A stretch of DNA of 64,000 nt. It comes from Chloracidobacterium sp. CP2_5A (GTDB lineage: Bacteria; Acidobacteriota; Blastocatellia; Chloracidobacteriales; Chloracidobacteriaceae). The notes under the pieces were generated by a model, which was not told the origin of the DNA, did no database searches, and saw only the letters and a program-made list of their open reading frames with translations. The DNA is taken from contig NKPT01000004.1 of NCBI GenBank assembly GCA_002254845.1, forward strand, positions 1 through 64,000, in the 5' to 3' direction. Positions within the stretch are counted from its first letter, which is position 1; the number at the start of each line of letters is the position of its first letter. The position numbers and the translations under genes are program-made. Below are positions 1-64,000 of the stretch, piece by piece.

Positions 1-137
1 ACTTCGGCATGGCCCTCATGCGTGCCATGCGACATGTTGATCCGGGCGACATTGACTCCGGAGGTCAGCAGCGTTCGGAGAACTTCCGAAGCGCGCGAAG
101 CCGGACCAATCGTAGCTACAATTTTGGCGCGAGCCAT
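1..137 (-). CDS. pyk: Pyruvate kinase, N-terminal fragment (runs off left edge)
   Basis: The first 45 codons read [14 protein letters not shown] and later [12 protein letters not shown], the hallmark N-terminus of pyruvate kinase (KIVxTIGPAS and NxARxNxSHG, which hold part of the substrate and phosphate site). Pyruvate kinase converts phosphoenolpyruvate and ADP to pyruvate and ATP in the last step of glycolysis. The ATG (135-137) has a GGAGG-like purine run upstream on the minus strand. The rest of the gene lies beyond base 1. It follows the BNR protein gene on the same strand with a short gap of 90 bases. Identification is strong despite the short fragment because these motifs are family specific. 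Confidence 0.9.
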
Positions 138-227
138 AAGCTTTGGGTTTCCCTCCGCCGTCGAATGCCACGAGCGACCGGAGCATAGCGCATCGCCCCA
201 GCTGGGTCACTGGCTGGCCAGGGCGCG

Positions 228-3200
228 TCACCGACCAGGCCACGACGGAAAGCGACCCGGCGTGAAGGGCGCGCCCAGCGACTCCAGCGTTTTCTCCAGA
301 CGGCCCAAGTCGTCGGCGATGCCGCGCAAATCGTCGAGCGACTGGCGCAGCCCCTCGGCCACAATGGCGTATTGCGCCTCGTGCGTCCGCGTTGGTCGCG
401 CCAGCGTGTTGCTCCGCTCGGAGACCACCTCGGCCAGTCGCTCGGCGAGACCCGGCGGCGTATTTTCGTTCCGCGCCTGAAGCGCGCGGTCGCCGCGCAG
501 CCTGACCAGCAGGGCGTTCATCCGCCTGTTCAGCGCCGCAACCTCATCCAGCAGCTTCGCGTCCGCGGCCGGCGTTTCCAAAACAGCGCGCCTGACGGCG
601 GCAAGGCGCGTCTGGAGCTCCTGCGCGGTTTCGAGCGCGCCGTGCATGGTCCGCTGCGCAACCAGCAGTCGCCGGTGAAAGTCCTCAAAGGCGCGCGCCT
701 CGTCGGGCGAGCGCTCATCAAGAAACCGCGCCTGAAAGGTTTGCGGCGCTCCAAGCGGCGTCGTCACGCCGTCGGCCCGCTGGTAGAGCGTCATGGCGTA
801 CGTCCCTGGCGCGACAAGCCACCCCGCCGGCCGGCGCGCAAAGGGATTGTCCTCGTCGCTGGACGGCGGCGGAAGCTGCGGGGCCGGCGCGCGCAGGTCC
901 CACGTCACGCGGTTGAAGCCGGGCGACTGCGGCGCGACGATGCGGCGGACGACATTCCCCTTGTCATCGGTCACAACGACAAACGTCAGCGGCGCTTCCT
1001 CCTCAGCCTCGGCGCGCAACTCGTCGCGGGACGGATAGGGCGCATCGCCTTTCTTCTCGGCTTCCTGGCGACGCTGCTTCTTGGTTTTCGGCGCTTCCTT
1101 CAGATAGTAGGTCAGCGTGGCGCCGAAGGGCGGATTGTCCGCGACATAGAGCGCGTCGCCCTGAAAGCCGCGCTTGCCGCCGCCAAGCGGCTCGGCCTCG
1201 ACATAGAGCCAAGCGTCGCGCACCGGAAAGGTTTGCGCCGGCTGTCGCAGTTGCTCCTCGGTCACGGCTCGCAGCGCGCGGTAATCATCCAGGACGTAAA
1301 AGCCGCGCCCAAACGTGGCGATGACCAGATCATGCTCCCGCTCCTGGATGGCGATGTCGCGGACGGCGATGGTCGGCAGCCCGCCCTTGAGCCGCGCCCA
1401 GCGCCCGCCGCCGTTCGGCGTGAAAAACAGCCCGAATTCCGTTCCGGCAAACAACAAGCCGGGATTGACCGGGTCTTCGGCAATGACCTTGACCGAGCCG
1501 CGCTCCGGCAGATTGCCAACGCAGGACGACCAGGCGCGACCCAGATCGGACGACCTCAGCGCGTAAGGCTTAAAATCGCCGTTCTTGTGGTTGTCAAAAG
1601 CGACATAGACCGTATTCGCGTCGTGCCGCGACGGGACGATGCGGCTCACAAACGTTCGCTCCGGCACGCCGGGGAAGGCTTCGATTTTGCGCCAGCTTGC
1701 GCCGCCATCTTCCGAAATGTGAACTAGCCCGTCGTCCGTGCCGACAAACAGCAGCCCCTCGCGCTTGGGCGATTCGGCGATGGTCGTGATGTTGCCGTAA
1801 AACGACGTTGAAGCGTGCTTGGCCACCGCGTCGGGGCCCCAGACCTTGCCAAAGACCGGCAGCTTGTCGCGGTCGAGCTGGCGGGTGAGGTCGCCGCTGA
1901 CCGCGCGCCAGGAATCGCCCCGGTCGTCGCTGCGAAACAGCCGATTGGCGGCGAAATACAGCCGCTTGGGATCATGCGGGCTGATGATGAAGGGCGAATC
2001 CCAGTTCCAGCGCAGCGGCGGCTCATCCTTCCCAATCTTGGGCTGAATGCCGACGCGCTCGCCAGTTCGCCGGTCGAAGCGAAACAGGTTGCCGTACTGG
2101 TATTCGCAATAGACGGTGTTCGGGTCGGTTGGGTCCACGCGGACGTGAAAGCCGTCGCCGCCAACGGTGACGAACCAGTCGGCGTTGGTTGCGCCGTGGG
2201 CGTTGCGCGTGCGCGATGGGCCGCCCAGCGTGTTGTTGTCTTGCGTCCCGCCGTAGACGAAGTAGAACGGCTCGCTGTTGTCCACCGTCACGTCGTAAAA
2301 CTGCGTCACCGGCAGGTTGGCCTTGAACTGCCAGGACTGGCCGCGGTCGAAGCTCTCGTACACGCCGCCGTCGCAGCCGACGAGGTAGTAGTCCGGGTCG
2401 CTTGGATCGATCCACATGGCATGGTGATCCACGTGGACGTGGCGCATGCCCGGCATCGGCGACAGGGTTTTGCCCCCGTCGGCGGAGACCAGCAGCGAGA
2501 CGTTCAAGACATAGACGCGGTCCACATCGCGCGGGTCGGCGACAATCCCGCTGAAGTACATCGCCGTCTGGTCAAAGGGGTTTCGACGCTCCCAGGTCTC
2601 GCCGCCGTCCAATGAGCGAAACACGCCGCCCTTGCCATCGGCGGCTTCCACGCTGGCATAGATGACATCGGGATTGGCGGGGGAAACGGCCAAGCCAATC
2701 CGTCCCAAGTCCGCGCTCGGCAGGCCGCTCGTCACCTTGCGCCAGGCTTTGCCCCCGTCAGTCGTCTTATAGAGGGCGCTTTCCGGGCCGCCGTTGATGA
2801 GCGTCCAGACGTGTCGCCGCCGCTGGTACGCCGCCGCCAGCATGACGTCGGGGTTGCGCGGGTCCATCACGACTTCGGTCACGCCGGTGTCGGGGCTGAT
2901 ATCGAGAATGCGTTGCCAAGTTTGGCCGCCGTCCGTCGTCTTGTAGAGGCCCCGCTCGCCGCCCGACCGCCAGAGCGGACCCTGCGCGGCGACATAAACT
3001 GTCTCGGAATCGCGCGGGTCAACGAGGATGCGGGCAATATGCTCGGATTCCTTCAGCCCGACATTGCGCCACGTCCGCCCGTCGTCGTCGGAACGATAGA
3101 TGCCGTCGCCGTAAGCGACGCTGCGCTGCGAATTGTTTTCGCCTGTCCCAACCCAAATGCGGAAGGGATGCTTGGGGTCTAGCGCGACCGCGCCAATGGA

Positions 3201-3572
3201 AAAGGATGGCTGGTCGTCAAACACGGGCGTCCAGGTCACGCCGGCGTTGACGGTTTTCCAGACGCCGCCAGAAGCCACGCCGACGACATAGCGTCGCCGA
3301 TTGCGCGGATCAACCGCGAGCGAGGAGACGCGCCCGGCAGCCGAAGCCGGGCCCAGCGAGCGGAACTTCAGCCCCGCGAAGGCGTCCTCGGTCAGCGGCG
3401 ACTCGTCTTTTTTCGCGGCCGGCGCGGCGGCTTCAGGCTTTTTTGGCTCGGCTTTTTGCCGATTGACTTGCGCGTTGACTCGCGCGGGAGCGGCAGCGAT
3501 CAGGAGCGTGGCGAGGGCGAGGACGGCAACGAGTCGGCGCGCGGAAAGCGCCGGAAACGAGAGGCGCGGCAT
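228..3572 (-). CDS. Secreted BNR/Asp-box repeat protein (sortilin/VPS10-like beta-propeller)
   Basis: A 1114-residue protein from the ATG at 3570-3572; a TTG two codons further upstream also stays in frame. It has an N-terminal signal peptide (hydrophobic core LVAVLALATLLIAAAP, cleavage likely near VNA-QV). About ten Asp-box-like motifs follow, such as SDDDGRTW, TTDGGQTW, SLDGGETW, SADGGKTL and SEDGGASW, spread over residues 100-720 and indicating one or two beta-propellers. The C-terminal 300 residues carry a KxEK-rich charged stretch and a helical tail. Large families of this type in Acidobacteriota and Bacteroidetes are labelled 'glycosyl hydrolase BNR repeat', but the substrate is unknown and enzymatic activity should not be assumed. 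It lies downstream of hslO and upstream of pyk on the same strand. Confidence 0.85.
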   Translation of the reverse strand: MPRLSFPALSARRLVAVLALATLLIAAAPARVNAQVNRQKAEPKKPEAAAPAAKKDESPLTEDAFAGLKFRSLGPASAAGRVSSLAVDPRNRRRYVVGVASGGVWKTVNAGVTWTPVFDDQPSFSIGAVALDPKHPFRIWVGTGENNSQRSVAYGDGIYRSDDDGRTWRNVGLKESEHIARILVDPRDSETVYVAAQGPLWRSGGERGLYKTTDGGQTWQRILDISPDTGVTEVVMDPRNPDVMLAAAYQRRRHVWTLINGGPESALYKTTDGGKAWRKVTSGLPSADLGRIGLAVSPANPDVIYASVEAADGKGGVFRSLDGGETWERRNPFDQTAMYFSGIVADPRDVDRVYVLNVSLLVSADGGKTLSPMPGMRHVHVDHHAMWIDPSDPDYYLVGCDGGVYESFDRGQSWQFKANLPVTQFYDVTVDNSEPFYFVYGGTQDNNTLGGPSRTRNAHGATNADWFVTVGGDGFHVRVDPTDPNTVYCEYQYGNLFRFDRRTGERVGIQPKIGKDEPPLRWNWDSPFIISPHDPKRLYFAANRLFRSDDRGDSWRAVSGDLTRQLDRDKLPVFGKVWGPDAVAKHASTSFYGNITTIAESPKREGLLFVGTDDGLVHISEDGGASWRKIEAFPGVPERTFVSRIVPSRHDANTVYVAFDNHKNGDFKPYALRSSDLGRAWSSCVGNLPERGSVKVIAEDPVNPGLLFAGTEFGLFFTPNGGGRWARLKGGLPTIAVRDIAIQEREHDLVIATFGRGFYVLDDYRALRAVTEEQLRQPAQTFPVRDAWLYVEAEPLGGGKRGFQGDALYVADNPPFGATLTYYLKEAPKTKKQRRQEAEKKGDAPYPSRDELRAEAEEEAPLTFVVVTDDKGNVVRRIVAPQSPGFNRVTWDLRAPAPQLPPPSSDEDNPFARRPAGWLVAPGTYAMTLYQRADGVTTPLGAPQTFQARFLDERSPDEARAFEDFHRRLLVAQRTMHGALETAQELQTRLAAVRRAVLETPAADAKLLDEVAALNRRMNALLVRLRGDRALQARNENTPPGLAERLAEVVSERSNTLARPTRTHEAQYAIVAEGLRQSLDDLRGIADDLGRLEKTLESLGAPFTPGRFPSWPGR

Positions 3573-3713
3573 GGGCAAGTTGTCTGGCGATGATGAATGA
3601 TGGGGCGAACCGCCTGGCTAATAGCCAAGGCGCGCGCGAAAAGCAACCTCGCGGCGGGACTCGAAAGCCGCGGCTTCCGGCGACGGCGGCGCGCTCCAAG
3701 AAGCGCGTCGCCT

Positions 3714-4640
3714 CTACGAGGCGGCGCCCGCCGTTTCGGCGTCAATCAGTCGCCGCAGGTCGTCGCCCGAAAGCCGATAGACCGCGTTACAGTAGTGGCA
3801 GGTCAGTTCGGCCTGCCCCTGTTCGATCAAGATTGCCTGCATTTCATCGGCGCCCAGGGCCGTCAGCAACCGCTCGGTGCGCTCCCGCGAGCAAGCGCAG
3901 GCAAAGCTCAGCGAACGCTCTGAAAGCGGACGCCAATCCAGGTCCCCAAGCGCCTCCCGGATGATGTCTTCCGGCGTCGCGCCGGCCCGCGCCATTTCGG
4001 TAATCGGCGGGGCGGCGGCAATCGTTCGTTCAAGGCGGCTGATGATGGCCTCGTCGGCGTCGGGCAGGATTTGAACCAGAAAGCCGCCGGACGCGCCGAC
4101 AATCCCATCGCCGGCTTCCATGTAAACGCCCAGGCTCATGGCGGAGGGGATTTGCTCCGAGCGCGACAGGTAGTAAGTCAAGTCCTCGGCAATTTCGCCC
4201 GACACCAGCGGCACGGAGCCGCGATAAGCTTCCATCAGCCCGATTTCAAAGCCGCCCTCGCGGATGACGTGAAGCGCGCCCTTGCCAACGGCCGCGCCGA
4301 TGTCCAGCTTGCCGTCGGGGCGCAGCGGCACATCCGTTTGCGGGTGACGGACGTAGCCGCGCACGCCGCCCTGCGCGTTGGCTTCCGCCGTAATCGTGCC
4401 GATCGGACCGCGCCCTTCAATATGAATCGTGACGCGCTCGCTGGTTTTGAGCGAGCTGGCGATGAGCGCTGCGCCAGTCAGGGCTCGCCCCAGGGCGACC
4501 GTGGCGGTTTTCCACGAGCCATGCCGGCGGCAGGCCTCCTGAACAAGGCGGGTCGTCGTGGCGGCGACGACGCGGACGGCGTCGTCGGCCGCGACGGCTT
4601 GCACCAGACGGTCGGGCGGAAAGGCGGGCAAGGCAGTCAT
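3714..4640 (-). CDS. hslO: Redox-regulated chaperonin Hsp33
   Basis: A 308-residue cytoplasmic holdase chaperone activated by oxidation. The C-terminal zinc centre is visible as CxC (Cys248, Cys250) and CxxC (Cys281, Cys284, in LTCHYC), the four ligands expected for Hsp33. The N-terminal domain contains the usual GRALTGAALIASSLK and GYVRHP regions. Length matches the family (about 290-310 residues). It starts at an ATG 36 bases after the rpoN stop on the same strand, so it probably belongs to the lptB-rpoN-hslO run. The redox-sensitive zinc switch appears intact. Confidence 0.95.
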   Translation of the reverse strand: MTALPAFPPDRLVQAVAADDAVRVVAATTTRLVQEACRRHGSWKTATVALGRALTGAALIASSLKTSERVTIHIEGRGPIGTITAEANAQGGVRGYVRHPQTDVPLRPDGKLDIGAAVGKGALHVIREGGFEIGLMEAYRGSVPLVSGEIAEDLTYYLSRSEQIPSAMSLGVYMEAGDGIVGASGGFLVQILPDADEAIISRLERTIAAAPPITEMARAGATPEDIIREALGDLDWRPLSERSLSFACACSRERTERLLTALGADEMQAILIEQGQAELTCHYCNAVYRLSGDDLRRLIDAETAGAAS

Positions 4641-4676
4641 AAGCGTTGCATCCGGGGGACAAAGTGGCGACCACGC

Positions 4677-6236
4677 CTAGCCCATGCCGGCCCGGCGCTC
4701 GCGCGAGCCGGGAATATGCATCTGGTCGCGGTATTTCGCCACCGTTCGCCGCGAAAGCTTTTGCCCTTCGCGCGCCAGGATGCGGGCGATTTCATCGTCG
4801 GTGAGCGGCTCGCGGGGGTCTTCCTCAGCGATGAGCCTCTTGATTCTGAGCTTAATAACGTCGGTGGAGACCGCTTCGCCGTCGTCGTTGATCAGCCCTT
4901 CCGTGAAAAAGCGACGCAGCTCGATGATGCCCAGCGGCGTTTGCACATACTTGCCGTTGACCACGCGGCTGACTGTCGAGAGGTGAAGACCGACGCGCTC
5001 GGCAATGTCCTTGAGCATCATAGGCTTGATGCGCGCCGGGCCATGATCGAGAAAATCGCGCTGCCGTTCCACAATCGCCTCGCAAATCCGGTAAATCGTC
5101 CGGCGGCGGTAGTCAATGTTGCGCATGAGGTCAATTGCGGCGCGCAGTCGGTCGCGGACGTAGTCCCGCTCCTCGCGCGAGGCGGCGGGGTTTTCCAGAA
5201 TGCGGCGATATTTGGCATTGATGCGCAGTTGCGGCAGCCCGTCGTCGTTGAACCGAATCACGTACGCATCGCCGACTTTCTCAATAAAGATCTCCGGCTG
5301 AATGAGCTGCGCGCCGTTGAGGAGGCCTTCGCCAATCCGGGCGAAGCGGCGACCGGGGAAAGGGTCAAGCTGGCGAATGAGCGCCACCTCCTCGGCAATC
5401 GCTTCGCAGCTTACGCCGAGCAACTTCGCCAAGTCAGGCCAGCGAAAGGGCGCGAGGCGATCCAGGTAGTCCCGAACCAGCCGCGCGGCCAAGCGGTTGC
5501 CATGGCCCTGCTGCTCAAGCTGCGTGATGAAGCATTCGCGCGTGTCATACGAGGCGCAGCCCGCCGGGTCGAGTCGCTGGACCAGATGCCGGGCGGCTTC
5601 CACCGTCTCCAGGGTCCAGCCGCCAATGGCGGCAATCTCCTCGCAGGAGTCGGCAAGGAAGCCCCGCTCGTCGAGGCTGGCCGCAATGGCTTCCGCCGCC
5701 GCCCGCATCTCTTCGGATAGATGGAGCAGGATAATTTGCGATTGCAGGTGTTCGTACAGGGTCAGGTCGCGCTTGAGCCGATTTTCCAGCGCGTACTCCT
5801 CGCGTTCCTCATACTCGCCCTGCGCGCGGTAGCCCGGATCAAGGTAGTTTTCAAACATCGCGCCGAAATCGATCTCGGCAAACGGGTCAACGGCTTCGGA
5901 CGGCTCGTCGGCGGCATCCTCGGCAGGCGAATCGGCCGCCGCCTCAAGCTCCGCGGCGGCGGGCGATGCATCCGCCGCCTCGTCATTGACCAGCCCGAAG
6001 TCGCCCTCGCCAGCCGCTTCCGGGAGCAGATCGTCCGTGACGGTCAGCCCCTCGGCTGGCTCGCGCGGATCGGTTTCTTCGAGCAGCGGATTTTCGGCCA
6101 TTTCCTGCGTGGTCAACTCGGCAAGATCGGTCAGCGTCATGCTGAGCATCTCGATGCGCTGGCGCATCTGGGGCGTCAGCGCTAGCCCGAGGCGCTGCTC
6201 GACGCGGGGCGCAAGTTGTGGACGCAGGTTCATCAT
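4677..6236 (-). CDS. rpoN: RNA polymerase sigma-54 factor
   Basis: A 519-residue sigma-54. Region I is the Gln/Leu-rich N-terminus (RVEQRLGLALTPQMRQRIEM). An acidic, Ala/Glu/Asp-rich region II spans about residues 50-135. The core-binding domain follows, then a helix-turn-helix (IAERVGLHLSTVSRVVNGKY) that contacts the -12 element. The C-terminal RpoN box appears as RRTVAKYRD, close to the canonical RRTVAKYRE. It directs RNA polymerase to -24/-12 promoters and needs AAA+ activators, none of which lie in this window. It starts 17 bases after the lptB stop, the classic lptB-rpoN order. A second ATG follows immediately (MM). A candidate sigma-54 site is described at 31.7 kb. Confidence 0.97.
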   Translation of the reverse strand: MMNLRPQLAPRVEQRLGLALTPQMRQRIEMLSMTLTDLAELTTQEMAENPLLEETDPREPAEGLTVTDDLLPEAAGEGDFGLVNDEAADASPAAAELEAAADSPAEDAADEPSEAVDPFAEIDFGAMFENYLDPGYRAQGEYEEREEYALENRLKRDLTLYEHLQSQIILLHLSEEMRAAAEAIAASLDERGFLADSCEEIAAIGGWTLETVEAARHLVQRLDPAGCASYDTRECFITQLEQQGHGNRLAARLVRDYLDRLAPFRWPDLAKLLGVSCEAIAEEVALIRQLDPFPGRRFARIGEGLLNGAQLIQPEIFIEKVGDAYVIRFNDDGLPQLRINAKYRRILENPAASREERDYVRDRLRAAIDLMRNIDYRRRTIYRICEAIVERQRDFLDHGPARIKPMMLKDIAERVGLHLSTVSRVVNGKYVQTPLGIIELRRFFTEGLINDDGEAVSTDVIKLRIKRLIAEEDPREPLTDDEIARILAREGQKLSRRTVAKYRDQMHIPGSRERRAGMG

Positions 6237-6253
6237 TGCCGACGACCCAAAAC

Positions 6254-7045
6254 CTAAAGCCGAAAGTTTTCGCCAAGATAGACTTGCCGCACCTCCGGAT
6301 CGGAGGTCAGCTCGGCAGGCTGGCCGGCGCGAAAAATGCGGCCTTCGCTAAGGATATAGGCCCGATCCGTAATGGCGAGCGTTTCCCGCACGTTGTGGTC
6401 GGTTATCAGCACGCCGATGCCTTTTCTCCGCAACCGCGCCACGATGCCCTGGATTTCGATCACGGCCTTCGGGTCAATGCCGGCAAAGGGCTCATCGAGC
6501 AGGATAAACTTCGGCTCGATAGCTAGGCAGCGGGCGATTTCCGTCCGCCGCCGCTCGCCGCCGGAGACCGCGTAGCCCATCGTGCGGCGGACGTGCGCGA
6601 TATCCAGCTCGTCCAGCAGGGCTTCCAGTCGCGTTTGACGCTCGGTTGAGGAAAGATTAAGCGTCTCAAGGATGGCAAGAATGTTATTTTCAACCGTCAG
6701 CTTCCGAAAGATCGAGGCTTCCTGCGGCAGGTAGCCGATACCGAGGCGCGCCCGGCGATAGATGGGCAGGGCGGTAATGTCTTTGCCTTCGAGCGTGATG
6801 ATGCCAGCGTCGGGCGTCTCGAGACCGACAATCATCGAGAACGTTGTGGTCTTGCCAGCCCCGTTGGGGCCAAGCAGCCCAACCACTTCGCCGCGCTGGA
6901 TGGCGATGGTGACATCCGAGACGACTTCGCGTCCGCGGTAGGACTTGCGCAGGCGCTGGGCGGAAAGGATTTCGACGGTCTCGGCAAGCGGGACAGGGCC
7001 GCGTTCAGCGCCGACGACCTGTAAGCGAGCGTCCTTCTTTTTCAC
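6254..7045 (-). CDS. lptB: Lipopolysaccharide export ABC ATPase LptB
   Basis: A 263-residue ABC ATPase that powers extraction of LPS from the inner membrane by the LptBFGC complex. Walker A is GPNGAGKT (59-66), the signature is SGGERRR, and Walker B with its extension is [33 protein letters not shown] is characteristic of LptB rather than amino-acid importers. The start is GTG at 7043-7045; in-frame stops just upstream rule out a longer form. The N-terminal 20 residues are an extra charged extension. Directly followed by rpoN. Its presence implies an outer membrane with LPS-like lipid; lptF/G, lptA and lptC are not in this window. Confidence 0.94.
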
Positions 7046-7172
7046 AAGCTTTCATCATAAGCGGCGCTAGGCGCGGTAAAGTGGCTTGGCTTTAGGCAAT
7101 CGAAAGCGGGAACGGCGCGACTGTACTGAGCGCGCAACGGGAACGTCAATCGCGCATTGGCGCCCCCGGACG

Positions 7173-9407
7173 TTACTTGCGGGCGATTTTGGTCAGCGGC
7201 GCGGCTTCGGCAACGAAACGCTTAATCCCCCGACCCGGAAAGGCGATGTCCAGCTTCCCATCGGCGACGCGCACGATCTGTCCCGCGCCGTAGGTCGCAT
7301 GCTCCACCCGATCGCCGACCCTAAGGCCGCCCGCGGCGGAAGCTGGCGCGTCCCGCCCAGCCCCCTGCGCGGCAGCCGGCTTGGGCTTCGTCAAGCGCTG
7401 GGCGCCAATCTTGGCGGGCGGCTTGAGGGACGGCCGCCCGTCGTCCGCTCGCCGGGCGGCCGTCCCCGCCCCGGACTGGACCGTCATGAGCGCTTCCGGG
7501 ATTTCATCCAGGAAGCGCGAGGGATCAGTAGCGACTTCATTGCCATAGACCCGGCGGCGCTCGGCCTGCGTTAGGTAAAGCTGCCGCTTGGCGCGCGTCA
7601 CGGCGACATAAAACAACCGGCGCTCTTCCTCAAGGTCATCCTCATCCTGCGCGACGCGAGCATGCGGGAGCAGGCCTTCCTCCAACCCGGCGACAAAGAC
7701 CAGCGGAAATTCCAGCCCTTTCGCGCTGTGAATGGTCATCAGCGTCACGCGGGCATTTTCCACGAGGTCATCGGTATCGGCTACCAGCGCCGCCCGGTCG
7801 AGAAACTCGCGCAGTCGCTCGCCCCGCTCGTCCGCTTCGGCGGCGGCCGAGACGAGCTCCTCGAGGTTTTGCTTGCGCCCCTCCGCCTCCAGCGTTCCCT
7901 CTTGCTCCAGCAGGTCGGCGTAGCCAGAGCGCGTCACGACCGCGGAGACCAAATCGGCCAGCCTCGCTGCGTCGAGCAGTCGCTGAAGCGACGCGATGAG
8001 CGACGCGAAATTCGTCAGCCCCGTCAGCGCGCGAGCGCTCAGCCCGCCTTCCTCGAGCAGGCGCGTCATGGCCGTCCAGCGCGATACGCTATCAGCGCCG
8101 GCGCGCGCCGCCAGAGCTTCGAGCGTCGACTTGCCGACGCCGCGCGGCGGGACGTTCACGACTCGGTCAAACGCGGCGTCGTCATGCGGGTTGAGCAACA
8201 GCCGGAGATAGGCCAGCGCATCCTTGATTTCCGCCCGCTCGTAAAACGAAAAGCCGCCAACCAAGACATAGGGCAGGAGTCGCCGCCGACAGGCTTCCTC
8301 GAACAGGCGCGACTGAGCGTTGGTGCGGTAAAGAATGGCGGCGCGCGTCTCCTCAGGCCGCAGATGCTCGTGGCGACGCTGCCAGGCGATGATTTCCCGG
8401 ACGATGAAATCGGCTTCCTCCTCGGCGTTCGCGGCGACGAAACAGCGAATTGGCTCGCCGGCGGCATTCCGCGTCGCGAGGTCTTTGTTCGGACGGGCGC
8501 GGTTGTTCCGAATGACCGCGTTGGCGGCGTCGAGAATCGTCTTTGTCGAGCGGTAATTCTGCGCCAAGATAATCGTCTTCGCTTTCGGATAGTGCCGCTC
8601 GAAGTCGAGAATGTTGCGAATGTCCGCCGCTCGAAACTTGTAAATGGACTGGTCGGGATCGCCCACCGCGCACAGGTTCTGGCGCTGCTGCGTCAGCAGG
8701 CGCGCTAGGTTGAGCTGCGGCGGGTTGGTATCTTGGTATTCGTCAATCAGGATGTAGCGAAAGCGGTCATTGTAATCGTCGGCGACATCCTGGAAACGAC
8801 GCAGCAGCCGTACCGTCAGGAGCAGCAGGTCGTCGAAATCCAGCGCGTTCGCCGCCGCCAGGCGCCTCTCATAGAGGCGGAACGTCTTGATGAGCGCGTC
8901 CCGCTTGGGATCGCTGCTTGGCGGCAGCGTCTCCGGCGTCTCGCCCCGATTCTTGGCGGCGCTAATGCCGTATTGCATCGCCCGCGGCGGATACTTCTTG
9001 TCGTCCAGCCCAAGCTCCTTCAGGCAGGCTTTGACGAGCCGCCCCTGGTCGTCGGCGTCGTAAATCGTGAAATCGCGGGTATAGGCTCCGCCAAAGCGGT
9101 CGAGGTGACGCCGAAGCGCCCGGACGCAGAAGCTGTGAAAGGTCGAAATCAGCAGCTCGCCGCGTCGCCGCGAAGCCGGGACCAGTTGATGAACGCGCTC
9201 TTTCATTTCGAGCGCGGCCTTGTTGGTGAAGGTGACCGCCAGAATTTGCTCCGGCCGCGCCAAGCCCTGATCAAGCAAGTAGGCAATCCGATGGACGATC
9301 ACGCGCGTTTTGCCCGAACCCGCGCCGGCAATGACGAGCAGCGGGCCCTCGGTCGTCGTAACCGCCGCCCGCTGTTCAGGATTAAGACCTTCAAGTAGAT
9401 AGCTCAT
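7173..9407 (-). CDS. pcrA: ATP-dependent DNA helicase PcrA/UvrD
   Basis: A 744-residue superfamily 1A 3'-5' helicase for nucleotide excision repair, mismatch repair and replication-conflict resolution. Motifs in order: Q motif (LNPEQRAAV), I/Walker A (AGAGSGKT), Ia (FTNKAA), II (LIDEYQDTNPPQ), III (VGDPDQSIYKFRAAD), IV (QNYRST), V (MTIHSAKGLEFPLVF) and VI (EERRLFYVAVTRAK). The C-terminus ends in a Tudor-like domain (GDRVEHATYGAGQIV), which in PcrA/UvrD contacts RNA polymerase. The ATG is 24 bases after the stop of the upstream NfeD-like gene. A 13-bp tandem duplication occupies the gap between them. Confidence 0.96.
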   Translation of the reverse strand: MSYLLEGLNPEQRAAVTTTEGPLLVIAGAGSGKTRVIVHRIAYLLDQGLARPEQILAVTFTNKAALEMKERVHQLVPASRRRGELLISTFHSFCVRALRRHLDRFGGAYTRDFTIYDADDQGRLVKACLKELGLDDKKYPPRAMQYGISAAKNRGETPETLPPSSDPKRDALIKTFRLYERRLAAANALDFDDLLLLTVRLLRRFQDVADDYNDRFRYILIDEYQDTNPPQLNLARLLTQQRQNLCAVGDPDQSIYKFRAADIRNILDFERHYPKAKTIILAQNYRSTKTILDAANAVIRNNRARPNKDLATRNAAGEPIRCFVAANAEEEADFIVREIIAWQRRHEHLRPEETRAAILYRTNAQSRLFEEACRRRLLPYVLVGGFSFYERAEIKDALAYLRLLLNPHDDAAFDRVVNVPPRGVGKSTLEALAARAGADSVSRWTAMTRLLEEGGLSARALTGLTNFASLIASLQRLLDAARLADLVSAVVTRSGYADLLEQEGTLEAEGRKQNLEELVSAAAEADERGERLREFLDRAALVADTDDLVENARVTLMTIHSAKGLEFPLVFVAGLEEGLLPHARVAQDEDDLEEERRLFYVAVTRAKRQLYLTQAERRRVYGNEVATDPSRFLDEIPEALMTVQSGAGTAARRADDGRPSLKPPAKIGAQRLTKPKPAAAQGAGRDAPASAAGGLRVGDRVEHATYGAGQIVRVADGKLDIAFPGRGIKRFVAEAAPLTKIARK

Positions 9408-9413
9408 AGCCGT

Positions 9414-9440
9414 AAGCCTAACACGGGAAGCCTAACACGG
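9414..9440. repeat. 13-14 bp direct tandem duplication spanning a stop codon
   Basis: Two adjacent copies of aagcctaacacgg (9414-9426 and 9428-9440, with one g between) lie between the NfeD-like gene and pcrA. The second plus-strand copy contains the TAG stop of the NfeD-like gene (9432-9434). One of several comparable boundary duplications in this window. Confidence 0.9.
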
Positions 9441-9722
9441 AGCGCGCGGGGGCTCGGGCGGCGCGAGCGGGAGCGGCGCGACCAGCAGGCGCGCGCCCGC
9501 GACGCCCACGACCAGCGCGCGCGCGCCCGGCGCGAGACGCCCGCCGCTGATCGCCGCCGGCCACAGCTCTCCGGCGATGGCGATGAAGCCCGTCGGGTCG
9601 AGCGGCGTGGCGATGACGCCGGTCGCGCCAATCCGGGCCGCGGTCGCGCCCGCGCGCTTCTCCCGGCGCAGCGCCCGCCAGCGGCTCGCCAGTCGCTTAC
9701 AGGCGGAGAAAAATGTCCTCAT
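9432..9722 (-). CDS. NfeD-type C-terminal OB-fold domain protein (stand-alone)
   Basis: A 96-residue product from the ATG at 9720-9722, overlapping the 3' end of the upstream gene by 26 bases. The segment IGATGVIATPLDPTGFIAIA followed by GELWPA and GARALVVGVAGARLLVAPL matches the NfeD C-terminal OB-fold, which normally sits behind membrane helices in partners of stomatin/SPFH proteins. No membrane segment precedes it here. The reading frame stays open upstream to 9788, but only within the neighbouring gene. It could be a truncated remnant or a genuine domain-only protein. It sits in a run: LolA-like gene, this gene, pcrA. Confidence 0.6.
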   Translation of the reverse strand: MRTFFSACKRLASRWRALRREKRAGATAARIGATGVIATPLDPTGFIAIAGELWPAAISGGRLAPGARALVVGVAGARLLVAPLPLAPPEPPRAPC

Positions 9723-10716
9723 CGAGCTTGGCCAGCCGAAACCGCGCGTCGCGGAACTCAATCCGCTGCTTGAGCTTGCCGTTCTCATACAGTTCCTTGC
9801 GCATCGGGACGAGCAGGTTTTGCACGGCGCGGAAATCGTAAAACGACTCCCGAAACTTAAGCGGCTTATCTTCGGGCGTCAGCTGCACTTCGTACTCCAG
9901 ATGCAGAATGCGGTAGGTCTGGCTGCTGATGAAGTACTTCGTCTTCGCCCCGTCGCGGTGCGTAAGCTCCAGCCCGATGGTGTCAATCCCCATGATGCGC
10001 TCGCCCGGCACGCGGGTCACGGTCAAGCCGTCCTCCTTGTAGCGTAGCAGGGCGAGGTAATCATGCTTGAGCGATGCCAGGAATGTCGCCTGCGCCTGGG
10101 GCGTCAGGGTGATGGACTGGCGATTCTGCGCCGCCCAGCTGGTGTAGCCGTTGAAGCCGAAAACCAGCTGCTGTGGCTCGTCACCCTGCGGATCGGGCAA
10201 CTCGACCTCAATGCGGACGCAGTTGCGGTCGGATGTCTCGCGGCGCAGGATATGCTCCAGAATCTTGCCTTCGATCGGCGGGGCATCCTCGCTGCCCGCG
10301 ATCTTGATGACGCCTTCCAGGCGCGCGTTCGTGAAGACGTAGTCAATGACGGGCCGGCTGCCGTAGGCGTAAATCACGATCTCGGCGACCGTCTCTCCAT
10401 CCCAGGTTTCGGGCTTGCCAAGCTTGGCCGACTTGGGCTTTTCAGCCTTGGGCGCTTTGTCCTTAGCGGCACCGTCAGCGGCGTCCTTCGGGCGCTTTTT
10501 CTCGCTTGGCTTGTCAGCCGCCGTCTCGCCGGCTTTGCCGCCGTCGGCAGCAGCGGATTTCGCAGGGCCCTGAGCGGCGTGACCAGCAACGCCAGCCATC
10601 CGCGGGCTGCGCGCTGGCGCCGCCAACAGCGCCGGCAGCGGCAGCAGCAACAGCGCCGGTAGCAGTAACAGCGCCGGCCCGCGCCGCCCGGCGAAAGCGT
10701 TAGCGATACGACTCAT
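9697..10716 (-). CDS. Secreted LolA/LppX-like outer-membrane lipoprotein-sorting family protein
   Basis: A 339-residue protein with a strong signal peptide (ALLLLPALLLLPLPALLAAP). Residues 45-105 are a low-complexity Ala/Lys/Asp linker. The remaining domain has alternating strands (LTHRDGAKTKYFIS, YRILHLEYEVQL, LVPMRKELYENGKLKQRIEF) typical of the half-barrel LolA/LppX-like fold in uncharacterised acidobacterial secreted proteins. The motif YEDGLTVTRV-like region near residue 235 is also usual in these proteins. A role in lipid or lipoprotein handling is inferred from fold resemblance only. It heads a minus-strand run with the NfeD-like gene and pcrA. Confidence 0.6.
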   Translation of the reverse strand: MSRIANAFAGRRGPALLLLPALLLLPLPALLAAPARSPRMAGVAGHAAQGPAKSAAADGGKAGETAADKPSEKKRPKDAADGAAKDKAPKAEKPKSAKLGKPETWDGETVAEIVIYAYGSRPVIDYVFTNARLEGVIKIAGSEDAPPIEGKILEHILRRETSDRNCVRIEVELPDPQGDEPQQLVFGFNGYTSWAAQNRQSITLTPQAQATFLASLKHDYLALLRYKEDGLTVTRVPGERIMGIDTIGLELTHRDGAKTKYFISSQTYRILHLEYEVQLTPEDKPLKFRESFYDFRAVQNLLVPMRKELYENGKLKQRIEFRDARFRLAKLDEDIFLRL

Positions 10717-10840
10717 GCCTTACTTCCCTCTCGAAAGCGTTTATTTTCCAGGGTTTTTCCTGGCGCCGCGCGGCGCGACCGCCGGTCGGACAGACGGGAA
10801 AGATTACGCAGCACTCGTTCATAACGCTCACCCCTGATGA

Positions 10841-10876
10841 TTGTTTCCAACCGGACGTTTGTTTCCAAGCTGAGGT
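10841..10876. repeat. Degenerate 18-bp tandem direct repeat
   Basis: Positions 10841-10858 and 10859-10876 match at 15 of 18 bases, the first ten being identical (ttgtttccaa). It lies between the divergent LolA-like and methyltransferase genes and overlaps a putative -35 element, so it may be an operator pair or a decayed duplication. Confidence 0.7.
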
Positions 10877-10887
10877 TACGCTATATG
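10859..10887 (+). promoter_or_regulatory. Putative sigma-70-type promoter for the methyltransferase gene
   Basis: ttgttt (10859-10864), a 17-bp spacer and tatatg (10882-10887) lie 41 bases before the ATG at 10928. Spacing is ideal; both hexamers deviate from consensus. The -35 is the start of the second copy of the 18-bp direct repeat. Confidence 0.4.
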
Positions 10888-10927
10888 GTAGCGCAGCGGC
10901 TCGCCCTTTTTCGCTCGGTAGTCTCCA

Positions 10928-11503
10928 ATGGAAAACGCGACCATCGTTTTTTTGAAGTCGTTTTTCAAGCGCCCGCGGCAAACTGGCGCGATCGCGCCAA
11001 GCTCCCGCCAACTGGCGCAGGCGATGGTGGCGCGCGCCGACTTGGGCCACGCCCGCTTTGTTGTCGAGCTCGGGCCGGGCACCGGCGCGTTCACCGGGGC
11101 GATTCTGGCGGCGCTGCCGCGCGGCGCGGACTTCCTCGCCATTGAGCGCAACCCCGAACTCGTCACGTTTCTTCGGAGGCGGCTGCCGCAGGCAAACGTG
11201 GTTTGCGACGACGCGGCGCATTTATGGCGGCATATCGCCGAGCGAGCCGCGCCGCCGTCCGCCGTTTTCTGCGGGCTGCCGCTGTCGTGGCTGCCGGCGG
11301 GCGAGCGCGACGCTGTCCTGGACGCTGTCGCTGCCGTCCTCCCGCTAGGCGGGACGCTCACGCTGTTTCAGTATATTCACGCCGCTGGAACGCCGCCGGG
11401 ACGCCAAGTGCAGCGCGAGCTAGCCCGGCGCTTCCGGCGCGTCGAGCGTTATCCAACGTGGTGGAACCTGCCGCCGGCCTATGTTTTACATTGTGTCCGG
11501 TGA
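10928..11503 (+). CDS. PmtA-like phospholipid N-methyltransferase (SAM-dependent)
   Basis: A 191-residue class I methyltransferase. FLKSFFKRPRQTGAIAPSS at the N-terminus is typical of the PmtA/KsgA-like phosphatidylethanolamine N-methyltransferase family; motif I is VELGPGTGAF, followed by AIERNPEL (motif II acid) and FCGLPLSWLP in the motif IV position. The likely role is methylation of a membrane phospholipid headgroup, though rRNA or other lipid substrates cannot be excluded. It opens a short plus-strand run followed by a SAM hydroxide adenosyltransferase gene 77 bases later. Confidence 0.72.
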   Translation: MENATIVFLKSFFKRPRQTGAIAPSSRQLAQAMVARADLGHARFVVELGPGTGAFTGAILAALPRGADFLAIERNPELVTFLRRRLPQANVVCDDAAHLWRHIAERAAPPSAVFCGLPLSWLPAGERDAVLDAVAAVLPLGGTLTLFQYIHAAGTPPGRQVQRELARRFRRVERYPTWWNLPPAYVLHCVR

Positions 11504-11580
11504 CGCGGCCGCGCGCCAAGTGCTAGAGTCAGGCGCGCAAGACGATTTCAGTTGTTAGCTTGCCGGAGGGGGCTGCCCTT

Positions 11581-12399
11581 ATGTCCAAGCGCCCACTTGT
11601 GACGCTACTGACGGATTTTGGAACCAATGATCACTTTGTCGCGGCGATGAAGGGCGTCATCCTCGACATCCAGCGCGAGGTGGACATCGTGGACATCTCG
11701 CACGACATTCCGCCGCACGACGTGTTTGCCGGAGCGTTCACGCTGCATAACGCGATGTCGTATTTCCCGCGCTTCACGACGCATGTCGCCGTGGTTGACC
11801 CGACCGTTGGCTCGGCGCGCCGACCAATTCTGGTTATGACCGACAACTACAACTTCATCGGCCCCGACAACGGTCTCTTCAGCTATGTCTATCAAACGGA
11901 GACCGTCAATCGCGTCATTCACATCACGGCTGACTATTATTTTCGCCAGCCGGTTTGCCCGACCTTTCACGGGCGCGACATTTTCGCCCCCATTGCCGGG
12001 TATCTGGCCAAAGGCGTGGATGCGCGCAAGATGGGCGAGCCAATTACGGATTACGTCCGCTTCGACACGCCGCGCCCCGACGTTTCCGATCCCAAGCGGC
12101 TGCGCGGCGCGATTCTGCACGTTGACCGCTTCGGCAACTGCCTCACCAATTTCACCAAGGAGCACATTTCGCTGGCGGCGCTGCGGGGAGGCGGCAAGCT
12201 TGTCGTCATTCACCCGCAGGATCCGGCGAAAAGCCGCGAGGTCGTCAAGTTTGTCACCCACTACGCCGAAGCCCAGCCCAATGAGCTTTTCGCGCTTTTT
12301 TCAAGCGCCGGCCACCTCGAAATCGCGGCGCTGAAAGTGCCGGCGGCGCGGGTTCTGGAGGCGCGGCGCGGCATGGAAGTGCACTTCATCGTCCCGTAG
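11581..12399 (+). CDS. SAM hydroxide adenosyltransferase (DUF62 family)
   Basis: A 272-residue protein, starting at ATG 11581 (MSKRPLVTLLTDFGTNDHF); an upstream in-frame ATG at 11560 is less likely. The family hydrolyses S-adenosylmethionine to adenosine and methionine and is related to fluorinase and chlorinase. Family landmarks are TDFGTNDHFV, DISHDIPPHD, VVDPTVGSARRP (Asp and Arg of the Asp-Arg-His activating triad) and FHGRDIFAP (His). HVDRFGNCLTN is the usual C-domain motif. There is no fluorinase-type insertion that I can see. It follows a SAM-dependent methyltransferase gene. Confidence 0.9.
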   Translation: MSKRPLVTLLTDFGTNDHFVAAMKGVILDIQREVDIVDISHDIPPHDVFAGAFTLHNAMSYFPRFTTHVAVVDPTVGSARRPILVMTDNYNFIGPDNGLFSYVYQTETVNRVIHITADYYFRQPVCPTFHGRDIFAPIAGYLAKGVDARKMGEPITDYVRFDTPRPDVSDPKRLRGAILHVDRFGNCLTNFTKEHISLAALRGGGKLVVIHPQDPAKSREVVKFVTHYAEAQPNELFALFSSAGHLEIAALKVPAARVLEARRGMEVHFIVP

Positions 12400-12433
12400 T
12401 CCTGTCGGATTCGGCGCGCAGCCTGCCAAGACA

Positions 12434-12799
12434 ATGACGAAGCCGGCGCGACAACTAAAGCTGACGCTCGCCGGCTGCCTCGCGGCAGGCTGCGTCATCG
12501 CCGAGCGTCAGGCCGCGCAGATAGCGGACGCGGCGCGACCGGAAACCTTGATTCTGCGCAAAAAACCGTCGCAGGGGCGCGTCACCGGGCTTGATGTCGC
12601 GATTTCCGGGCATCTCCAGGGAGCGACACCCCTTCAGCTCATCGAGGATGGCAAGCCAGGCCAGGAGCGAAGGCTACGGGGTAACATCGCCGTCGCTTGG
12701 CAATCCGACTGGCGGGCCGACGAGGCCGAACTTCGATACCACCCTGACCCGCAAGCGTTGGGCCGCATCCGCATCGCCTACCGATTTTTGAGTCCGTGA
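12434..12799 (+). CDS. Small predicted lipoprotein, function unknown
   Basis: A 121-residue product with a short positively charged N-terminus (MTKPARQLK), hydrophobic stretch and lipobox-like LAAGC (Cys near residue 20), suggesting a lipoprotein. The mature part alternates strand-like segments (GRVTGLDVAISGHL, GNIAVAWQSDW, AELRYHPD, GRIRIAYRF). I do not recognise the family. It starts 34 bases after the SAM hydroxide adenosyltransferase gene, so cotranscription is likely. No T-rich terminator follows it. Confidence 0.55.
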   Translation: MTKPARQLKLTLAGCLAAGCVIAERQAAQIADAARPETLILRKKPSQGRVTGLDVAISGHLQGATPLQLIEDGKPGQERRLRGNIAVAWQSDWRADEAELRYHPDPQALGRIRIAYRFLSP

Positions 12800-12936
12800 C
12801 GCGCCAGAGGCCGCCGCGGCCGATCTTCGCTCGCCGCGCGCCTGACGAACCGCGGGCGAGAATGACTGGCGTCGGCCAGGGCGACGAAAGCGCCCCAATT
12901 TTTCAATAAGACAAACCTCGGCCATCTTGGCCGCCG

Positions 12937-14439
12937 CTATGGCGCGTCGAGCAGGCGCTTGAGAGCCTCGTTGACCACCTGCGGATTCGCTTTGCCCTTA
13001 GTCGCCTTCATGACTTGACCGACGAAAAAGGCGAACAACGGCGTTTTGCCGGCGCGGTACTCCGCCGTCTGCTTCGGATTGGCGGCGATGACTTCCGCCG
13101 CGATGGTCTCAATCTGGCCGGCGTCGGAAACCTGACCGCCGCCCAGCGCCTGCACGATAGCCTTCGCCGGCTTCCCGGTGGTCAGCATTTGCTCGAAAAC
13201 TTCCTTCGCCAGCTTGTTGCTCAGCGTGCCATCCGCGATGAGCGCGATCAGCTCGGCCAGGCCCGCCGGGCTGACGGGCGATGTGGCAAGGGAAAGCTTC
13301 TCGACCGGAATGCGCGCCAGCAACTCGTTGGCAATCCAGTTGAAGGCGGCGCGCGCCTGGCCGCCCGCCGCCTTGACGCAGGCTTCAAAGAAATCCGCCG
13401 CCTCGCGGGTCGTCGTCATCAGGGTCGAGTCTTCGAGCGAAAGCCCATAGTCTTCAGCAAAGCGCCGGCGGCGCGGCTCCGGCAGCTCCGGCGTCTGGGC
13501 GCGCAGCGCGGCGATGGTTTCCGCGCTCATCACCAGCGGCGGCAGGTCGGGTTCAGGAAAGTAGCGGTAGTCATGCGCTTCTTCCTTGCCGCGCATCGCG
13601 TACGTGCGCGCCTCGCGCTCGTTCCACAGGCGCGTCTCCTGCACAATGCGCCCGCCTTCTTCAATGACCCGAATCTGCCGGGCAATCTCATAGTCAATCG
13701 CCCGCTGGATAAAGCGAAATGAGTTGAGGTTCTTCGTCTCGGTGCGCGTGCCAAGCGTTTCGCTGCCGCGTCGCCGGATTGAAACATTGGCGTCGCAGCG
13801 CAGGCTGCCTTCTTCCAGGTTGCCGTCGCAGGCGTTCACATAGAGCAGCGCCCGGCGGAGATACTGCACATAATCGTAAGCCTCCCAACTGCTGCGGAAG
13901 TCCGGCTCGCTGACAATCTCGACCAGCGGCACGCCGCTGCGGTTGAGGTTGACGTAGGATGAGTTGGCGGAATCCGGCATGCCCTCGTGCAGGCTCTTGC
14001 CGGCGTCCTCCTCGATGTGCATGCGTTGAATGCGAAATCGCTTCAAGCGCCACGCTATGGGTCGCCCGGTTTCGTCGCGCTCACTCGTCGGAATCTCGAC
14101 ATAGCCCGCGACGGAAAAAGGCTGGTCGTACTGCGAAATCTGATAGCCCTTGGGCAGGTCCGGGTAAAAGTAGTTTTTCCGCGAAAAGACCGAGACCTCG
14201 TTGATGCGCAGGTTAAGGGCGAAGGCCGCGAACGCCGCCTTTTCCGGCACGCCTTGATTAAGCGTCGGCAGCGCGCCGGGCAGCCCCAAGCAAACCGGGC
14301 AGGTGTTGGCGTTTGGCTCCGCGCCGAAGTCGGCGGGACAGGGGCAAAAAATCTTACTGCGCGTGTTGAGTTGGGCGTGAATTTCAAGACCGATGACCGG
14401 CTCGTATTTTTCGCGGAGCAGCGTGGCAAGATCAAGCAT
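12937..14439 (-). CDS. gatB: Aspartyl/glutamyl-tRNA amidotransferase subunit B
   Basis: A 500-residue kinase-like subunit of GatCAB, which transamidates misacylated Glu-tRNA(Gln) or Asp-tRNA(Asn) in organisms lacking GlnRS or AsnRS. Motifs: VIGLEIHAQLNT, paired Cys of the zinc site (FCPCP and CPVCLGLPG), GVPLVEIVSEPD, EEGSLRCDANVS, AHDYRYFPEPDLPPL and the C-terminal YqeY-like tail. Length is normal. gatA and gatC are not adjacent. It starts 40 bases after the receiver-protein stop, across a 12-bp tandem duplication. Confidence 0.97.
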   Translation of the reverse strand: MLDLATLLREKYEPVIGLEIHAQLNTRSKIFCPCPADFGAEPNANTCPVCLGLPGALPTLNQGVPEKAAFAAFALNLRINEVSVFSRKNYFYPDLPKGYQISQYDQPFSVAGYVEIPTSERDETGRPIAWRLKRFRIQRMHIEEDAGKSLHEGMPDSANSSYVNLNRSGVPLVEIVSEPDFRSSWEAYDYVQYLRRALLYVNACDGNLEEGSLRCDANVSIRRRGSETLGTRTETKNLNSFRFIQRAIDYEIARQIRVIEEGGRIVQETRLWNEREARTYAMRGKEEAHDYRYFPEPDLPPLVMSAETIAALRAQTPELPEPRRRRFAEDYGLSLEDSTLMTTTREAADFFEACVKAAGGQARAAFNWIANELLARIPVEKLSLATSPVSPAGLAELIALIADGTLSNKLAKEVFEQMLTTGKPAKAIVQALGGGQVSDAGQIETIAAEVIAANPKQTAEYRAGKTPLFAFFVGQVMKATKGKANPQVVNEALKRLLDAP

Positions 14440-14452
14440 GCGAGCGGGTTGA

Positions 14453-14476
14453 TTACTAAACGGGTTACTAAACGGG
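14453..14476. repeat. 12-bp perfect direct tandem duplication
   Basis: ttactaaacggg occurs twice back to back (14453-14464, 14465-14476) in the 39-base gap between the receiver-protein stop and the gatB start. On the minus strand each copy carries TAG and TAA triplets. Confidence 0.92.
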
Positions 14477-14478
14477 CC

Positions 14479-14850
14479 TTAGGGGCGCTGGCGGGTCGTC
14501 GCCTTGACGATGGACAGCAGTTGCCCGGGCGAGAAGGGCTTGCGGAAATAGGTCACCACGCCTGCCCGCAGGGCGTCAACTTCAGTCTGCACGCTAGTGT
14601 TGCCGGTGAGGATAATCACTGGCAGGTCCGCCAGCGCCGGCATCTGGCGCAGTCGGCGATAGGTCTCGCTGCCATCCATTTCCGGCATGTCAAGGTCAAG
14701 CAAGAGGCAGGCGATTTGGGGATCGCGCTGAAGCGCCTCCAGCGCCAGCTTGCCATTCTCGACCGTCACCACTTCAAACTCGCGGCCGAGCGTGCTTTTG
14801 ATGACTGCGCGAATGCCGATGTCGTCATCCGCGACTAAAACGCGTTTCAT
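14479..14850 (-). CDS. Stand-alone response-regulator receiver protein
   Basis: A 123-residue CheY-like protein with no output domain, starting at the ATG 14848-14850 (MKRVLVADDDIGIR). Acidic pocket VADDD, phospho-acceptor Asp52 in LLLDLDMPEMDG, the Thr of ILTGNTS and the conserved Lys of YFRKPF are all present, so phosphorylation should be possible. No histidine kinase is nearby. The partner could be a distant kinase, and the output is unknown. Followed on the same strand by gatB. Confidence 0.88.
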   Translation of the reverse strand: MKRVLVADDDIGIRAVIKSTLGREFEVVTVENGKLALEALQRDPQIACLLLDLDMPEMDGSETYRRLRQMPALADLPVIILTGNTSVQTEVDALRAGVVTYFRKPFSPGQLLSIVKATTRQRP

Positions 14851-14910
14851 GCGGCGCACTCCTTCGGCGCACCCCTTGCTACCCGCTTCCAAGCGCCGTC
14901 GCTGGAAGCG

Positions 14911-15672
14911 CTAGCGGCGCGGGCGGCGGTCCTCACGGTTTAGGCGATCTTCCAGATCATCCCACATTCGCTGCATTTCTGACTCGACAAGCTTGAAGTT
15001 CTTATATTTGCGGCGAATCCGCCAGCGGCGGAAAGGACCCGTCGCCCAATCGCGAGCCGCCCGAAACTGCGCGAATTCTCCCCCGCGAATGAAGAAAAAG
15101 CCAACGCCCAGCGCCCACAGCGCCGAAACCGAATCAGGATAGCCATACAAGAGGAATACCAGATCAATGGCGGCTGAAATATAGAAGATAGTCCGCCCGC
15201 GAAGTTGCACAAAGTTGAAAAATGTCGGCGTGTTCCACAGACGGGCGGCAAACGCGCCGACCATGAGCGAAAAGAGCGTGGCCGAGCTGGCGGCGAAAGC
15301 CAATGAGGGCGCCGGCGACGGCAGCAGTAAGCGGACGGCCAAGGCGGTCAGCAGCGTCCCTAAATAAGCTGCCGCGCCGCCAGCGAAACACAGCGCCAAG
15401 AAGCGCCCCGTGCCCAGCATCCGCTCCATGACATTCCCGAAGAGGTAAAGAACCAACAACCCCATAAGCCAGCCGAAGGGCGTCATCGGGGTCACGGTGG
15501 CCGTCAGCAGTTGCCATACCGCGCCGTTCAAAACCGCTTCCGGCAGGAAAAACAGCGGAACCGGCGCCAACGCGCGAACAATCACGACAACGGTTGTAGC
15601 GGCCATCAGGAACAGCGCGCCGGGTAGCGGGCTGACGCCGCCCAATGGCGGATCATCAAACATTCGACGCAT
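14911..15672 (-). CDS. Degenerate rhomboid-like membrane protein
   Basis: A 253-residue protein with about six hydrophobic segments and a basic, acidic-mixed cytoplasmic tail (RRWRIRRKYKNFKL). Topology and the PLTPFGWLMGLLVLYLFGN-like region recall rhomboid family proteins: WQLLTATVTPMTPFGWLMG corresponds to the loop-1 zone. The catalytic Ser motif GxSG is replaced by AASSA, and the His helix reads SALWALGVGFFF without a His. It is therefore probably a pseudo-rhomboid rather than a protease. The basic-rich tail is shared by relatives in other phyla. The next gene on this strand is the receiver gene. Confidence 0.6.
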   Translation of the reverse strand: MRRMFDDPPLGGVSPLPGALFLMAATTVVVIVRALAPVPLFFLPEAVLNGAVWQLLTATVTPMTPFGWLMGLLVLYLFGNVMERMLGTGRFLALCFAGGAAAYLGTLLTALAVRLLLPSPAPSLAFAASSATLFSLMVGAFAARLWNTPTFFNFVQLRGRTIFYISAAIDLVFLLYGYPDSVSALWALGVGFFFIRGGEFAQFRAARDWATGPFRRWRIRRKYKNFKLVESEMQRMWDDLEDRLNREDRRPRR

Positions 15673-15847
15673 AGGCGATGGGGAAGACCTTTACAGCATC
15701 GGAGGGGCTTGTAGACGCGCTTGACTCGCTCGTCAGGGCTCCCGGCGACTATTTTGCACGGGATGACGCCCAAAGCAACGCGGCGGTCTCCCAACTTGGC
15801 GGGCCGAGACTTCCTCGCCAGCCTTTTCATCTCGCTAGGCATCAACA

Positions 15848-15872
15848 TAGAATAACGTTAGCCCTTATTCTA
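15848..15872. promoter_or_regulatory. AT-rich perfect dyad upstream of 3-hydroxyanthranilate dioxygenase gene
   Basis: An 8-bp inverted repeat (TAGAATAA / TTATTCTA) with a 9-base spacer, ending 27 bases before the ATG at 15900. It stands out as AT-rich in GC-rich sequence. It contains TAGAAT, usable as a -10, so it could be an operator over a promoter. No T-run follows, so a terminator is unlikely. Confidence 0.45.
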
Positions 15873-15899
15873 GAGCTTTCCTCTGAGCGCGAGCCTCGC

Positions 15900-16403
15900 A
15901 TGCTGACCGCGATTAACTTCCGTCAATGGATTGAAGACCACCGTCACCTGCTTCGCCCGCCCGTAGGGAACGCGCAAGTCTGGAAAGACCGCGAGTTCAT
16001 GGTGACGGTTGTCGGCGGCCCAAACCAGCGCAAGGATTACCATATTGATCCGGGCGAAGAGTTTTTCTACCAGCTCGAAGGCGATATGACCCTGCGCTTG
16101 ATTGAGAACGGTCAGTTTCGAGACCTGCCCATCCGCGAGGGCGAAATCTTCTTGCTGCCGCCGTTAGTGCCCCACTCGCCGCAGCGCGGTCCAAACACCC
16201 TTGGGCTGGTCATCGAGCGGATTCGGCGGCCTGACGAGCAGGATCGCTTCGAGTGGTATTGCGACCGCTGCGGCAACCGGTTACATGAGGTCGCGCTGCG
16301 CGTCACCGATATCACGACCCAGCTCAAGCCGCTATTTGACGCCTTTTGGGCTGACGAGCGCGCCCGCGTCTGCGCCGTCTGCGGCCACCAGCTTCAACCC
16401 TAG
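15900..16403 (+). CDS. nbaC: 3-hydroxyanthranilate 3,4-dioxygenase
   Basis: A 167-residue cupin that opens the ring of 3-hydroxyanthranilate to give the quinolinate precursor, in the kynurenine route to NAD or in tryptophan degradation. Visible: NQRKDYH with the iron ligand His48, Glu54 in DPGEEFFYQ, and His92 in VPHSPQRG. The C-terminal rubredoxin-like pairs CDRC (121, 124) and CAVC (158, 161) form the second metal site found in bacterial enzymes. The start is ATG 15900 because the homologous region begins there. No other kynurenine-pathway gene lies in the window. Confidence 0.9.
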   Translation: MLTAINFRQWIEDHRHLLRPPVGNAQVWKDREFMVTVVGGPNQRKDYHIDPGEEFFYQLEGDMTLRLIENGQFRDLPIREGEIFLLPPLVPHSPQRGPNTLGLVIERIRRPDEQDRFEWYCDRCGNRLHEVALRVTDITTQLKPLFDAFWADERARVCAVCGHQLQP

Positions 16404-16476
16404 AAACGTCACCCGGGACCCAAGCGCCCGCCACTCTTCATGCTCTTGTCTTGATTCTCCTGAGCCACGCCCTTTT

Positions 16477-18525
16477 ATGAAAGCTAGTTACGACTGGCTT
16501 GAGATGTACGTCAAGCCCTGTCTCTCGGCGCGCGAGCTAGCCGAGCGATTCACTTCCGTTGGATTGGCTGTGGACGCGGTCACGCCCTACGGGAGCGACT
16601 TTATCTTTGACTTTGACCTGACGACCAACCGTCCCGACGCGCTGTGCCATTTCGGCTTGGCGCGCGAGGCGGCAGCGCTGACGGGCGCGCAGCTCTCCTT
16701 TCCTGAGATCCGGCTCGTCGAGCGCGCCGAGCCGGGGGGGATAGCGACCCGGATTGAGGTTGACGCGCCGCACCTGTGCCATCGCTACGCCGCGCGCCTC
16801 ATCCAGGGCGTGAAGGTTGGCCCGTCGCCCGAATGGCTGGCGCGGCGGCTGGCGGCGGTCGGACAGCGCAGCATCAACAACATTGTGGACGCGACCAACT
16901 TCGTCCTGCTGGAGCTTGGGCATCCGCTCCACGCCTTTGACTTCGAGCGCCTTGCCGAGCGGCGCATCATTGTCCGCTGCGCGCGACCCGGCGAGACAAT
17001 TGTCACCCTGGACGGCGCGACCCGCGAGCTTTCGCCCGACCTGCTCATGATCTGCGACGCCGAGCGCCCAGTGGCTGTGGCCGGCGTGATGGGCGGCGCG
17101 GAAAGCGAAATCTCCGCCGCGACCACGCGCGTCTTGCTGGAGAGCGCCTGGTTCGCTCCGGCGGCGGTTCGCCGCGCGGCGCGGAAGCTGGGGCTGCAGA
17201 CCGAAGCCTCGCGGCGCTTTGAGCGAGGCGCGGACTTTGAAAACGTTCGCCGGGCGCTTGACCGCTGCGCCCAGATCATTATCCAAGTAGCGGGCGGCGA
17301 GGCGGCGGGCGGCCCGCTCGATGTCGTAGCGACGCCGCGCGCGCCAGTCGTCATTCGCCTGCGCCACGCGCGTATCGCCGAGTTGACTGGCCTCGATGTG
17401 CCGCCGTCGCGGGCGTCCGAGATTCTAACCAGGCTGGGCTTCGAGCTTGTCACCGAGGACGAGGGCGAAAGCGAGTGGCTGGCGCCGAGCTTTCGAGTGG
17501 ACGTGACGATTGAAGAGGATTTAGTCGAGGAGGTCGCGCGCCACGTCGGCTATGACGCCATTCCTGTTACGCTCCCCGGCTGGGATGGAGCGGGCGAATA
17601 CTTGCCCGGCGACGAGCGCCGCCGAGCGCTGCGCCAAACCCTTTTGACGCTGGGCTTTCACGAGGCGATTTCGTTTAGCTGGTGCTCCGCCGACCTGCTG
17701 ACCGCCGTTGGAGCGCCAAGCGGGATTAGCATCGCCAACGCGCTTGACCAGAATGAGAGCGAGCTGCGCGCATCGCTGACGCCGGGGCTCCTGACCGCCT
17801 TGGCGCGCAACTTTCGATTTGGCGCGGAGGACGCGCGGCTCTTTGAAATCGGCAAGGTCTTTCGCCTGGCGGATGGCAGGGTTGAGGAAGTCGAGCGTCT
17901 CGCCCTCGCGCTGGCTGGCCGAGCCCTGCCCGATGACTGGCGCGGACAGCCCAGCGCGGAAAGCTTCCACACCCTCAAAGGCGTCATCGAGTCGCTGTGC
18001 GATGTGGCGCGGTGCCGGAGCGTCGTCATGACGACGCCGGCGGATGATGCCGCGGCCACTGGGTTTCTGCCAGGACAGGTCGGCGTCATCCAGCTTGCCA
18101 ACAGGCCGATCGGACGCCTTGGGCGAGTCAGCCGGGCGCTGGCCGAGCGATTCGATTTCAAGGTTCCAGTGTATGTTGCGGAGATTGAGCTGGACGCGCT
18201 ATTGACCGGCGAGCGGGGGTTCGCCGCCTATCGCCCGCTGCCCCGCTATCCGCGGGTTGAACGCGACATCTCGGCGCTTTTCGACGCCGCGCTGCCATTT
18301 GCCGACATTCAAAAAGTCATCCTCGACCTGAACATCCCGGAGCTGGAGCAGGTTCGGCTGCGAGATGTCTTCGCCGGGGCGCAGATTCCGCCTGGCCGCC
18401 GCGCCATCACGCTCAATTTGTGGTATCGTGCCGCGGATCGCACGCTCACCGATGACGAGGTCGCCGACCGTCACCGCCAGGTTGTGGAAACGCTATGCGC
18501 CCGTCTGGAAGCGACGCTTCGTTGA
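16477..18525 (+). CDS. pheT: Phenylalanyl-tRNA synthetase beta subunit, short form
   Basis: A 682-residue subunit of the alpha2beta2 PheRS. The N-terminus MKASYDWLEMYV and FTSVGLAVDAV are standard; B3/B4 editing region (NRPDALCHFGLAREAAAL, NIVDATNFVLLELGHPLHAFDF), B5, the catalytic-like core and the C-terminal FDX-ACB anticodon-binding domain (LPRYPRVERDISALFD) follow. The EMAP/OB tRNA-binding insertion of about 110 residues normally present near residue 40 is absent, so the protein is shorter than the usual 790-800. pheS is not adjacent. The ATG at 16477 is chosen because the family N-terminus starts there. Confidence 0.95.
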   Translation: MKASYDWLEMYVKPCLSARELAERFTSVGLAVDAVTPYGSDFIFDFDLTTNRPDALCHFGLAREAAALTGAQLSFPEIRLVERAEPGGIATRIEVDAPHLCHRYAARLIQGVKVGPSPEWLARRLAAVGQRSINNIVDATNFVLLELGHPLHAFDFERLAERRIIVRCARPGETIVTLDGATRELSPDLLMICDAERPVAVAGVMGGAESEISAATTRVLLESAWFAPAAVRRAARKLGLQTEASRRFERGADFENVRRALDRCAQIIIQVAGGEAAGGPLDVVATPRAPVVIRLRHARIAELTGLDVPPSRASEILTRLGFELVTEDEGESEWLAPSFRVDVTIEEDLVEEVARHVGYDAIPVTLPGWDGAGEYLPGDERRRALRQTLLTLGFHEAISFSWCSADLLTAVGAPSGISIANALDQNESELRASLTPGLLTALARNFRFGAEDARLFEIGKVFRLADGRVEEVERLALALAGRALPDDWRGQPSAESFHTLKGVIESLCDVARCRSVVMTTPADDAAATGFLPGQVGVIQLANRPIGRLGRVSRALAERFDFKVPVYVAEIELDALLTGERGFAAYRPLPRYPRVERDISALFDAALPFADIQKVILDLNIPELEQVRLRDVFAGAQIPPGRRAITLNLWYRAADRTLTDDEVADRHRQVVETLCARLEATLR

Positions 18526-18604
18526 CTCGCCAGGGCGGCGCGACCGACCAAGCTCAAAAATCGCCTAGAGAAGTAACCGAGCCGGGCACGTCAATAAAAA
18601 AAAT

Positions 18605-18631
18605 ATGACCGAGCCAGAGGGAAAGCCGTGA
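18605..18631 (+). other. Possible 8-codon upstream ORF coupled to the zapB-like start
   Basis: ATG 18605 opens MTEPEGKP and stops at TGA 18629-18631, which overlaps the GTG start of the next gene (GTGA). An A-rich run precedes the ATG. This would allow translational coupling, but such a short ORF may be chance. Confidence 0.25.
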
Positions 18632-18909
18632 CGACGCTCAACGGGATGGAGAAGTTCAATCACCTGGAGGACAAGCTCTACCGCATTGTCGAGTATGCCA
18701 AGTTGCTCCGCCAGGAAAAGGAATCGCTTGAACGCGAGGTCTCCGCGCTCAAGCGCGAGGCCGCCTCGCGCGCCGAGGAAAACGAGCGACTGAGCCAGCG
18801 CCTGCACCAGATGCTCAACGAGCGCGACGCCATCAAAAGCAAAGTCGAAGCCATGCTCGACGCCATCGCCCTCGTCGAGCCAGAGCTAACGGAAGCGGCG
18901 CGGCGCTAG
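18628..18909 (+). CDS. ZapB-like coiled-coil cell-division protein
   Basis: A 93-residue protein that is almost entirely coiled coil (heptads from LEDKLYRIVEYAKLLRQEKE through LNERDAIKSKVEAML). Size and position directly before zapA match ZapB/DUF904-type proteins that associate with ZapA and the Z-ring. The GTG at 18628 has AGAGG seven bases upstream; the alternative ATG at 18646 (MEKFNHLED) would also keep the whole coil. The function is inferred from context and architecture. Confidence 0.72.
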   Translation: MTTLNGMEKFNHLEDKLYRIVEYAKLLRQEKESLEREVSALKREAASRAEENERLSQRLHQMLNERDAIKSKVEAMLDAIALVEPELTEAARR

Positions 18910-19058
18910 CCAATGTCGCTTCCACCCAAGCGGCAAGGCAGGGTAGCATCGCTCCATCCGCGCTTCGGCCAAGGCGCTGGCCCGCGGCGACGGCAGCCAG
19001 CCAGGGTATCTTCGCGCCGGCTTGCAGAAGTCCGGCACAAGCGCAGAGGCAATCCAAA
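18910..19058 (+). other. Spacer between zapB-like gene and zapA
   Basis: 149 bases of GC-rich sequence with no convincing ORF. Small self-complementary patches occur (for example gcgcttcggccaaggcgc), but I see no recognisable RNA family. Confidence 0.4.
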
Positions 19059-19406
19059 ATGGCCAACCCACGTGAAGCCGGCACGCAAACTGTTGAAGTG
19101 CGCATCTACGGGCAGGTCTACAACATTCGCGGCGACGGCAACAGCGCGTACATTTCGGAGCTTGCCGCTTATGTTGACCGCAAGATGCGGGAAATCATGA
19201 GTAGCACCCATACGGTGGACAGCCTCCGCGTGGCGATCCTTTCGGCGCTCAACATCGCCGACGAGCTTTTCCAGGCCAACCGACGCATCGAGCAACTCGA
19301 CGCCGTGGTCGGCGAGCGCAGTCATGACTACGCCAATCTGATTGACTCGGTGCTCCGCAAGGATAAAAGCGATAAAAGCCCGGCGACGGAAGCCAGCTCC
19401 AAATAG
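19059..19406 (+). CDS. zapA: Cell-division protein ZapA
   Basis: A 115-residue ZapA, a Z-ring-stabilising FtsZ-bundling protein. The head is VEVRIYGQVYNIRGDG with AYISELAAYVDRKMREI, followed by the dimer/tetramer coiled coil (RVAILSALNIADELFQANRR). Length is usual. AGAGG lies nine bases before the ATG. Preceded by the zapB-like gene, so the pair probably acts together. The 3' end, including its TAG, is part of a near-perfect tandem duplication. Confidence 0.92.
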   Translation: MANPREAGTQTVEVRIYGQVYNIRGDGNSAYISELAAYVDRKMREIMSSTHTVDSLRVAILSALNIADELFQANRRIEQLDAVVGERSHDYANLIDSVLRKDKSDKSPATEASSK

Positions 19407-19425
19407 GAACCCAGCTCCAAGTAGG
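19393..19425. repeat. 15-bp direct duplication spanning the zapA stop
   Basis: ccagctccaaatagg (19393-19407) is repeated as ccagctccaagtagg (19411-19425), period 18, one mismatch. The first copy contains the zapA TAG stop, and the second reproduces a stop-like TAG. Confidence 0.9.
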
Positions 19426-19496
19426 GCCTCAGCCCCATCGCGACGCTCATGCACTTTGCCCCGCGGAACGCCGACGACGACCTCAAGGATAAGTCC

Positions 19497-19862
19497 ATGA
19501 CGCAAGACCAGTTTGACGCCATTAATCGCTTGTTTCAGCTGACATTTCTCGTCGGCGACCGGCTCGGCGCGGAGTCCAGCGACCCGGCCCAGATCCTGTT
19601 GACCGAGCGGGTCAGCCTGAACGACTGTCAGGCGCTGTTTCCAGCGGATTACACGCTCGAGGCGCTAGATGACGAGCGATGGGCGGAATGTCTCAGCGAC
19701 GCCCCGGCGCTCGCGGATATGCTCCGCGAGCTGGACGGATGCGCGATGACGCGCGGCATCTATCGGCAGGATGAAGTCTCGTGGTGGGTCTGCGCCTTCT
19801 GGGGCGCCAGCGAGCGACTAGGCGCGAACGTGTTGTTCCGAGCGCATTGCGTTCAGACTTAA
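19497..19862 (+). CDS. Conserved-looking hypothetical protein
   Basis: A 121-residue acidic, soluble protein from ATG 19497 (MTQDQFDAINRLFQ); the frame is open from 19449. It is rich in Leu, Ala, Asp and Trp, with a C-terminal WWVCAFWGASERLG segment. There is no signal peptide or membrane helix. I do not recognise it. It follows zapA by 90 bases and converges with the next gene. Confidence 0.5.
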   Translation: MTQDQFDAINRLFQLTFLVGDRLGAESSDPAQILLTERVSLNDCQALFPADYTLEALDDERWAECLSDAPALADMLRELDGCAMTRGIYRQDEVSWWVCAFWGASERLGANVLFRAHCVQT

Positions 19863-19904
19863 GGCTCAGCCGCCCGCAAACGGCCGCGGGGGCTGGGCCG
19901 CGCG

Positions 19905-20228
19905 TCAGCTAATGGATTCCTCGCTGCCGACCCCGAGATAATCCGCGACGCTCATGCCGATCCGCTTGGCGAAAAGCTGGCCCATCGAATGAATTTCGCC
20001 CAGCGACTCGTCGAGCAGAACCCGCTCGACGCGCCACATGGGGAAAAAGCTGTGCGTGAGACCGATGTTGCTTTCGCCATTGCTGATGGCGCTGAGCCAG
20101 TCGTCAAAAGCGTTGATGTCAAGTCCGCGCAAGTGAACGCCCGACGGATCAAGGCTCGTGAGGATTCCCCAGAGTTTTTCGCGCGGGCTGTGCAGCCCCA
20201 GAACGACGCAAGCGCCCGGTCGAATCAT
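19905..20228 (-). CDS. Conserved hypothetical protein
   Basis: A 107-residue soluble protein. LHSPREKLWGILTSLDPSGV, RGLDINAFDDW and FFPMWRVERVLLDE resemble small beta-rich proteins that I recall as recurrent in Acidobacteriota genomes, possibly an Sm/SH3-like barrel at the N-terminus. It lies 35 bases downstream of the FHA gene on the same strand and may be cotranscribed with it. Function unknown. Confidence 0.6.
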   Translation of the reverse strand: MIRPGACVVLGLHSPREKLWGILTSLDPSGVHLRGLDINAFDDWLSAISNGESNIGLTHSFFPMWRVERVLLDESLGEIHSMGQLFAKRIGMSVADYLGVGSEESIS

Positions 20229-20263
20229 GCAAGCCTCCCCTCGCGTTCAACGGCCGTCAGTTA

Positions 20264-21262
20264 TTATTCGGAATCTAGAACTTTACTCGTCTCGAAGACA
20301 ATTTCACTGCGCAAAATCCGAACAGTCGCGTTACCTGAGGTTGGATTGATGTCATCCGCAGGCGCCTCCGTCTCGGCGGCAAGGTCCGGCAGCTCGGTCG
20401 GCGGTGGGTCGAGTTCAAAGCGCGCTAGCGCCGTCCCTAGGCGAACAATATCCCCATCCTCTAGCTTGATGCCGGCGGTGTCGCCGGCCGGCGTCTCAAT
20501 GGATTGTCCGGCCCGCTCAACGGCCGTGCCGTTGGCGCTCCCCGTATCGAAGAGGTAAAAATCGCCGTTGTCAAAAACAATCGAGGCATGCTGCCGCGAA
20601 ACGCTCTTGTTGGGCGAGCTGGCTTGATCCTGGCGCGCATAGACGAAGTCGTTGCGACGCAGCACTTCGCCGGATTTGAGGTCAAGCACGGTGCGCAACC
20701 GCCCCAAAAAGGTCGTGCGCTTCGTGATGATAAAGGGCGAGCGATATACTTCGCCATTGAGGGCTGTTAGTCGAGCTAGGCGCGGAATCTGCGGCTTCTG
20801 GCCTTTGACCTCGACAATGCAGCCTGACTGCTCATCCACCGTCACGGCGAAGCCCTCCGTCGGCTCGGACGGCGAAGCCCACTCAAAGCTCACCGAGCAG
20901 TGGGTCGGCGCGCCGTCTCGACTCACGGTCGGGCGAATTTCAATCACCAGCGGCTCCAGCAGTCGGAAGCCTGAGCCGGCGATATAGTCATACACCATTT
21001 TGGTGAAGACGATGGAGTTGAAGAGCACTTCCAGCTCCTCAAGCTTGGCCGGGCGCATATTCGGCACGTTAAACACGAGACGATTGGGCACGAAGGTCTG
21101 GTTGCCGACCCAGATGAATCGCTTAAGCGAGAGCTGATCCAGAATTTGACGCACCAGAAGATTGGGCCTGATGTCATCCGGGGTCAGAACGGGGTTAGAG
21201 CGAACGGCCTCAGTCAAAAAGCGTTCGAGATCGAGCAAGCTTCGGCGAGTGTCGTTGTTCAT
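20264..21262 (-). CDS. DUF3662-like/FHA phosphothreonine-binding signalling protein
   Basis: A 332-residue cytoplasmic protein. The N-terminal 120 residues resemble the DUF3662/FhaA N-domain (LLDLERFLTEAV, NRLVFNVP). A middle beta-rich domain follows. The FHA domain (about residues 215-300) shows SVSRQHASIVFDNGDFYL and GSANGT, the pThr-binding hallmarks. It would recognise Thr-phosphorylated partners of a Ser/Thr kinase. Just upstream on the same strand is a PPP-type phosphatase, an attractive pairing. No kinase lies in the window. Confidence 0.85.
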   Translation of the reverse strand: MNNDTRRSLLDLERFLTEAVRSNPVLTPDDIRPNLLVRQILDQLSLKRFIWVGNQTFVPNRLVFNVPNMRPAKLEELEVLFNSIVFTKMVYDYIAGSGFRLLEPLVIEIRPTVSRDGAPTHCSVSFEWASPSEPTEGFAVTVDEQSGCIVEVKGQKPQIPRLARLTALNGEVYRSPFIITKRTTFLGRLRTVLDLKSGEVLRRNDFVYARQDQASSPNKSVSRQHASIVFDNGDFYLFDTGSANGTAVERAGQSIETPAGDTAGIKLEDGDIVRLGTALARFELDPPPTELPDLAAETEAPADDINPTSGNATVRILRSEIVFETSKVLDSE

Positions 21263-21323
21263 CGGGGGTCACCACCAACGGAAAAGAGCAATGCAACAGG
21301 GCGCGACGCGCAAGCGAATCAGC

Positions 21324-22064
21324 CTATACTGAAAAAGCCGCGAGGCAGGGTATCTCTATCTCGTAAGCGGACACCGGCTGGTTAGGGTACTTCCGATACA
21401 CGGTCTGCGACTCGACATGCAGGCAACTCAAGCAGTCTTCCTCCGTACACCCGGTGTCCAGACCAATCGCGCTGCCAAACACATAAATCTCGCCTGGATT
21501 TCGCACGCCCTCCGCCGGCAGCAACCGGGCCGGCGTATGCCCGAAAAAGCACGGCTTTCCGCTATACAGCGTGAAAAAGTTCAGATCCCGCGTCCACATC
21601 AGCACCTCTGGCTCGCACTCCGCCGGGTGCTTCCCAGCGGCAATGCCCGCATGAACGTAAAGCGCCCTGGCATCCTCATAGAAAAACGGCAGGCTGCGCA
21701 GAAATTCAATGTGCGAGTCAGGAATGCCGATGGATAGCGAGGCCGTGCTTTCGTCTATGTCAAAGCCGTATTGCTGAAGCGTCTGAATGCCTCCATTTTC
21801 GGGGATCAGCCACAAAGGATCGCCGTAGTCGAGCAAATCCAGGAGCATTTGCTCATGGTTGCCGCGCAGGCACACGACGTTTGGGTTGCGACGACAAAGC
21901 TGCAAGACATCTTCCACAACTTGCGGCGAATCCTCGCCGCGGTCGATCAAGTCCCCGACGAGGATGACGCGGTCACAGCGCTCGTCATAGTCAACTGTCT
22001 GAAGGATCTCCCGTAACTGCCGCGCGCGGCCATGAATATCCCCGAAGACATATGTATTGCCCAT
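21324..22064 (-). CDS. PPP-family metallophosphatase (Ser/Thr phosphatase-like)
   Basis: A 246-residue calcineurin-fold enzyme. Metal and phosphate residues are present: FGDIHG, VGDLIDRG, LRGNHEQM, YVHAGI and FGHTPAR, in PPP order. Family members dephosphorylate phosphoproteins or dinucleoside polyphosphates (ApaH-like). Proximity to an FHA gene favours a protein substrate; this is an inference. Its ATG is 26 bases after the HU stop. Confidence 0.87.
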   Translation of the reverse strand: MGNTYVFGDIHGRARQLREILQTVDYDERCDRVILVGDLIDRGEDSPQVVEDVLQLCRRNPNVVCLRGNHEQMLLDLLDYGDPLWLIPENGGIQTLQQYGFDIDESTASLSIGIPDSHIEFLRSLPFFYEDARALYVHAGIAAGKHPAECEPEVLMWTRDLNFFTLYSGKPCFFGHTPARLLPAEGVRNPGEIYVFGSAIGLDTGCTEEDCLSCLHVESQTVYRKYPNQPVSAYEIEIPCLAAFSV

Positions 22065-22090
22065 ACCTCGTCCTTGCCCAAGCCAAAAAA

Positions 22091-22354
22091 TCAGTGCGCG
22101 AGTTCCTTGCCTGGCTTGAAACGGATGGTTTTTCCAGGGGGAATATCGGCCGCTTCGCCAGTGCGCGGATTACGCCCGATGCCGCGCTTGCGCGGCTTGA
22201 CCACAAAGACGCCAAATCCCCGCAGTTCAATTCGCTCGCCACGCTCAAGGGCCTCCTTGAGGCCATCGAACAGGGCTTCCACAGCGACTTCCGCCTTGGA
22301 TTTGGCAATTCCGGTCGCCCCAGCGACCCGATTGACAATATCAAGCTTGATCAC
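22091..22354 (-). CDS. HU/IHF-family histone-like DNA-binding protein
   Basis: An 87-residue DNA-bending protein: MIKLDIVNRVAGATGIAKSK, GFGVFVVKPRKRGIGRNPRT (with the Pro-tipped arm) and EAADIPPGKTIRFKPGKEL. It starts with GTG (22352-22354). A good promoter lies 80 bases upstream, and a GC-rich hairpin sits in the leader. Homodimeric HU versus IHF-like cannot be separated by eye. Confidence 0.93.
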   Translation of the reverse strand: MIKLDIVNRVAGATGIAKSKAEVAVEALFDGLKEALERGERIELRGFGVFVVKPRKRGIGRNPRTGEAADIPPGKTIRFKPGKELAH

Positions 22355-22375
22355 GGCTCGCTCACATTCAAAAGA

Positions 22376-22401
22376 GTGGGGGGGGGGAGCTGCCCCCTCC
22401 G
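22376..22401 (-). promoter_or_regulatory. GC-rich hairpin in the HU leader
   Basis: A G/C-run dyad (minus strand ggggg-cagct-ccccc plus slippage positions) sits in the leader between promoter and GTG. It could be a leaky terminator for the upstream YbhN-type gene or a leader attenuator; a short T tract (ctctttt) follows on the minus strand. Confidence 0.4.
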
Positions 22402-22433
22402 TTCCGGAGACAAATCTGTCTGTTTATAACGGC

Positions 22434-22462
22434 AACCTAAGGATCGCGCCAAAGCCTGTCAA
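22434..22462 (-). promoter_or_regulatory. Sigma-70-type promoter for the HU gene
   Basis: On the minus strand: TTGACA (22457-22462), 17-bp spacer, TAGGTT (22434-22439). The -35 is perfect and overlaps the stop codon of the upstream gene. Transcription would start near 22427, giving a leader of about 70 bases. Confidence 0.65.
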
Positions 22463-23496
22463 GCGGGAAGCGATTCGTCCAGCGGCTCCGCCGCGCCCGC
22501 TTCCGCGTCGGTCAACTGCCCCCAGCTCAGCCGCTCGCGTAAAAAGAGCAAAAGCCCCAATAGCGTGAGCGGAACATACCACACCACGTGCGAGACGAAG
22601 GAAAAGGCCAGGGCGCTCTCCTTCTCAACGCCAAAGGCGCTCAAGCTGTGCGTGCAAAACCACTGATAGGTGCCCACGTAGCCGGGCGCGGACGGCAGCA
22701 TCGCCCCTAGGTTCACGTAGCACATCACATAGAGCATCTGCGCGACGCCAACTTCCAGATTACAGGCCAGCGCCACGAACCAGGTCATGTAAAGACTCGC
22801 CACCCAAATGCCAAAGGAGTCCACCCACACTAAGGCGAGGGCGCGAAGCGAGCCGCCGCAACTCACGCCGCGCAGAAACCGGTCGGCAATGTCCGCCATC
22901 CGAGCGGCGTGCCGACCAAAGCCGACCGCTCTGACGCTTCGCTCGACAAAGCGCGCGACGGTCGGGCGCAGGATAATCGCCGAAATCAACCCAGCGGCGC
23001 ATCCAAATCCCAGCCAAGCCACGCTGGTGGCAATGATCTTGCTCTCTGGCGGGAGCTTTAAGGTCAGGAGCGTGAAGGAAATGAGCAGCAGCAGCATGAG
23101 CACGTCCGCCAGCCGCTCGGTGACAATCGTACCCAGAGCGAAGCTTTTCGTCATCCGGGTCTTACGCCCAACCAAGTAGGCCCGCGCCACTTCCCCAATC
23201 CGCGCCGGGAGGATGTTGTTGGCCATGTAGCCGACGGTCATGACGGAAAAGCAGTCGCTAAAGCGAATCGCGTCATCCGGCAAGCGCCCGACATCGAGCA
23301 GGCGCTTCCAGCGCACCGTTCGCCAGGCAAACCCGGCCCACATCAACGCAAGCGCGACGCCTAGGTAAGGCCACTGAACGGCGCGCAGAGCCAGCCCGGT
23401 TTTTTTCCAGTCAATGCCATAGAAAGCGAGCCCAGCGAAGACCACGCTGAGCAGGATGCCAAGCCAGACTGTGACCGTTTTGAGTTTGCCCTTCAT
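22459..23496 (-). CDS. YbhN/lysylphosphatidylglycerol-synthase-TM-like membrane protein
   Basis: A 345-residue polytopic protein from ATG 23494-23496 (MKGKLKTVTVWLGILLS); a longer frame reaches 23664 but overlaps the upstream gene. Eight or so hydrophobic segments, with FSVMTVGYMANNILPARIGEVARAYL, the signature of the UPF0104/LPG-synthase-TM family, followed by PSAPGYVGTYQWF. Relatives are membrane proteins of uncertain function, some flippase-like. The soluble catalytic aminoacyl-transferase domain of MprF is absent. It lies downstream of the VWFA gene. Confidence 0.78.
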   Translation of the reverse strand: MKGKLKTVTVWLGILLSVVFAGLAFYGIDWKKTGLALRAVQWPYLGVALALMWAGFAWRTVRWKRLLDVGRLPDDAIRFSDCFSVMTVGYMANNILPARIGEVARAYLVGRKTRMTKSFALGTIVTERLADVLMLLLLISFTLLTLKLPPESKIIATSVAWLGFGCAAGLISAIILRPTVARFVERSVRAVGFGRHAARMADIADRFLRGVSCGGSLRALALVWVDSFGIWVASLYMTWFVALACNLEVGVAQMLYVMCYVNLGAMLPSAPGYVGTYQWFCTHSLSAFGVEKESALAFSFVSHVVWYVPLTLLGLLLFLRERLSWGQLTDAEAGAAEPLDESLPA

Positions 23497-23596
23497 ACCA
23501 TAAGCCCGACCGTCGCCTCGCGAAAACCTGGCTGCACCGCGAACAACCGCGCGACAAGCCGCGGCGATGCGGCCCGGGCGCTCCGGGGCGACGACG

Positions 23597-25582
23597 TCAT
23601 CGGTCGTAATAACCGCGCCGAGTCCGAATGACGACGCCCGGGCGGCGGGCGACCACTTTGACACGCCGCCACTGGCTCTTATGTTCCGCGTTGGTGGGGT
23701 AATACGCTAAACCATAGACCGTGCGCAATTCCGCGATCACTTTTTGATAGACCCCAGCCAGGTCCTCCACGCGCGACGCGATGTAGAGCGTCGCCCCGGA
23801 GGCGTCCGCCACCTGCTGAAGCTGCGTTCGCGCCAGCGCATAGACTTCGGACGTTTCGCCCCAGTGATTCCGATAGTTTTCCTCTTCGGTATCAAGGTAA
23901 ATCGGATACACCAGCGTTCCTGACTCCAGGATCGCCTCGATCATTTGCCGAAACGAGACGCGCGTCGGGGCCGGATACGCCGCGCTGATGCTGTTGTCCA
24001 CGCCGTCGGTCATGACGATGATAGCGTTACGCTCATCCTGAAACGGGGCCAGCACTTCTGTCAGCGCGAACCACATGGCCTCGTAGTAGGCCGTGCCGCC
24101 GTCCGTGGCGCGCATTTCCGCAATCCGCTGCTTGAGCAGCGCGCGATTATTGGTGGGGCGGCAAAGCACATGCACGCTGCGCGTGAACGTCACGATGGCA
24201 ATCCGATCCTGCGGGCTGGCCGCCTCGACGAAGCGCCAGGCGCTTTCGCGGATGGAGTCGATTTTCTCGCGGGTGCTGCCGCTTAGATCGAGCAGTAACA
24301 CGAGGTTGAAGGGCGCGGTGGTCGGCTTGAAGTGGGCGATTTCCTGCTTGGTTTCCTCATCGAAGATGGCGAAGTCTTCCGCCGTCAAGTTCGTGACGGC
24401 GCGGCCGTCCTGGGTTGTGGCGATGACATTGAGGTTCACCAAACGGGCGTTAATGCGAATGGTGTCGGCGTCGGCGGTCGCGTCCGAGCCATCCTCCGCC
24501 GGCAGGTCCAGCGCCCGGCGGCGCAGCGTCGGGCGGCCGTCCGGCGTCGAGCGCAGCGGGTCGCGGCGCGGCAGATTCGCCAGCGCCTCGTCGGCGGCCG
24601 AGAAGCGTCCTGCGTCCGGGTCTGACGACGCGCTTGGCGCGGACGAGCGGTCGCCGGCGGAGCGAGGCGGAGTCGCGCCGCCGTATCCGGGCGGCGGAAT
24701 GATGCGAACGCCAATGCCGCCCGACATGGTCATATCGTCGCCCCAGCGCTGCTGGCGGCGACCAATGCCGCCGCCGCCGTACGTCGCGCCAAGCTCATCC
24801 TGCGACTGCGCGCCGCCCCCGAAAATCGGCGTCAGAGGACGATCGGCCGGGCGATCATCGGGCGGCGGGAAGCGGGTCGGCTGGGACGGCAGGTCATCAG
24901 CAGTTGGCGCTATCGGCGGCAGCGGCGCCGGCTCGGCGATGGCGATGCTTGACCGCAGCGACTTGAGATCAATATGACCGGCGGCGGATCGCAAAATTAT
25001 GGCTCGCCCGCCGCGTCCAAGCCGCCCTTTGATGGCGCGGCGGCTCTTTTCATCGTACCTTGCGAAGCTGAGGTGACTTGTCGCCGTGCCGCTGACAGAG
25101 CGCATTTCAATGTCAGCGTCGAGCCAGCGCGGCACTTCAACCGCGATGTCGCCCGTGTCGGTCTCAGCCGTGGCGCTGGCCACGGGACCAATCAGCTCGA
25201 TGCCGCCCGCCTGAGACGATAGGCGAACGTGCGATTCGGCCGGAATGTAGAGCTTTAGATTGATGCCCCCCATCGGCGGGGCGCAGCGCACGGTCACCTG
25301 CGACGGCGTCGCCGCGATTTTGACATCCTTCTCATCCACCAAGCGCCCATCCGTGCGGGTCGCCATAACGTGGATCAGGTCTTCGCCCCAGACCTCGACC
25401 TTGGTCACGCCCGACGTGTTTTCAACGTGAATCGAGCGGCCCAAGCCAGCTTCAAAACTTTGCTCGAAAACCTTGAGCCGCCCCGTTGTCGGGCGCTGTC
25501 CCATCGCCGGCGCGGCCATCAGTCCCAAGCCAGCGAGCAAAGCGATGAGGCGCCAAATCCGCCACCGTTCGTAGGCTGCCAT
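23597..25582 (-). CDS. Secreted DUF4097-like plus VWFA-domain protein
   Basis: A 661-residue protein with a signal peptide (ALLAGLGLMAAPAMG). Residues 35-190 resemble a DUF4097-type adhesin-like beta-solenoid (SIHVENTSGVTKVEVWG, GPVASATAETDTGDIAVEV). A Pro/Gly/Arg-rich linker follows at 210-360. The C-terminal domain matches the VWFA-related domain common in Acidobacteriota: VNLNVIATTQDGRAV, LTAEDFAIFDEE, MIDAS DLSGST, and IVMTDGVDNS. Likely envelope or extracellular; ligand unknown. The gene that precedes it encodes another secreted protein. Confidence 0.8.
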   Translation of the reverse strand: MAAYERWRIWRLIALLAGLGLMAAPAMGQRPTTGRLKVFEQSFEAGLGRSIHVENTSGVTKVEVWGEDLIHVMATRTDGRLVDEKDVKIAATPSQVTVRCAPPMGGINLKLYIPAESHVRLSSQAGGIELIGPVASATAETDTGDIAVEVPRWLDADIEMRSVSGTATSHLSFARYDEKSRRAIKGRLGRGGRAIILRSAAGHIDLKSLRSSIAIAEPAPLPPIAPTADDLPSQPTRFPPPDDRPADRPLTPIFGGGAQSQDELGATYGGGGIGRRQQRWGDDMTMSGGIGVRIIPPPGYGGATPPRSAGDRSSAPSASSDPDAGRFSAADEALANLPRRDPLRSTPDGRPTLRRRALDLPAEDGSDATADADTIRINARLVNLNVIATTQDGRAVTNLTAEDFAIFDEETKQEIAHFKPTTAPFNLVLLLDLSGSTREKIDSIRESAWRFVEAASPQDRIAIVTFTRSVHVLCRPTNNRALLKQRIAEMRATDGGTAYYEAMWFALTEVLAPFQDERNAIIVMTDGVDNSISAAYPAPTRVSFRQMIEAILESGTLVYPIYLDTEEENYRNHWGETSEVYALARTQLQQVADASGATLYIASRVEDLAGVYQKVIAELRTVYGLAYYPTNAEHKSQWRRVKVVARRPGVVIRTRRGYYDR

Positions 25583-25659
25583 AGAGAGTCTCCCGCTGAC
25601 ATTCCAAAGAGAGCCTGTCCACGCCGCGCCGAAACTGCCGGCGTCCTTGGCTGCGAGGC

Positions 25660-26487
25660 TTACCGCAACCAGCCGGGAGGGATCCCGAGGCGGCGGGCTT
25701 CTTCCTGCAAAACCGTGTATTGCACGTAGAGTCCAGTCAGCCGCGCCTGCGCATCGCGAATGCGGTCGCGCACGCTAATCAACTCTTGCTTCTCGGCGGT
25801 GAGAACCTCCTGGGGCAGGATCACGCGGTTTCCGAACGCATCCCACCCGAGCAGATAGGTCGTCGTCCCCTGCGCGCTAATCTTCTGCTCCAAAGCCTGC
25901 TCTTGCCCGCTAAGCAAGCGAATGATTTCCTGCTGGGCGTAAACCTCAACCAAAATCGCGCGCGCGCGGCCGCGCCAGTAGGCCTCGTCGCCGGACTGCC
26001 CCAGCGGAGCGGGGGGCGCGTCGGACGGACGCTCCGCCGGATTTGAGACAGCAGTCGAGCGAGAGCGCGGCATTGGCGCATTCCGCAGGCTGCCGCCAAA
26101 GTCGGCGTTGGTCAGGGTTCGCGTTGGCTTCCGGGCCGCGACGGGCGCCGCGCTCCTCGGCGCGGCGGCGGGCGATGGCGCGGCAAGCGGCGCGACCGTA
26201 TCGCTGGCGCCAATAACTTTCGGCAGGCCCGCATTGGCGCGAAACTCGCCGTCGCCCTGTCCATTGACTCGCTCGGTGGCGGCGATATCAATGTTGGCCA
26301 GCGCGATGGAAACGCGCTGGCCGTCGGAGGTCGTAAAAACGGCGACATCGCCCACAATGCGATAGTCCGCCCGGACTTCCAGGCGCTTGCCGTCACGCAG
26401 CACCAGCACGTAGTCGGCGGCGAAAGCGACGACCGACCACAGCAACGCCCCCAGCCAAACCGCGATTGTCGCTATCCAGCGCGCCAT
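25660..26487 (-). CDS. Secreted hypothetical protein with N-terminal strand-rich domain
   Basis: A 275-residue protein with a signal peptide (MARWIATIAVWLGALLWSVVAFAA-D). The next 45 residues read YVLVLRDGKRLEVRADYRIV then VFTTSDGQRVSIAL, a small domain often found in secreted acidobacterial proteins. A Pro/Ala/Ser-rich linker leads to a C-terminal helical region (QEIIRLLSGQEQALEQKI and RDRIRDAQARL). Function unknown. The gene is 77 bases upstream of the VWFA gene on the same strand. Confidence 0.7.
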   Translation of the reverse strand: MARWIATIAVWLGALLWSVVAFAADYVLVLRDGKRLEVRADYRIVGDVAVFTTSDGQRVSIALANIDIAATERVNGQGDGEFRANAGLPKVIGASDTVAPLAAPSPAAAPRSAAPVAARKPTRTLTNADFGGSLRNAPMPRSRSTAVSNPAERPSDAPPAPLGQSGDEAYWRGRARAILVEVYAQQEIIRLLSGQEQALEQKISAQGTTTYLLGWDAFGNRVILPQEVLTAEKQELISVRDRIRDAQARLTGLYVQYTVLQEEARRLGIPPGWLR

Positions 26488-26573
26488 AGCTTCCTCCTGC
26501 GCGGCTCAATCCTTCCCGCCAGCTTCTGAGCCTTTTTCAAGCAGCCAATGATCCGCCAAGCTTGGCTTTCAAA

Positions 26574-26597
26574 GAATAGCACGGCGTTTTGCTATTC
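26574..26597. promoter_or_regulatory. Perfect 8-bp dyad in front of guaA with adjacent -10-like box
   Basis: GAATAGCA / TGCTATTC with an 8-base spacer, followed by tataac (26603-26608) as a possible -10. The start codon is 82 bases after the dyad. The layout suits an operator or a leader hairpin. No purine-riboswitch core was recognised. Confidence 0.45.
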
Positions 26598-26678
26598 GGC
26601 GATATAACGTGCTTGAATGGGTCAAAGCTTCATCCCGACCAGCCCCGGCTTGCGCCGCAGCGGTCCGCCGCGCTTCCC

Positions 26679-28217
26679 GTGACTCACTCTGAGTTAGCCC
26701 TTGTTCTCGATTTTGGCTCGCAATACACGCAACTCATCGCCCGCCGCGCGCGCGAGATAGGCGTCTATTGCGAGATTGTTCCGTGCCACGCGCCACTGGC
26801 TGAAATCCGCTCGAAATCGCCAAGCGCGCTGGTGTTATCCGGCGGGCCGGCGTCGGCGTACGCCGCTGACGCCCCACAGTGCGACGCCGCGATTTTTGAC
26901 CTCGGCGCGCCTATTCTCGGTATTTGCTACGGGCTGCAAGCCATGGCGGCGCGCTTCGGGGGGACGGTCGCGCCGTCCGACCGGCGCGAATTCGGCGCGG
27001 CGCGCCTGCGTCAAACCGCGCCCAGTCGTCTGTTTGAGGGACTCCCGGAAGCTTTTGACGTCTGGATGAGCCACGGCGACCACGTTGTGACGCCGCCGCC
27101 CGGCTTTACGGTCACGGCGCGCACCGACGATGCGCTGGGCGCGCTTGAAGACCCGGCGCGACGGCTCTACGGGTTGCAGTTTCACCCGGAAGTCGCGCAC
27201 ACCCCGCTTGGGCGCGACATCCTTCGCAACTTCTTCATTGGCATTGCCGGCATGCGCGCCGACTGGAACATGCAAAGCTTCGTCGAGGCGGCGGTGGCCG
27301 ACATTCGGGCGCGGATTGGCGACGGGCGCGCCGTGTGCGGGCTTTCCGGCGGCGTGGATTCATCCGTCGCGGCCGCGCTGGTCGCCGCGGCGATTGGCGA
27401 CCGTCTGACGTGCCTCTTTGTGGACAACGGCCTCTTGCGGCTGGGCGAGTTTGACGACGTGCTGGCGATGTTCCGCGACACGCTGCATCTGAACGTCAAA
27501 GGCGTCGCCGCCGGCGAGCGATTCTTGGCGGCGCTGGCCGGCGTTGAGGACCCTGAAGCCAAGCGCAAAATCATCGGGCGCCTTTTCGTCGAGGTCTTTC
27601 AGGAGGAAGCCGCCCAGCTTGGTCAGGTCGAGTTTCTCGTCCAGGGGACGCTTTACCCAGACGTGATTGAATCGGTGTCGGTCAAGGGGCCGTCGGCGGT
27701 TATCAAGAGTCACCACAACGTCGGGGGCCTGCCGGAAACGCTCCATTTGAAGCTGGTCGAGCCGTTGCGCGAGCTGTTCAAGGATGAAGCGCGGGCGGTC
27801 GGCCGCCAGCTGGGCCTGCCGGAAGCCCTGCTGCGGCGGCATCCGTTTCCGGGTCCGGGGCTGGCGGTGCGCATTGTCGGCGAGGTGACGCCAGACCGCG
27901 TCGCGCTGCTGCAACGCGCCGACGCGATCGTAATTGAGGAAATCCGCGCCGCCGGTCTTTACGACGACCTCTGGCAGGCGTTCGCCGTCTTGCTACCGGT
28001 GCGGAGCGTCGGCGTGATGGGCGACGAGCGCACCTACGAACAGGTCTGCGCCGTCCGCGCCGTCACGAGTCAGGATGGCATGACGGCCGACTGGGCGCGG
28101 CTGCCCCACGAAGTCTTGCACCGCATCAGCCGCCGCATCATTGCCGAAGCGCGGGGCATTAATCGCGTGACCTACGATATTTCCTCCAAGCCCCCGGCGA
28201 CCATCGAGTGGGAGTAA
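26679..28217 (+). CDS. guaA: GMP synthase (glutamine-hydrolysing)
   Basis: A 512-residue bifunctional enzyme converting XMP to GMP. The glutaminase domain has GICYGLQ with nucleophile Cys83 and LQFHPEV; the ATP-pyrophosphatase domain has the PP-loop LSGGVDSS; the C-terminal dimerisation domain includes HHNVGGLPE and [12 protein letters not shown], ending KPPATIEWE as in nearly all GuaA. The start is GTG 26679, matching the family N-terminus ([15 protein letters not shown]); the frame is open from 26589 but adds no conserved sequence. tatD follows after five bases. Confidence 0.96.
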
Positions 28218-28222
28218 GCGTT

Positions 28223-29038
28223 ATGTTTGTGGATTCGCACTGTCACGTAGACTTCCCCAGTTACGCCGACGACCGGGCCGAAGCGCTCCAGCGCGCGCGG
28301 GCCGCTGGCGTCGAGCTCATGCTTGAAATTTGCGGCGGCGACATCGCGCGCGGCTCGCTCGACATTGGCCTGGCGATTGTCGAAAGCGAGCCGGACGTTT
28401 ATGGCGCGGTCGGGATTCATCCGCATGACGCCGCCGCCTACGACCCGTCGCTCGAAGCGAAGCTGCTCAACCTTGTCGCGCGCCCGAAGATCGTTGCGTG
28501 GGGCGAGATCGGACTGGACTACTACTACGACCGCTCGCCGCGCGGCGTACAACGCCAGGTCTTCGCGCGACAAATGACGCTCGCCCGCGAGCGCGGCTTG
28601 CCGATTATCCTGCACATCCGCGACGCCGACGAAGACATGGCGGCGATGCTGCGCGATTACTGGGTCGGCGTAGAGCGTCCCGGCGTCTTCCACTGCTTTA
28701 GCGGCTCGCGGAAGCTGATGGAAGCGGGCGTCGAGCTGGGTTTTCATATTTCCTTTTCGGGTAATGTGACGTTCAAGAAGAATCACGAACTGCGCGACAT
28801 CGCCCGCGCCGTGCCGCTCGACCGCCTGCTGATTGAAACCGACTGCCCGTTTTTATCGCCGGAGCCGTATCGCGGCAAACGGAACGAGCCGGCGCGCGTT
28901 GTGGAAGTCGCCCGCCAACTGGCGCAACTGCGCGAGATGGACATCGCCGACATTGGACGGCTGACCACGGAAAACTTTCGCCGGCTTTTTCGCCTTGAGA
29001 CCGCCGCCGGGCCGACTGTCGCGCGCGCCACGGCATGA
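28223..29038 (+). CDS. tatD: TatD-family metal-dependent DNase
   Basis: A 271-residue TIM-barrel hydrolase. Metal ligands appear in FVDSHCHVD, GEIGLDYYYD, HIRDAD and HCFSGS, and the catalytic ETDCPFLSPEPYRGKRNEP closes the barrel. Likely a 3'-5' exonuclease or D-aminoacyl-tRNA-related DNase; the exact subgroup (TatD versus YcfH) is uncertain. Start at ATG 28223 with GGAG eight bases upstream, five bases after guaA. The next gene overlaps it (ATGA, four bases). Confidence 0.92.
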   Translation: MFVDSHCHVDFPSYADDRAEALQRARAAGVELMLEICGGDIARGSLDIGLAIVESEPDVYGAVGIHPHDAAAYDPSLEAKLLNLVARPKIVAWGEIGLDYYYDRSPRGVQRQVFARQMTLARERGLPIILHIRDADEDMAAMLRDYWVGVERPGVFHCFSGSRKLMEAGVELGFHISFSGNVTFKKNHELRDIARAVPLDRLLIETDCPFLSPEPYRGKRNEPARVVEVARQLAQLREMDIADIGRLTTENFRRLFRLETAAGPTVARATA

Positions 29039-30924
29039 ACCGGCCGGCGCAGGTCGCGCTTGATCTTGCGGTCGTCGGGCTTTTGTTTTCCGGCCTGCGC
29101 TTTAGCGGCAAAGCCTTGGGAGCGATCCTGCGTCTGGACGCCGAGCGCGCCACGGCGGACGACATCGCCCTGGGCGGCGTTGTCGCGGCGTGGCTGGCGT
29201 TCGGCGCGCAAACCTTTGGCGGCTACGGTCGCCCTCTGGCTTACCTGTTGCTTGGCGCGGGGTTGCTGGGGCTATTTGACCGCGCCTGGCGGCGGCGCGT
29301 CCGCCAAAGCGGACAAACCCTTCGAGAACGCGGGAATTGGGCGACGCGCGCGGCGCAGGGCGTAATCCTGGCCAGCCTTGGCAGCGCCTGGCTGGCGGCC
29401 TTGGCTCCGCCGGTCGCTAAGGATGCGCTGGTCTATCACTTGACCGTCCAGAAGAGCTACCTGGCCGCCGGGCGCTTTGTGGAACTCCCCCACAACATCT
29501 TTGCCTACTTTCCGCAGCTCGTTGAGGGGCTTTACGCCTGCGGCATGAGCGTCGGCGGCGACCGGACGGCGGCGCTCATTCACAACGGCTTCGGCTGGCT
29601 GTTGTGCGTCGTCGCCTACCGACTGGCGGACGACAGCGGCCTTTCCGCGACGAGCTGTTGGCTGACGGCGGCGGTCGTCGCCGCGACGCCGATGGTTTGG
29701 CTTGAAGCCGGATGGCCCTACGTGGATTTGGCGCTGGCGTTTTACCTGGCGCAGGCGCTTCGGTGGCTCTGGCGATGGCAAGCCACGGGACGCGCTTCGG
29801 CGCTCGCCACGGCCGGCGTCTTCCTTGGCGGCGCGGCAAGCGTCAAGTACCTCGCTTTGCCGCTGGCGCTAGCGCTGACGCCGGTCATCCTAGGGCTGTT
29901 GGCGACAAGACAGGCGACGCCTTCCCTGTGGCGCGTCGCGTCAACGCTGGCGCTGTTTTTCCTGCCGATGCTGGCGGCTGCCGCGCCGTGGTACGTCCGC
30001 AACCTGTGGCTGACGCGCAACCCGGTTTTTCCGATGCTCTACACGCTTTTTCCCACGCAGAGCGTCGGCTGGGACGCCAACCGCGCGCGCCTGCATCTGT
30101 TGTTTTTGCAGGGCTACGGGAGCGAAACGAAGGACTGGCTGGATTACGCGATGCTGCCGTGGCGCGTCTGCTGGCTGGCCCGCGCCGATGACATTCGGCG
30201 GTACGACGGCGAAATTGGCGCGGCGTACTTCATCTTTGTCCCGGCGCTTCTGCTGTGGCGTTGGATGACCATCCGGCTGCGGAGTCTAGCGGCGCTTGTT
30301 GTCGCTTTTTTCTGGCTCTGGGCGTTTTCGTCGCAGCAAGCGCGGTTTCTCCTGCCGGTTCTGGCCCCGGCCGCCGTCGTCGGCGTTTGGCTCGCCGTGG
30401 ACTGGCTCGGCCGCGCGCGGCGACTGCGCGTCGTCGGGATATTGAGCGTTGGGCTGTTGCTGGTCGCCAACGCGCTGCGCGCGGGCGAATTGGCGCTGGA
30501 AGGGCAAGCCATCGCCGCCGGAGCGGGCAACATCCCGGCGGAAGACTACTTGCGCGCCAAGCTGCCGGAGTATGGGCTGTTTCGCTTTTTGTCCGAGCGG
30601 ACAGAACCGCAGGCGCGCGTCTGGCTGGTCAACGTCGGCGCGCGCGCCTACTACCTCGACCGGCCCTTCATCACCGATTACGCCTTTGAGGATTACACCT
30701 TGGGACGGTTGGCTCGGGCGTCGCGCGCGGCGGAGGAGATGGCGCAGGCAGTGGCGGCGCTTGAGGCGGATTGGCTGCTGATCGCGCTCGACACTATCCT
30801 TGACCCGCGGACAACGCCCTTTGAAAACGAAGCCGAACGAGCGCGCTTTGTGGCGTATCTCCAGCAGTACGCGACGCTCGTTCGGCAGGACGGGCGACTA
30901 GCCCTGTTTCGCTTGCGGCGCTAG
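29035..30924 (+). CDS. Polytopic glycosyltransferase-like membrane protein (PMT/ArnT superfamily, GT-C fold)
   Basis: A 629-residue membrane protein with ten or more hydrophobic segments. The first periplasmic loop reads KDALVYHLTVQKSYLAAGRF, the acidic-loop position of GT-C enzymes that use polyprenyl-phosphate sugars. LPHNIFAYFPQLVEGLY is typical of bacterial dolichyl-phosphate-mannose-mannosyltransferase-like proteins. The acceptor is unknown. It overlaps tatD by four bases (ATGA), so translation is probably coupled. Its TAG stop shares the palindromic CTAG with the stop of the converging ECF sigma gene. Confidence 0.75.
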   Translation: MNRPAQVALDLAVVGLLFSGLRFSGKALGAILRLDAERATADDIALGGVVAAWLAFGAQTFGGYGRPLAYLLLGAGLLGLFDRAWRRRVRQSGQTLRERGNWATRAAQGVILASLGSAWLAALAPPVAKDALVYHLTVQKSYLAAGRFVELPHNIFAYFPQLVEGLYACGMSVGGDRTAALIHNGFGWLLCVVAYRLADDSGLSATSCWLTAAVVAATPMVWLEAGWPYVDLALAFYLAQALRWLWRWQATGRASALATAGVFLGGAASVKYLALPLALALTPVILGLLATRQATPSLWRVASTLALFFLPMLAAAAPWYVRNLWLTRNPVFPMLYTLFPTQSVGWDANRARLHLLFLQGYGSETKDWLDYAMLPWRVCWLARADDIRRYDGEIGAAYFIFVPALLLWRWMTIRLRSLAALVVAFFWLWAFSSQQARFLLPVLAPAAVVGVWLAVDWLGRARRLRVVGILSVGLLLVANALRAGELALEGQAIAAGAGNIPAEDYLRAKLPEYGLFRFLSERTEPQARVWLVNVGARAYYLDRPFITDYAFEDYTLGRLARASRAAEEMAQAVAALEADWLLIALDTILDPRTTPFENEAERARFVAYLQQYATLVRQDGRLALFRLRR

Positions 30925-31649
30925 GCGGCGCGCGCTCCGGCGAGGAGCTCCTGCATCCGCGCGCGCGCCTTGTGGAGTTGCGACTTCGACGTGCCGGCGC
31001 TGATGCCGAGCAAGCCGCCGATTTCTTCGTGCTCGTAACCTTTCAGATCATGCAGAATGAGCACCGTCCGGTAGCCGCGCGGCAGTTTTTTGACCGCCGA
31101 CAGGAGCGCCAGGCGATCCACCAACGGCGCCTGCGCCTGCCGAATCATGACCGGCGTCACATCCTCCGGCAGGTCGCCCTCCTCCGTCACGCTCTCAACG
31201 CGATTCGACTTCTTACGGAAGTGCATGAGCACCTGATTGACGGCGATTCGGTGCAGCCAGGTCGTGAAAGCGGCCTCCCCGCGGAAACTTCCGAGCTTGC
31301 GCAAAACCTGCATAAACACTTCATGCGTCAGGTCTTCAGCGTCATTGGGACTGCCGGTCATGCGCAGGCACACCGCATAGACCCGCCGGTAGTGCTGGCG
31401 ATACAGCTCCTCGAATGTTTCCGCGGTTGCGCCTGCGGCCGGCGGCTCAGCCGCGGTCGACGCTGGCAGGGCGTCAGGCGCGGCATCTTCTGAATCCAAG
31501 CCTTCATCCAGTCCGGGAACGCCCGGCTCTAAGCCGAACTCGCCGGGCAGATGCGAAACCTCATCAAAGCCGGAGGGAGCGAGCGTTATTGCGGAGGGTT
31601 GCGTAAACGCGACTGAAAGTAAACCGTCTTCAGTTGATAAGCGGCACAT
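30921..31649 (-). CDS. ECF-type RNA polymerase sigma factor
   Basis: A 242-residue group 4 sigma factor with an unusual acidic, Ala/Pro-rich extension of about 75 residues before region 2. Region 2: FEELYRQHYRRVYAVCLRMT, DAEDLTHEVFMQVLRKL and FTTWLHRIAVNQ; region 4: LPRGYRTVLILHDLKGYEHEEI then LGISAGTSKSQLHKARARM. ATG 31649 has a strong AGGAGG at 31658-31663, eight bases away, fixing the start. No anti-sigma gene is adjacent. A near-consensus sigma-54 site lies just upstream. It converges with the glycosyltransferase gene with a four-base overlap. Confidence 0.9.
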   Translation of the reverse strand: MCRLSTEDGLLSVAFTQPSAITLAPSGFDEVSHLPGEFGLEPGVPGLDEGLDSEDAAPDALPASTAAEPPAAGATAETFEELYRQHYRRVYAVCLRMTGSPNDAEDLTHEVFMQVLRKLGSFRGEAAFTTWLHRIAVNQVLMHFRKKSNRVESVTEEGDLPEDVTPVMIRQAQAPLVDRLALLSAVKKLPRGYRTVLILHDLKGYEHEEIGGLLGISAGTSKSQLHKARARMQELLAGARAA

Positions 31650-31697
31650 CTTGGAAGCCTCCTATAGCGGAATCGGCAATCACTGCTTGCATATAAA

Positions 31698-31715
31698 GAC
31701 AACCTGCGTGCCAAA
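31698..31715 (-). promoter_or_regulatory. Candidate sigma-54 (-24/-12) promoter of the ECF sigma gene
   Basis: On the minus strand: TTTGGCACG (31707-31715), CAGG, TTGTC (31698-31702), against consensus TGGCACG-N4-TTGC. The invariant GG is present and the -12 GC is GT, with exact N10 spacing. Transcription would start near 31687, 38 bases before the ATG. An overlapping GGAAC (31716-31720) with GTC at 31698-31700 could instead be an ECF-type self-promoter, although the 15-base spacer is short. Confidence 0.5.
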
Positions 31716-31768
31716 GTTCCCGGAAGACGCGCCCAAGAATGCCAAAGTGTTCTTTTTGGGAGGCTTAG

Positions 31769-31804
31769 GAAAAAAGAAAAGGCCCTCCGGCCGCCGGGCC
31801 GGCC
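31769..31804 (-). terminator. Rho-independent terminator after the M14 peptidase gene
   Basis: On the minus strand a GC dyad (CCGGCC-CGGC-GGCCGG, and GGCCC/GGGCC) is directly followed by TTTTCTTTTTT (31770-31780). It lies 37 bases beyond the M14 stop and separates that gene from the ECF sigma gene. Confidence 0.65.
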
Positions 31805-31840
31805 GCGCGCGGAGCGCACGATTTCGTGCAAGGGCGCGGG

Positions 31841-34705
<2,865 letters not shown>

Positions 34706-34792
34706 TTAGGGCAGGAACGGGCACAGTGGAGCGCCCTGCGCGATGGGTGGCGAAGGCGCTCGAAACGTCGGAAATTATTTGAGAAGCGGGGG

Positions 34793-35971
34793 CTAGCGAG
34801 GCGGCTGAGCTTTTGATTTCTTGTTCTTCTTAGGGTCAGAGATTTTGGGCGTCGGGTCGGCGGACGGCTTGGGCGTCGGGTCGGCTTGCGCCGCCGCGCT
34901 GCCGCCATCCGTTTCGCGCCGTCCGTAGGTCTGTATTTGCTTGCCCTGTCCGGTCAGCGTGGAATCCGGCGTCACCACATCGGTGCGCACGCCGAGATTG
35001 ACCAGCAGTTCCTCCACCTCCGGGTCAATGGTGTCATCCTTTTTGAGGATAATGCCCTCCTTCGTCACGCTGGCGGTCGGGCCGAAAATTTCCTCGAACT
35101 TGCGCTTGATGAAGCCTTTCCGCACCACCTGCCTGACTTCCGCGCCTTCCGCCGGGGCCGGCACCTCGACGCCGAAACGCTCAAGGTACTCCGCCGCCTT
35201 GTCGCGCCACTCGCTGTTCGGATACTCCCGAACCAGGCGGGCGAAGGACTTCGCCGCTTCCGGCGTGTCCTCCAGTTGCGTCAGCGATACGCCGTGCAAA
35301 AACAGGGCTTCGTCCAGGTAGGTGAAGTCCGGGTAGCTGCGAATGATGCCCTCGCAGCGCCCCTTCACGGCAACGTATTTTTGCTGCTTGAAGTACAGTC
35401 GCGCCACGCCAAGGCTGTGCATGCCAAGCTGCTCGCGGGTGAATTTGAGATACTCCTGCACCTGCGGCTGGAGTTTCGACTGCGGATACTCGCGGGTCAG
35501 CCGGAGCAGCTCGCGCTCCGCGCGGCGGGCTTCCGAGTTGTCCAGGTTGGCCGGCCCGATCTGGCGGACGTGAATCTGCGCGATCTTGAGCAGCACGTCG
35601 TCGGCCAGCGGATGCTGCGGGAAAAATTGTAGCCACTCGCGGTATTCCACGTCCGCCTGCGCCAGGCTTGACGAGCCGCCCTCCCGGTAGAAAGAGTCGG
35701 CAATCAGCAGCTTCGCCAAAGGCAGCAACGGGCTGCCGTCATAGCTGCCAATAAGCGTGCTGAGCAACAAGCGCCCCTCTTCGTAGCGCCGCTTGCGCAT
35801 CGCCCGCAGCCCTTCGGCGTAAAGCTCGCGGTCGCGCCCCTCGCGCGCTTCTTCCGTCGTGACTTTCTTCTTGGGGCTTCCGCAGGCCAGCGACGCGGCC
35901 ATGAGTGCCATTAGCGCCAGCAAGACCCCAGCCCGCCTGAACGTTTGCTCCAGAACCCCTGATGTGGACAA
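34793..35971 (-). CDS. bamD: Outer-membrane protein assembly factor BamD-like lipoprotein
   Basis: A 392-residue lipoprotein with an N-terminal hydrophobic stretch and lipobox SLAC, then a TPR-type superhelix with AKLLIADSFYREGGSSSLAQ, EYREWLQFFPQHPLADD, LLRLTREYPQSK and FARLVREYPNSEW, the tetratricopeptide pattern of BamD. A C-terminal extension past residue 270, ending Lys/Pro-rich, is not in short BamDs. The start is uncertain: TTG at 35969-35971 has GGAGG nine bases upstream, whereas the frame is open to 36007 without ATG. BamD links BamA insertion of beta-barrels. rpe lies upstream. Confidence 0.8.
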   Translation of the reverse strand: MSTSGVLEQTFRRAGVLLALMALMAASLACGSPKKKVTTEEAREGRDRELYAEGLRAMRKRRYEEGRLLLSTLIGSYDGSPLLPLAKLLIADSFYREGGSSSLAQADVEYREWLQFFPQHPLADDVLLKIAQIHVRQIGPANLDNSEARRAERELLRLTREYPQSKLQPQVQEYLKFTREQLGMHSLGVARLYFKQQKYVAVKGRCEGIIRSYPDFTYLDEALFLHGVSLTQLEDTPEAAKSFARLVREYPNSEWRDKAAEYLERFGVEVPAPAEGAEVRQVVRKGFIKRKFEEIFGPTASVTKEGIILKKDDTIDPEVEELLVNLGVRTDVVTPDSTLTGQGKQIQTYGRRETDGGSAAAQADPTPKPSADPTPKISDPKKNKKSKAQPPR

Positions 35972-36042
35972 CTTCAAAACCCTCCACAGTGAAAGCGCCG
36001 CCAACAAGCGCGCCGCGCTGCCGCCGCCCTGCAGCGCCGGAG

Positions 36043-36735
36043 CTAGCTGGCGCTCGACGGGGCGGCTTGCGCCGCGCCGGTCGCGGCGGCCCGCAGCTCC
36101 TTGACGGACAGCCCCGGATCGGGGGCGCCAAAAATTGACGAGCCGGCGACAATCCAGCGCGCGCCATGCTCAACCAGCGCGCGCGCGTTGCGCGGCCCAA
36201 TGCCGCCATCCACTTCGATGGCGACTTCCAAGCCGCGCGACGCGATCATGCGCTGCAAGCGGGCAACCTTGGGCAGGCAAGCTTCAATGAAGCGTTGCCC
36301 GCCAAACCCCGGATTGACTGTCATCACCAGAACGAAATCGGTAAATGGCAAAATCTCATCAAGGAGCGCCAGCGAGGTGCCAGGATTGAGAACCACGCCC
36401 GGCCGCGCGCCCAGCGAACGAATCGCGTCGAGCGTCCGGTGCAGGTGAGGAACAACCTCGACGTGAACCGAAATCGAATCCGCCCCGGCATCCCGAAAAT
36501 CTCTCAGAAAGGCATCCGGGTTGGTCATCATCAGATGAACATCCAGCGGCAGGCGCGTGACCTTGCGCAGGGCGGCAACCACGGGCGGGCCAATCGTGAG
36601 GTTAGGCACGTAGTGACCGTCCATCACATCCACGTGCAGCATGTCCGCGCCGGCGGCCTCGACGCGCTGAACCTCGTCGCCCAGACGGGCAAAGTCGGCT
36701 GACAGGATGGAAGGCGCGATCTTGATTTCGCTCAT
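36043..36735 (-). CDS. rpe: Ribulose-phosphate 3-epimerase
   Basis: A 230-residue TIM-barrel enzyme interconverting ribulose 5-phosphate and xylulose 5-phosphate in the pentose-phosphate and Calvin pathways. Motifs: APSILSADFARLGDEV, HVDVMDGHYVPNLT (metal His and catalytic Asp), DVHLMMTNPD, MTVNPGFGGQRF, EVDGGIGPRNA and VAGSSIFG. Complete, with ATG 36735. The short C-terminal Ala-rich tail is slightly long. bamD starts 71 bases downstream and a PASTA gene is 74 bases upstream. Confidence 0.96.
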   Translation of the reverse strand: MSEIKIAPSILSADFARLGDEVQRVEAAGADMLHVDVMDGHYVPNLTIGPPVVAALRKVTRLPLDVHLMMTNPDAFLRDFRDAGADSISVHVEVVPHLHRTLDAIRSLGARPGVVLNPGTSLALLDEILPFTDFVLVMTVNPGFGGQRFIEACLPKVARLQRMIASRGLEVAIEVDGGIGPRNARALVEHGARWIVAGSSIFGAPDPGLSVKELRAAATGAAQAAPSSAS

Positions 36736-36809
36736 AGCGTTGCCTGCAGGGCCGACGGATTCGGCGAGAAGGTCTCGCGGGACGGTTGTTTCATGGCGCG
36801 CGACGGACG

Positions 36810-37151
36810 CTAATGACTAACGTTAATCTTGACCGGAAAGGGCCTGCGAACCACGCTTCCCGCCTTGGGATTCTGGCGCGTAACCGTTCCGACCGGCTCC
36901 GGGGCGTCGGGCACCTCGATCACCACCGCCCGCAGACCGTTTTTTTCCAACAACTCGCGCGCTTCCCGCTCAGTCTTTCCAACCACATTCGGGACGGCGA
37001 CCCGTTCCCCGCGGGTAAAGTAGCAAGTCGCAACGCCGCCTGCCACAAAAGCCAAGACGAGCAAAGCAACGAAAGTCAGCCACCAGAGAATGCGCTTGAG
37101 CCGGGACAAAATCGTACGTTGCGGGCGGCTGCCGCTCGCTGCACTCGTCAT
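36810..37151 (-). CDS. Membrane-anchored single-PASTA-domain protein
   Basis: A 113-residue protein from ATG 37149-37151 (a GTG at 37169 adds six residues). A basic cytoplasmic segment (RTILSRLKRILW) precedes one transmembrane helix (LTFVALLVLAFVAGGVATCYF), then a PASTA domain: VAVPNVVGKTEREARELL, VIEVPDAPEPVGTVTRQNP and KINVSH. PASTA domains bind muropeptides or beta-lactams. The kinase or PBP that usually carries them is absent. It heads the rpe-bamD run. Confidence 0.82.
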   Translation of the reverse strand: MTSAASGSRPQRTILSRLKRILWWLTFVALLVLAFVAGGVATCYFTRGERVAVPNVVGKTEREARELLEKNGLRAVVIEVPDAPEPVGTVTRQNPKAGSVVRRPFPVKINVSH

Positions 37152-37192
37152 AGGCGGCGACTCTACCACCGGGCGCGGGAAAGCGGCAACCG

Positions 37193-37216
37193 CTTCAGTG
37201 GCGTCTTCAGTGGCGT
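37193..37216. repeat. 12-bp perfect direct tandem duplication
   Basis: cttcagtggcgt twice (37193-37204, 37205-37216) in the 142-base divergent gap between the PASTA gene and the MsbA-like gene. It could modify a promoter region. Confidence 0.92.
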
Positions 37217-37293
37217 CGCTGCGCGCGCGCCGGGCCAGCGATCAGCCAGGCGCTAGATAGACAGCGCGGCGATTTGCTCTAAAGTAGCCTCTC

Positions 37294-39096
37294 ATGAGCA
37301 ACCTGCTGCGACTTCTCCGCTACGCGCGCCCTCACCTTGGGCGGATCATCGTCGCCGTCCTGGCGGCGGCCGGCGTCGGGATTTTCGAGGCCGCTCGCGC
37401 GGCTCTGATCCAGCCGATTTTTGACGGGCTGGGGAGCGGACCGGATGCGCTGCCAACCGCCCTGGGCGGCCGGGCGCTTCCGCGCTTGAGCGACTTGCTG
37501 CCTTCGGGCAATGCCTACTGGGGCGCGGTTCTTGGGCTCCTCATAGGCTTTAGCCTTCTGCGCGGCATCTCAGAGTTTATAGCCAATTTCTTGCTGACAT
37601 CCGTCGGACAGTCGGTCATCGTCGCGCTGCGAGTCGCGATCTTCGAGCGGGCGCTGGACCAGTCGGCGGCGTTCTTCGACTCCCGCCGCGTCGCTGAAAT
37701 CGCCAACTGCCTGATTACGGATGTCGAGAAGGTACAGTCCGGCGTAGCGCAGTACTTGGCTGACGCCCTGCGCGAAGGCTTCACGCTGGCGTGCCTGCTG
37801 GCGCTGGCGCTGGCGCTTTCTTGGAAGCTCACGCTGCTAACTCTGGCCGTGGCCCCGCTCATCGCGCTCCTAACGGCGACGTTTGGTCGGCGCTTGCGCC
37901 AGTCGAGCCTGGCCACGCAGCGCGCGATTGAAGACGTCCTGGCCCTGGCGAGCGAAGCCTTGGCGGGATACCGCGTCGTGCAGGCCTATGGCGCGCAGGA
38001 CTACGAGCGGGAGCGCTTTCGGGCGGCCGCGCAGCGCCTCCGGCGATTCAACTTGCGGACGGCGCGGGCTTTGTTCCTGCCGTCGCCGCTGCTGGACATC
38101 GCGGGCATTACGGCGGGCGCGGGCGTCATTTTCTACACGCACCGCCTGATCGCCGCCGGCGAACTCACCGCCGGGACGTTTACGGCGACGCTGGTGGCGC
38201 TTGTCCGGCTTTATGACCCAATCCGCAAATTGACCCAAACGTATCATGCCTACCAACAGGTACTGGCGTCGGCCGGGCGGTTGTTTGCGCTCCTTGACGA
38301 GCCGGCGGCGGTTGCCGACGCGCCGAACGCGATGCCGCGCGCGACGTTTCACGAGACGCTGACGTTCGCCGACGTGCGCTTCACCTATCCACAGGGCGCG
38401 ACGCCGGCGCTCGATGGGGTGACGTTCGCCGTCCGGCGGGGCGAAACCGTGGCGCTGGTCGGGCCGAGCGGCGGCGGTAAAAGCACGACGCTTGCGCTCT
38501 TGCTGCGGTTTTACGATCCCGATCGCGGCGCGATTGCCGTTGACGGAGTGGACATTCGCCGCCTGACGCGGGCGGCGCTGCGCCGGTTGACGGCGTACGT
38601 GCCGCAGGAAACCATTCTCTTCGACGGCACGTTCGCCGACAACATCGCCTACGGACGACCGGACGCGACGCGCGCCGACGTCGAATGCGCGGCCCGCGCG
38701 GCCTACGCGCACGACTTCATTCTTGAGCGCGGCGGCTATGACGCGCGCATTGGCGAAGGGGGGCGCAGTCTCTCCGGCGGGCAGCGCCAGCGCATCGCCA
38801 TCGCGCGAGCGCTCCTGCGCGACGCGCCCATCCTGCTGCTGGACGAGGCGACCTCGGCGCTCGACGCGGAATCCGAACAGGCGGTGCAGGCGGCGCTAGC
38901 GACGCTGATGCAGGGCCGCACGACCCTGGTTATTGCCCACCGGCTGGCGACCGTCCAGCGCGCCGACCAGATTCTGGTCTTTGAGCGAGGGCGGATTGTC
39001 GAAGCCGGGACGCATGCCGCGCTGGCGGCCGCGCAGGGGCCGTACCGGCGGCTGTATGAGCTACAGTTCGCCGCGCCAACGCGCCGGAACGCCTGA
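37294..39096 (+). CDS. msbA: MsbA-like ABC exporter (fused TMD-NBD)
   Basis: A 600-residue half-transporter with six transmembrane helices, then an ATPase domain: Walker A GPSGGGKST, Q loop, signature LSGGQRQRIAIARAL, Walker B ILLLDEATSALD, and switch His in VIAHRL. The N-terminal half and IFYTHRLIAAGEL region resemble lipid A-core flippases. MsbA moves lipid A or similar from the inner leaflet; drug export or lipid flipping by a BmrA-like protein is the alternative. It is followed 53 bases later by a polyprenyl-phosphate transferase gene, consistent with envelope work. Confidence 0.8.
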   Translation: MSNLLRLLRYARPHLGRIIVAVLAAAGVGIFEAARAALIQPIFDGLGSGPDALPTALGGRALPRLSDLLPSGNAYWGAVLGLLIGFSLLRGISEFIANFLLTSVGQSVIVALRVAIFERALDQSAAFFDSRRVAEIANCLITDVEKVQSGVAQYLADALREGFTLACLLALALALSWKLTLLTLAVAPLIALLTATFGRRLRQSSLATQRAIEDVLALASEALAGYRVVQAYGAQDYERERFRAAAQRLRRFNLRTARALFLPSPLLDIAGITAGAGVIFYTHRLIAAGELTAGTFTATLVALVRLYDPIRKLTQTYHAYQQVLASAGRLFALLDEPAAVADAPNAMPRATFHETLTFADVRFTYPQGATPALDGVTFAVRRGETVALVGPSGGGKSTTLALLLRFYDPDRGAIAVDGVDIRRLTRAALRRLTAYVPQETILFDGTFADNIAYGRPDATRADVECAARAAYAHDFILERGGYDARIGEGGRSLSGGQRQRIAIARALLRDAPILLLDEATSALDAESEQAVQAALATLMQGRTTLVIAHRLATVQRADQILVFERGRIVEAGTHAALAAAQGPYRRLYELQFAAPTRRNA

Positions 39097-39148
39097 CCAG
39101 CGATGGGGGCTACTGCGCCGCCTGCTCATTCGGCTATATTCGCGGGCT

Positions 39149-40057
39149 ATGCCAACCGCCGTTGCCTCGCCCGCCGTTGCTCTTCCCGTAGTCCTGCTCA
39201 AGGCGCTGCGTCCGCAGCAGTGGACGAAAAACATCCTGCTCTTTCCGGCGCTGCTTTTTTCGCAGCATCTTTTTCATTGGCGCGAGACCGCGCTGGCGTG
39301 CGCGGCCTGCGCCGTGTTTTGCCTGCTGAGCAGCGGCGTCTATCTGCTCAACGATCTGCTGGACATCGAGAGCGACCGCGCGCATCCGACTAAGCGCCAC
39401 CGTCCGCTGGCGTCGGGCGCGCTCCCGATTCCGGTCGGGATAGCCGCTTGCATCCTGCTGTCGCTAGGGTCGCTCGCAACGGCCTTTTGGCTTTCGCCGG
39501 CTTTCGCCTGGACGGCCGTGGCGTACTTTCTCTTGCAAGCGGCCTACGCCGTCCGCCTCAAGCATGTCGTCATCCTCGACGTAGGCTGTATCGCCGCCGG
39601 GTTCGTGCTGCGGGCGGTCGCGGGCGGGCAGGTCATCGCCGTGACCATTTCCTCGTGGCTGCTCATCTGCGCCATGCTCCTGTCGCTCTTTCTCGCGCTC
39701 GGCAAGCGGCGGCACGAGTTGCTGCTGCTTGAGGACGGCGCGACGGCGCACCGGCGCATTCTGGGAGAATACACAATTGAGCTGCTCGACCAGATGATCG
39801 CCATCGTGACGGCGGCGACGGTCGTTTGCTACACGTTTTATACGGTCGCGCCGGAGACGGTGGCGAAGTTCGGCACCGCCAGACTGGTCTTCACGGTGCC
39901 GTTCGTGCTCTACGGGATTTTCCGCTACCTGTACCTTATCCACCGGCGACAGCTCGGCGGCAGCCCGGAGAAGGCGCTGCTCAACGATGGCGCTTCAATG
40001 GTCAACTTGGCGCTCTACGGGCTGACGGTCGTGGTCGTGCTGTACTGGCTGCGCTAG
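39149..40057 (+). CDS. UbiA-family decaprenyl-phosphate phosphoribosyltransferase-like protein
   Basis: A 302-residue membrane prenyltransferase from ATG 39149; the longer frame back to 38933 overlaps the ABC exporter gene. First Asp-rich motif: NDLLDIESDRAHPTKRHRPL, then ASGALP, the signature of the decaprenyl-phosphate 5-phosphoribosyltransferase (Rv3806c-like) branch of UbiA. It transfers phosphoribose from PRPP to a polyprenyl phosphate, feeding arabinan-type sugars. Eight or nine hydrophobic helices follow, including LDVGCIAAGFVLRAVAGG. The partner oxidoreductases (DprE1/2) are not here. Confidence 0.87.
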   Translation: MPTAVASPAVALPVVLLKALRPQQWTKNILLFPALLFSQHLFHWRETALACAACAVFCLLSSGVYLLNDLLDIESDRAHPTKRHRPLASGALPIPVGIAACILLSLGSLATAFWLSPAFAWTAVAYFLLQAAYAVRLKHVVILDVGCIAAGFVLRAVAGGQVIAVTISSWLLICAMLLSLFLALGKRRHELLLLEDGATAHRRILGEYTIELLDQMIAIVTAATVVCYTFYTVAPETVAKFGTARLVFTVPFVLYGIFRYLYLIHRRQLGGSPEKALLNDGASMVNLALYGLTVVVVLYWLR

Positions 40058-40110
40058 CGCGCGTTCAACGCGGCGCTCTCAAAGGGCGTCGTCAAAATCG
40101 GCTGGGGCGA

Positions 40111-41280
40111 TCAGCGCGGCGGCGGCAAGCCCGCGTTGGGCGGACGGCGGACAATCGCGCAACCGATGGCCGGACGGCACAGGCGAGCGACTGGCTGACC
40201 ATTCAGCACGGACTCCAGCGCCTCGCGCAACAGATGGGTTGTCACGCGCTCCGGGTGGTAGGTGTTGTCGTCAATGCGCCCGTGGTACTGCAAGCGCCCC
40301 TGCGCATCCGCCAGAAAGCACTCCGTCATACAGGTCGCTCCCAAGGCGTCCGTCGCTCGGCGGTCCTCATCGACCACCACTGGAAAGGCGAACGGCTTGG
40401 CTTTTTGGCGCTCAATGATTTCGGCAAGCGGCTCATTCGCGTTCGGATTGAAGCCGATGAAAACAACCTGGCGCGCCGCGTAGTCCGCCGCCAGCGCGTT
40501 GAGTCGGGCGCGGTAGGCTTCCACGCAGGGGCAGCGCGTCCCAACCGCTACCAACACCACAAGTTTCCCGCGGTAGTCGCTCAGGCGGACCTCCCGCCCA
40601 TCCAAGCCAGTGAACGCGATCTCCGGCAGCCGCGCGCCAATGGCGATCAGCGAGTCATCGTTTGAGACAGCATGGCCCAAGTGATCCAAATCGTCGCCCA
40701 GCGCCCGTCCGGTAAAGACATCGTAGCCCCACCCGGCCGCCGCCAAAACCGCCGCCGCGCAGAGGGTCGCGCCCGCCGCCCCGGACGCCGCCAGCAAGCG
40801 CAGCCGCGCCGGATAAGGCGCCTCCGGAAACAGCGACCGGGCGACTTCGAACGGCAGCGCGCCAAAAGCGAAGCACAGGAGCGTCGCCGCGGCGTGACGC
40901 GCCTCCCAGGTCGTCAAAGCGAGGATCAACGCGGCAATAAGGAGCGAGGAAGCGCGGATAACGACGGCGAACGGATGCCCGTCGCGCGGCGCGGCAGGCG
41001 ATGAGCGACTGCAACGCCACCGCCAAATGAGCCACCAGACGGACAAAAGCGCCAGGGCCGCCGCTGGCCCAAATAGCGCCCGTCGCCCCAGCCCAAGCAG
41101 GAAAGCCGCTTCGGCCGTCCAGACGCCGAGCTGTCCCGCCAAAACGCCCAGCGCGCCGCACCAGACCACCCGCGCCAGGGACTGCCCCCAAACCACCTTG
41201 CTCGACCAGCGCCCGCTGCGCGGCGGCGACCACAACCCATCCAGGATGCCCAGCAAAAGGGCGAAAACGAGAAAAAACAT
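40111..41280 (-). CDS. Membrane protein with C-terminal AhpC/TSA-type redoxin domain
   Basis: A 389-residue fusion starting at ATG 41278-41280 (MFFLVFALLLGILDG). The N-terminal 190 residues have five or six hydrophobic segments, basic loops and no motif I can name. The C-terminal domain reads IGARLPEIAFTGLDGREVRL and SDYRGKLVVLVAVGTRCPC with CPC at Cys250 and Cys252, then VFIGFNPNANEP and ECFLADAQGRLQY, a thioredoxin-fold redoxin. The CPC spacing is not the typical CxxC. It may move electrons or reduce peroxide at the membrane; function is inferred. It converges with the UbiA gene. Confidence 0.7.
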   Translation of the reverse strand: MFFLVFALLLGILDGLWSPPRSGRWSSKVVWGQSLARVVWCGALGVLAGQLGVWTAEAAFLLGLGRRALFGPAAALALLSVWWLIWRWRCSRSSPAAPRDGHPFAVVIRASSLLIAALILALTTWEARHAAATLLCFAFGALPFEVARSLFPEAPYPARLRLLAASGAAGATLCAAAVLAAAGWGYDVFTGRALGDDLDHLGHAVSNDDSLIAIGARLPEIAFTGLDGREVRLSDYRGKLVVLVAVGTRCPCVEAYRARLNALAADYAARQVVFIGFNPNANEPLAEIIERQKAKPFAFPVVVDEDRRATDALGATCMTECFLADAQGRLQYHGRIDDNTYHPERVTTHLLREALESVLNGQPVARLCRPAIGCAIVRRPPNAGLPPPR

Positions 41281-41445
41281 ACCGTTCGCATTGTGGGCGC
41301 CAGCGTGGCCAAGCGCAACCTGAGCCGGCAGGCATCGCTCGCCACAGGCGCTGCTCAACAAGTAGCGCCTAGACAGGTTTTCGATTATTTTTCAGACCTT
41401 TTATTTCGTCGGATAGACTGGCTATCGCTTCGCCCGCCCAACCCA

Positions 41446-43233
41446 ATGTATTCGCTCGTCATTTATCTGCATAACGCGCCGCCGCATCGCGCATTGCTTG
41501 TCAAGCCGCGCTACACGCTCGGGCGAAGCGTTCGAGCGGATATCATCGTGGCGGACTCTTTCGCGTCACGCATTCATGCCTCGCTCTGGCGTGATGGAGA
41601 AACCTTCACGCTGGAAGACCTCAAAAGCGCCAACGGCACCCATTACCAGGGGCAGCGCGTTCATCAGCCGGTTCGGCTCAAGCCCGGCGACCGCTTTCGC
41701 ATCGGGGAAACCGAGCTGGAGCTTGTCCTGGAAGATCGCCTCACGCGCGCGGCGGCGCCTTCCGTCACCTACTTCAGCTCGCCTTCCAGCACGATTCCAG
41801 AGGCGCAGATTGGACTGAGAAGCCCCCACACGGCGGATGAGATCATCAAGCGCGCCTTCGAGCGCAGCTCCAGCGGGCTGGCCGGGGCCGCGCCGTCCGA
41901 GGCTCATCAGCCGCCGGAGACAAAGCTGGCGGCACCCGGGGGCAAGGACTGGCTGCCCGATGTCGCCGGCGAGACAAAGCTTGGACGCCAGCGCCCCGAC
42001 TTGCTGGCGCTCGTCAGCCGGGTTGGGGTGACGCTGCTGTCTAACGCCGGCTTTGATGAAACGCTGGAAGAAATCATGACGCTCATCTTCGAGTCGCTGC
42101 CGGCTGAGCGCGGCTTTTTGCTCATTTGCGGCAGCGCCAAAAACGACCTGGAATGCCGTGTCGCGCGCTCCAAAACCGGTCCGATGCCCTTGAGCGAAGT
42201 CGCCGTGAGCCAGGGCATTACCGAGTGCGTTCTCGCCTCGCGGGCGGCGGTGCTGACTTCGGATGCCCGCCATGACCCGCGCTTCGGGGGGAGCCAGTCC
42301 ATTTTGCTCGGCGACATTCGCTCCGTGATGGGCGTGCCGCTCATCTTCCGCGACCAGCTTCACGGGCTGATTTACGTTGAAAACCCTTATGAGCGGCGCT
42401 TCACGCCGGACGACCTCGAAGTGCTGACGACCATCGCCAGCGTGGCCGCCGTCAAGATTGAAAACACGCGCCTGCTTGAGGAAAGAATGGAGCGACAGCG
42501 CCTGCAAGCGGAAATCGCCTTGGCGGCGCGGATTCAAGCCTCCATGCTGCCCCAGCGCGAGCCGCTGACGCCCGGCTTTGAAGTGGCCGGGCTCTCCCGC
42601 CCGGCCGAGGACATCGGCGGCGATTATTACGACTATATCAAGGCGGGCGAGAACCGCTTGGCTGTCGTCATTGGCGACGCCTCCGGTCACGGCGTCTCGT
42701 CGGGGCTGCTGATGGCGCTAGCGAAGGGGGCGCTCCTCAATCAGCTTGGGACGGACTGCGACCCGACAAGCGTCATGCAAACAATGAATCGGCTGATCTG
42801 TGAAAACGGAACGCGCCGCGATCTGATGACGTTTTGCTATGTCTTGCTCGACCTGCTAACCGGCGCGGCGACCATTGCGAACGCGGGGCACCCATATCCG
42901 ATGCTCTACCGCGCCGGCGCGCAAACGCTGCAGAGTCTGGAGCTTGAGCATTATCCGCTGGGCGTCCGGCCAACGCTGGGCGCGCTGCCGATCCTGACCC
43001 AGCAACTTGCCCTCGGAGACGCCATCGTCCTGTGCAGCGACGGCATCCCGGAACTCAAAAATCGCGCCGGCCGCTATTTTGGCTATGATGGGCTGGAAGC
43101 GGTGATTCGCCGCTGCGCGCATCTGCCGGCCCGCGATTTATGCGAGACCATCCTTGAAAAAGCGTTGGCCTTTGCGGCGGGCGCCATTCCGGAAGACGAC
43201 ATGACCGTGGTTGTCATCAAGCGAACCGCCTGA
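41446..43233 (+). CDS. FHA-GAF-SpoIIE (RsbU-type) Ser/Thr phosphatase
   Basis: A 595-residue signalling protein, starting at ATG 41446 (MYSLVIYLHNAPPH); the frame is open from 41293. Residues 20-95 are FHA: YTLGRSVRADIIV, SRIHASLWRDGETFTL, SANGTHY. A linker leads to a GAF domain (about 185-345: LLSNAGFDETLEEIM, GVPLIFRDQLHGLIYVENP). The C-terminus is PP2C/SpoIIE: ARIQASMLPQREP, EDIGGDYYDY, GDASGHGVSSGLLMAL, EDDMTVVVIKRT. It would sense pThr and a small ligand and dephosphorylate an anti-anti-sigma-like partner. No partner gene is adjacent. Confidence 0.92.
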   Translation: MYSLVIYLHNAPPHRALLVKPRYTLGRSVRADIIVADSFASRIHASLWRDGETFTLEDLKSANGTHYQGQRVHQPVRLKPGDRFRIGETELELVLEDRLTRAAAPSVTYFSSPSSTIPEAQIGLRSPHTADEIIKRAFERSSSGLAGAAPSEAHQPPETKLAAPGGKDWLPDVAGETKLGRQRPDLLALVSRVGVTLLSNAGFDETLEEIMTLIFESLPAERGFLLICGSAKNDLECRVARSKTGPMPLSEVAVSQGITECVLASRAAVLTSDARHDPRFGGSQSILLGDIRSVMGVPLIFRDQLHGLIYVENPYERRFTPDDLEVLTTIASVAAVKIENTRLLEERMERQRLQAEIALAARIQASMLPQREPLTPGFEVAGLSRPAEDIGGDYYDYIKAGENRLAVVIGDASGHGVSSGLLMALAKGALLNQLGTDCDPTSVMQTMNRLICENGTRRDLMTFCYVLLDLLTGAATIANAGHPYPMLYRAGAQTLQSLELEHYPLGVRPTLGALPILTQQLALGDAIVLCSDGIPELKNRAGRYFGYDGLEAVIRRCAHLPARDLCETILEKALAFAAGAIPEDDMTVVVIKRTA

Positions 43234-43269
43234 CTGGCGCTACATTATCTTCTGAAAGGAAATTATTCC

Positions 43270-43998
43270 ATGCTGCGATGGAGTCGGACGCTATGCGCCG
43301 CAATGGCGCTCGTCGTCGCCTGTTTACTGGTCGGAACCGGATTCCCTGATCGAAGCCTTTCCGCTGAAGCGCGAGCGGAAGCCATCGAGCGCCCTCAGAA
43401 GCGACGCTCGGCGAGCGGCCGCCGCGTCCGCTCCGGGCGCGCCCGGAGCAGGAGGGCGCGCGGCTATCGGGGGCGAAGCGCGACGGCCCGCAAGCGTCGG
43501 GGGCGCATCGCCCGCAGCCAGGGGCGCGCTTACCGCGGGCGCGGCGCGCGCCTGCGAAGCCGGCGCGGACGCAGCTACCGCGGCGGGCGCGTCGTTCGGG
43601 GTCGCGCGGCGCGGGGACGCCGTGGCGGGCGGTATGCGCGGCGCGGGCGCTATGCCCGCCGCGGTCGAGCGACGGCCTACGCTTACCGGTCGGCAGCGCC
43701 GGCGACGCCTTATCGCGCGCCGCGCAGTCTGGCAATCCCCGAATCCCGCGCCCGCGAAATCCAGGAAAAGCTCAAGGAAGCGGGCTTCTATCAAGGCGAA
43801 GTCACCGGCCAGTATGATGAAAATACCCGCGAGGCGATGCGCGGCTTCCAGCGGGCCAACGGACTCAAGGAAACCGGCACGCCGACCGCTCCGGCATTGC
43901 TGCGACTGGGGCTGACTAAGCGCAGCTCGGATGCCAGCGACACTTCCGCCCCGCCGGGACAACTTCCGCCCCCGGCCGATACGCCACCGCCACAGTGA
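43270..43998 (+). CDS. Secreted Arg/Gly-rich protein with C-terminal peptidoglycan-binding domain
   Basis: A 242-residue protein. Signal peptide or anchor: MALVVACLLVGTG. Residues 41-140 hold about 40 Arg plus Gly, Ser, Tyr and Ala in RGR/RRGR blocks (GRRGGRYARRGRYARRGR). Residues 150-210 form a PG_binding_1 domain (AREIQEKLKEAGFYQGEVTG, YDENTREAMRGFQRANGL). A Pro-rich tail ends it. AAGGA lies ten bases before the ATG. An extremely basic protein tethered to the wall is suggested; ligand unknown. It follows the SpoIIE phosphatase by 36 bases. Confidence 0.8.
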   Translation: MLRWSRTLCAAMALVVACLLVGTGFPDRSLSAEARAEAIERPQKRRSASGRRVRSGRARSRRARGYRGRSATARKRRGRIARSQGRAYRGRGARLRSRRGRSYRGGRVVRGRAARGRRGGRYARRGRYARRGRATAYAYRSAAPATPYRAPRSLAIPESRAREIQEKLKEAGFYQGEVTGQYDENTREAMRGFQRANGLKETGTPTAPALLRLGLTKRSSDASDTSAPPGQLPPPADTPPPQ

Positions 43999-44020
43999 CA
44001 GCGCGGATAGCCGGCTTGCC

Positions 44021-44944
44021 TTAGAGGCGGGCGACTTCGTTATCGCCCGCCTCTTCCGTTATGGCGACCAGCAGGGCGGGACGCGCATCCGAGGAAGAAA
44101 GCTTACCCAGCCGGCGCTCAAGCTCCTGGATCGCCAGCCGACGATTGAACACGGCTCCAATAAGGAACACGAAGGCGACAACGTACATCCAGACCAGCAG
44201 CACGATGACGGTCCCAATGCTGCCGTAAATGCGGCCGTAGGCGCTGAAGTTCGACACATAAACGCCAAAGCCAAGCGTCGCCAGTCCCCAGAGCGTGGTT
44301 GCAAAGACGGCTCCCGGCAGGATGTGCCGCCAGCGCGGGGGACGGCTTGGCGCCAGCCGATAGAGCAGCATTTGAATCAGGAAAACGCTCCAGACGATGA
44401 AGAACCAACGCGCCGCCGCCCAGAAGTGGCCAAACGCGATCGCGCCGCCGCTGATCCGACTGATGAGATGCTCAAGGTGCGCGCCGACAACGCCGGCCAC
44501 CGAGACAAGGACCAAGGGCAGCCCGACCACAAAGACCAGCTCCAGACACAGAAGCTGCTCCCGCCAGAACGAGCGGCGGGGCGAGATGGCGTAAATGCGG
44601 TCAAGCGCTCGCGACAGGGTGGCGATCAACCCGATCGCTGGCAGGAGCGTGGCGAAAAACGACAACAGCGCCACCTGTCCCGGACGTCCCTGCATGAGTT
44701 GTTGTAAGTAAGACTCGACCACGCTGAAGGTGCCCGGCGGCATAATGCGCCGCAGCCCTTCCAGAAGCGCCGCCGTTTGCTCGCTTCCCAGCGCCGCGAA
44801 TGCCGCCACGAAAAACAGCAGGAGCGGAAAGAACGTCAGCACAAAGGAATAAGCGGCTTCTTTGGCGAAGCCGACGCAGTCATACTCGATGGCGTCGAGC
44901 AGGGTTTTCCAGAGCAGACGACGGAGTTGCGCAAGCCGGCTCAT
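44021..44944 (-). CDS. YihY/BrkB-family inner-membrane protein
   Basis: A 307-residue protein with six hydrophobic segments. AYSFVLTFFPLLLFFVAAFA near residue 30 and the terminal LLVWMYVVAFVFLIGAVFNR are typical of YihY/virulence factor BrkB (formerly ribonuclease BN by misassignment). Its biochemical role is unknown. The N-terminal LFWKTLLDAIEYDCVGFAKE-type helix is amphipathic. It is 32 bases after glgC. The last codons contain a perfect 11-bp dyad. Confidence 0.85.
   Translation of the reverse strand: MSRLAQLRRLLWKTLLDAIEYDCVGFAKEAAYSFVLTFFPLLLFFVAAFAALGSEQTAALLEGLRRIMPPGTFSVVESYLQQLMQGRPGQVALLSFFATLLPAIGLIATLSRALDRIYAISPRRSFWREQLLCLELVFVVGLPLVLVSVAGVVGAHLEHLISRISGGAIAFGHFWAAARWFFIVWSVFLIQMLLYRLAPSRPPRWRHILPGAVFATTLWGLATLGFGVYVSNFSAYGRIYGSIGTVIVLLVWMYVVAFVFLIGAVFNRRLAIQELERRLGKLSSSDARPALLVAITEEAGDNEVARL
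44024..44053 (+). terminator. Perfect 11-bp dyad, possible terminator of the Arg-rich gene
   Basis: GAGGCGGGCGA / TCGCCCGCCTC with an 8-base loop, 26 bases beyond the Arg-rich gene stop. It overlaps the 3' end of yihY. Only a poor T tract (ttccgtt) follows on the plus strand, so termination is uncertain. Confidence 0.45.
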
Positions 44945-44976
44945 GGCGACACGCCTCCTTCGCTTCCGGGGCGGCT

Positions 44977-46266
44977 TTAGAGCGTGGTGTTGTCCGGAAC
45001 GACAGCGTCTTTCGGGATAATGATGATCCCGTCGCGGATAAAGTAGTTCGGCCCTTCAGCCTCTTTGACGCCGCTTTCATTCAGCAGGCGGACGTTGTTC
45101 CCGATGCGGACGCCCTTGTCGAGAATCGCGTTGCGAATGGCGCAGAACTTCCCAACGCCAATGTCGGGCCTTCCGGCGGCGCGATTTTCCTGAAGATCCT
45201 CCAGCGTTTCGTATTCGTCAGCCCCCATCATGAGCACGTGGTCAAAGTTGGTGCCGCTCTCGACGCGGCTCCGAATGCCCACAATCGAGCGGCGAATGGT
45301 CGCCTCGTTGATAATGCAGCCTTCATTGACGATGGAGTTGATAATCTGCGCGTTGCGCACCTTGGTGCCCGGCAGAAACCGCGGGCGGGTGTAAATCGGC
45401 GCGACCATGTCAAAGAGGTTGAAGCGCGGCAGGACGTCGGTCAGCTCGATGTTGGCGCGGAAAAAGGCGCTGATCGTGCCGATGTCTTCCCAGTAGCCGT
45501 TGAAGAGGTAGGCCCCGACCTGATGGGTTTCGAGAGCGCTCGGGATAACTTCCTTGCCAAAGTCCACGCGACTTGACTCCTGCAAAAGCGCCTCCAGCAC
45601 GCTCATGTTGAAGACATAAATGCCCATCGAGGCGAGATACGGCCGCTTGGCGGCTTCCTCCTCGGAAAGCCCGAACCGCGTCGTGTCCACCCGCATGCTT
45701 TCAAGCGCCGCGCCTGTCGGCTTTTCTCGAAACTCGACCACGCGGCCGTCTTCATCGACCTTGAGGAGTCCGAACTCCGAGGCGTCAGCGGGCGGAATGG
45801 CCGTCACCGAAACCGTGATGTCATTGCCAAGCGACTCGTGGTAGCTAATGAACTTGGCGTAGTCCATGCGGTAGAGATGATCCCCGGAAAGGATCAGGAT
45901 GGTTGTCGCGTGGGTGCTTTTCAGATGTCGGAAGTTTTGCCGCACCGCATCGGCCGTCCCTTGAAACCAGTCGGGATTGTCGGGGGTTTGCTCGGCGGCG
46001 AGGATTTCGACAAAGCCGTTGGCGAACTGACTGAACCGATACGTTCGGGCGATATGCCGATTGAGCGAAGCCGAGTTGAACTGCGTCAGAACCAGAATGC
46101 GCGCAATGCCGGAGTTGATGCAATTGCTTACAGGAATGTCAATCAAGCGATACTTTCCGCCAAGCGGCACCGCCGGCTTTGAACGCTCGCGCGTGAGGGG
46201 ATAAAGCCGCGTGCCTTTGCCGCCGCCTAAAATGACGGCCAAAATCTTCTCCATCTCGCCAACCAT
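44977..46266 (-). CDS. glgC: Glucose-1-phosphate adenylyltransferase
   Basis: A 429-residue ADP-glucose pyrophosphorylase, first step of glycogen synthesis. [50 protein letters not shown] and [12 protein letters not shown] are the nucleotidyltransferase motifs; a left-handed beta-helix follows. The start ATG 46264-46266 (MVGEMEKIL) has GGGAG seven bases before it; the frame is open to 46299 via TTG. It follows a coiled-coil gene with 29 bases between. Glycogen or starch-like storage is implied. Confidence 0.95.
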
Positions 46267-46295
46267 CGGGGTGCTCCCAAAAAGCTGTGGTGTTT

Positions 46296-46700
46296 TCAAT
46301 CCTGGTTTTTTGACAGCCGCGGGCGCGGCATGACAAACAGCCGACGGTGACGATGCGTCCAGGGTCGGCGTCCGCGCGGGGCGTTGACCGCCGCGCCGCC
46401 GCGCCGCAGGAGGGTCAGCTCGGCCGTCAGCCGCTCCAGTTGGGCGCGCATGTACCGCTGTTCCGCTTCCAGTCTCTCCAACACGTCAACTGAGCGGGAT
46501 TGCACGCTCGCCAGTCGCCCAAGCGTTTGCTGAAAGGTCGTGGCGAGACGCGTCCCAATTTCGCTTAATAGGCGCTCGATACACTCAGAGAGATACCCTT
46601 CCAATCGCTGCCGCGTTTCGCCATTCGAGCGCTGAGCGGCGTTCAACGCGGCAACGCTCGGCGAATCGGGACGGGCATCCGAGAACAGTTCCTTTGACAT
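46296..46700 (-). CDS. Hypothetical coiled-coil protein
   Basis: A 134-residue product starting at ATG 46698-46700 ([14 protein letters not shown]); the frame is open to 46835 but the extension looks uninformative. The middle is a probable coiled coil ([19 protein letters not shown] to [20 protein letters not shown]) and the C-terminus is Arg-rich. No known domain. It precedes glgC on the same strand and diverges from the next gene. Expression as a glgC-linked protein is possible. Confidence 0.5.
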
Positions 46701-46837
46701 TCGACTGAGGAAGCTCGTTTTCAGAAATTTTTCGCCTCGGCGGCGATGTCCGCCGATAGCGCTTGGCATGCTAACACTGTTTGACCGGCCGTGACCAAGG
46801 CCAAGCGCGCAGACCGCGCGACCTAGGGACCGCAAGG

Positions 46838-47719
46838 ATGAACATTCCTCGTTATTGGGCGAAAGCGGAACGCTTGATTCAGGGCGGAAAGGCCGGCGCC
46901 GCGGCTGAGCGTCATTTGATTGTCTGGCGCGGCTCGGACGCTTCCGCTGAAGACGCGCAGGCGCGGGCGCAACGCGAGCTAGAGGAGCGCATCGCCCGCT
47001 TTCGCCGCGGCGAGCGGCTACGCGACTACCCTGGCCACATTCGCCCGCTGCGCGAGCCAGTTATTGAAACGGTATCCGCCCCCACGGGCGAGCGCATCGC
47101 GGTCATAACCCGCAACGCCGCCGGCTGCCGAGTCATCAATACAGCCCAAGTCATGTTCATTGACCTTGACTTCGCCTCGGCGCTGGTCGGGGACTGGCGC
47201 GGGGCGCTGGCCGCGCTGTGGCGAAGCATCGGCGGCGTCTCGCAAGCCAAAGCGGAGCCGCAAGAGCGCGTGCTGGCGAAAGTTCGGAAATGGCATGAGC
47301 GGGAGGCTTCCGACTGGCGCGTGAGGGTTTACCGCACCCGCGCCGGGCTGCGGCTGCTCATCGCCCACGGGCTTTTTGAGCCGACTTCCAAGGATGCGCA
47401 GCAAGTCATGACGCGACTGGGAGCCGATGCCCGCTACCGGCGGCTGTGCGCCGTCCAGGCTTGCTTTCGCGCCCGCTTGACGCCTAAGCCGTGGCGCATC
47501 GGAATGGCGCGCCCGCCAGCGACGTACCCCTGGACTAACGCCGACGAGGAAGCGCGCCAGCGCGCCTGGGAAAGTCGCTACGAGGCTTCCATCGGGCGCT
47601 TCGCTGTCTGCCGGCTTCTGGCTGATTTGGGGCGTCAACCGCTACATCCTGACGCCGAGCGCGTCATGCGCCTGCACGACGCCCATACGCTGTCGCTAAT
47701 GGATAAGCCGCTCGCCTAA
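46838..47719 (+). CDS. Conserved-looking protein of unknown function with a DxD motif
   Basis: A 293-residue soluble protein starting at ATG 46838 (MNIPRYWAKAERLIQGGK), AAGG just before it. It is basic and Trp/Arg-rich with a helical N-terminus. NTAQVMFIDLDFASALV holds a hydrophobic-DLD motif, followed about 60 residues later by RVYRTRAGLRLLIAHGLF. This arrangement faintly recalls archaeo-eukaryotic primase motifs but a key His is not evident. No signal peptide. Not recognised. Its stop codon is duplicated in the adjacent tandem repeat. Confidence 0.6.
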   Translation: MNIPRYWAKAERLIQGGKAGAAAERHLIVWRGSDASAEDAQARAQRELEERIARFRRGERLRDYPGHIRPLREPVIETVSAPTGERIAVITRNAAGCRVINTAQVMFIDLDFASALVGDWRGALAALWRSIGGVSQAKAEPQERVLAKVRKWHEREASDWRVRVYRTRAGLRLLIAHGLFEPTSKDAQQVMTRLGADARYRRLCAVQACFRARLTPKPWRIGMARPPATYPWTNADEEARQRAWESRYEASIGRFAVCRLLADLGRQPLHPDAERVMRLHDAHTLSLMDKPLA

Positions 47720-47733
47720 GCGTCGCCTAAGCG
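47712..47733. repeat. 11-bp perfect direct duplication spanning a stop codon
   Basis: tcgcctaagcg twice (47712-47722, 47723-47733). The first copy contains the TAA stop (47717-47719) of the preceding gene. Confidence 0.93.
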
Positions 47734-47958
47734 CGCTTGGGGGACGCAGTCCTTGGCGACCAGTGGCAAGCGTTGGCCGCTCTCCGCGCCCGCTCGCGCC
47801 TTCAGCCAGTCCGTCACGCCTCAACCTAGCGCGAAGTCCAGCTGATCGGCGGCAAGCTTTCCAGTCGCGCGGGTGGCGGCGACTCGACACAGAGGCCGCC
47901 TCGGCTTCGCGTCGGTCGTTACAGAAAGCGACGCACAGAAAGCGGGGCGCAAGTCGGC
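47720..47958. other. Gap of 239 bases between convergent genes
   Basis: No convincing ORF or RNA. It holds the second copy of the 11-bp duplication and a degenerate 14-bp repeat at 47921-47948. I see no clear terminator. Confidence 0.45.
47921..47948. repeat. Degenerate 14-bp tandem direct repeat
   Basis: 47921-47934 and 47935-47948 match at 12 of 14 bases, sharing acagaaagcg. Confidence 0.7.
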
Positions 47959-48564
47959 CTATTTTTGCCCGGAAACCACGGCATCCAAGCGGCGCGGCGG
48001 CGCGGCGGACGCGTCTCGCTTGGTCGCGGGAGACTTGCGATGCAGGGCGGTTTCCTTCAGGCGCCGGAGCGCGGCGACCCCCTGCTCAAAGCGGCCTTTC
48101 AAGTCGGCCCGCCCCAGCTCAGTCAGCAGTCGCGCGCCGGGCTTTGCCAGCGGCGTCACCCGCGCATGCAGCACGAAGGCCGGCTGCGCCGGAAAGGCTG
48201 TCAGAACAAGGTACGCCGCCGAGACCACGAGCCAGGCGCGCCCGACGCCCAGCGCCGCGCCGCCCGCTCGGTCAAGCGTCGCCAGGGGCGTCTTCCGAAA
48301 CGCCTTGCGCAGACGGCGGGCGAGCGCTGCGCCGCCCAGGCCGGCTGCGACGATCGGCAACAAGAACCCAAGGCCGTAAGCGACCGGCGACGCCATCCCA
48401 AGCGCCGCCAGCCCGCGCCCGATGTCATCGTAAAAAACGAGCGCGATGATCAAGCCGCCCAAGAGCGCGCCAAGCGAAACAACCGTTTTGGCAAGCCCCT
48501 TGAGCGCGCCGCTGACGGCTGAAAAGGCCAAAACCGCGACGGCCAGCCAGTCAAATGTCGTCAC
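47959..48564 (-). CDS. cvpA: CvpA-family membrane protein
   Basis: A 201-residue protein starting at GTG 48562-48564 (VTTFDWLAVAVLAFSAVSGALKG), with AGAGG six bases upstream. Three or four hydrophobic segments: LAVAVLAFSAVSG, VVSLGALLGGLIIALVF, VAYGLGFLLPIVAAGLGG and GVGRAWLVVSAAYLVLT. The C-terminus is a cytoplasmic basic tail. CvpA/colicin V production proteins have an undefined envelope role. It follows radA by ten bases. Confidence 0.82.
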   Translation of the reverse strand: MTTFDWLAVAVLAFSAVSGALKGLAKTVVSLGALLGGLIIALVFYDDIGRGLAALGMASPVAYGLGFLLPIVAAGLGGAALARRLRKAFRKTPLATLDRAGGAALGVGRAWLVVSAAYLVLTAFPAQPAFVLHARVTPLAKPGARLLTELGRADLKGRFEQGVAALRRLKETALHRKSPATKRDASAAPPRRLDAVVSGQK

Positions 48565-48574
48565 GCGAAACCTC

Positions 48575-49966
48575 TCAAAAGAGCGCGTCGAGGGCATCCA
48601 GCACCGACCGAACGCCCACGATCTCGACGCCTTCCGGCGCCTCCAAGCCTGGCAAATTTCCGGCGGGCAGCAGCACCCGCTCAAAGCCCATCGCCGCGAC
48701 TTCGCGCAATCGCGCCGCCGGCTGACTGGTGGCGCGGACTTCGCCGGCCAACCCCACTTCGCCAAACACCGCCGTCGCCGGATCAATCGCCGCGTTGCGA
48801 AAGCTCGATGCTAGCGCCGCGACAATGCCGAGGTCCGCTGCCGGCTCGGCCAGCGTCAGCCCGCCGGCGACATTGACGAACACATCATCGCCCAGCATGT
48901 GGAGGCCGGCGCGCTTTTCGAGCATCGCTATCAGCAGCGCCACCCGATTTGGCTCAACGCCCTCGACCGTCCGGCGGCCCGTGCCGTACTTGCCGCTGCT
49001 GACGAGCGCCTGCAACTCCACCAGCATCGGGCGCGTGCCTTCCAGGCAGGCGACCACGACCGACCCCGCGACGCCAATAGGGCGCTGCTGCAAAAAAAGC
49101 GCCGACGGATTCGCGACCGGCACAAGCCCCGAGCTAGTCATCTCGAACATCCCGAGCTCGTTGGTTGCGCCGAAGCGATTCTTGACGGCGCGAATGACGC
49201 GGTGGTTGTGGTGGCGCTCGCCCTCAAAGTAAATGACCGTATCCACGATGTGTTCGAGCGTTTTCGGACCGGCGAGCGCGCCATCCTTGGTGACGTGGCC
49301 GATGAGGAAAATTGGCGCGCCTTGGTGCTTTGCCAGCAACAAGCACTGTCCGGCGGTTTCGCGCACCTGCGAGACGCTGCCCGGCGCGCTGTCGAGCCGT
49401 TCGGAGTAGGTCGTCTGCACGGAATCCACGACCATGAGCGTCGGCTTGAGATCGGCTACGACTTCCAGCACGCGCTCCAGACAGGTCTCCGGCAGCAGGT
49501 GCAAATCGCCGGGACACAGCCCCAGCCGGTCGCCGCGCAGCTTGATTTGGCGCTCGGATTCCTCGCCGCTTACGTACAGAACGCGCTCGCCCCGGCGACT
49601 CAGGCCCGCAGCCATTTGCAGCAGCAGCGTTGACTTCCCAACGCCCGGATCGCCGCCAATCAGCAGGAGGCTGCCGGGCACGATGCCGCCGCCCAGCGCG
49701 CGATCGAGCTCAACCATCCCCGATGAAAGGCGGGCGTCATCCTGACTCGGCACTTGGGCGTAAGGGGTCGGCGCGACTTTCCCCGCCGACTTCGCGCCTG
49801 ACCTGGGACTTCCCAGCCCGCGGGCCAGCGCCGCCGCCGAAATCGTTTTTTCCTCGCGCTCCTCGACAAACGAGTTCCACGCGCCGCAGTCGGGGCAGCG
49901 CCCAAGCCACTTGCGGCTTTGATAGCCGCACTGCTGACAACCGTAAATGGTCTTTTCCTTGGGCAT
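48575..49966 (-). CDS. radA: DNA repair protein RadA (Sms)
   Basis: A 463-residue RecA-like ATPase for branch migration and recombination repair. N-terminal zinc finger Cys10, Cys13, Cys24, Cys27; Walker A GGDPGVGKSTLLLQ; KNRFGATNE, the RadA-specific motif; C-terminal Lon-like domain without protease residues (DVFVNVAGGLTLAEPAADL). Length is standard. cvpA follows. Confidence 0.96.
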   Translation of the reverse strand: MPKEKTIYGCQQCGYQSRKWLGRCPDCGAWNSFVEEREEKTISAAALARGLGSPRSGAKSAGKVAPTPYAQVPSQDDARLSSGMVELDRALGGGIVPGSLLLIGGDPGVGKSTLLLQMAAGLSRRGERVLYVSGEESERQIKLRGDRLGLCPGDLHLLPETCLERVLEVVADLKPTLMVVDSVQTTYSERLDSAPGSVSQVRETAGQCLLLAKHQGAPIFLIGHVTKDGALAGPKTLEHIVDTVIYFEGERHHNHRVIRAVKNRFGATNELGMFEMTSSGLVPVANPSALFLQQRPIGVAGSVVVACLEGTRPMLVELQALVSSGKYGTGRRTVEGVEPNRVALLIAMLEKRAGLHMLGDDVFVNVAGGLTLAEPAADLGIVAALASSFRNAAIDPATAVFGEVGLAGEVRATSQPAARLREVAAMGFERVLLPAGNLPGLEAPEGVEIVGVRSVLDALDALF

Positions 49967-50064
49967 ATCGAGTTGCGCGCCGCCGCTATTTCAGCGATGA
50001 ACAATAAACGCTCGCTCCCCCAGCGCAAGCCTCTCGCGAAAGCCTGTCATTTCTTCCTTTGACG

Positions 50065-51108
50065 ATGCGCCTCTCCGAGCTTCACTACGACCTGCCGCCG
50101 CAACTGATCGCCCAGCAGCCGAGCGAGCGGCGCGACCATGCCCGCCTGCTCCTGCTCGACCGCCAATCCGGCGCTTGGCGCGACGCCTACGTATACGATT
50201 TGCCGAAGTTTCTCCACTCCGGCGATGTCTTGGCGCTCAATGACACGCGCGTGTTCCCAGCGCGCCTTATCGGACAACGCGAGCCAGGCGGCGGCGCGGT
50301 CGAGGTTTTCCTCGTTCGGGAACAAGCGCCCCGCCGGTGGACGGCGCTCGTCAAGCCGGGCCGGCGCGTTCGCGTCGGCGACCGGCTCGTTTTTGGCGAC
50401 GGACGGCTGCGCGGAACAATCGCCGAGCGAACTGAAGACGGGCGGCGCACGATTGTCTTTGACGGCGCAGGCGACTTTTTCGCCGTTTTGGATGAAATCG
50501 GACGGACGCCCCTGCCGCCCTACATCGCGCGCGAGCAGGATAGCCCCGCCGACCGCGAACGCTACCAGACGGTCTATGCCGCGGCGCCCGGCTCCATCGC
50601 CGCGCCGACGGCCGGACTGCACTTCACGCCAGAGCTGCTGACGACGCTCGCCGCGCAGGGCGTCGAAATTGTCAAGCTGACCCTCCACGTCGGCTACGGC
50701 ACGTTTCAGCCCGTCCGAGCGGAAGACTTGGCCGAGCACCGCGTCGAGCCGGAAGTGTATGTTGTGCCGGAGGAAACCGCGCGGCGCGTCACGGCGGCCA
50801 AGCGCGAGGGACGGCGCGTCATTGCCGTTGGAACCACCTCGACCCGAACGCTCGAAACCGTCGCCCGCGCCACTGAAGGCGGCGTCGAGGTTGTCGCTGG
50901 ACAAGGCATGACGGATTTGACAATTGTGCCTGGCTTCACGTTCCGGGTTCTGGACGGACTGATGACCAACTTCCATTTGCCGCAGTCGTCGCTGCTGGCG
51001 CTGGTCGTCGCGCTTGCAGGCTACGCGCCGGTCATGAATGCTTACCGGCACGCCGTCGCCGCCGAGTATCGCTTTTATAGCTTCGGCGATGCGATGCTCA
51101 TTTTGTAG
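50065..51108 (+). CDS. queA: S-adenosylmethionine:tRNA ribosyltransferase-isomerase
   Basis: A 347-residue enzyme making epoxyqueuosine from 7-aminomethyl-7-deazaguanine in tRNA. MRLSELHYDLPPQLIAQQPS, ALNDTRVFPARLIG, PTAGLHFTPELL, GYGTFQPV and GTTSTRTLE are family motifs. The start is ATG 50065; a TTG two codons upstream was not used. queG for the next step lies at 58.6 kb. Confidence 0.96.
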   Translation: MRLSELHYDLPPQLIAQQPSERRDHARLLLLDRQSGAWRDAYVYDLPKFLHSGDVLALNDTRVFPARLIGQREPGGGAVEVFLVREQAPRRWTALVKPGRRVRVGDRLVFGDGRLRGTIAERTEDGRRTIVFDGAGDFFAVLDEIGRTPLPPYIAREQDSPADRERYQTVYAAAPGSIAAPTAGLHFTPELLTTLAAQGVEIVKLTLHVGYGTFQPVRAEDLAEHRVEPEVYVVPEETARRVTAAKREGRRVIAVGTTSTRTLETVARATEGGVEVVAGQGMTDLTIVPGFTFRVLDGLMTNFHLPQSSLLALVVALAGYAPVMNAYRHAVAAEYRFYSFGDAMLIL

Positions 51109-51225
51109 CGCCGCTCATAGCGCCCGCGCCGGGCAGCCGCCTTGCGCTCGGGCGAAGCCTCCGTCTGCTTGCCGCGCTTATGCGATTGGCATCATTTTCA
51201 ATCCGCCTTTTGAGGTATTTACCTG

Positions 51226-54021
51226 ATGAAGCTTGCGTTCCTGCACGGGTTGACCGGCGCCGTCTTAGCTGCGGCGCTGTGTTTGCCTAGTCCGCTCCTC
51301 GCCCGCGCCATCAAGGCTGCCACGCCAGCGACCGCCGCGGATCTGCCGCCTGGCGTCACGCGCGTCGCCACCGTTGAAGGCATCACGGAGTACCGGCTTG
51401 AAAACGGTCTCCGCGTTTTGCTGTTCCCTGATCAGTCAAAGCAAGCCATCACCGTCAACATCACCTATCTGGTCGGCTCGCGTCACGAAAACTATGGCGA
51501 GACCGGCATGGCTCACCTGCTGGAGCACCTCCTGTTTAAGGGCACGCCGCGCCATCCGGACATCCCCAAGGAGCTTTCCGAGCATGGCGCGCGTCCAAAC
51601 GGCACGACCTGGCTTGACCGCACGAATTACTTCGAGACCTTTCAGGCAACTGAGGAAAACCTCCGGTGGGCGCTCGATCTGGAGGCCGACCGGATGGTGA
51701 ACAGCTTTATTGCCAAGAAAGATCTCGACTCTGAAATGACCGTCGTGCGCAACGAGTTTGAATCGGGCGAAAATAGTCCGTACCGCGTGCTGCTTCAGCG
51801 GACGCAGGCCGTCGCCTACGACTGGCACAACTATGGCAAATCCACGATTGGCGCGCGCTCCGACATCGAGAATGTGCCGATCGAGCGCCTCCAGGCGTTT
51901 TATCGCAACTACTACCAGCCAGATAACGCGGTGCTGCTCGTGGCTGGAAAGTTTGACGAGGAAAAAACGCTGAAGATGATTCAGGAATACTTTGGCGTCA
52001 TCCCGAAGCCGACGCGCGCGTTGCAGCCGACTTACACGCTTGACCCGACGCAGGATGGCGAGCGACAGGTCGTCATTCGGCGCGTGGGCGACACCAAAAT
52101 GGTCATGGCGTGTTACCACGTGCCGGCTGCGGCCCATCCCGACAAGCCAGCGGTTCAGATTCTGGCCGGCGTCATTGGGGACACCCCTTCCGGGCGACTG
52201 CACAAGGCGCTGGTGGAAGCCAAGAAAGGGGCGTTTGTGCAGGGCTTCAGCTTCGACAACAAAGAGCCGGGGCTGGTCAACTTCGCAGCCATCCTGCCGA
52301 CCGCCGGCGACATTGAGGAAGCCCGCAAGCTGCTGCTGATGACAATTGAGGAAACCGCCGCGGCCAAGCCGCCAACGGCTGAGGAAGTGGAGCGCATCCG
52401 GCGGCAGTACCTTGCTGACATCGAGCAGACGCTCAACAACTCCGAGCGATTGGGTCTGCAGCTAAGCGAGTGGATCGGCGCGGGCGACTGGCGACTGTTT
52501 TTCCTCAACCGCGACCGCCTGAAGCAGGTTACGGTCGCGGATGTGCAGCGCGTAGCCAAGGCCTACCTCAAGGCCGACAACCGCGCAGTGGGGATGTTCA
52601 TTCCGACCGAGAAGCCAGACCGGGCGGAAATTCCGCCAACGCCTGACGTGGCGGCGCTGGTAAAAGACTACAAGGGGAATGTCGCCGTCGCGGAAGGCGA
52701 GGCCTTTGATCCAACGCCGGCCAACATCGAGGCGCGCTCGCTGTATCCCGCGCCGCAGGGTGGCCTGGAGATGACGCTGCTGCCGAAAAAGACGCGTGGC
52801 AACACCGTCACGCTGACGATGACAATCCGGCTGGGCAACGAGCAGGCGCTGCGCAACCAGGCGGCGGTCGGCAATCTGACGGCCCAGATGCTGTCGCGCG
52901 GGACGAAGCGGAAAACGCGGCAACAAATCGCCGATGAGTTTGATCGCCTGAAGGCGCAGGGTGGCATTTTTGGCGGGGCGACCAGCGTGACCTTCAACGT
53001 GACGACGACGCGGGAAAATTTGCCTGATGTCATGCGACTTGGCGCGGAAGCGCTGCGCGAGCCATCGTTTCCGAAAAGCGAGTTCGAGCAGCTCAAGCAG
53101 GAGTCCATCGCCAGCATCGAGCAAGTCCGCCGCGAGCCTCAAAACGTGGCAATTACCGCCTTCCGGCGACACATCGCGCCCTACGCCAAGGAAGACGTCC
53201 GCTACACGCCTTTGCCCGACGAGCAGCTCGAGTGGATCAAGGCCGTGACGCTGGCGGATGTGAAGCGGTTTTACGAGACGTTTTACGGCATCTCCAACGC
53301 CCAGATCGCCGTTGTCGGCGACTTCGACCCGGCGGAGATCGAAAAGCTCGGCAACGAGCTGTTCGCCGACTGGAAGGCGAAGACGCCATTTGCTCGCATT
53401 GAGAACCCATTTCGAGCCATTCCGCCCGCGGATGAAACGTTTGAAACGCCCGACAAGGCCAATGCCTTCTTTGTCGCCGGGCAGCCGCTGGAAATTCGCG
53501 ACGATGACCCGGACTATCCTGCCTTGACGCTGGCCGGCTACATCTTTGGCGGCGGCTTTCTCAACTCCCGCCTAGCCACCCGCATTCGTCAAAAGGAAGG
53601 CATCAGCTACGGCGTTGGCGCCCAGTTGCAGGCGGGATCCCTGGATCGCAACGGGTTGTTCCTCGCCTTCGCCATTTATGCGCCGCAGAACCTCGCCCGG
53701 CTTGAGGCGGCCTTTAGGGAAGAGGTCGAGCGCGCCGCGCGGGAAGGCTTCACCTTTAAGGAGGTCGAGGCGGCCAAGACCGGCTATCTTCAGAGTCGGC
53801 AGGTGTCGCGGGCGCAGGACCGAGAACTGGCGCTGGGTCTGGTCAACGCCCGCTACCTTGGGCGACGGCCGACCTGGGACGCCGAGTTTGAAGCCAAAAT
53901 CAAGGCGCTGACGCCGGAGCAAGTTTCGGCGGCATTCGCCAAATACATCAGCTACGACAAGATGAGCCGTTTCAAGGCTGGCGACTTCGCCAAGGCGAAG
54001 GAAAGCGCGCCGCCGCAGTAA
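51226..54021 (+). CDS. Secreted M16-family zinc metallopeptidase (tandem pitrilysin domains)
   Basis: A 931-residue protein with a signal peptide (TGAVLAAALCLPSPLLARA). The first M16 domain carries inverted zinc motif HLLEH (His97, Glu100, His101) and a downstream Glu in VVRNEFESGENSP. The second domain (from about 490) lacks HxxEH, as usual for the noncatalytic half (YGVGAQLQAG, IAVVGDFDPAEIEKLG). Likely a periplasmic or outer-surface peptidase. A strong hairpin terminator follows. A PDZ-protein gene is the next gene on the same strand. Confidence 0.9.
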   Translation: MKLAFLHGLTGAVLAAALCLPSPLLARAIKAATPATAADLPPGVTRVATVEGITEYRLENGLRVLLFPDQSKQAITVNITYLVGSRHENYGETGMAHLLEHLLFKGTPRHPDIPKELSEHGARPNGTTWLDRTNYFETFQATEENLRWALDLEADRMVNSFIAKKDLDSEMTVVRNEFESGENSPYRVLLQRTQAVAYDWHNYGKSTIGARSDIENVPIERLQAFYRNYYQPDNAVLLVAGKFDEEKTLKMIQEYFGVIPKPTRALQPTYTLDPTQDGERQVVIRRVGDTKMVMACYHVPAAAHPDKPAVQILAGVIGDTPSGRLHKALVEAKKGAFVQGFSFDNKEPGLVNFAAILPTAGDIEEARKLLLMTIEETAAAKPPTAEEVERIRRQYLADIEQTLNNSERLGLQLSEWIGAGDWRLFFLNRDRLKQVTVADVQRVAKAYLKADNRAVGMFIPTEKPDRAEIPPTPDVAALVKDYKGNVAVAEGEAFDPTPANIEARSLYPAPQGGLEMTLLPKKTRGNTVTLTMTIRLGNEQALRNQAAVGNLTAQMLSRGTKRKTRQQIADEFDRLKAQGGIFGGATSVTFNVTTTRENLPDVMRLGAEALREPSFPKSEFEQLKQESIASIEQVRREPQNVAITAFRRHIAPYAKEDVRYTPLPDEQLEWIKAVTLADVKRFYETFYGISNAQIAVVGDFDPAEIEKLGNELFADWKAKTPFARIENPFRAIPPADETFETPDKANAFFVAGQPLEIRDDDPDYPALTLAGYIFGGGFLNSRLATRIRQKEGISYGVGAQLQAGSLDRNGLFLAFAIYAPQNLARLEAAFREEVERAAREGFTFKEVEAAKTGYLQSRQVSRAQDRELALGLVNARYLGRRPTWDAEFEAKIKALTPEQVSAAFAKYISYDKMSRFKAGDFAKAKESAPPQ

Positions 54022-54051
54022 GCGGCGCTTTTCCTCGCAGCGCCACGTTCC

Positions 54052-54094
54052 CGCGCCGGCGCGGAGAGTCGCTCTCCGCGCCGGACGCCTTTTT
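54052..54094 (+). terminator. Rho-independent terminator after the M16 peptidase gene
   Basis: A perfect 13-bp stem (54056-54068 and 54072-54084) closed by the loop tcg, followed by a five-T run (54090-54094). It lies about 35 bases past the M16 stop and isolates the PDZ gene. Confidence 0.8.
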
Positions 54095-54247
54095 CAGGGC
54101 TTCAGGCTCAAAAAGCCAAAATCGCTGGAACTTTCCTCGTCGTCTGTCGTGGTTTGCGGCCAAGCTTGGCAACTAGCCGCGGCGAAAAGCGCATTCGCTC
54201 ACGTAACCACTGCTCTTCACAATCAACAAACGCGAGGTCAAGCCTTT

Positions 54248-55267
54248 ATGCAACCGATTGCACAACCCCTTCGCGCAGCCATGGGTCGGCGACTGACTCA
54301 GGTTGCCTTTGCAACGGCTTTTCAGCTGTCCCTTTCCGCTACGCTGCTGGCCATTGAGTCACCGCTGGCCGCGCTGGATGAAGCGCCACAAGCGCCTTCA
54401 TCCCCGCCCATCGAAATCGAGTCAGCGCTCCGCCAGCCAAGCGTTTATTTGGGCGTCTTTCCCCAAACGCTCTCCGAGCAAAAGGCGACTGAGCTTGGCG
54501 TCTCGCCCCCGCAGGGCGTGTACTTGATAAAGGTCATCGAAGGCAGCCCGGCCGACAAAGCTGGACTCAAGCAGGGCGACGCGATTGTCTCCATCAACGG
54601 ACAAGCGATCATCAACGGCGAGCACTTTCGCGACTTGCTCCGCAAGCAAACGCCCGGACAGGCCATGACGCTGGGCGTTGTCCGCGACAAGCAACTGATT
54701 TCTGTTTCAGTTGTCCCGGAGAAGCCGCGCGTGAGCAGGCTGGCGCTGCCGGATGGGCAGTTTGGAATCGCCATTGACCCCGAAGCCAGCCGCAAATCGG
54801 CCGAGCGGATGCGCGAGATGGCGGAGCAAATGCGCCGCCTTGGCGAGCAACGCCGCTTCGAGCTAAAAGGCAACGGGATGACGATGGCGTATAGCGACCG
54901 AGGGCGGCTCGGCGTGCGGACGCAAACGCTTTCCGAGCAACTCGCGAGCTACTTCGGCGTCACCGAAGGCGTTCTGGTCACAGAAGTGCTGCCTGGCTCC
55001 GCGGCTGAAAAAGCCGGGATTCGCGCCGGCGACTGCCTGGTGAAGGTTGGCGACCGCCCCATCCGGGACGGCCGCGACTTGACCCAGGAGATACGCCGCG
55101 TCGAAGCCGGCGAAATCAAGGTGACGCTTGTGCGCAACAAGCAATCGCTCGTTGTGACGGCGACGCTTGACCCGGCCAAGCCGCAGGGCGCGCTTCAATT
55201 TGGGCCGCTTGATCTTTACTTCGAGGCGCGACCGCCGCGCATCGAGTTTTTCTACGGCCCGATGTGA
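54248..55267 (+). CDS. Secreted/membrane-associated protein with two PDZ domains
   Basis: A 339-residue protein from ATG 54248. A hydrophobic segment (QVAFATAFQLSLSATLLAIE) near residue 20 acts as a signal or anchor. Two PDZ domains: GVYLIKVIEGSPADKAGLKQ and GVLVTEVLPGSAAEKAGIRA with GDAIVSINGQ/GDCLVKVGDRP loops. A basic Met/Arg-rich linker joins them. There is no HtrA-type trypsin domain, so it is likely an adaptor or partner of another protease. Confidence 0.82.
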   Translation: MQPIAQPLRAAMGRRLTQVAFATAFQLSLSATLLAIESPLAALDEAPQAPSSPPIEIESALRQPSVYLGVFPQTLSEQKATELGVSPPQGVYLIKVIEGSPADKAGLKQGDAIVSINGQAIINGEHFRDLLRKQTPGQAMTLGVVRDKQLISVSVVPEKPRVSRLALPDGQFGIAIDPEASRKSAERMREMAEQMRRLGEQRRFELKGNGMTMAYSDRGRLGVRTQTLSEQLASYFGVTEGVLVTEVLPGSAAEKAGIRAGDCLVKVGDRPIRDGRDLTQEIRRVEAGEIKVTLVRNKQSLVVTATLDPAKPQGALQFGPLDLYFEARPPRIEFFYGPM

Positions 55268-55280
55268 GGAATCAAAGGGC

Positions 55281-55324
55281 GGGGAGGAAAGGCCCCGGCG
55301 ATAGGCCGCGCTCATCGCCTCCCC
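55281..55324. other. GC-rich inverted repeat between convergent genes
   Basis: GGGGAGG (55281-55287) pairs with CCTCCCC (55318-55324), with an inner GGCGAT/ATCGCC. No T-run follows; it may serve as a bidirectional stop or have no function. Confidence 0.35.
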
Positions 55325-55368
55325 GAGCCTTGACGCGGCCAACGCCAGCAATATCGCGGTTGGGGTCG

Positions 55369-56034
55369 TTACTGGGGCGGCTCGGCAAGGGCCGCCTCAA
55401 TCGCTTGCGTCAGCTCGGCCGAAAGCGGCTCGACGCTCGACGGGAAGACGGCGCGCAGCTTGCCGTCACGGCCAACTAGGTACTTGTGGAAGTTCCACCG
55501 CACTTCTCCGGCCAGCTTGTCATTGCCGCCGCCGGAGGTCAGGTATTGGTAGAGCGGGTGCTTGTTCGCGCCCTTGACAGCGATTTTGGAGAACATGTCA
55601 AACTTCACGCCGTAGTTCGAGGTGCAAAAATCCTTGATTTCGGCGTCCGTGCCCGGCTCCTGCGCGCCGAAGTCGTTGGAGGGAAAGCCCAGCACGCGCA
55701 GGCCCTTCTCGCGGTACTTCTGATGAAGCGCTTCCAGTCCCTTGTACTGCGGCGTATAGCCGCAGCGCGAGGCGACGTTGACTATCAACAGCACGCTGCC
55801 CTTGTAATCGCACAGATTGACATCCTTGCCATCGATATTTTTCATCGTGAAATCGAGCGCCGGCGGGCAGCCGGGCGTCGGGTTGGGGTTGGCGTAAGCC
55901 GGACTCGTCATGGCTGGCTGACCTCCTTCAGGTTGAGCGGATGCGGACGACTTGGGCTGGTCGGCCGACGCGGCGCAGCTAGCGCTGATCAGCGCCGTCA
56001 GCGCCAGTGAAAGCAAATCTCTTCGGTTCATCAT
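55369..56034 (-). CDS. Glutathione peroxidase-family protein (Cys type, lipoprotein-like)
   Basis: A 221-residue protein starting at ATG 56032-56034 (MMNRRDLLSLALTALISASC), a signal peptide with a possible lipobox ending at Cys20. The fold is Gpx: CDYKGSVLLIVNVASRCGYTPQY with the peroxidatic Cys (not Sec), GFPSNDFGAQEPG (Gln of the tetrad) and VRWNFHKYLVGRDG (Trp, Asn). It reduces hydroperoxides, probably with thioredoxin. Exported rather than cytoplasmic, which is less usual. The gene before it on this strand is a zinc-ribbon protein. Confidence 0.9.
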   Translation of the reverse strand: MMNRRDLLSLALTALISASCAASADQPKSSASAQPEGGQPAMTSPAYANPNPTPGCPPALDFTMKNIDGKDVNLCDYKGSVLLIVNVASRCGYTPQYKGLEALHQKYREKGLRVLGFPSNDFGAQEPGTDAEIKDFCTSNYGVKFDMFSKIAVKGANKHPLYQYLTSGGGNDKLAGEVRWNFHKYLVGRDGKLRAVFPSSVEPLSAELTQAIEAALAEPPQ

Positions 56035-56202
56035 AAAACTCCCTGCCGACTGGCGGACCGACTCCGCGGTCCGCCAGCGGATTTGACGCCTGCGGGTCGG
56101 CGGTAATGTGCCGCGCCCGCGCCGCGCCTGGCGGTACGTTTCACCGCATTTGATTATTTGATAATGCGAAACTGACAATGCGAGACCGGGCGCGGCGGCG
56201 GA

Positions 56203-56799
56203 TCACGGCGCTTTGGGCGACTCCCGGCACGGATCATTGAGAAGCTCGGTCGTGCGCTCGGTCACGCTTGCAGGCTCGGCTACTGTCGCTGGGGCTGGAA
56301 AGGTTGAGCGGTAGGGATGCTCGAAAGGCGGAACTGGCGCGTGACCGGACGGCAGTTGCCCGGTCATGCCGGCCGGCGGGACGGCGACCACCACGACCTG
56401 CGGCGGCGGCTCCTTCTTAAAGGCCATCCGCGCATAAAGCAACAACAGGATGCCGGCGAAAAGCATCAGCCCGCCAAAGCCGCTGAAAGAGGCGACGAAG
56501 CGGGACAGCCAGTGGCTGATGTTTTCCAGAACCGATGCCGAAATCCCAAGCGTCGCCGCTAGAAGCGGGCCGCCGATCATCAGCGCCCAGCCGGCCCGGC
56601 GCAGCTTGGCTCGTAATGCCTGGTCCTTCGAATGCTGAAGCGTCGCCAACCGCTCAGCGACCGCCGCCGCCATATCGCTTGGCATCTGCCCGTCTCCGGG
56701 CTGGAGCGCGCTGGTGACAATGGTCAAATTCATCCCGCATGCCTTGCAGAAGCTTTGGTCAGGAAGCTGAGTCTGGGTGCCACAGGTTGGACAAAACAT
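56203..56799 (-). CDS. Zinc-ribbon membrane protein of unknown function
   Basis: A 198-residue protein from ATG 56797-56799: MFCPTCGTQTQLPDQSFCKACG is a zinc ribbon (two CxxC). Two hydrophobic segments follow (WALMIGGPLLAATLGISAS and FGGLMLFAGILLLLYARMAF), then a Pro-rich tail. Similar 'zinc ribbon domain-containing' proteins occur widely and lack defined roles. It is encoded 168 bases upstream of the Gpx gene. Confidence 0.75.
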   Translation of the reverse strand: MFCPTCGTQTQLPDQSFCKACGMNLTIVTSALQPGDGQMPSDMAAAVAERLATLQHSKDQALRAKLRRAGWALMIGGPLLAATLGISASVLENISHWLSRFVASFSGFGGLMLFAGILLLLYARMAFKKEPPPQVVVVAVPPAGMTGQLPSGHAPVPPFEHPYRSTFPAPATVAEPASVTERTTELLNDPCRESPKAP

Positions 56800-57040
56800 G
56801 AGCGAGCGCAAACCTCCGGGCGGATGTCTAACAAAACCACAAGACGCCCCGGCTAGGCTACGGCGAGCGCGTCGGTCAGGCGCTTGCCTAGCCAACGGCA
56901 TTGACGGGAGCGCGGTTTCACTTTTCCAGATAACGGCGCGAAGTTGGGGCGGGTTCTATGTCCTGCTGGGTGAAAACAAGCTTGCCGCTGCCGGCGCATC
57001 TGAAAAATCCAGCTTAGTCCGGCTTAGGAAGCTTTCATCC

Positions 57041-57072
57041 GCCGGCGGCATGTATAGCCGGCGGCATGTATA
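57041..57072. repeat. 16-bp perfect direct tandem duplication at the der promoter
   Basis: gccggcggcatgtata occurs twice in a row (57041-57056, 57057-57072). Both copies end in tgtata; only the second continues to make TATAAT. Confidence 0.95.
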
Positions 57073-57074
57073 AT
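57067..57074 (+). promoter_or_regulatory. Putative der promoter (-10 TATAAT)
   Basis: tgtataat at 57067-57074 contains a perfect TATAAT (57069-57074) with an adjacent upstream TG. No good -35 is visible 17 bases upstream. Transcription would start near 57081, so the ATG at 57150 is the more credible start of der. Confidence 0.5.
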
Positions 57075-57149
57075 CGCGCCGCTCTAGCGCGGCGGCGCAT
57101 CCGTCGCGCGTCAAACTTATCGCTTCGCGAGGCCGCGCCCCTTTCCGCC

Positions 57150-58595
57150 ATGCGCCACCAGACACCGCCCCCGCCGTCCGAAGAAGCCATCCCGGCTGAG
57201 CAGCTTGCCGCCCTCGTGGACGAGCTGCCGCCGGCGCTTCAGCCGCCGCCGCCGCTGCCGAGCGTCGTCATCATCGGCCGCCCCAACGTCGGGAAGTCCA
57301 CGCTCTTCAACAAACTCATCGGACGGCGGCAAGCCATTGTCGGAGACGAGCCAGGCATCACCCGCGACCGCCGCTACGGCGTGGTCGAGTGGCTTGGGCG
57401 CAGCTTCGAGCTGGCGGACACCGGCGGCATCGTCCCGGACGAAGAGGCCATCATTCCAGCCAACATTTTCAAGCAAGCTTCCTTCGCTATCGAAGGCGCG
57501 GCGCTGCTGCTGTGGGTGGTGGACGCGCGCGAGGGCGTCACGCCGCTCGACGAGGAAGTGGCCCGCTTCCTGCGCGCCACGGGCAAGCCAGTCTTCGTCG
57601 TGGCCAACAAAGTCGAATCCGAGAGCGTCCGCGCGGCGGCGGGCGAGTTTTACCGCTTTGGCTTTGACGCGCTGTTTCCAGTCTCGGCGGAACACGGCAG
57701 CGGCGCGGCGGAACTCCTGGATGACATTCTGGCGTTCACCAACGCGCCGGTCGCCGCCCCGCCCCCGCCGGAACGGATTCGCGTGGCGGTCATCGGGCGT
57801 CCCAATGTCGGCAAGTCGTCGCTGGTCAATGCCATTCTTGGCGAAGAGCGAGTGATTGTGAGTCCGATTGCCGGGACAACCCGCGACGCGATTGACACTG
57901 ATCTGGTCCACAACGGACGCGCCTTCACGCTCATTGACACGGCCGGGATTCGCCGGAAAGGGCGAACGACGGCTATGGCGGAAAAGTTTTCGGTCATCAT
58001 GGCCCGCAAGGCGCTGGAGCGAGCCGATGTCGCCATCCTTATTCTCGACGCCATCGAGGGGCCGACGCACTTGGATGAAGTCATCGCCGGCTATGTCCTG
58101 GAAAGCGGCGCGTCGATCCTAATCGCGCTCAACAAGTGGGACCTCGTCGAGAAGGGCGCCGACACGGCCAAACGCTACGAAAGGCAACTGCGCGAGCGGG
58201 TGAAGTTCCTCGACTATGCCCCGGCGGTCTTCATTTCGGCGCTTACGGGACAGCGCGTAACGCGCCTGCTTGACCTCGCCGCCCGCGCCTATAAAGCGCG
58301 TTATCTGCGCATTCCGACCGGCGAGCTGAATCGCTTCTTCGCTGAATGCCTTGAAACGCCGCGCGCCACGCTGCCAACCAAAGCGCCGGTCAAGGTTCAT
58401 TATGTCACCCAAGCGCGGAGCGTGCCGCCAACCTTCGTCCTTTTCACAAACTCGACCAAAAAGCTTCACTTTTCTTACATCCGCTACGTCGAAAACCGGC
58501 TGCGCGAAAACTTTGACTTCTTTGCGACGCCCCTGCGGATTGTCTCGCGCCCGCGCATCAGCAAGCGTCAGCCAAAAGCCGTAGCCCCAGCCTAG
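57150..58595 (+). CDS. der: Ribosome-assembly GTPase Der (EngA)
   Basis: A 481-residue GTPase with two tandem G domains: GRPNVGKST (first) and GRPNVGKSS (second), with DTGGI and DTAGI G3 motifs, NKVE/NKWD G4, and a C-terminal KH-like domain (APVKVHYVTQARSVPPTFVLF). It acts in 50S assembly. A Pro-rich N-terminal extension precedes the first G domain. ATG 57150 is preferred over 57066 because the -10 box sits between them. queG starts 14 bases after the stop. Confidence 0.95.
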   Translation: MRHQTPPPPSEEAIPAEQLAALVDELPPALQPPPPLPSVVIIGRPNVGKSTLFNKLIGRRQAIVGDEPGITRDRRYGVVEWLGRSFELADTGGIVPDEEAIIPANIFKQASFAIEGAALLLWVVDAREGVTPLDEEVARFLRATGKPVFVVANKVESESVRAAAGEFYRFGFDALFPVSAEHGSGAAELLDDILAFTNAPVAAPPPPERIRVAVIGRPNVGKSSLVNAILGEERVIVSPIAGTTRDAIDTDLVHNGRAFTLIDTAGIRRKGRTTAMAEKFSVIMARKALERADVAILILDAIEGPTHLDEVIAGYVLESGASILIALNKWDLVEKGADTAKRYERQLRERVKFLDYAPAVFISALTGQRVTRLLDLAARAYKARYLRIPTGELNRFFAECLETPRATLPTKAPVKVHYVTQARSVPPTFVLFTNSTKKLHFSYIRYVENRLRENFDFFATPLRIVSRPRISKRQPKAVAPA

Positions 58596-58609
58596 TCTGC
58601 CAGGTCGCC

Positions 58610-59653
58610 ATGACTGCCTTGCCCCCAGTTGCGCCATCGGATGCCGTCGCCGCCTTCACCGAGCGCCTCAAGGCGCAGGCGCTGGCGTTGGGCTTTTCCA
58701 AAGTTGGCATCGCTCGCGCCGAGCCGCTCGAAGCCGAAGGGCGACGCCTAGAGGATTGGCTAGCGCGCGGCTATCACGCGACGATGGGCTGGATGGCGCG
58801 CACCGCCGAGAAGCGCGCGCGGCCAGAGCGGCTCTTGCCCGGCGTCAAGTCGGCGGTCGCTGTGGCGCTCAACTATGACACGCCGCTGCGCCACGCGGAC
58901 GCGCCCGGCGTCGCCAAGATTTCGCGCTACGCTTGGGGCGACGACTACCACGCCGTTTTGACCGAAAAGCTCGCGGCGCTACTGGACTGGGTGCGCGCCG
59001 AGCGCCCGACGGCAAATGGGTACATCGCGGTGGACGCCCAGCCGGCGATGGACAAAGCCTGGGCCGCGCGGGCCGGCCTCGGCTGGCTCGGCAAACACGG
59101 CAACATCATCACGCGCGAGTTTGGCTCCTGGGTGTTTCTGGGCGAGCTTTTCCTCGACATTGAGCTTGCGCCGGAGACGGACCTGGTCCCTGACCACTGC
59201 GGCGTTTGCACGGCCTGCCTCGAAGCTTGCCCGACGGGGGCGATTGTCGAGCCTTACGTGGTGGACGCCCGCCGGTGCATCTCATTCGCGACCATTGAAT
59301 CGAAGAGCGAAGCGCCAGAGATGGACACCCGCGGCTGGGTCTTCGGCTGCGATATCTGCCAGGATGTATGCCCTTGGTCGCGGTTTCGCCAGCCGACCGC
59401 GGAGCCGCGCCTGGCGCCCCGCGAGGGCATGGTCGCGCCGACCTTTGAAGAGCTGGACGCCCTGACGCCCGAAGCCTTCAAACAGCGGTTCGCCGGAACG
59501 CCGGTTTTGCGCGCCAAGCATCGCGGACTGAAGCGCAACCTCGCGGCGGCGCAGGGCCGCATCGCCAACCCGCCCGAGCTAAGCGTCGCGCCGCCCGCAA
59601 GCCAGGAGCTTCACCGAGACAGCGCCGCGTCAAAGCCGTCGAGCGAGCCATGA
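58610..59653 (+). CDS. queG: Epoxyqueuosine reductase
   Basis: A 347-residue cobalamin-dependent enzyme that reduces epoxyqueuosine to queuosine in tRNA. Two 4Fe-4S sites: CGVCTACLEACPTGAI and CDICQDVCPW. The N-domain has LGFSKVGIARAEPLE and VAVALNYDTP. Length suits the short, DUF1730-type form. It depends on cobalamin. Its 3' end overlaps the convergent TPR gene by 43 bases. Confidence 0.94.
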   Translation: MTALPPVAPSDAVAAFTERLKAQALALGFSKVGIARAEPLEAEGRRLEDWLARGYHATMGWMARTAEKRARPERLLPGVKSAVAVALNYDTPLRHADAPGVAKISRYAWGDDYHAVLTEKLAALLDWVRAERPTANGYIAVDAQPAMDKAWAARAGLGWLGKHGNIITREFGSWVFLGELFLDIELAPETDLVPDHCGVCTACLEACPTGAIVEPYVVDARRCISFATIESKSEAPEMDTRGWVFGCDICQDVCPWSRFRQPTAEPRLAPREGMVAPTFEELDALTPEAFKQRFAGTPVLRAKHRGLKRNLAAAQGRIANPPELSVAPPASQELHRDSAASKPSSEP

Positions 59654-61608
59654 AGTCGCCGATAAATGGCTTCCAGCTTGGCGCGACGGTCGCTGGCGGT
59701 CGGGGCGTTGGCGTCGTAGCCGAGCTTGTAGGCCTCGAACGCATCGGCGTCCTGCTTGGTCGCTTCAAGCACAATGCCAAGCCGCCAGGCGGCTTCCCGG
59801 CGCGATGGCGCGGCTGGGTAAGCCTTGACCGCTTCCCGCAGCCGCACCGTGGCGGCCGCCGTCTCGCCCTGCTTATAAAGCGTCCACCCCAGCGTCATTT
59901 GGGCGCGGACGTAAAACTCCGCTAGCTGGTCTTCAGCGCGCGGGCCATCCACGCCCCCGCTGGCCGCGCGGGCGGCGTCGCCGGCGGCGTCAATGGCCTG
60001 GCGAGCGAAGCGCTCGGCCATGCCGACTTCGCCCGCTTCCGCCAGCAGGTCAGCGGCCTGCAGCAGTCGCCATCCGCGCGCGGCGTCCTTACCGGCGACG
60101 AAGGTCTTCGCGGCCGCTTCAAGCGGCGATTCCGCCAACCCAAGCCCGGCGGGAGCGCCCTTGGCGCGAGCCTGCTTGACCAATAGGGCGAAGCGCACGT
60201 AACGCTCAATCGCCGCGACCTCTTCATCGCGGAGCAGCGCGGGGGCAACCAACAGCGAGGCGCGCCGCTCAAGGTCGAGCAGGCGCGCTAGGCTTGAGCC
60301 GCGGACGGGCAACGCGCCGCCCAGCACGGCCTCGAAGTCGCCCTCCGGCGTCACTTTCAGAAATGTCTCGAAGGCTTCGAGCGCCTGATCGTAAGCGTTG
60401 GCCAGCATTAGCGTCGCGCCCAGCTCGAACTGGAGCGTGGCAAACCGGGCCGTTTGAAGGGCCTCGCCAAGCAGGTTTTCCGCTTCCGCCAAATCGCCTG
60501 CCCGCCGCATCAGATGGGCTTCGACAATCCGCAGCCAAGGGTAGTTGGGCTGAAGGCGCTTGGCTTGCGTCGCGGCGGCAGTCGCGGCGGCGAGGTTGCC
60601 CCTGGCCGCTTGAATGTAGGCCACCTGCGTCAGAAAGCGCGCATCGCGAGGATTGATCGCCAGCATGCGGGCCATCGGCGCGATGGACTCGCTTTCTCGG
60701 CCCTGCGCCAAGTAACACATCGCCAGCCCGCCCCAGGCCGTCGGATGCTCCGGGTCAATCTCTACTTGGCGACGATAGTTTTCCTCGGCTTTCTCGTAAT
60801 TTCCGGCCGCTCGCTGCAGGTCGGCCAGCGCCGCCCAGGCCACGCGGCTTTTGGGATCCAGCTCGGTGGCCCGCTGAAAAGCGGCGGCGGCGTCTTCAAG
60901 ACGCAGCCCAATCTGATAAGCGACGCCCAAGCCGTGGTAAAAGCTCGCGGAAGCGGCGTCCAGCTCGATGGCGCGCCGGAAAGCCTCCTGGGCATCGGTC
61001 GGCACTTCCAGACTCAAATAAAACAGCCCGATCTGCTCAACCGCCAAGGCGTTGTTCCAGGCGCGCGTCTGAAACTCGCGCATCAGCAAGACCGCTTCCT
61101 TGCGCAGCCCCTGCGTCGCCAGCAGCAAGGGCATCGGCAAAATCAGCGACTGAAACGAGCGCGCGGCCTCGGCTTCGGGCAATAGCCTGACAGCCTGACG
61201 GAAAGTTTCCTCCGCGCCCGCGATGTCGCCGGCCCGCAAGCGTTGCTCGCCAAGCTGCGCCTGGAGGCGCGCCAGCGCCTGCTTGGCCGCGCCCTGGAGC
61301 GGCGAGGCGGGGTACGTTCTCAGAAATTGGTTGAGTTGGGCGACGCGCTCATCAAGCGTGGCGGCGGCCAGCGCCGCCTCAAGGTCGGACTGCTCGCGCA
61401 GCAACTCCATCGTGGTCGTCGGGGCCGCCAGCACCACTAATGAAACCGGCGGCGTCTCCGAAGTCGCCGCCGGCTTTGGGCGCGGGCTTCCCTCGGCAGC
61501 CCCCGGCCGCCGAGGGACGAACTGCGCCGGAGCGATGGCGGACGAGGCCATCAACGCAAAACAGACTAGAAAACGCGGAGCGACAGCGCGGGCGACATAG
61601 GTCGTCAT
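59611..61608 (-). CDS. Secreted tetratricopeptide-repeat protein
   Basis: A 665-residue protein from ATG 61606-61608 (MTTYVARAVAPRF), a signal peptide ending near AIAPAQ. TPR units run through most of the chain, e.g. EEAFRRAIELDAASAS-type (QEAFRRAIELDAASASFYHG), AAFQRATELDPKSRV, YRRQVEIDPEHPTAW and MARMLAINPRDARF. A protein-interaction scaffold in the periplasm or outer membrane is likely. The last 43 bases overlap queG. An ABC permease precedes it. Confidence 0.85.
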   Translation of the reverse strand: MTTYVARAVAPRFLVCFALMASSAIAPAQFVPRRPGAAEGSPRPKPAATSETPPVSLVVLAAPTTTMELLREQSDLEAALAAATLDERVAQLNQFLRTYPASPLQGAAKQALARLQAQLGEQRLRAGDIAGAEETFRQAVRLLPEAEAARSFQSLILPMPLLLATQGLRKEAVLLMREFQTRAWNNALAVEQIGLFYLSLEVPTDAQEAFRRAIELDAASASFYHGLGVAYQIGLRLEDAAAAFQRATELDPKSRVAWAALADLQRAAGNYEKAEENYRRQVEIDPEHPTAWGGLAMCYLAQGRESESIAPMARMLAINPRDARFLTQVAYIQAARGNLAAATAAATQAKRLQPNYPWLRIVEAHLMRRAGDLAEAENLLGEALQTARFATLQFELGATLMLANAYDQALEAFETFLKVTPEGDFEAVLGGALPVRGSSLARLLDLERRASLLVAPALLRDEEVAAIERYVRFALLVKQARAKGAPAGLGLAESPLEAAAKTFVAGKDAARGWRLLQAADLLAEAGEVGMAERFARQAIDAAGDAARAASGGVDGPRAEDQLAEFYVRAQMTLGWTLYKQGETAAATVRLREAVKAYPAAPSRREAAWRLGIVLEATKQDADAFEAYKLGYDANAPTASDRRAKLEAIYRRLHGSLDGFDAALSR

Positions 61609-61623
61609 AACTTGCAATCAGCG

Positions 61624-62703
61624 TCAAGCTTCAGATTTGGCGAGCTTGGCAAAAGCGTTTCGCGCGGGATATTCACAGGCTACGCACAGGATGATGATCG
61701 CCTGCAAAACGATGGTCAGGTCCTTTGAAACATGCTCGGTGAAAATGCCTATGAAGAGTTGCGAGCGAATCAAGGCCCCAAACAGGATGGCGGCCAACAC
61801 AATCCCCGCCGGATGGTTGCGGCCCAGCAGCGCCACGGCGATGCCGGTAAAGCCATAGCCTGGCGAAAAGCCGTCGTAGTAGCGGTGACGGTAGCCCAGC
61901 ACTTCGCTCGTGGCGACCAATCCGGCCAGTCCGCCGCTGATGACCATGGCGAGGACGATGTTGCCCGGGACGTTGATGCCGGCGTATTCCGCCGCCGTCG
62001 GACTGCTGCCGACCGCCCGTAACTCATAGCCCCATTTTGTCTTCCAGAGAAAAACAGAGACGGCGACGCAGGCGAGCAGGGCGAGGAGGAAGCCTAGGCT
62101 GAGCGGGATGCGCTCTGGGATGGCCGGAATGAGCTTGTGCATGCGCGCCAGATGGGCGCCGGGGGCGATCTCATGGGTCTGAAGGATGGGGTCGCCCGGC
62201 TCGCGGTAGTGATACTGCACGAGGTAGCTCACCAGTCCGGCGGCAATGAAGTTCATCATAATCGTGTTGATGACTTCGTGCGCGCCAAAGCGCGACTTGA
62301 GGACGCCCGGCACGGCCGCCCACAGTCCGCCAGCCAGCATCGCGCTCGCAATACAGGCTGAAACCAGCAGCGGCGACGGCAGCCAAGTCAGGGTGAAGCC
62401 CGCCCAAGCGGCGGCAAAGGCGCCGACGGCGAGCTGGCCTTCCGCGCCGATATTGAGGAGCCCGCACCGAAAGGCCACCGACACGGCCAACCCAGTGAAA
62501 ATGAGCGGCGTGGCATAGAAAAGCGTGTAGCTGACGCCTTCCAGCGACCCAAAGGCGCTTGAGAAAAAGAGTTCATAAACGGCCAGCGGGCTATCGCCCA
62601 TGAGCCAGACAATGACGCCGCCCAGCGCGAAAGCGAAAGCCACGGCCAGCGCCGGAAACAACAGGTCAAGGATGGATTTCTTCATCAGCGGTTTGACCAA
62701 CAT
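61624..62703 (-). CDS. BMP-type (nucleoside-like) ABC transporter permease
   Basis: A 359-residue permease with about nine hydrophobic segments. GVSYTLFYATPLIFTGLAVSVAFRCGLLNIGAEGQLAVGAFAAA is the characteristic region of YufP/NupP-type permeases, with GLWAAVPGVLKSRFGAHEVI, where EVI(N)T is the EAA-like NBD contact. Substrate probably nucleosides or similar. Start ATG 62703; an internal ATG at 62685 (MKKS) is also possible. ATPase, second permease and binding lipoprotein are not adjacent. Confidence 0.85.
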   Translation of the reverse strand: MLVKPLMKKSILDLLFPALAVAFAFALGGVIVWLMGDSPLAVYELFFSSAFGSLEGVSYTLFYATPLIFTGLAVSVAFRCGLLNIGAEGQLAVGAFAAAWAGFTLTWLPSPLLVSACIASAMLAGGLWAAVPGVLKSRFGAHEVINTIMMNFIAAGLVSYLVQYHYREPGDPILQTHEIAPGAHLARMHKLIPAIPERIPLSLGFLLALLACVAVSVFLWKTKWGYELRAVGSSPTAAEYAGINVPGNIVLAMVISGGLAGLVATSEVLGYRHRYYDGFSPGYGFTGIAVALLGRNHPAGIVLAAILFGALIRSQLFIGIFTEHVSKDLTIVLQAIIILCVACEYPARNAFAKLAKSEA

Positions 62704-62870
62704 TGGCGGAGTGATGCGCTACGATACCATCAAATTACGCCCTTAACGCCTGAAAGGGCGCCTGAAGCGTTGCTTTCCAGATGCAAAGCGAGCGTCCGGC
62801 GCGTTACAGTTGAGCCGCGCCGAGCGCGCGTCCGCCTGACAGTTGTCCAGACTCCCCGCTCCATTCGCGC

Positions 62871-63731
62871 ATGGTTATGAACCTCCTGCGCCTGTTTTTC
62901 GACTGTAGCCCGCTCCTCATCGCCACGGCGCATGGTTACGGGGCCGCTTGGCTGGCCGTCAAAATGCTCTTCCGTCCGCTCAAGCCGGTGTATGCCTTTG
63001 GCTGGAAGCTGCCGTTCACGCCGGGCTTGCTGCCGGCCGAGCGCGACCGCTTCGTGGACGCGCTGGCCGGCGTCATCGCGGAGAAGCTGCTGACCGCCGA
63101 CATCCTGGCGGGCGCGCTTCACGAGCTTCGGCTTGATACCGACGTGGAGCGGCTCGCCCGCCTGCGCTACGCCGAGCGGTCACAGCCTGAAGCGCTGCTG
63201 CCGCTGGTTGCCGGTCGCATCACGGACCTGCTCGCCACGCTCAAGGATTCTTCGGAAGCCAAGTGGCGCATCGCCCATGAGCTGCGCGCCGTCGTCGCGC
63301 GGCGACTTGAACGGGACTACCACCCGGCCGTTCGCCAGACGGCCACCTTCTTGGTCGGCGACGCTTTGGTTTACCGCATCGTTGACCGCGCCATCAATGA
63401 CTTGGCGGATCAGCTTTCGGAAAGCATGGCGATTCGGGAAGTCGTGGACGAGGCGCTGCGGCGGCTGCCCGAAGCGATGTTTTCCAGCGAGCGTCCGCTT
63501 CAGAAACGCATTGCCCAAGATCTGGTTCGTCACCTCAGCGAGCGGCTCGACATCAAAGGCATCATCAAGCGTCGCTTTGAGACCTTCTCGAACGACATTT
63601 TTGAAAGTCTCGTCTACGAAACCGCCGGGCGCGAGTTGCGGGGCATTATGGCGTTCGGAACGTATGTGGGCTTTGCCGTCGGCGTCTTGCAAACGGGCGT
63701 CAACCTGTGGCGCGCTTTCGCCGGGCCGTGA
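62871..63731 (+). CDS. DUF445-family membrane-associated protein
   Basis: A 286-residue protein, ATG 62871 or, alternatively, 62877. TAHGYGAAWLAVKMLFRPLKPVYAFGWKLPFTPGLLP is the DUF445 N-terminal signature (YheB/YtxB-like), followed by amphipathic helices. A C-terminal helix (IMAFGTYVGFAVGVLQTGVNLW) may anchor it. Function undefined. It diverges from the ABC permease gene. Confidence 0.85.
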   Translation: MVMNLLRLFFDCSPLLIATAHGYGAAWLAVKMLFRPLKPVYAFGWKLPFTPGLLPAERDRFVDALAGVIAEKLLTADILAGALHELRLDTDVERLARLRYAERSQPEALLPLVAGRITDLLATLKDSSEAKWRIAHELRAVVARRLERDYHPAVRQTATFLVGDALVYRIVDRAINDLADQLSESMAIREVVDEALRRLPEAMFSSERPLQKRIAQDLVRHLSERLDIKGIIKRRFETFSNDIFESLVYETAGRELRGIMAFGTYVGFAVGVLQTGVNLWRAFAGP

Positions 63732-63783
63732 AAGCCGCGACCGCCCCGGCGCGCGGCTGGCCGCGAAGGCGTCGCCTGCAAAG

Positions 63784-63857
63784 CGCGCCCGGAGAGACTC
63801 GAACTCCCAACCCTCAGATCCGAAGTCTGATGCTCTATCCGATTGAGCTACGGGCGC
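63784..63857 (-). tRNA. tRNA-Arg (anticodon TCG)
   Basis: A complete 74-base cloverleaf on the minus strand: acceptor GCGCCCG/CGGGCGC, D arm TAGCTCAATCGGATAGAGC, anticodon stem TCAGA/TCTGA around CTTCGGA (anticodon TCG, reading CGN-type codons starting with CGA), and T arm GGGAG-TTCGAGT-CTCTC. No CCA is encoded. Confidence 0.95.
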
Positions 63858-63897
63858 CTCGGCAGCCAATCCCGTATAACCGGGCGCGGACGGCTTT

Positions 63898-64000
63898 TCA
63901 AGCCGCGGCGGTCGTCGCAGCCGGCGACGGCGCGCCCTCGACCGCCCGCAGCGACCGGCGCAAACCCAACGCCAACACAAGATTAGCCACGGTCATCGTC
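63898..64000 (-). CDS. C-terminal tail of an unidentified protein (runs off right edge)
   Basis: Frame ending in TGA (63898-63900) reads MTVANLVLGLRRSLRAVE followed by Ala/Pro-rich GAPSPAATTAAA. A start beyond the edge is needed. It could be a real C-terminus or open sequence by chance. I cannot name it. Confidence 0.35.
   Translation of the reverse strand, partial: TMTVANLVLALGLRRSLRAVEGAPSPAATTAAA

Follow-up and report, generated by a model that had tools for sequence, protein, structure and literature searches.

The DNA analysed here, called the window throughout, is a stretch of 64,000 nucleotides from Chloracidobacterium sp. CP2_5A. In this window, an ECF sigma factor gene lies behind a gene with a Peptidase_M14 domain, and the gap of 191 bases between them holds a sequence compatible with a sigma-54 promoter of the -24/-12 type, shortly upstream of the ATG at 31649. 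The rpoN gene that had been claimed for the same window was found as well. The features are the following:

4677-6236, minus strand: rpoN (sigma-54), 519 aa, above the NCBIfam TIGR02395 cut-off
30921-31649, minus strand: ECF sigma factor gene, 242 aa (Pfam Sigma70_r2 and r4_2; TIGR02937 above cut-off)
31658-31663, minus strand: ribosome binding site AGGAGG, read from the sequence and largely conserved in the congeners
31687, minus strand: predicted transcription start, placed 12 bases past the last -12 base
31699-31702, minus strand: -12 element TTGT; TTG invariant, last base T in 5/7 and C in 2/7 congeners
31707-31715, minus strand: -24 element TTTGGCACG, read from the sequence and invariant in 7/7 congeners
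31716-31720, minus strand: GGAAC, possible ECF -35 word, lost in L004 and L006; 3/7 columns around it invariant
31817-31828, minus strand: dyad CACGAAATCGTG, candidate enhancer (upstream activator) site, kept in 7/7 congeners
31841-34705, minus strand: upstream gene with Peptidase_M14 domain (Pfam PF00246), same direction as the ECF gene

The gene downstream of the ECF gene is convergent, and the anti-sigma word H-x3-C-x2-C is absent from the 800 bases downstream of the ECF gene. ECF operons with a zinc-finger anti-sigma were recognised by an anti-sigma gene directly downstream, and the locus falls outside this group. No sigma-70-like promoter was found by a promoter scan of the gap, and an Rfam search of the window returned a tRNA only.

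Read on the minus strand from 31715 to 31699, the element is TTTGGCACG CAGG TTGT, with a C next at 31698. Compared with the sigma-54 promoter words TGGCAC and TTGC, the -24 word and the spacing are exact and TTGT is one base off; the original prediction, which had described such a word deviating only in the last -12 base and an AGGAGG ribosome site for the ECF gene, was accurate on both points. The start at 31687 rests on established sigma-54 promoter geometry. The string match alone proves nothing, since TGGCACN5TTGC with at most one mismatch was found 4 times in the 64-kb window whereas 5.83 matches are expected by chance. The longer word TTTGGCACGN4TTGY matches exactly at a single place in the window. 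TGGCACGN4TTGY was counted 8 times in the own genome, where its reversed control gave 2, and 72 times against 30 over the seven congeners pooled.

The pattern CTTTGGCACG-N4-TTG[T/C] is retained in all seven Chloracidobacterium genomes and the sequence of its spacer is not. In the seven-species alignment of the gap, the invariant columns are 10/10 in CTTTGGCACG, 0/4 in the spacer and 3/3 in TTG; outside the elements little of the gap is preserved, with 26/151 columns unchanged. A mask of 10 columns, 4 free positions and 3 columns was fully invariant (13/13) at a single one of 174 offsets, that of the -24/-12 element, and the next-best offsets, with 11/13, are its neighbours. This invariance over seven species lifts the site above chance. 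Two congeners, L004 and L006, possess a perfect -12 TTGC, and rpoN was found in 7/7 congeners.

An overlapping GGAAC...GTC had also been proposed, by which the ECF factor would read its own gene. Autoregulated promoters are common for ECF operons, and both words occur together in this window, L002 and L007. However, GGAAC is kept in 5/7 congeners, being lost in L004 and L006, and GTC in 3/7, being lost in the same two and in two more, whereas TTTGGCACG and TTG are present in 7/7; ECF autoregulation at this place is therefore not conserved. In the alignment, the invariant bases track the sigma-54 words and not the ECF word. Furthermore, distant relatives retain the -24 word and the dyad, and we consider it very unlikely that the ECF factor reads its own gene from the conserved block.

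A search for upstream activator sites revealed a conserved dyad at enhancer distance, enriched together with -24/-12 words, which is taken as a candidate site. It stands 103 bases before TGGCACG in the window, and in 7/7 congeners the dyad CACSAAATCGTG ends 103-123 bases upstream of this word. Over the seven congener genomes, the dyad word occurs 19 times and the reversed word 0 times. A second copy is present in G001, G003, G004 and G005, 163-168 bases before another sigma-54 site, and the genes behind it code for small Gly-rich, retropepsin-like and prepilin-like proteins (the latter two named by eye). The composite search described below gave no second match, i.e. no Gly-rich operon target, in G000, G002 and G006. 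Autoregulation of the activator genes through the dyad was also considered and set aside: the three one-mismatch words before such genes all lie within open frames.

The position of the dyad just past the M14 stop codon, and the GC-rich inverted repeats seen by eye after it in several congeners, are compatible with an RNA hairpin or a part of the M14 terminator, the promoter being a sigma-54 one with its activator bound elsewhere. We find this improbable: as RNA, the region folds no better than ordinary sequence (z -0.82), a terminator scan detected none in the region, and in other genomes unrelated genes have the same dyad before their sigma-54 sites.

A composite pattern consisting of the dyad CACSANNTSGTG, a gap and NGGCAYN5TTGY was then run against 118 genomes from the class Blastocatellia. 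With a gap of 80-140 bases, 29 matches were obtained against 2 for the reversed pattern, and with a gap of 140-200 bases 23 against 1, which amounts to 52 against 3. ECF orthologs stand behind 14 of the 52, namely those of the seven congeners, of G008 and of six f4 genomes. Behind 6 lies the pseudopilin operon's Gly-rich protein or, in G007 and G009, what is likely a relative of it; 5 precede DUF6600 proteins, of which four have a FecR domain, and 3 precede proteins with weak Gly-zipper matches, below Pfam's cut-off. The remaining 24 carry no assignment, and some resemble chance matches inside genes. No match was found in the six f8 genomes. The DUF6600 proteins observed behind a dyad and a sigma-54 site are L219, L220, L221, L281 and L269, from families f3, f6 and f5.

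The regions upstream of 78 ECF relatives (up to 600 bases each) were examined with a second rule, YGGCAYR-N4-TYGH together with a dyad that lies 90-200 bases upstream and deviates at no more than 2 positions. The best 73 of about 107 ECF matches were read, roughly by score, so that weaker ECF paralogs are under-sampled; the neighbourhoods L148 and L150 yielded no or a wrong ECF gene and L053 yielded none. By this rule, which had been shaped after seeing an earlier shuffle-tested scan of the ECF relatives, the composite is present in 29/78 relatives, for 0.03 expected from shuffles and 0 in reversed regions; five of the 29 (L273-L277) came from the composite search itself, and without them the count is 24/73. 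These numbers bear on the possibility that the -24/-12 word is a coincidence and that the ECF gene is read from the upstream M14 gene or from an unseen promoter. One-mismatch string matches are indeed no commoner than expected in the window, but the invariance over seven species, the linked dyad and the 29 relatives make such a coincidence extremely improbable.

Among the 29 composite ECF genes, the -24 word is nearly perfect and the -12 word differs by lineage (TTGT 12, TTGA 8, TCGC 5, TTGC 4); the rarity of TTGC among them, like the TTGT of the window, speaks against the sigma-54 reading. Of the f3 and f4 promoters (L014-L019, L231-L246), those of f3 have TCGC and those of f4 either TTGA or TTGT. 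Our guess is that an off-consensus -12 word would make the promoter weak and tightly dependent on its activator.

The zinc-finger anti-sigma word, sought as H-x3-C-x2-C within 800 bases downstream, a distance at which a partner encoded elsewhere would escape, was found in 39/78 relatives, and the composite in 0/39 of these. Conversely, the word lies downstream of 0/28 checkable composite ECF genes, the 29th being cut by a contig end. Ten relatives have neither (L009, L013, L012, L020, L230, L259, L252, L248, L232 and L260). In L012, L020 and L248 the -24/-12 element is present and the dyad absent within 2 mismatches; L009, in the same family, has degenerate words only, and L013, in f2, weak ones. 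In the earlier scan, L025, L224, L230 and L232 had reached a shuffle p of at most 0.01 and L020 and L012 had shown few dyad matches; the first four were left out of the positives because their -24 word is broken.

The composite ECF genes occupy two separate parts of the tree, f1+f2+f3 and f4. A single clade for them, over 35 rows (L009 and 34 rows judged positive from the earlier upstream scan or the composite search), had an AU p of 0.023, which became 0.104 when L252 was added. The independent-pairs test of composite against anti-sigma gave only 2 pairs on supported branches, and no statistical claim is therefore made for their link. Given the two places and an AU result that depends on L252, the link between composite and absent anti-sigma should count as one evolutionary event or two, whatever the number of genomes that carry it. 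Among the paralogs with an anti-sigma, G010:C3 (L172 8-3502, L164) contains in a row a PAS sensor kinase, a PilR-like activator, the ECF paralog, its zinc-finger anti-sigma and a further gene; in G011:C70 (L165), the end of a PilR-like gene and one more gene come before the ECF gene and its anti-sigma.

The AAA+ activators that a sigma-54 promoter calls for were also present, with nine full or strong matches and five weak ones in the own genome. Two of these, with an extended N-terminal part and a length of about 1000 aa (L158 12794-15814 and L160 7047-10106), are each near a sigma-54-like site (C25:85990 and C158:48256). A response-regulator AAA+ activator (L159 6417-7631) ends before any DNA-binding helix-turn-helix, and its counterparts in two congeners, L179 and L177, are 88-92% conserved.

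Our best guess for the protein that would bind the dyad is the NtrX-like regulator. Its best NCBIfam match is NtrX, at 436.6 bits and thus below the cut-off of 600, and the dyad, GCA-N8-TGC, is one base shorter than the putative NtrX site GCA-N9-TGC given in excerpts of PMC7240162. The PilR-like regulator had been favoured at first because of a PilS-PilR-ECF cluster and the pseudopilin operon, and was set back as the preferred binder by the pilA gene beside the PilR-like gene in G053, which lacks the dyad. That the PilR-like or the L163-type regulator binds the dyad rather than the NtrX-like one has nonetheless, in our estimate, not quite an even chance. All three have orthologs of 54-70% identity in G010, G038, G053, G056 and G075; in G010 a PilR-like gene is the neighbour of an ECF paralog that has a zinc-finger anti-sigma, the end of such a gene is found there in G011, and the L163-type regulator is present in all three sampled genomes of f5, f7 and f8. 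Several observations argue weakly in the other direction: the pilA gene of G053 has a sigma-54 site and no such dyad, PilR-like proteins were not found among the sampled f5, f7 and f8 activators (17 of the 21 in G018 covered), and the L163-type regulator is present in f8, yet the composite was found in 0/6 f8 genomes. The NtrX-like regulator is present in the sampled f5 and f7 genomes and absent from the sampled f8 genome, and its published putative site resembles the dyad, which is likewise weak evidence. The pilA-like genes L324 2473-2714 (G053) and L065 (G002) carry the sigma-54 sites TGGCACGGGCATTGT and TGGCACGTCTTTTGC, respectively, with no CAC...GTG dyad, and a TTGTC...GACAA word lies upstream of the one in G053.

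The elements, their conservation, the common dyad and the gene order are read directly from the DNA; from them we infer the binding of RpoN and of an activator, the identity of this activator, its signal and the targets of the ECF factor. In the proposed mechanism, RpoN holoenzyme at the -24/-12 element would transcribe the ECF gene. The activator, an AAA+ enhancer-binding protein and probably a response regulator, would bind the dyad some 135 bases before the start, loop to the RNA polymerase-sigma-54 complex and open the promoter. As no anti-sigma is encoded next to the gene, the ECF factor is presumed to be controlled mainly through its amount, which this promoter would set. Small Gly-rich proteins, the pseudopilin operon and DUF6600/FecR proteins likewise stand behind this dyad and a promoter of this type, and since most of these targets look exported, the cascade probably serves the cell envelope. 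On sequence comparison, a cascade from sigma-54 to the ECF factor is well supported, and it is very probable that an RpoN promoter opened by a dyad-bound AAA+ activator drives the ECF gene. The original prediction thus holds in part: the sigma-54 promoter and the cascade are favoured by the conservation in 7/7 genomes, the dyad, rpoN, the activators and the other families, and the autoregulation is not.

At slightly better than even odds, we propose that one Blastocatellia ECF family is split by its mode of control. Many of its paralogs have a co-encoded zinc-finger anti-sigma, whereas another set, with none beside it, would be under the same kind of sigma-54/enhancer promoter as Gly-zipper-like and DUF6600/FecR envelope proteins. 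In this view, transcription that depends on an enhancer would have replaced anti-sigma sequestration once or twice, and the ECF factor would form the second tier of an undescribed sigma-54 envelope regulon. Paralogs with and without an adjoining anti-sigma gene, as a class-wide case in Acidobacteriota, would offer a natural comparison of two ways to silence a sigma factor, and the promoter list together with the dyad provides a means to find the activator.

To our knowledge, all cases of sigma-54 control of ECF genes come from Proteobacteria, and no published account for Chloracidobacterium, Blastocatellia or Acidobacteria was found in open-licence full text. Passages of PMC8871633, PMC12655853 and PMC3597554 yielded nothing decisive. 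According to passages of PMC5263251 and PMC8103513, the ECF gene hrpL of Pseudomonas syringae and Pantoea is activated by sigma-54 with HrpRS or HrpS; the present locus resembles it by its ECF gene, its sigma-54 promoter, its upstream activator site (a candidate here) and transcription as the main control (presumed here). HrpL acts in the type III secretion of plant pathogens; the present locus differs in its gene, dyad, further targets and phylum. In E. coli, rpoE P2 is an RpoN-dependent promoter of an ECF gene, acting with QseF (PMC8103513, in part), and an RpoN-type promoter is likewise predicted here before an ECF gene; whereas rpoE is read from several promoters and is paired with the anti-sigma RseA, a single conserved promoter and no neighbouring anti-sigma were found here. 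The same passages state that for ECF factors devoid of an anti-sigma or a regulatory extension, transcription may be the sole control. The locus is also reminiscent of NtrYX of Rhodobacter sphaeroides, as presented in the excerpts of PMC7240162, by an NtrC-family regulator (a candidate here), envelope targets and a GCA...TGC site, although the spacer is 9 there and 8 here and NtrX-like binding is a guess. Sigma-54-driven ECF genes are thus already known, with HrpL and rpoE P2 as precedents, and in these soil and hot-spring bacteria the wiring from sigma-54 to an ECF factor appears to recur across a class, in the copies that have no neighbouring inhibitor.

Follow-up and report, generated by a model that had tools for sequence, protein, structure and literature searches.

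An exported arginine-rich protein of Chloracidobacterium belongs to an Acidobacteriota family with a conserved basic block and a PG_binding_1 domain

The DNA analysed here (the window) is a 64,000-nucleotide stretch of Chloracidobacterium sp. CP2_5A, a photosynthetic member of the Acidobacteriota. One of its open reading frames encodes a small protein in which a block of roughly 40% arginine stands before a peptidoglycan-binding domain. The locus raises the question of whether so extreme a composition belongs to a real gene, and what a polycation joined to such a domain would do. How the envelope of the abundant Acidobacteriota is held together is poorly known.

The arginine-rich gene and its product

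The open reading frame at 43270-43998 on the forward strand is intact, begins with ATG, ends with TGA, and encodes 242 residues. Its parts and the preceding gene are listed below, all on the forward strand.

41446..43233, +, FHA-GAF-SpoIIE protein phosphatase gene (Pfam; gene order in all seven genus genomes)
43255..43260, +, ribosome-binding site AAAGGA, 9 bases 5’ of the ATG, read from sequence
43270..43998, +, encodes the exported Arg-rich PG_binding_1 protein (242 aa), present at full length in each of the seven genus genomes
43270..43377, +, signal peptide, residues 1-36 (n-region MLRWSR, hydrophobic core, ARA-E motif)
43393..43689, +, Arg-rich block, residues 42-140 (composition, predicted disorder, charge conservation in the genus)
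43750..43887, +, PG_binding_1 domain, residues 161-206 (Pfam E 6e-14, model, fold search)
43918..43995, +, C-terminal tail, residues 217-242, ending SSDASDTSAPPGQLPPPADTPPPQ (kept in the genus, partly in the family)

The FHA-GAF-SpoIIE frame opens at 41293, and the ATG at 41446 better matches the length of its relatives. It ends at 43233, 36 bases short of the Arg-rich gene, as the initial annotation had reported. A promoter scan of 41000-44300 returned no sigma-70-like site, and terminator-like matches in the same interval were not clearly above shuffles. Literature searches for proteomes gave no evidence of expression for the Arg-rich protein.

Residues 42-140 contain 40 Arg in 99 positions (40.4%), together with 17 Gly, 15 Ala, 8 Ser, 7 Tyr, and 2 Lys. 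Acidic residues and His are absent, and the net charge is about +42. The richest 100-residue segment of the protein holds 41 Arg, and the RGR and RRGRYARRG motifs are present in the block, so this part of the initial description is accurate. The DNA of the block is 81% GC, compared with 64% for the window. Within the window, spurious frames contain as many as 36 Arg per 100 residues; the Arg count by itself is modestly above this noise and is weak evidence for a real gene.

Stronger evidence comes from the genus. Homologues in six other Chloracidobacterium genomes are full-length, share 65-82% identity, and retain the block with 39-48 Arg and 0-3 acidic residues each (seven genomes). Differences within the block fall on codon positions 1, 2, and 3 in the numbers 557, 533, and 1115. 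Only 12 of the 40 Arg columns are invariant, and the block varies in length by indels. The PG domain shows 629 synonymous and 134 nonsynonymous codon differences, indicating purifying selection, and the C-terminal tail shows 201 and 87, respectively. Because the block is retained and the third-position bias fits this frame, the frame is not a chance product, and an artefact of GC-rich DNA is ruled out. The open frame is a real, conserved gene.

A hydrophobic N-terminal core is present in every family member described below. In the window protein the cleavage site (ARA-E) was placed by eye and is putative. The protein had initially been called secreted; the signal peptide is evident, and the mature protein could be either released or periplasmic. 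A lipobox-like VVAC at residues 15-18 was also considered. The Cys is absent from the genus homologue of G005 (IVIG) and from sister genera, and a lipoprotein was rejected.

The peptidoglycan-binding domain of the initial annotation is confirmed as PF01471 (PG_binding_1) at residues 161-206, with an E value of 6e-14 and 52.3 bits against a cut-off of 23. The AlphaFold2 model, computed from the family alignment, has a confident N-terminal helix at residues 6-23, a region at residues 33-126 that is mostly below pLDDT 50, and a confident domain at about 157-213, with pLDDT 89-95 over residues 161-210. Helices at 158-171, 184-196, and 207-213 (pLDDT about 90) form the three-helix PG-binding fold. 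Pfam describes the binding activity of this domain as putative, and peptidoglycan binding need not hold in every protein that carries it. The C-terminal tail is Pro-rich.

A family with conserved positive charge

A family profile was built from 23 members and run on 396 genomes of the phylum, 134 of which gave matches. Strong matches cluster in f1, f2, f3, f5, f7, and f8, which are families of the same class, and in f16 (Acidobacteriaceae). The family extends over about ten family-level groups of Acidobacteriota, including Blastocatellia, Acidobacteriaceae, and two further families. Genus homologues were also identified among records of uncultured Chloracidobacterium and Blastocatellia; Terriglobus albidus and Granulicella aggregans carry more distant ones.

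The common architecture is a hydrophobic N-terminal core or signal peptide, a basic low-complexity block, one PG_binding_1 domain, and usually a short tail. The PG_binding_1 domain of the inspected members ends in ALxxLGL/V or a variant of that motif. The window protein has the signal peptide, the net-positive block, and a single PG_binding_1 domain with the ALxxLGL end. In a tree of the PG domain, members with and without the htrA linkage described below group together and apart from other PG-binding proteins (support 81/87); the tree uses 61 columns and leaves many forks open, including the deep order. The initial annotation had allowed for wide conservation as a known family. This is true of the PG_binding_1 domain only: Pfam and NCBIfam match the PG domain alone, and the widespread family as such carries no name there. 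The Arg-rich gene is the Chloracidobacterium member of this unnamed conserved family, and the window protein and its genus relatives are the most arginine-rich version among the members examined.

Several other small PG-binding proteins were observed. A second exported PG_binding_1 protein of about 127 aa (L160:3277-3663; in its own genome C72:44920-45153) has Lys-rich stretches on either side of the domain; a sister genus has a relative (L161). The protein clusters with other PG-binding proteins, outside the Arg-rich family. Family f4, of the same class, has other PG-binding proteins only. Five of its loci (L154, L155, L156, L158, and L159) encode exported proteins with two PG_binding_1 domains and a short basic KRGP-type motif before each; these seemingly stand in place of the basic-block family and have no HtrA neighbour.

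The tails that follow the PG domain (window 43918-43995; L067 and L119; L068, L069, L122, and L153) are conserved within families and differ between them, with AGDTSAP in f1 and SNDGYAVPV in f3. This pattern suggests a lineage-specific docking or processing signal. An HtrA-linked member from f7 (L163:3348-4442, reverse strand) has a long Ala/Lys-rich linker and a total length of 364 aa. Unlike most other members, it ends right after the PG domain, in LGLTSW.

Every one of the 47 members sampled, from ten family-level groups, has a block of net positive charge, ranging from +3 to +46. In Acidobacteriaceae the blocks are short and their net charge is low, often +5 to +9, so not every member carries a strong polycation. 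In AT-rich hosts (GC 0.35-0.46) the blocks are still net positive, and Lys gives much of the charge. The ratio Arg/(Arg+Lys) of the block tracks that of neighbouring proteins, with a Spearman rho of 0.79 (p 2e-6), rising to 0.87 within Blastocatellia. Locus GC and the same ratio have a rho of 0.20 (p 0.17) over all members. A plain GC explanation of the arginine was rejected, since GC does not correlate with the ratio while the amino-acid usage of neighbours does. The window block has more Arg than its neighbours, at 43/45 against a background of 0.82 (p 0.008). What the family conserves is positive charge, and the block sequence and its Arg/Lys mix drift; as the charge is kept while the mix varies, the 40% arginine is a genus-specific extreme of a conserved polycation. 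A search for homologues of the Arg-rich block, which the initial annotation had proposed, finds it kept in all seven genus genomes, and relatives have Arg/Lys mixtures.

These data bear on two other readings of the block. It may be a low-complexity spacer produced by GC-rich codon drift, serving mainly to distance the PG domain from the membrane. The high GC of its DNA, its fast evolution by indels, the Arg-rich spurious frames, and the dependence of Arg/(Arg+Lys) on local usage are all consistent with a spacer. However, the genus blocks contain almost no acidic residues, and the charge is positive in 47 of 47 members, even in AT-rich hosts using Lys; drift alone would not maintain this. This reading is considered improbable.

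The initial annotation had also raised nucleic-acid binding through the RGR-type sequence. The basic arm might anchor extracellular DNA of a biofilm or mat to the wall, or DNA in the course of uptake. Polycations of such charge bind DNA non-specifically, and the genus blocks have an RGR/RGG-like composition with Tyr. The RGG/RGR repeats are absent from most relatives, however, whose blocks are rich in Lys, Ser, Thr, and His and do not retain the Arg/Gly/Tyr pattern. With this pattern largely limited to the genus, the reading loses its main argument, and because the Arg/Lys mixtures follow the local proteome, RGR-type readings have no specific support. The neighbours examined include no competence or DNA-uptake genes. 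Nucleic-acid binding by the block is unsupported but conceivable, and a DNA-anchoring function is rated as rather unlikely.

Linkage to htrA and a proposed role

The FHA-GAF-SpoIIE gene precedes the Arg-rich gene in seven of seven genus genomes, with gaps of 36-94 bases. In six of the seven, a BrkB-type gene (Pfam) and then an ADP-glucose-pyrophosphorylase-like gene (labelled from its translation) lie convergent downstream. The SpoIIE-gene order is absent from sister genera, and the adjacency noted by the initial annotation is therefore a genus trait; the phylum-wide neighbour is a Do-type HtrA, a protease of cell-envelope quality control. In one sister genus, an FHA-GAF histidine kinase gene (L067:13569-15503, reverse strand) occurs on the strand opposite the family member, about 5 kb away, and the N-terminal half of its product is similar to the FHA-GAF-SpoIIE protein.

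In 26 of 27 genomes, the gene immediately upstream of the family gene, in the same orientation, encodes a Do-type HtrA, and the two are 1-273 bases apart. These genomes were sampled from seven families (f5, f7, f8, f9, f16, f67, and f85), and the counts treat related genomes as independent. The 1-base gap, at L145, assumes its ATG start. In the one exception the HtrA gene is about 2.6 kb upstream on the same strand. Three linked HtrA proteins searched with Pfam have Trypsin_2 plus PDZ domains (two-PDZ type), and one that was run against NCBIfam matched degP_htrA_DO (TIGR02037) with 438.9 against a cut-off of 416.2. As a control, nine loci in the same class that encode other PG_binding_1 proteins were examined, and none has an HtrA neighbour.

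The neighbour is likewise missing from all 18 loci of the Chloracidobacterium family (f1) and of f2 and f3, two of which are on short contigs. The htrA linkage is therefore a frequent, not a defining, feature of the family. Chloracidobacterium retains HtrA-type genes elsewhere in the genome. Within the window, two PDZ-like stretches at 54446-55180 lie in one long open frame and are matched by the HtrA model. Literature searches returned no report joining arginine-rich, peptidoglycan-binding domain, and periplasm. A search on Acidobacteria, HtrA, and peptidoglycan binding returned one PDZ survey, and the pair is not described in the part of it consulted. The block composition is less exotic than it first seemed; of the two features, the HtrA linkage is the better lead.

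The reading preferred here, held tentatively, is that the protein is an exported, disordered polycation of the periplasm or surface, tethered to the wall, which belongs to an HtrA envelope-maintenance module and binds anionic polymers of the envelope. The folded PG_binding_1 domain would bind peptidoglycan and anchor the protein in the wall. The basic arm would bind anionic polymers such as LPS phosphates, acidic lipids, or acidic exopolysaccharide, and the protein would act as an electrostatic staple between wall and envelope. Where the genes are linked, it would be made together with HtrA as part of a maintenance or stress module, a role suggested by the gene linkage, with co-regulation presumed. 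For Chloracidobacterium, f2, and f3, where the linkage is absent, the assignment to the module is taken over from relatives, and the role may persist in Chloracidobacterium after loss of the linkage. The export signal, net charge, predicted disorder, PG_binding_1 fold, and HtrA linkage elsewhere in the phylum are features read from sequence. The wall-tethered polycation is the reading of the initial annotation that agrees best with the signal peptide, conserved charge without conserved sequence, disorder, and fold; its emphasis on arginine does not carry over, as Arg itself is not conserved.

An explanation acting on or through HtrA ranks close behind the staple reading. The protein could be a client, adaptor, or localiser of HtrA, with the basic arm holding HtrA or its substrates at the peptidoglycan, or with HtrA turning the protein over. 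Such an arrangement is possible but doubtful. The same limited credence is given to a two-gene envelope quality-control system, in which a cationic wall-bound partner positions or regulates the protease through its arm, and which became uncoupled in Chloracidobacterium, where the arm has 40% arginine. The tight phylum-wide order of htrA followed by the family gene is in keeping with a partnership, as is the existence of single chains that combine a PDZ protease with PG_binding_1 (the lmo1851 model, the CtpB structures, and the S41 Ctp proteases of PMC6411480). A PDZ-docking C-terminal motif was rejected, because the linked members end in unrelated sequences and share no C-terminus for docking. 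The pair is also separated in three families with the gene kept, so the gene can do without HtrA next to it.

The dense charge behind the signal peptide poses a difficulty for every reading that involves export, since numerous positive charges at this point are expected to hinder Sec export. An alternative is an inverted topology, with an uncleaved N-terminal anchor, a cytoplasmic Arg block binding DNA, RNA, or anionic lipid, and a repurposed PG_binding_1 fold. A dense Arg run after a hydrophobic segment fits the positive-inside rule, by which cytoplasmic loops are enriched in Lys and Arg (PMC9360617). Nevertheless, the block is repeatedly preceded by a basic n-region and an AxA-type site among the members, the PG domain is one of the best-conserved segments, and the phylum-wide neighbour is a periplasmic-type HtrA. 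This topology is judged to have little likelihood.

With a gene tied to htrA in many families, the small conserved exported polycation offers a testable entry to the Acidobacteriota envelope. The pairing points to an envelope-maintenance module of which the literature found gives no description. It also bears on the export of proteins with dozens of positive charges just behind the signal peptide.

Comparison with known systems

The nearest chains found with Foldseek are SltB3, SleB, and CtpB, with a probability of 1.00 and no E value below 0.001, the query being mostly disordered. A sequence search with the window protein found SleB alone. SleB (PDB 6tci and 4fet; N-terminal domain) and SltB3 (5anz) are PG_binding_1 proteins that match the C-terminal domain of the window protein in sequence and predicted fold. 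The window protein differs from both in lacking a hydrolase or transglycosylase domain and in having an exported basic disordered block. The SleB model TIGR02869 scores 41 bits against a cut-off of 236.5, with a match to the PG part alone and none to the hydrolase domain.

HxsA, the His-Xaa-Ser repeat protein, is alike in layout, with a low-complexity block before a terminal PG-binding domain, but the block of the window protein has no His-Xaa-Ser array. The HxsA model TIGR03979 gives 39.9 bits against a cut-off of 121.65, and the match is the PG domain alone. In seven genus genomes the HxsC maturase model gave weak matches, none above its cut-off. An HxsA/radical-SAM modified peptide system was rejected on the low score, the lack of repeats, and the lack of an HxsC above the cut-off.

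S41 PDZ proteases with PG_binding_1 (CtpB and lmo1851 type) combine a PDZ protease and a similar PG domain in one chain, and the PG domain of the window protein matches the lmo1851 S41 protease model of NCBIfam. S41 Ctp proteases carrying a peptidoglycan-binding domain are described in PMC6411480. They belong to another protease family and are single polypeptides rather than a two-gene pair. The Do/DegP/DegQ-type HtrA (TIGR02037) is the genomic partner directly upstream in most sampled families. It is not adjacent in Chloracidobacterium, and among the loci examined it is not fused with PG_binding_1.
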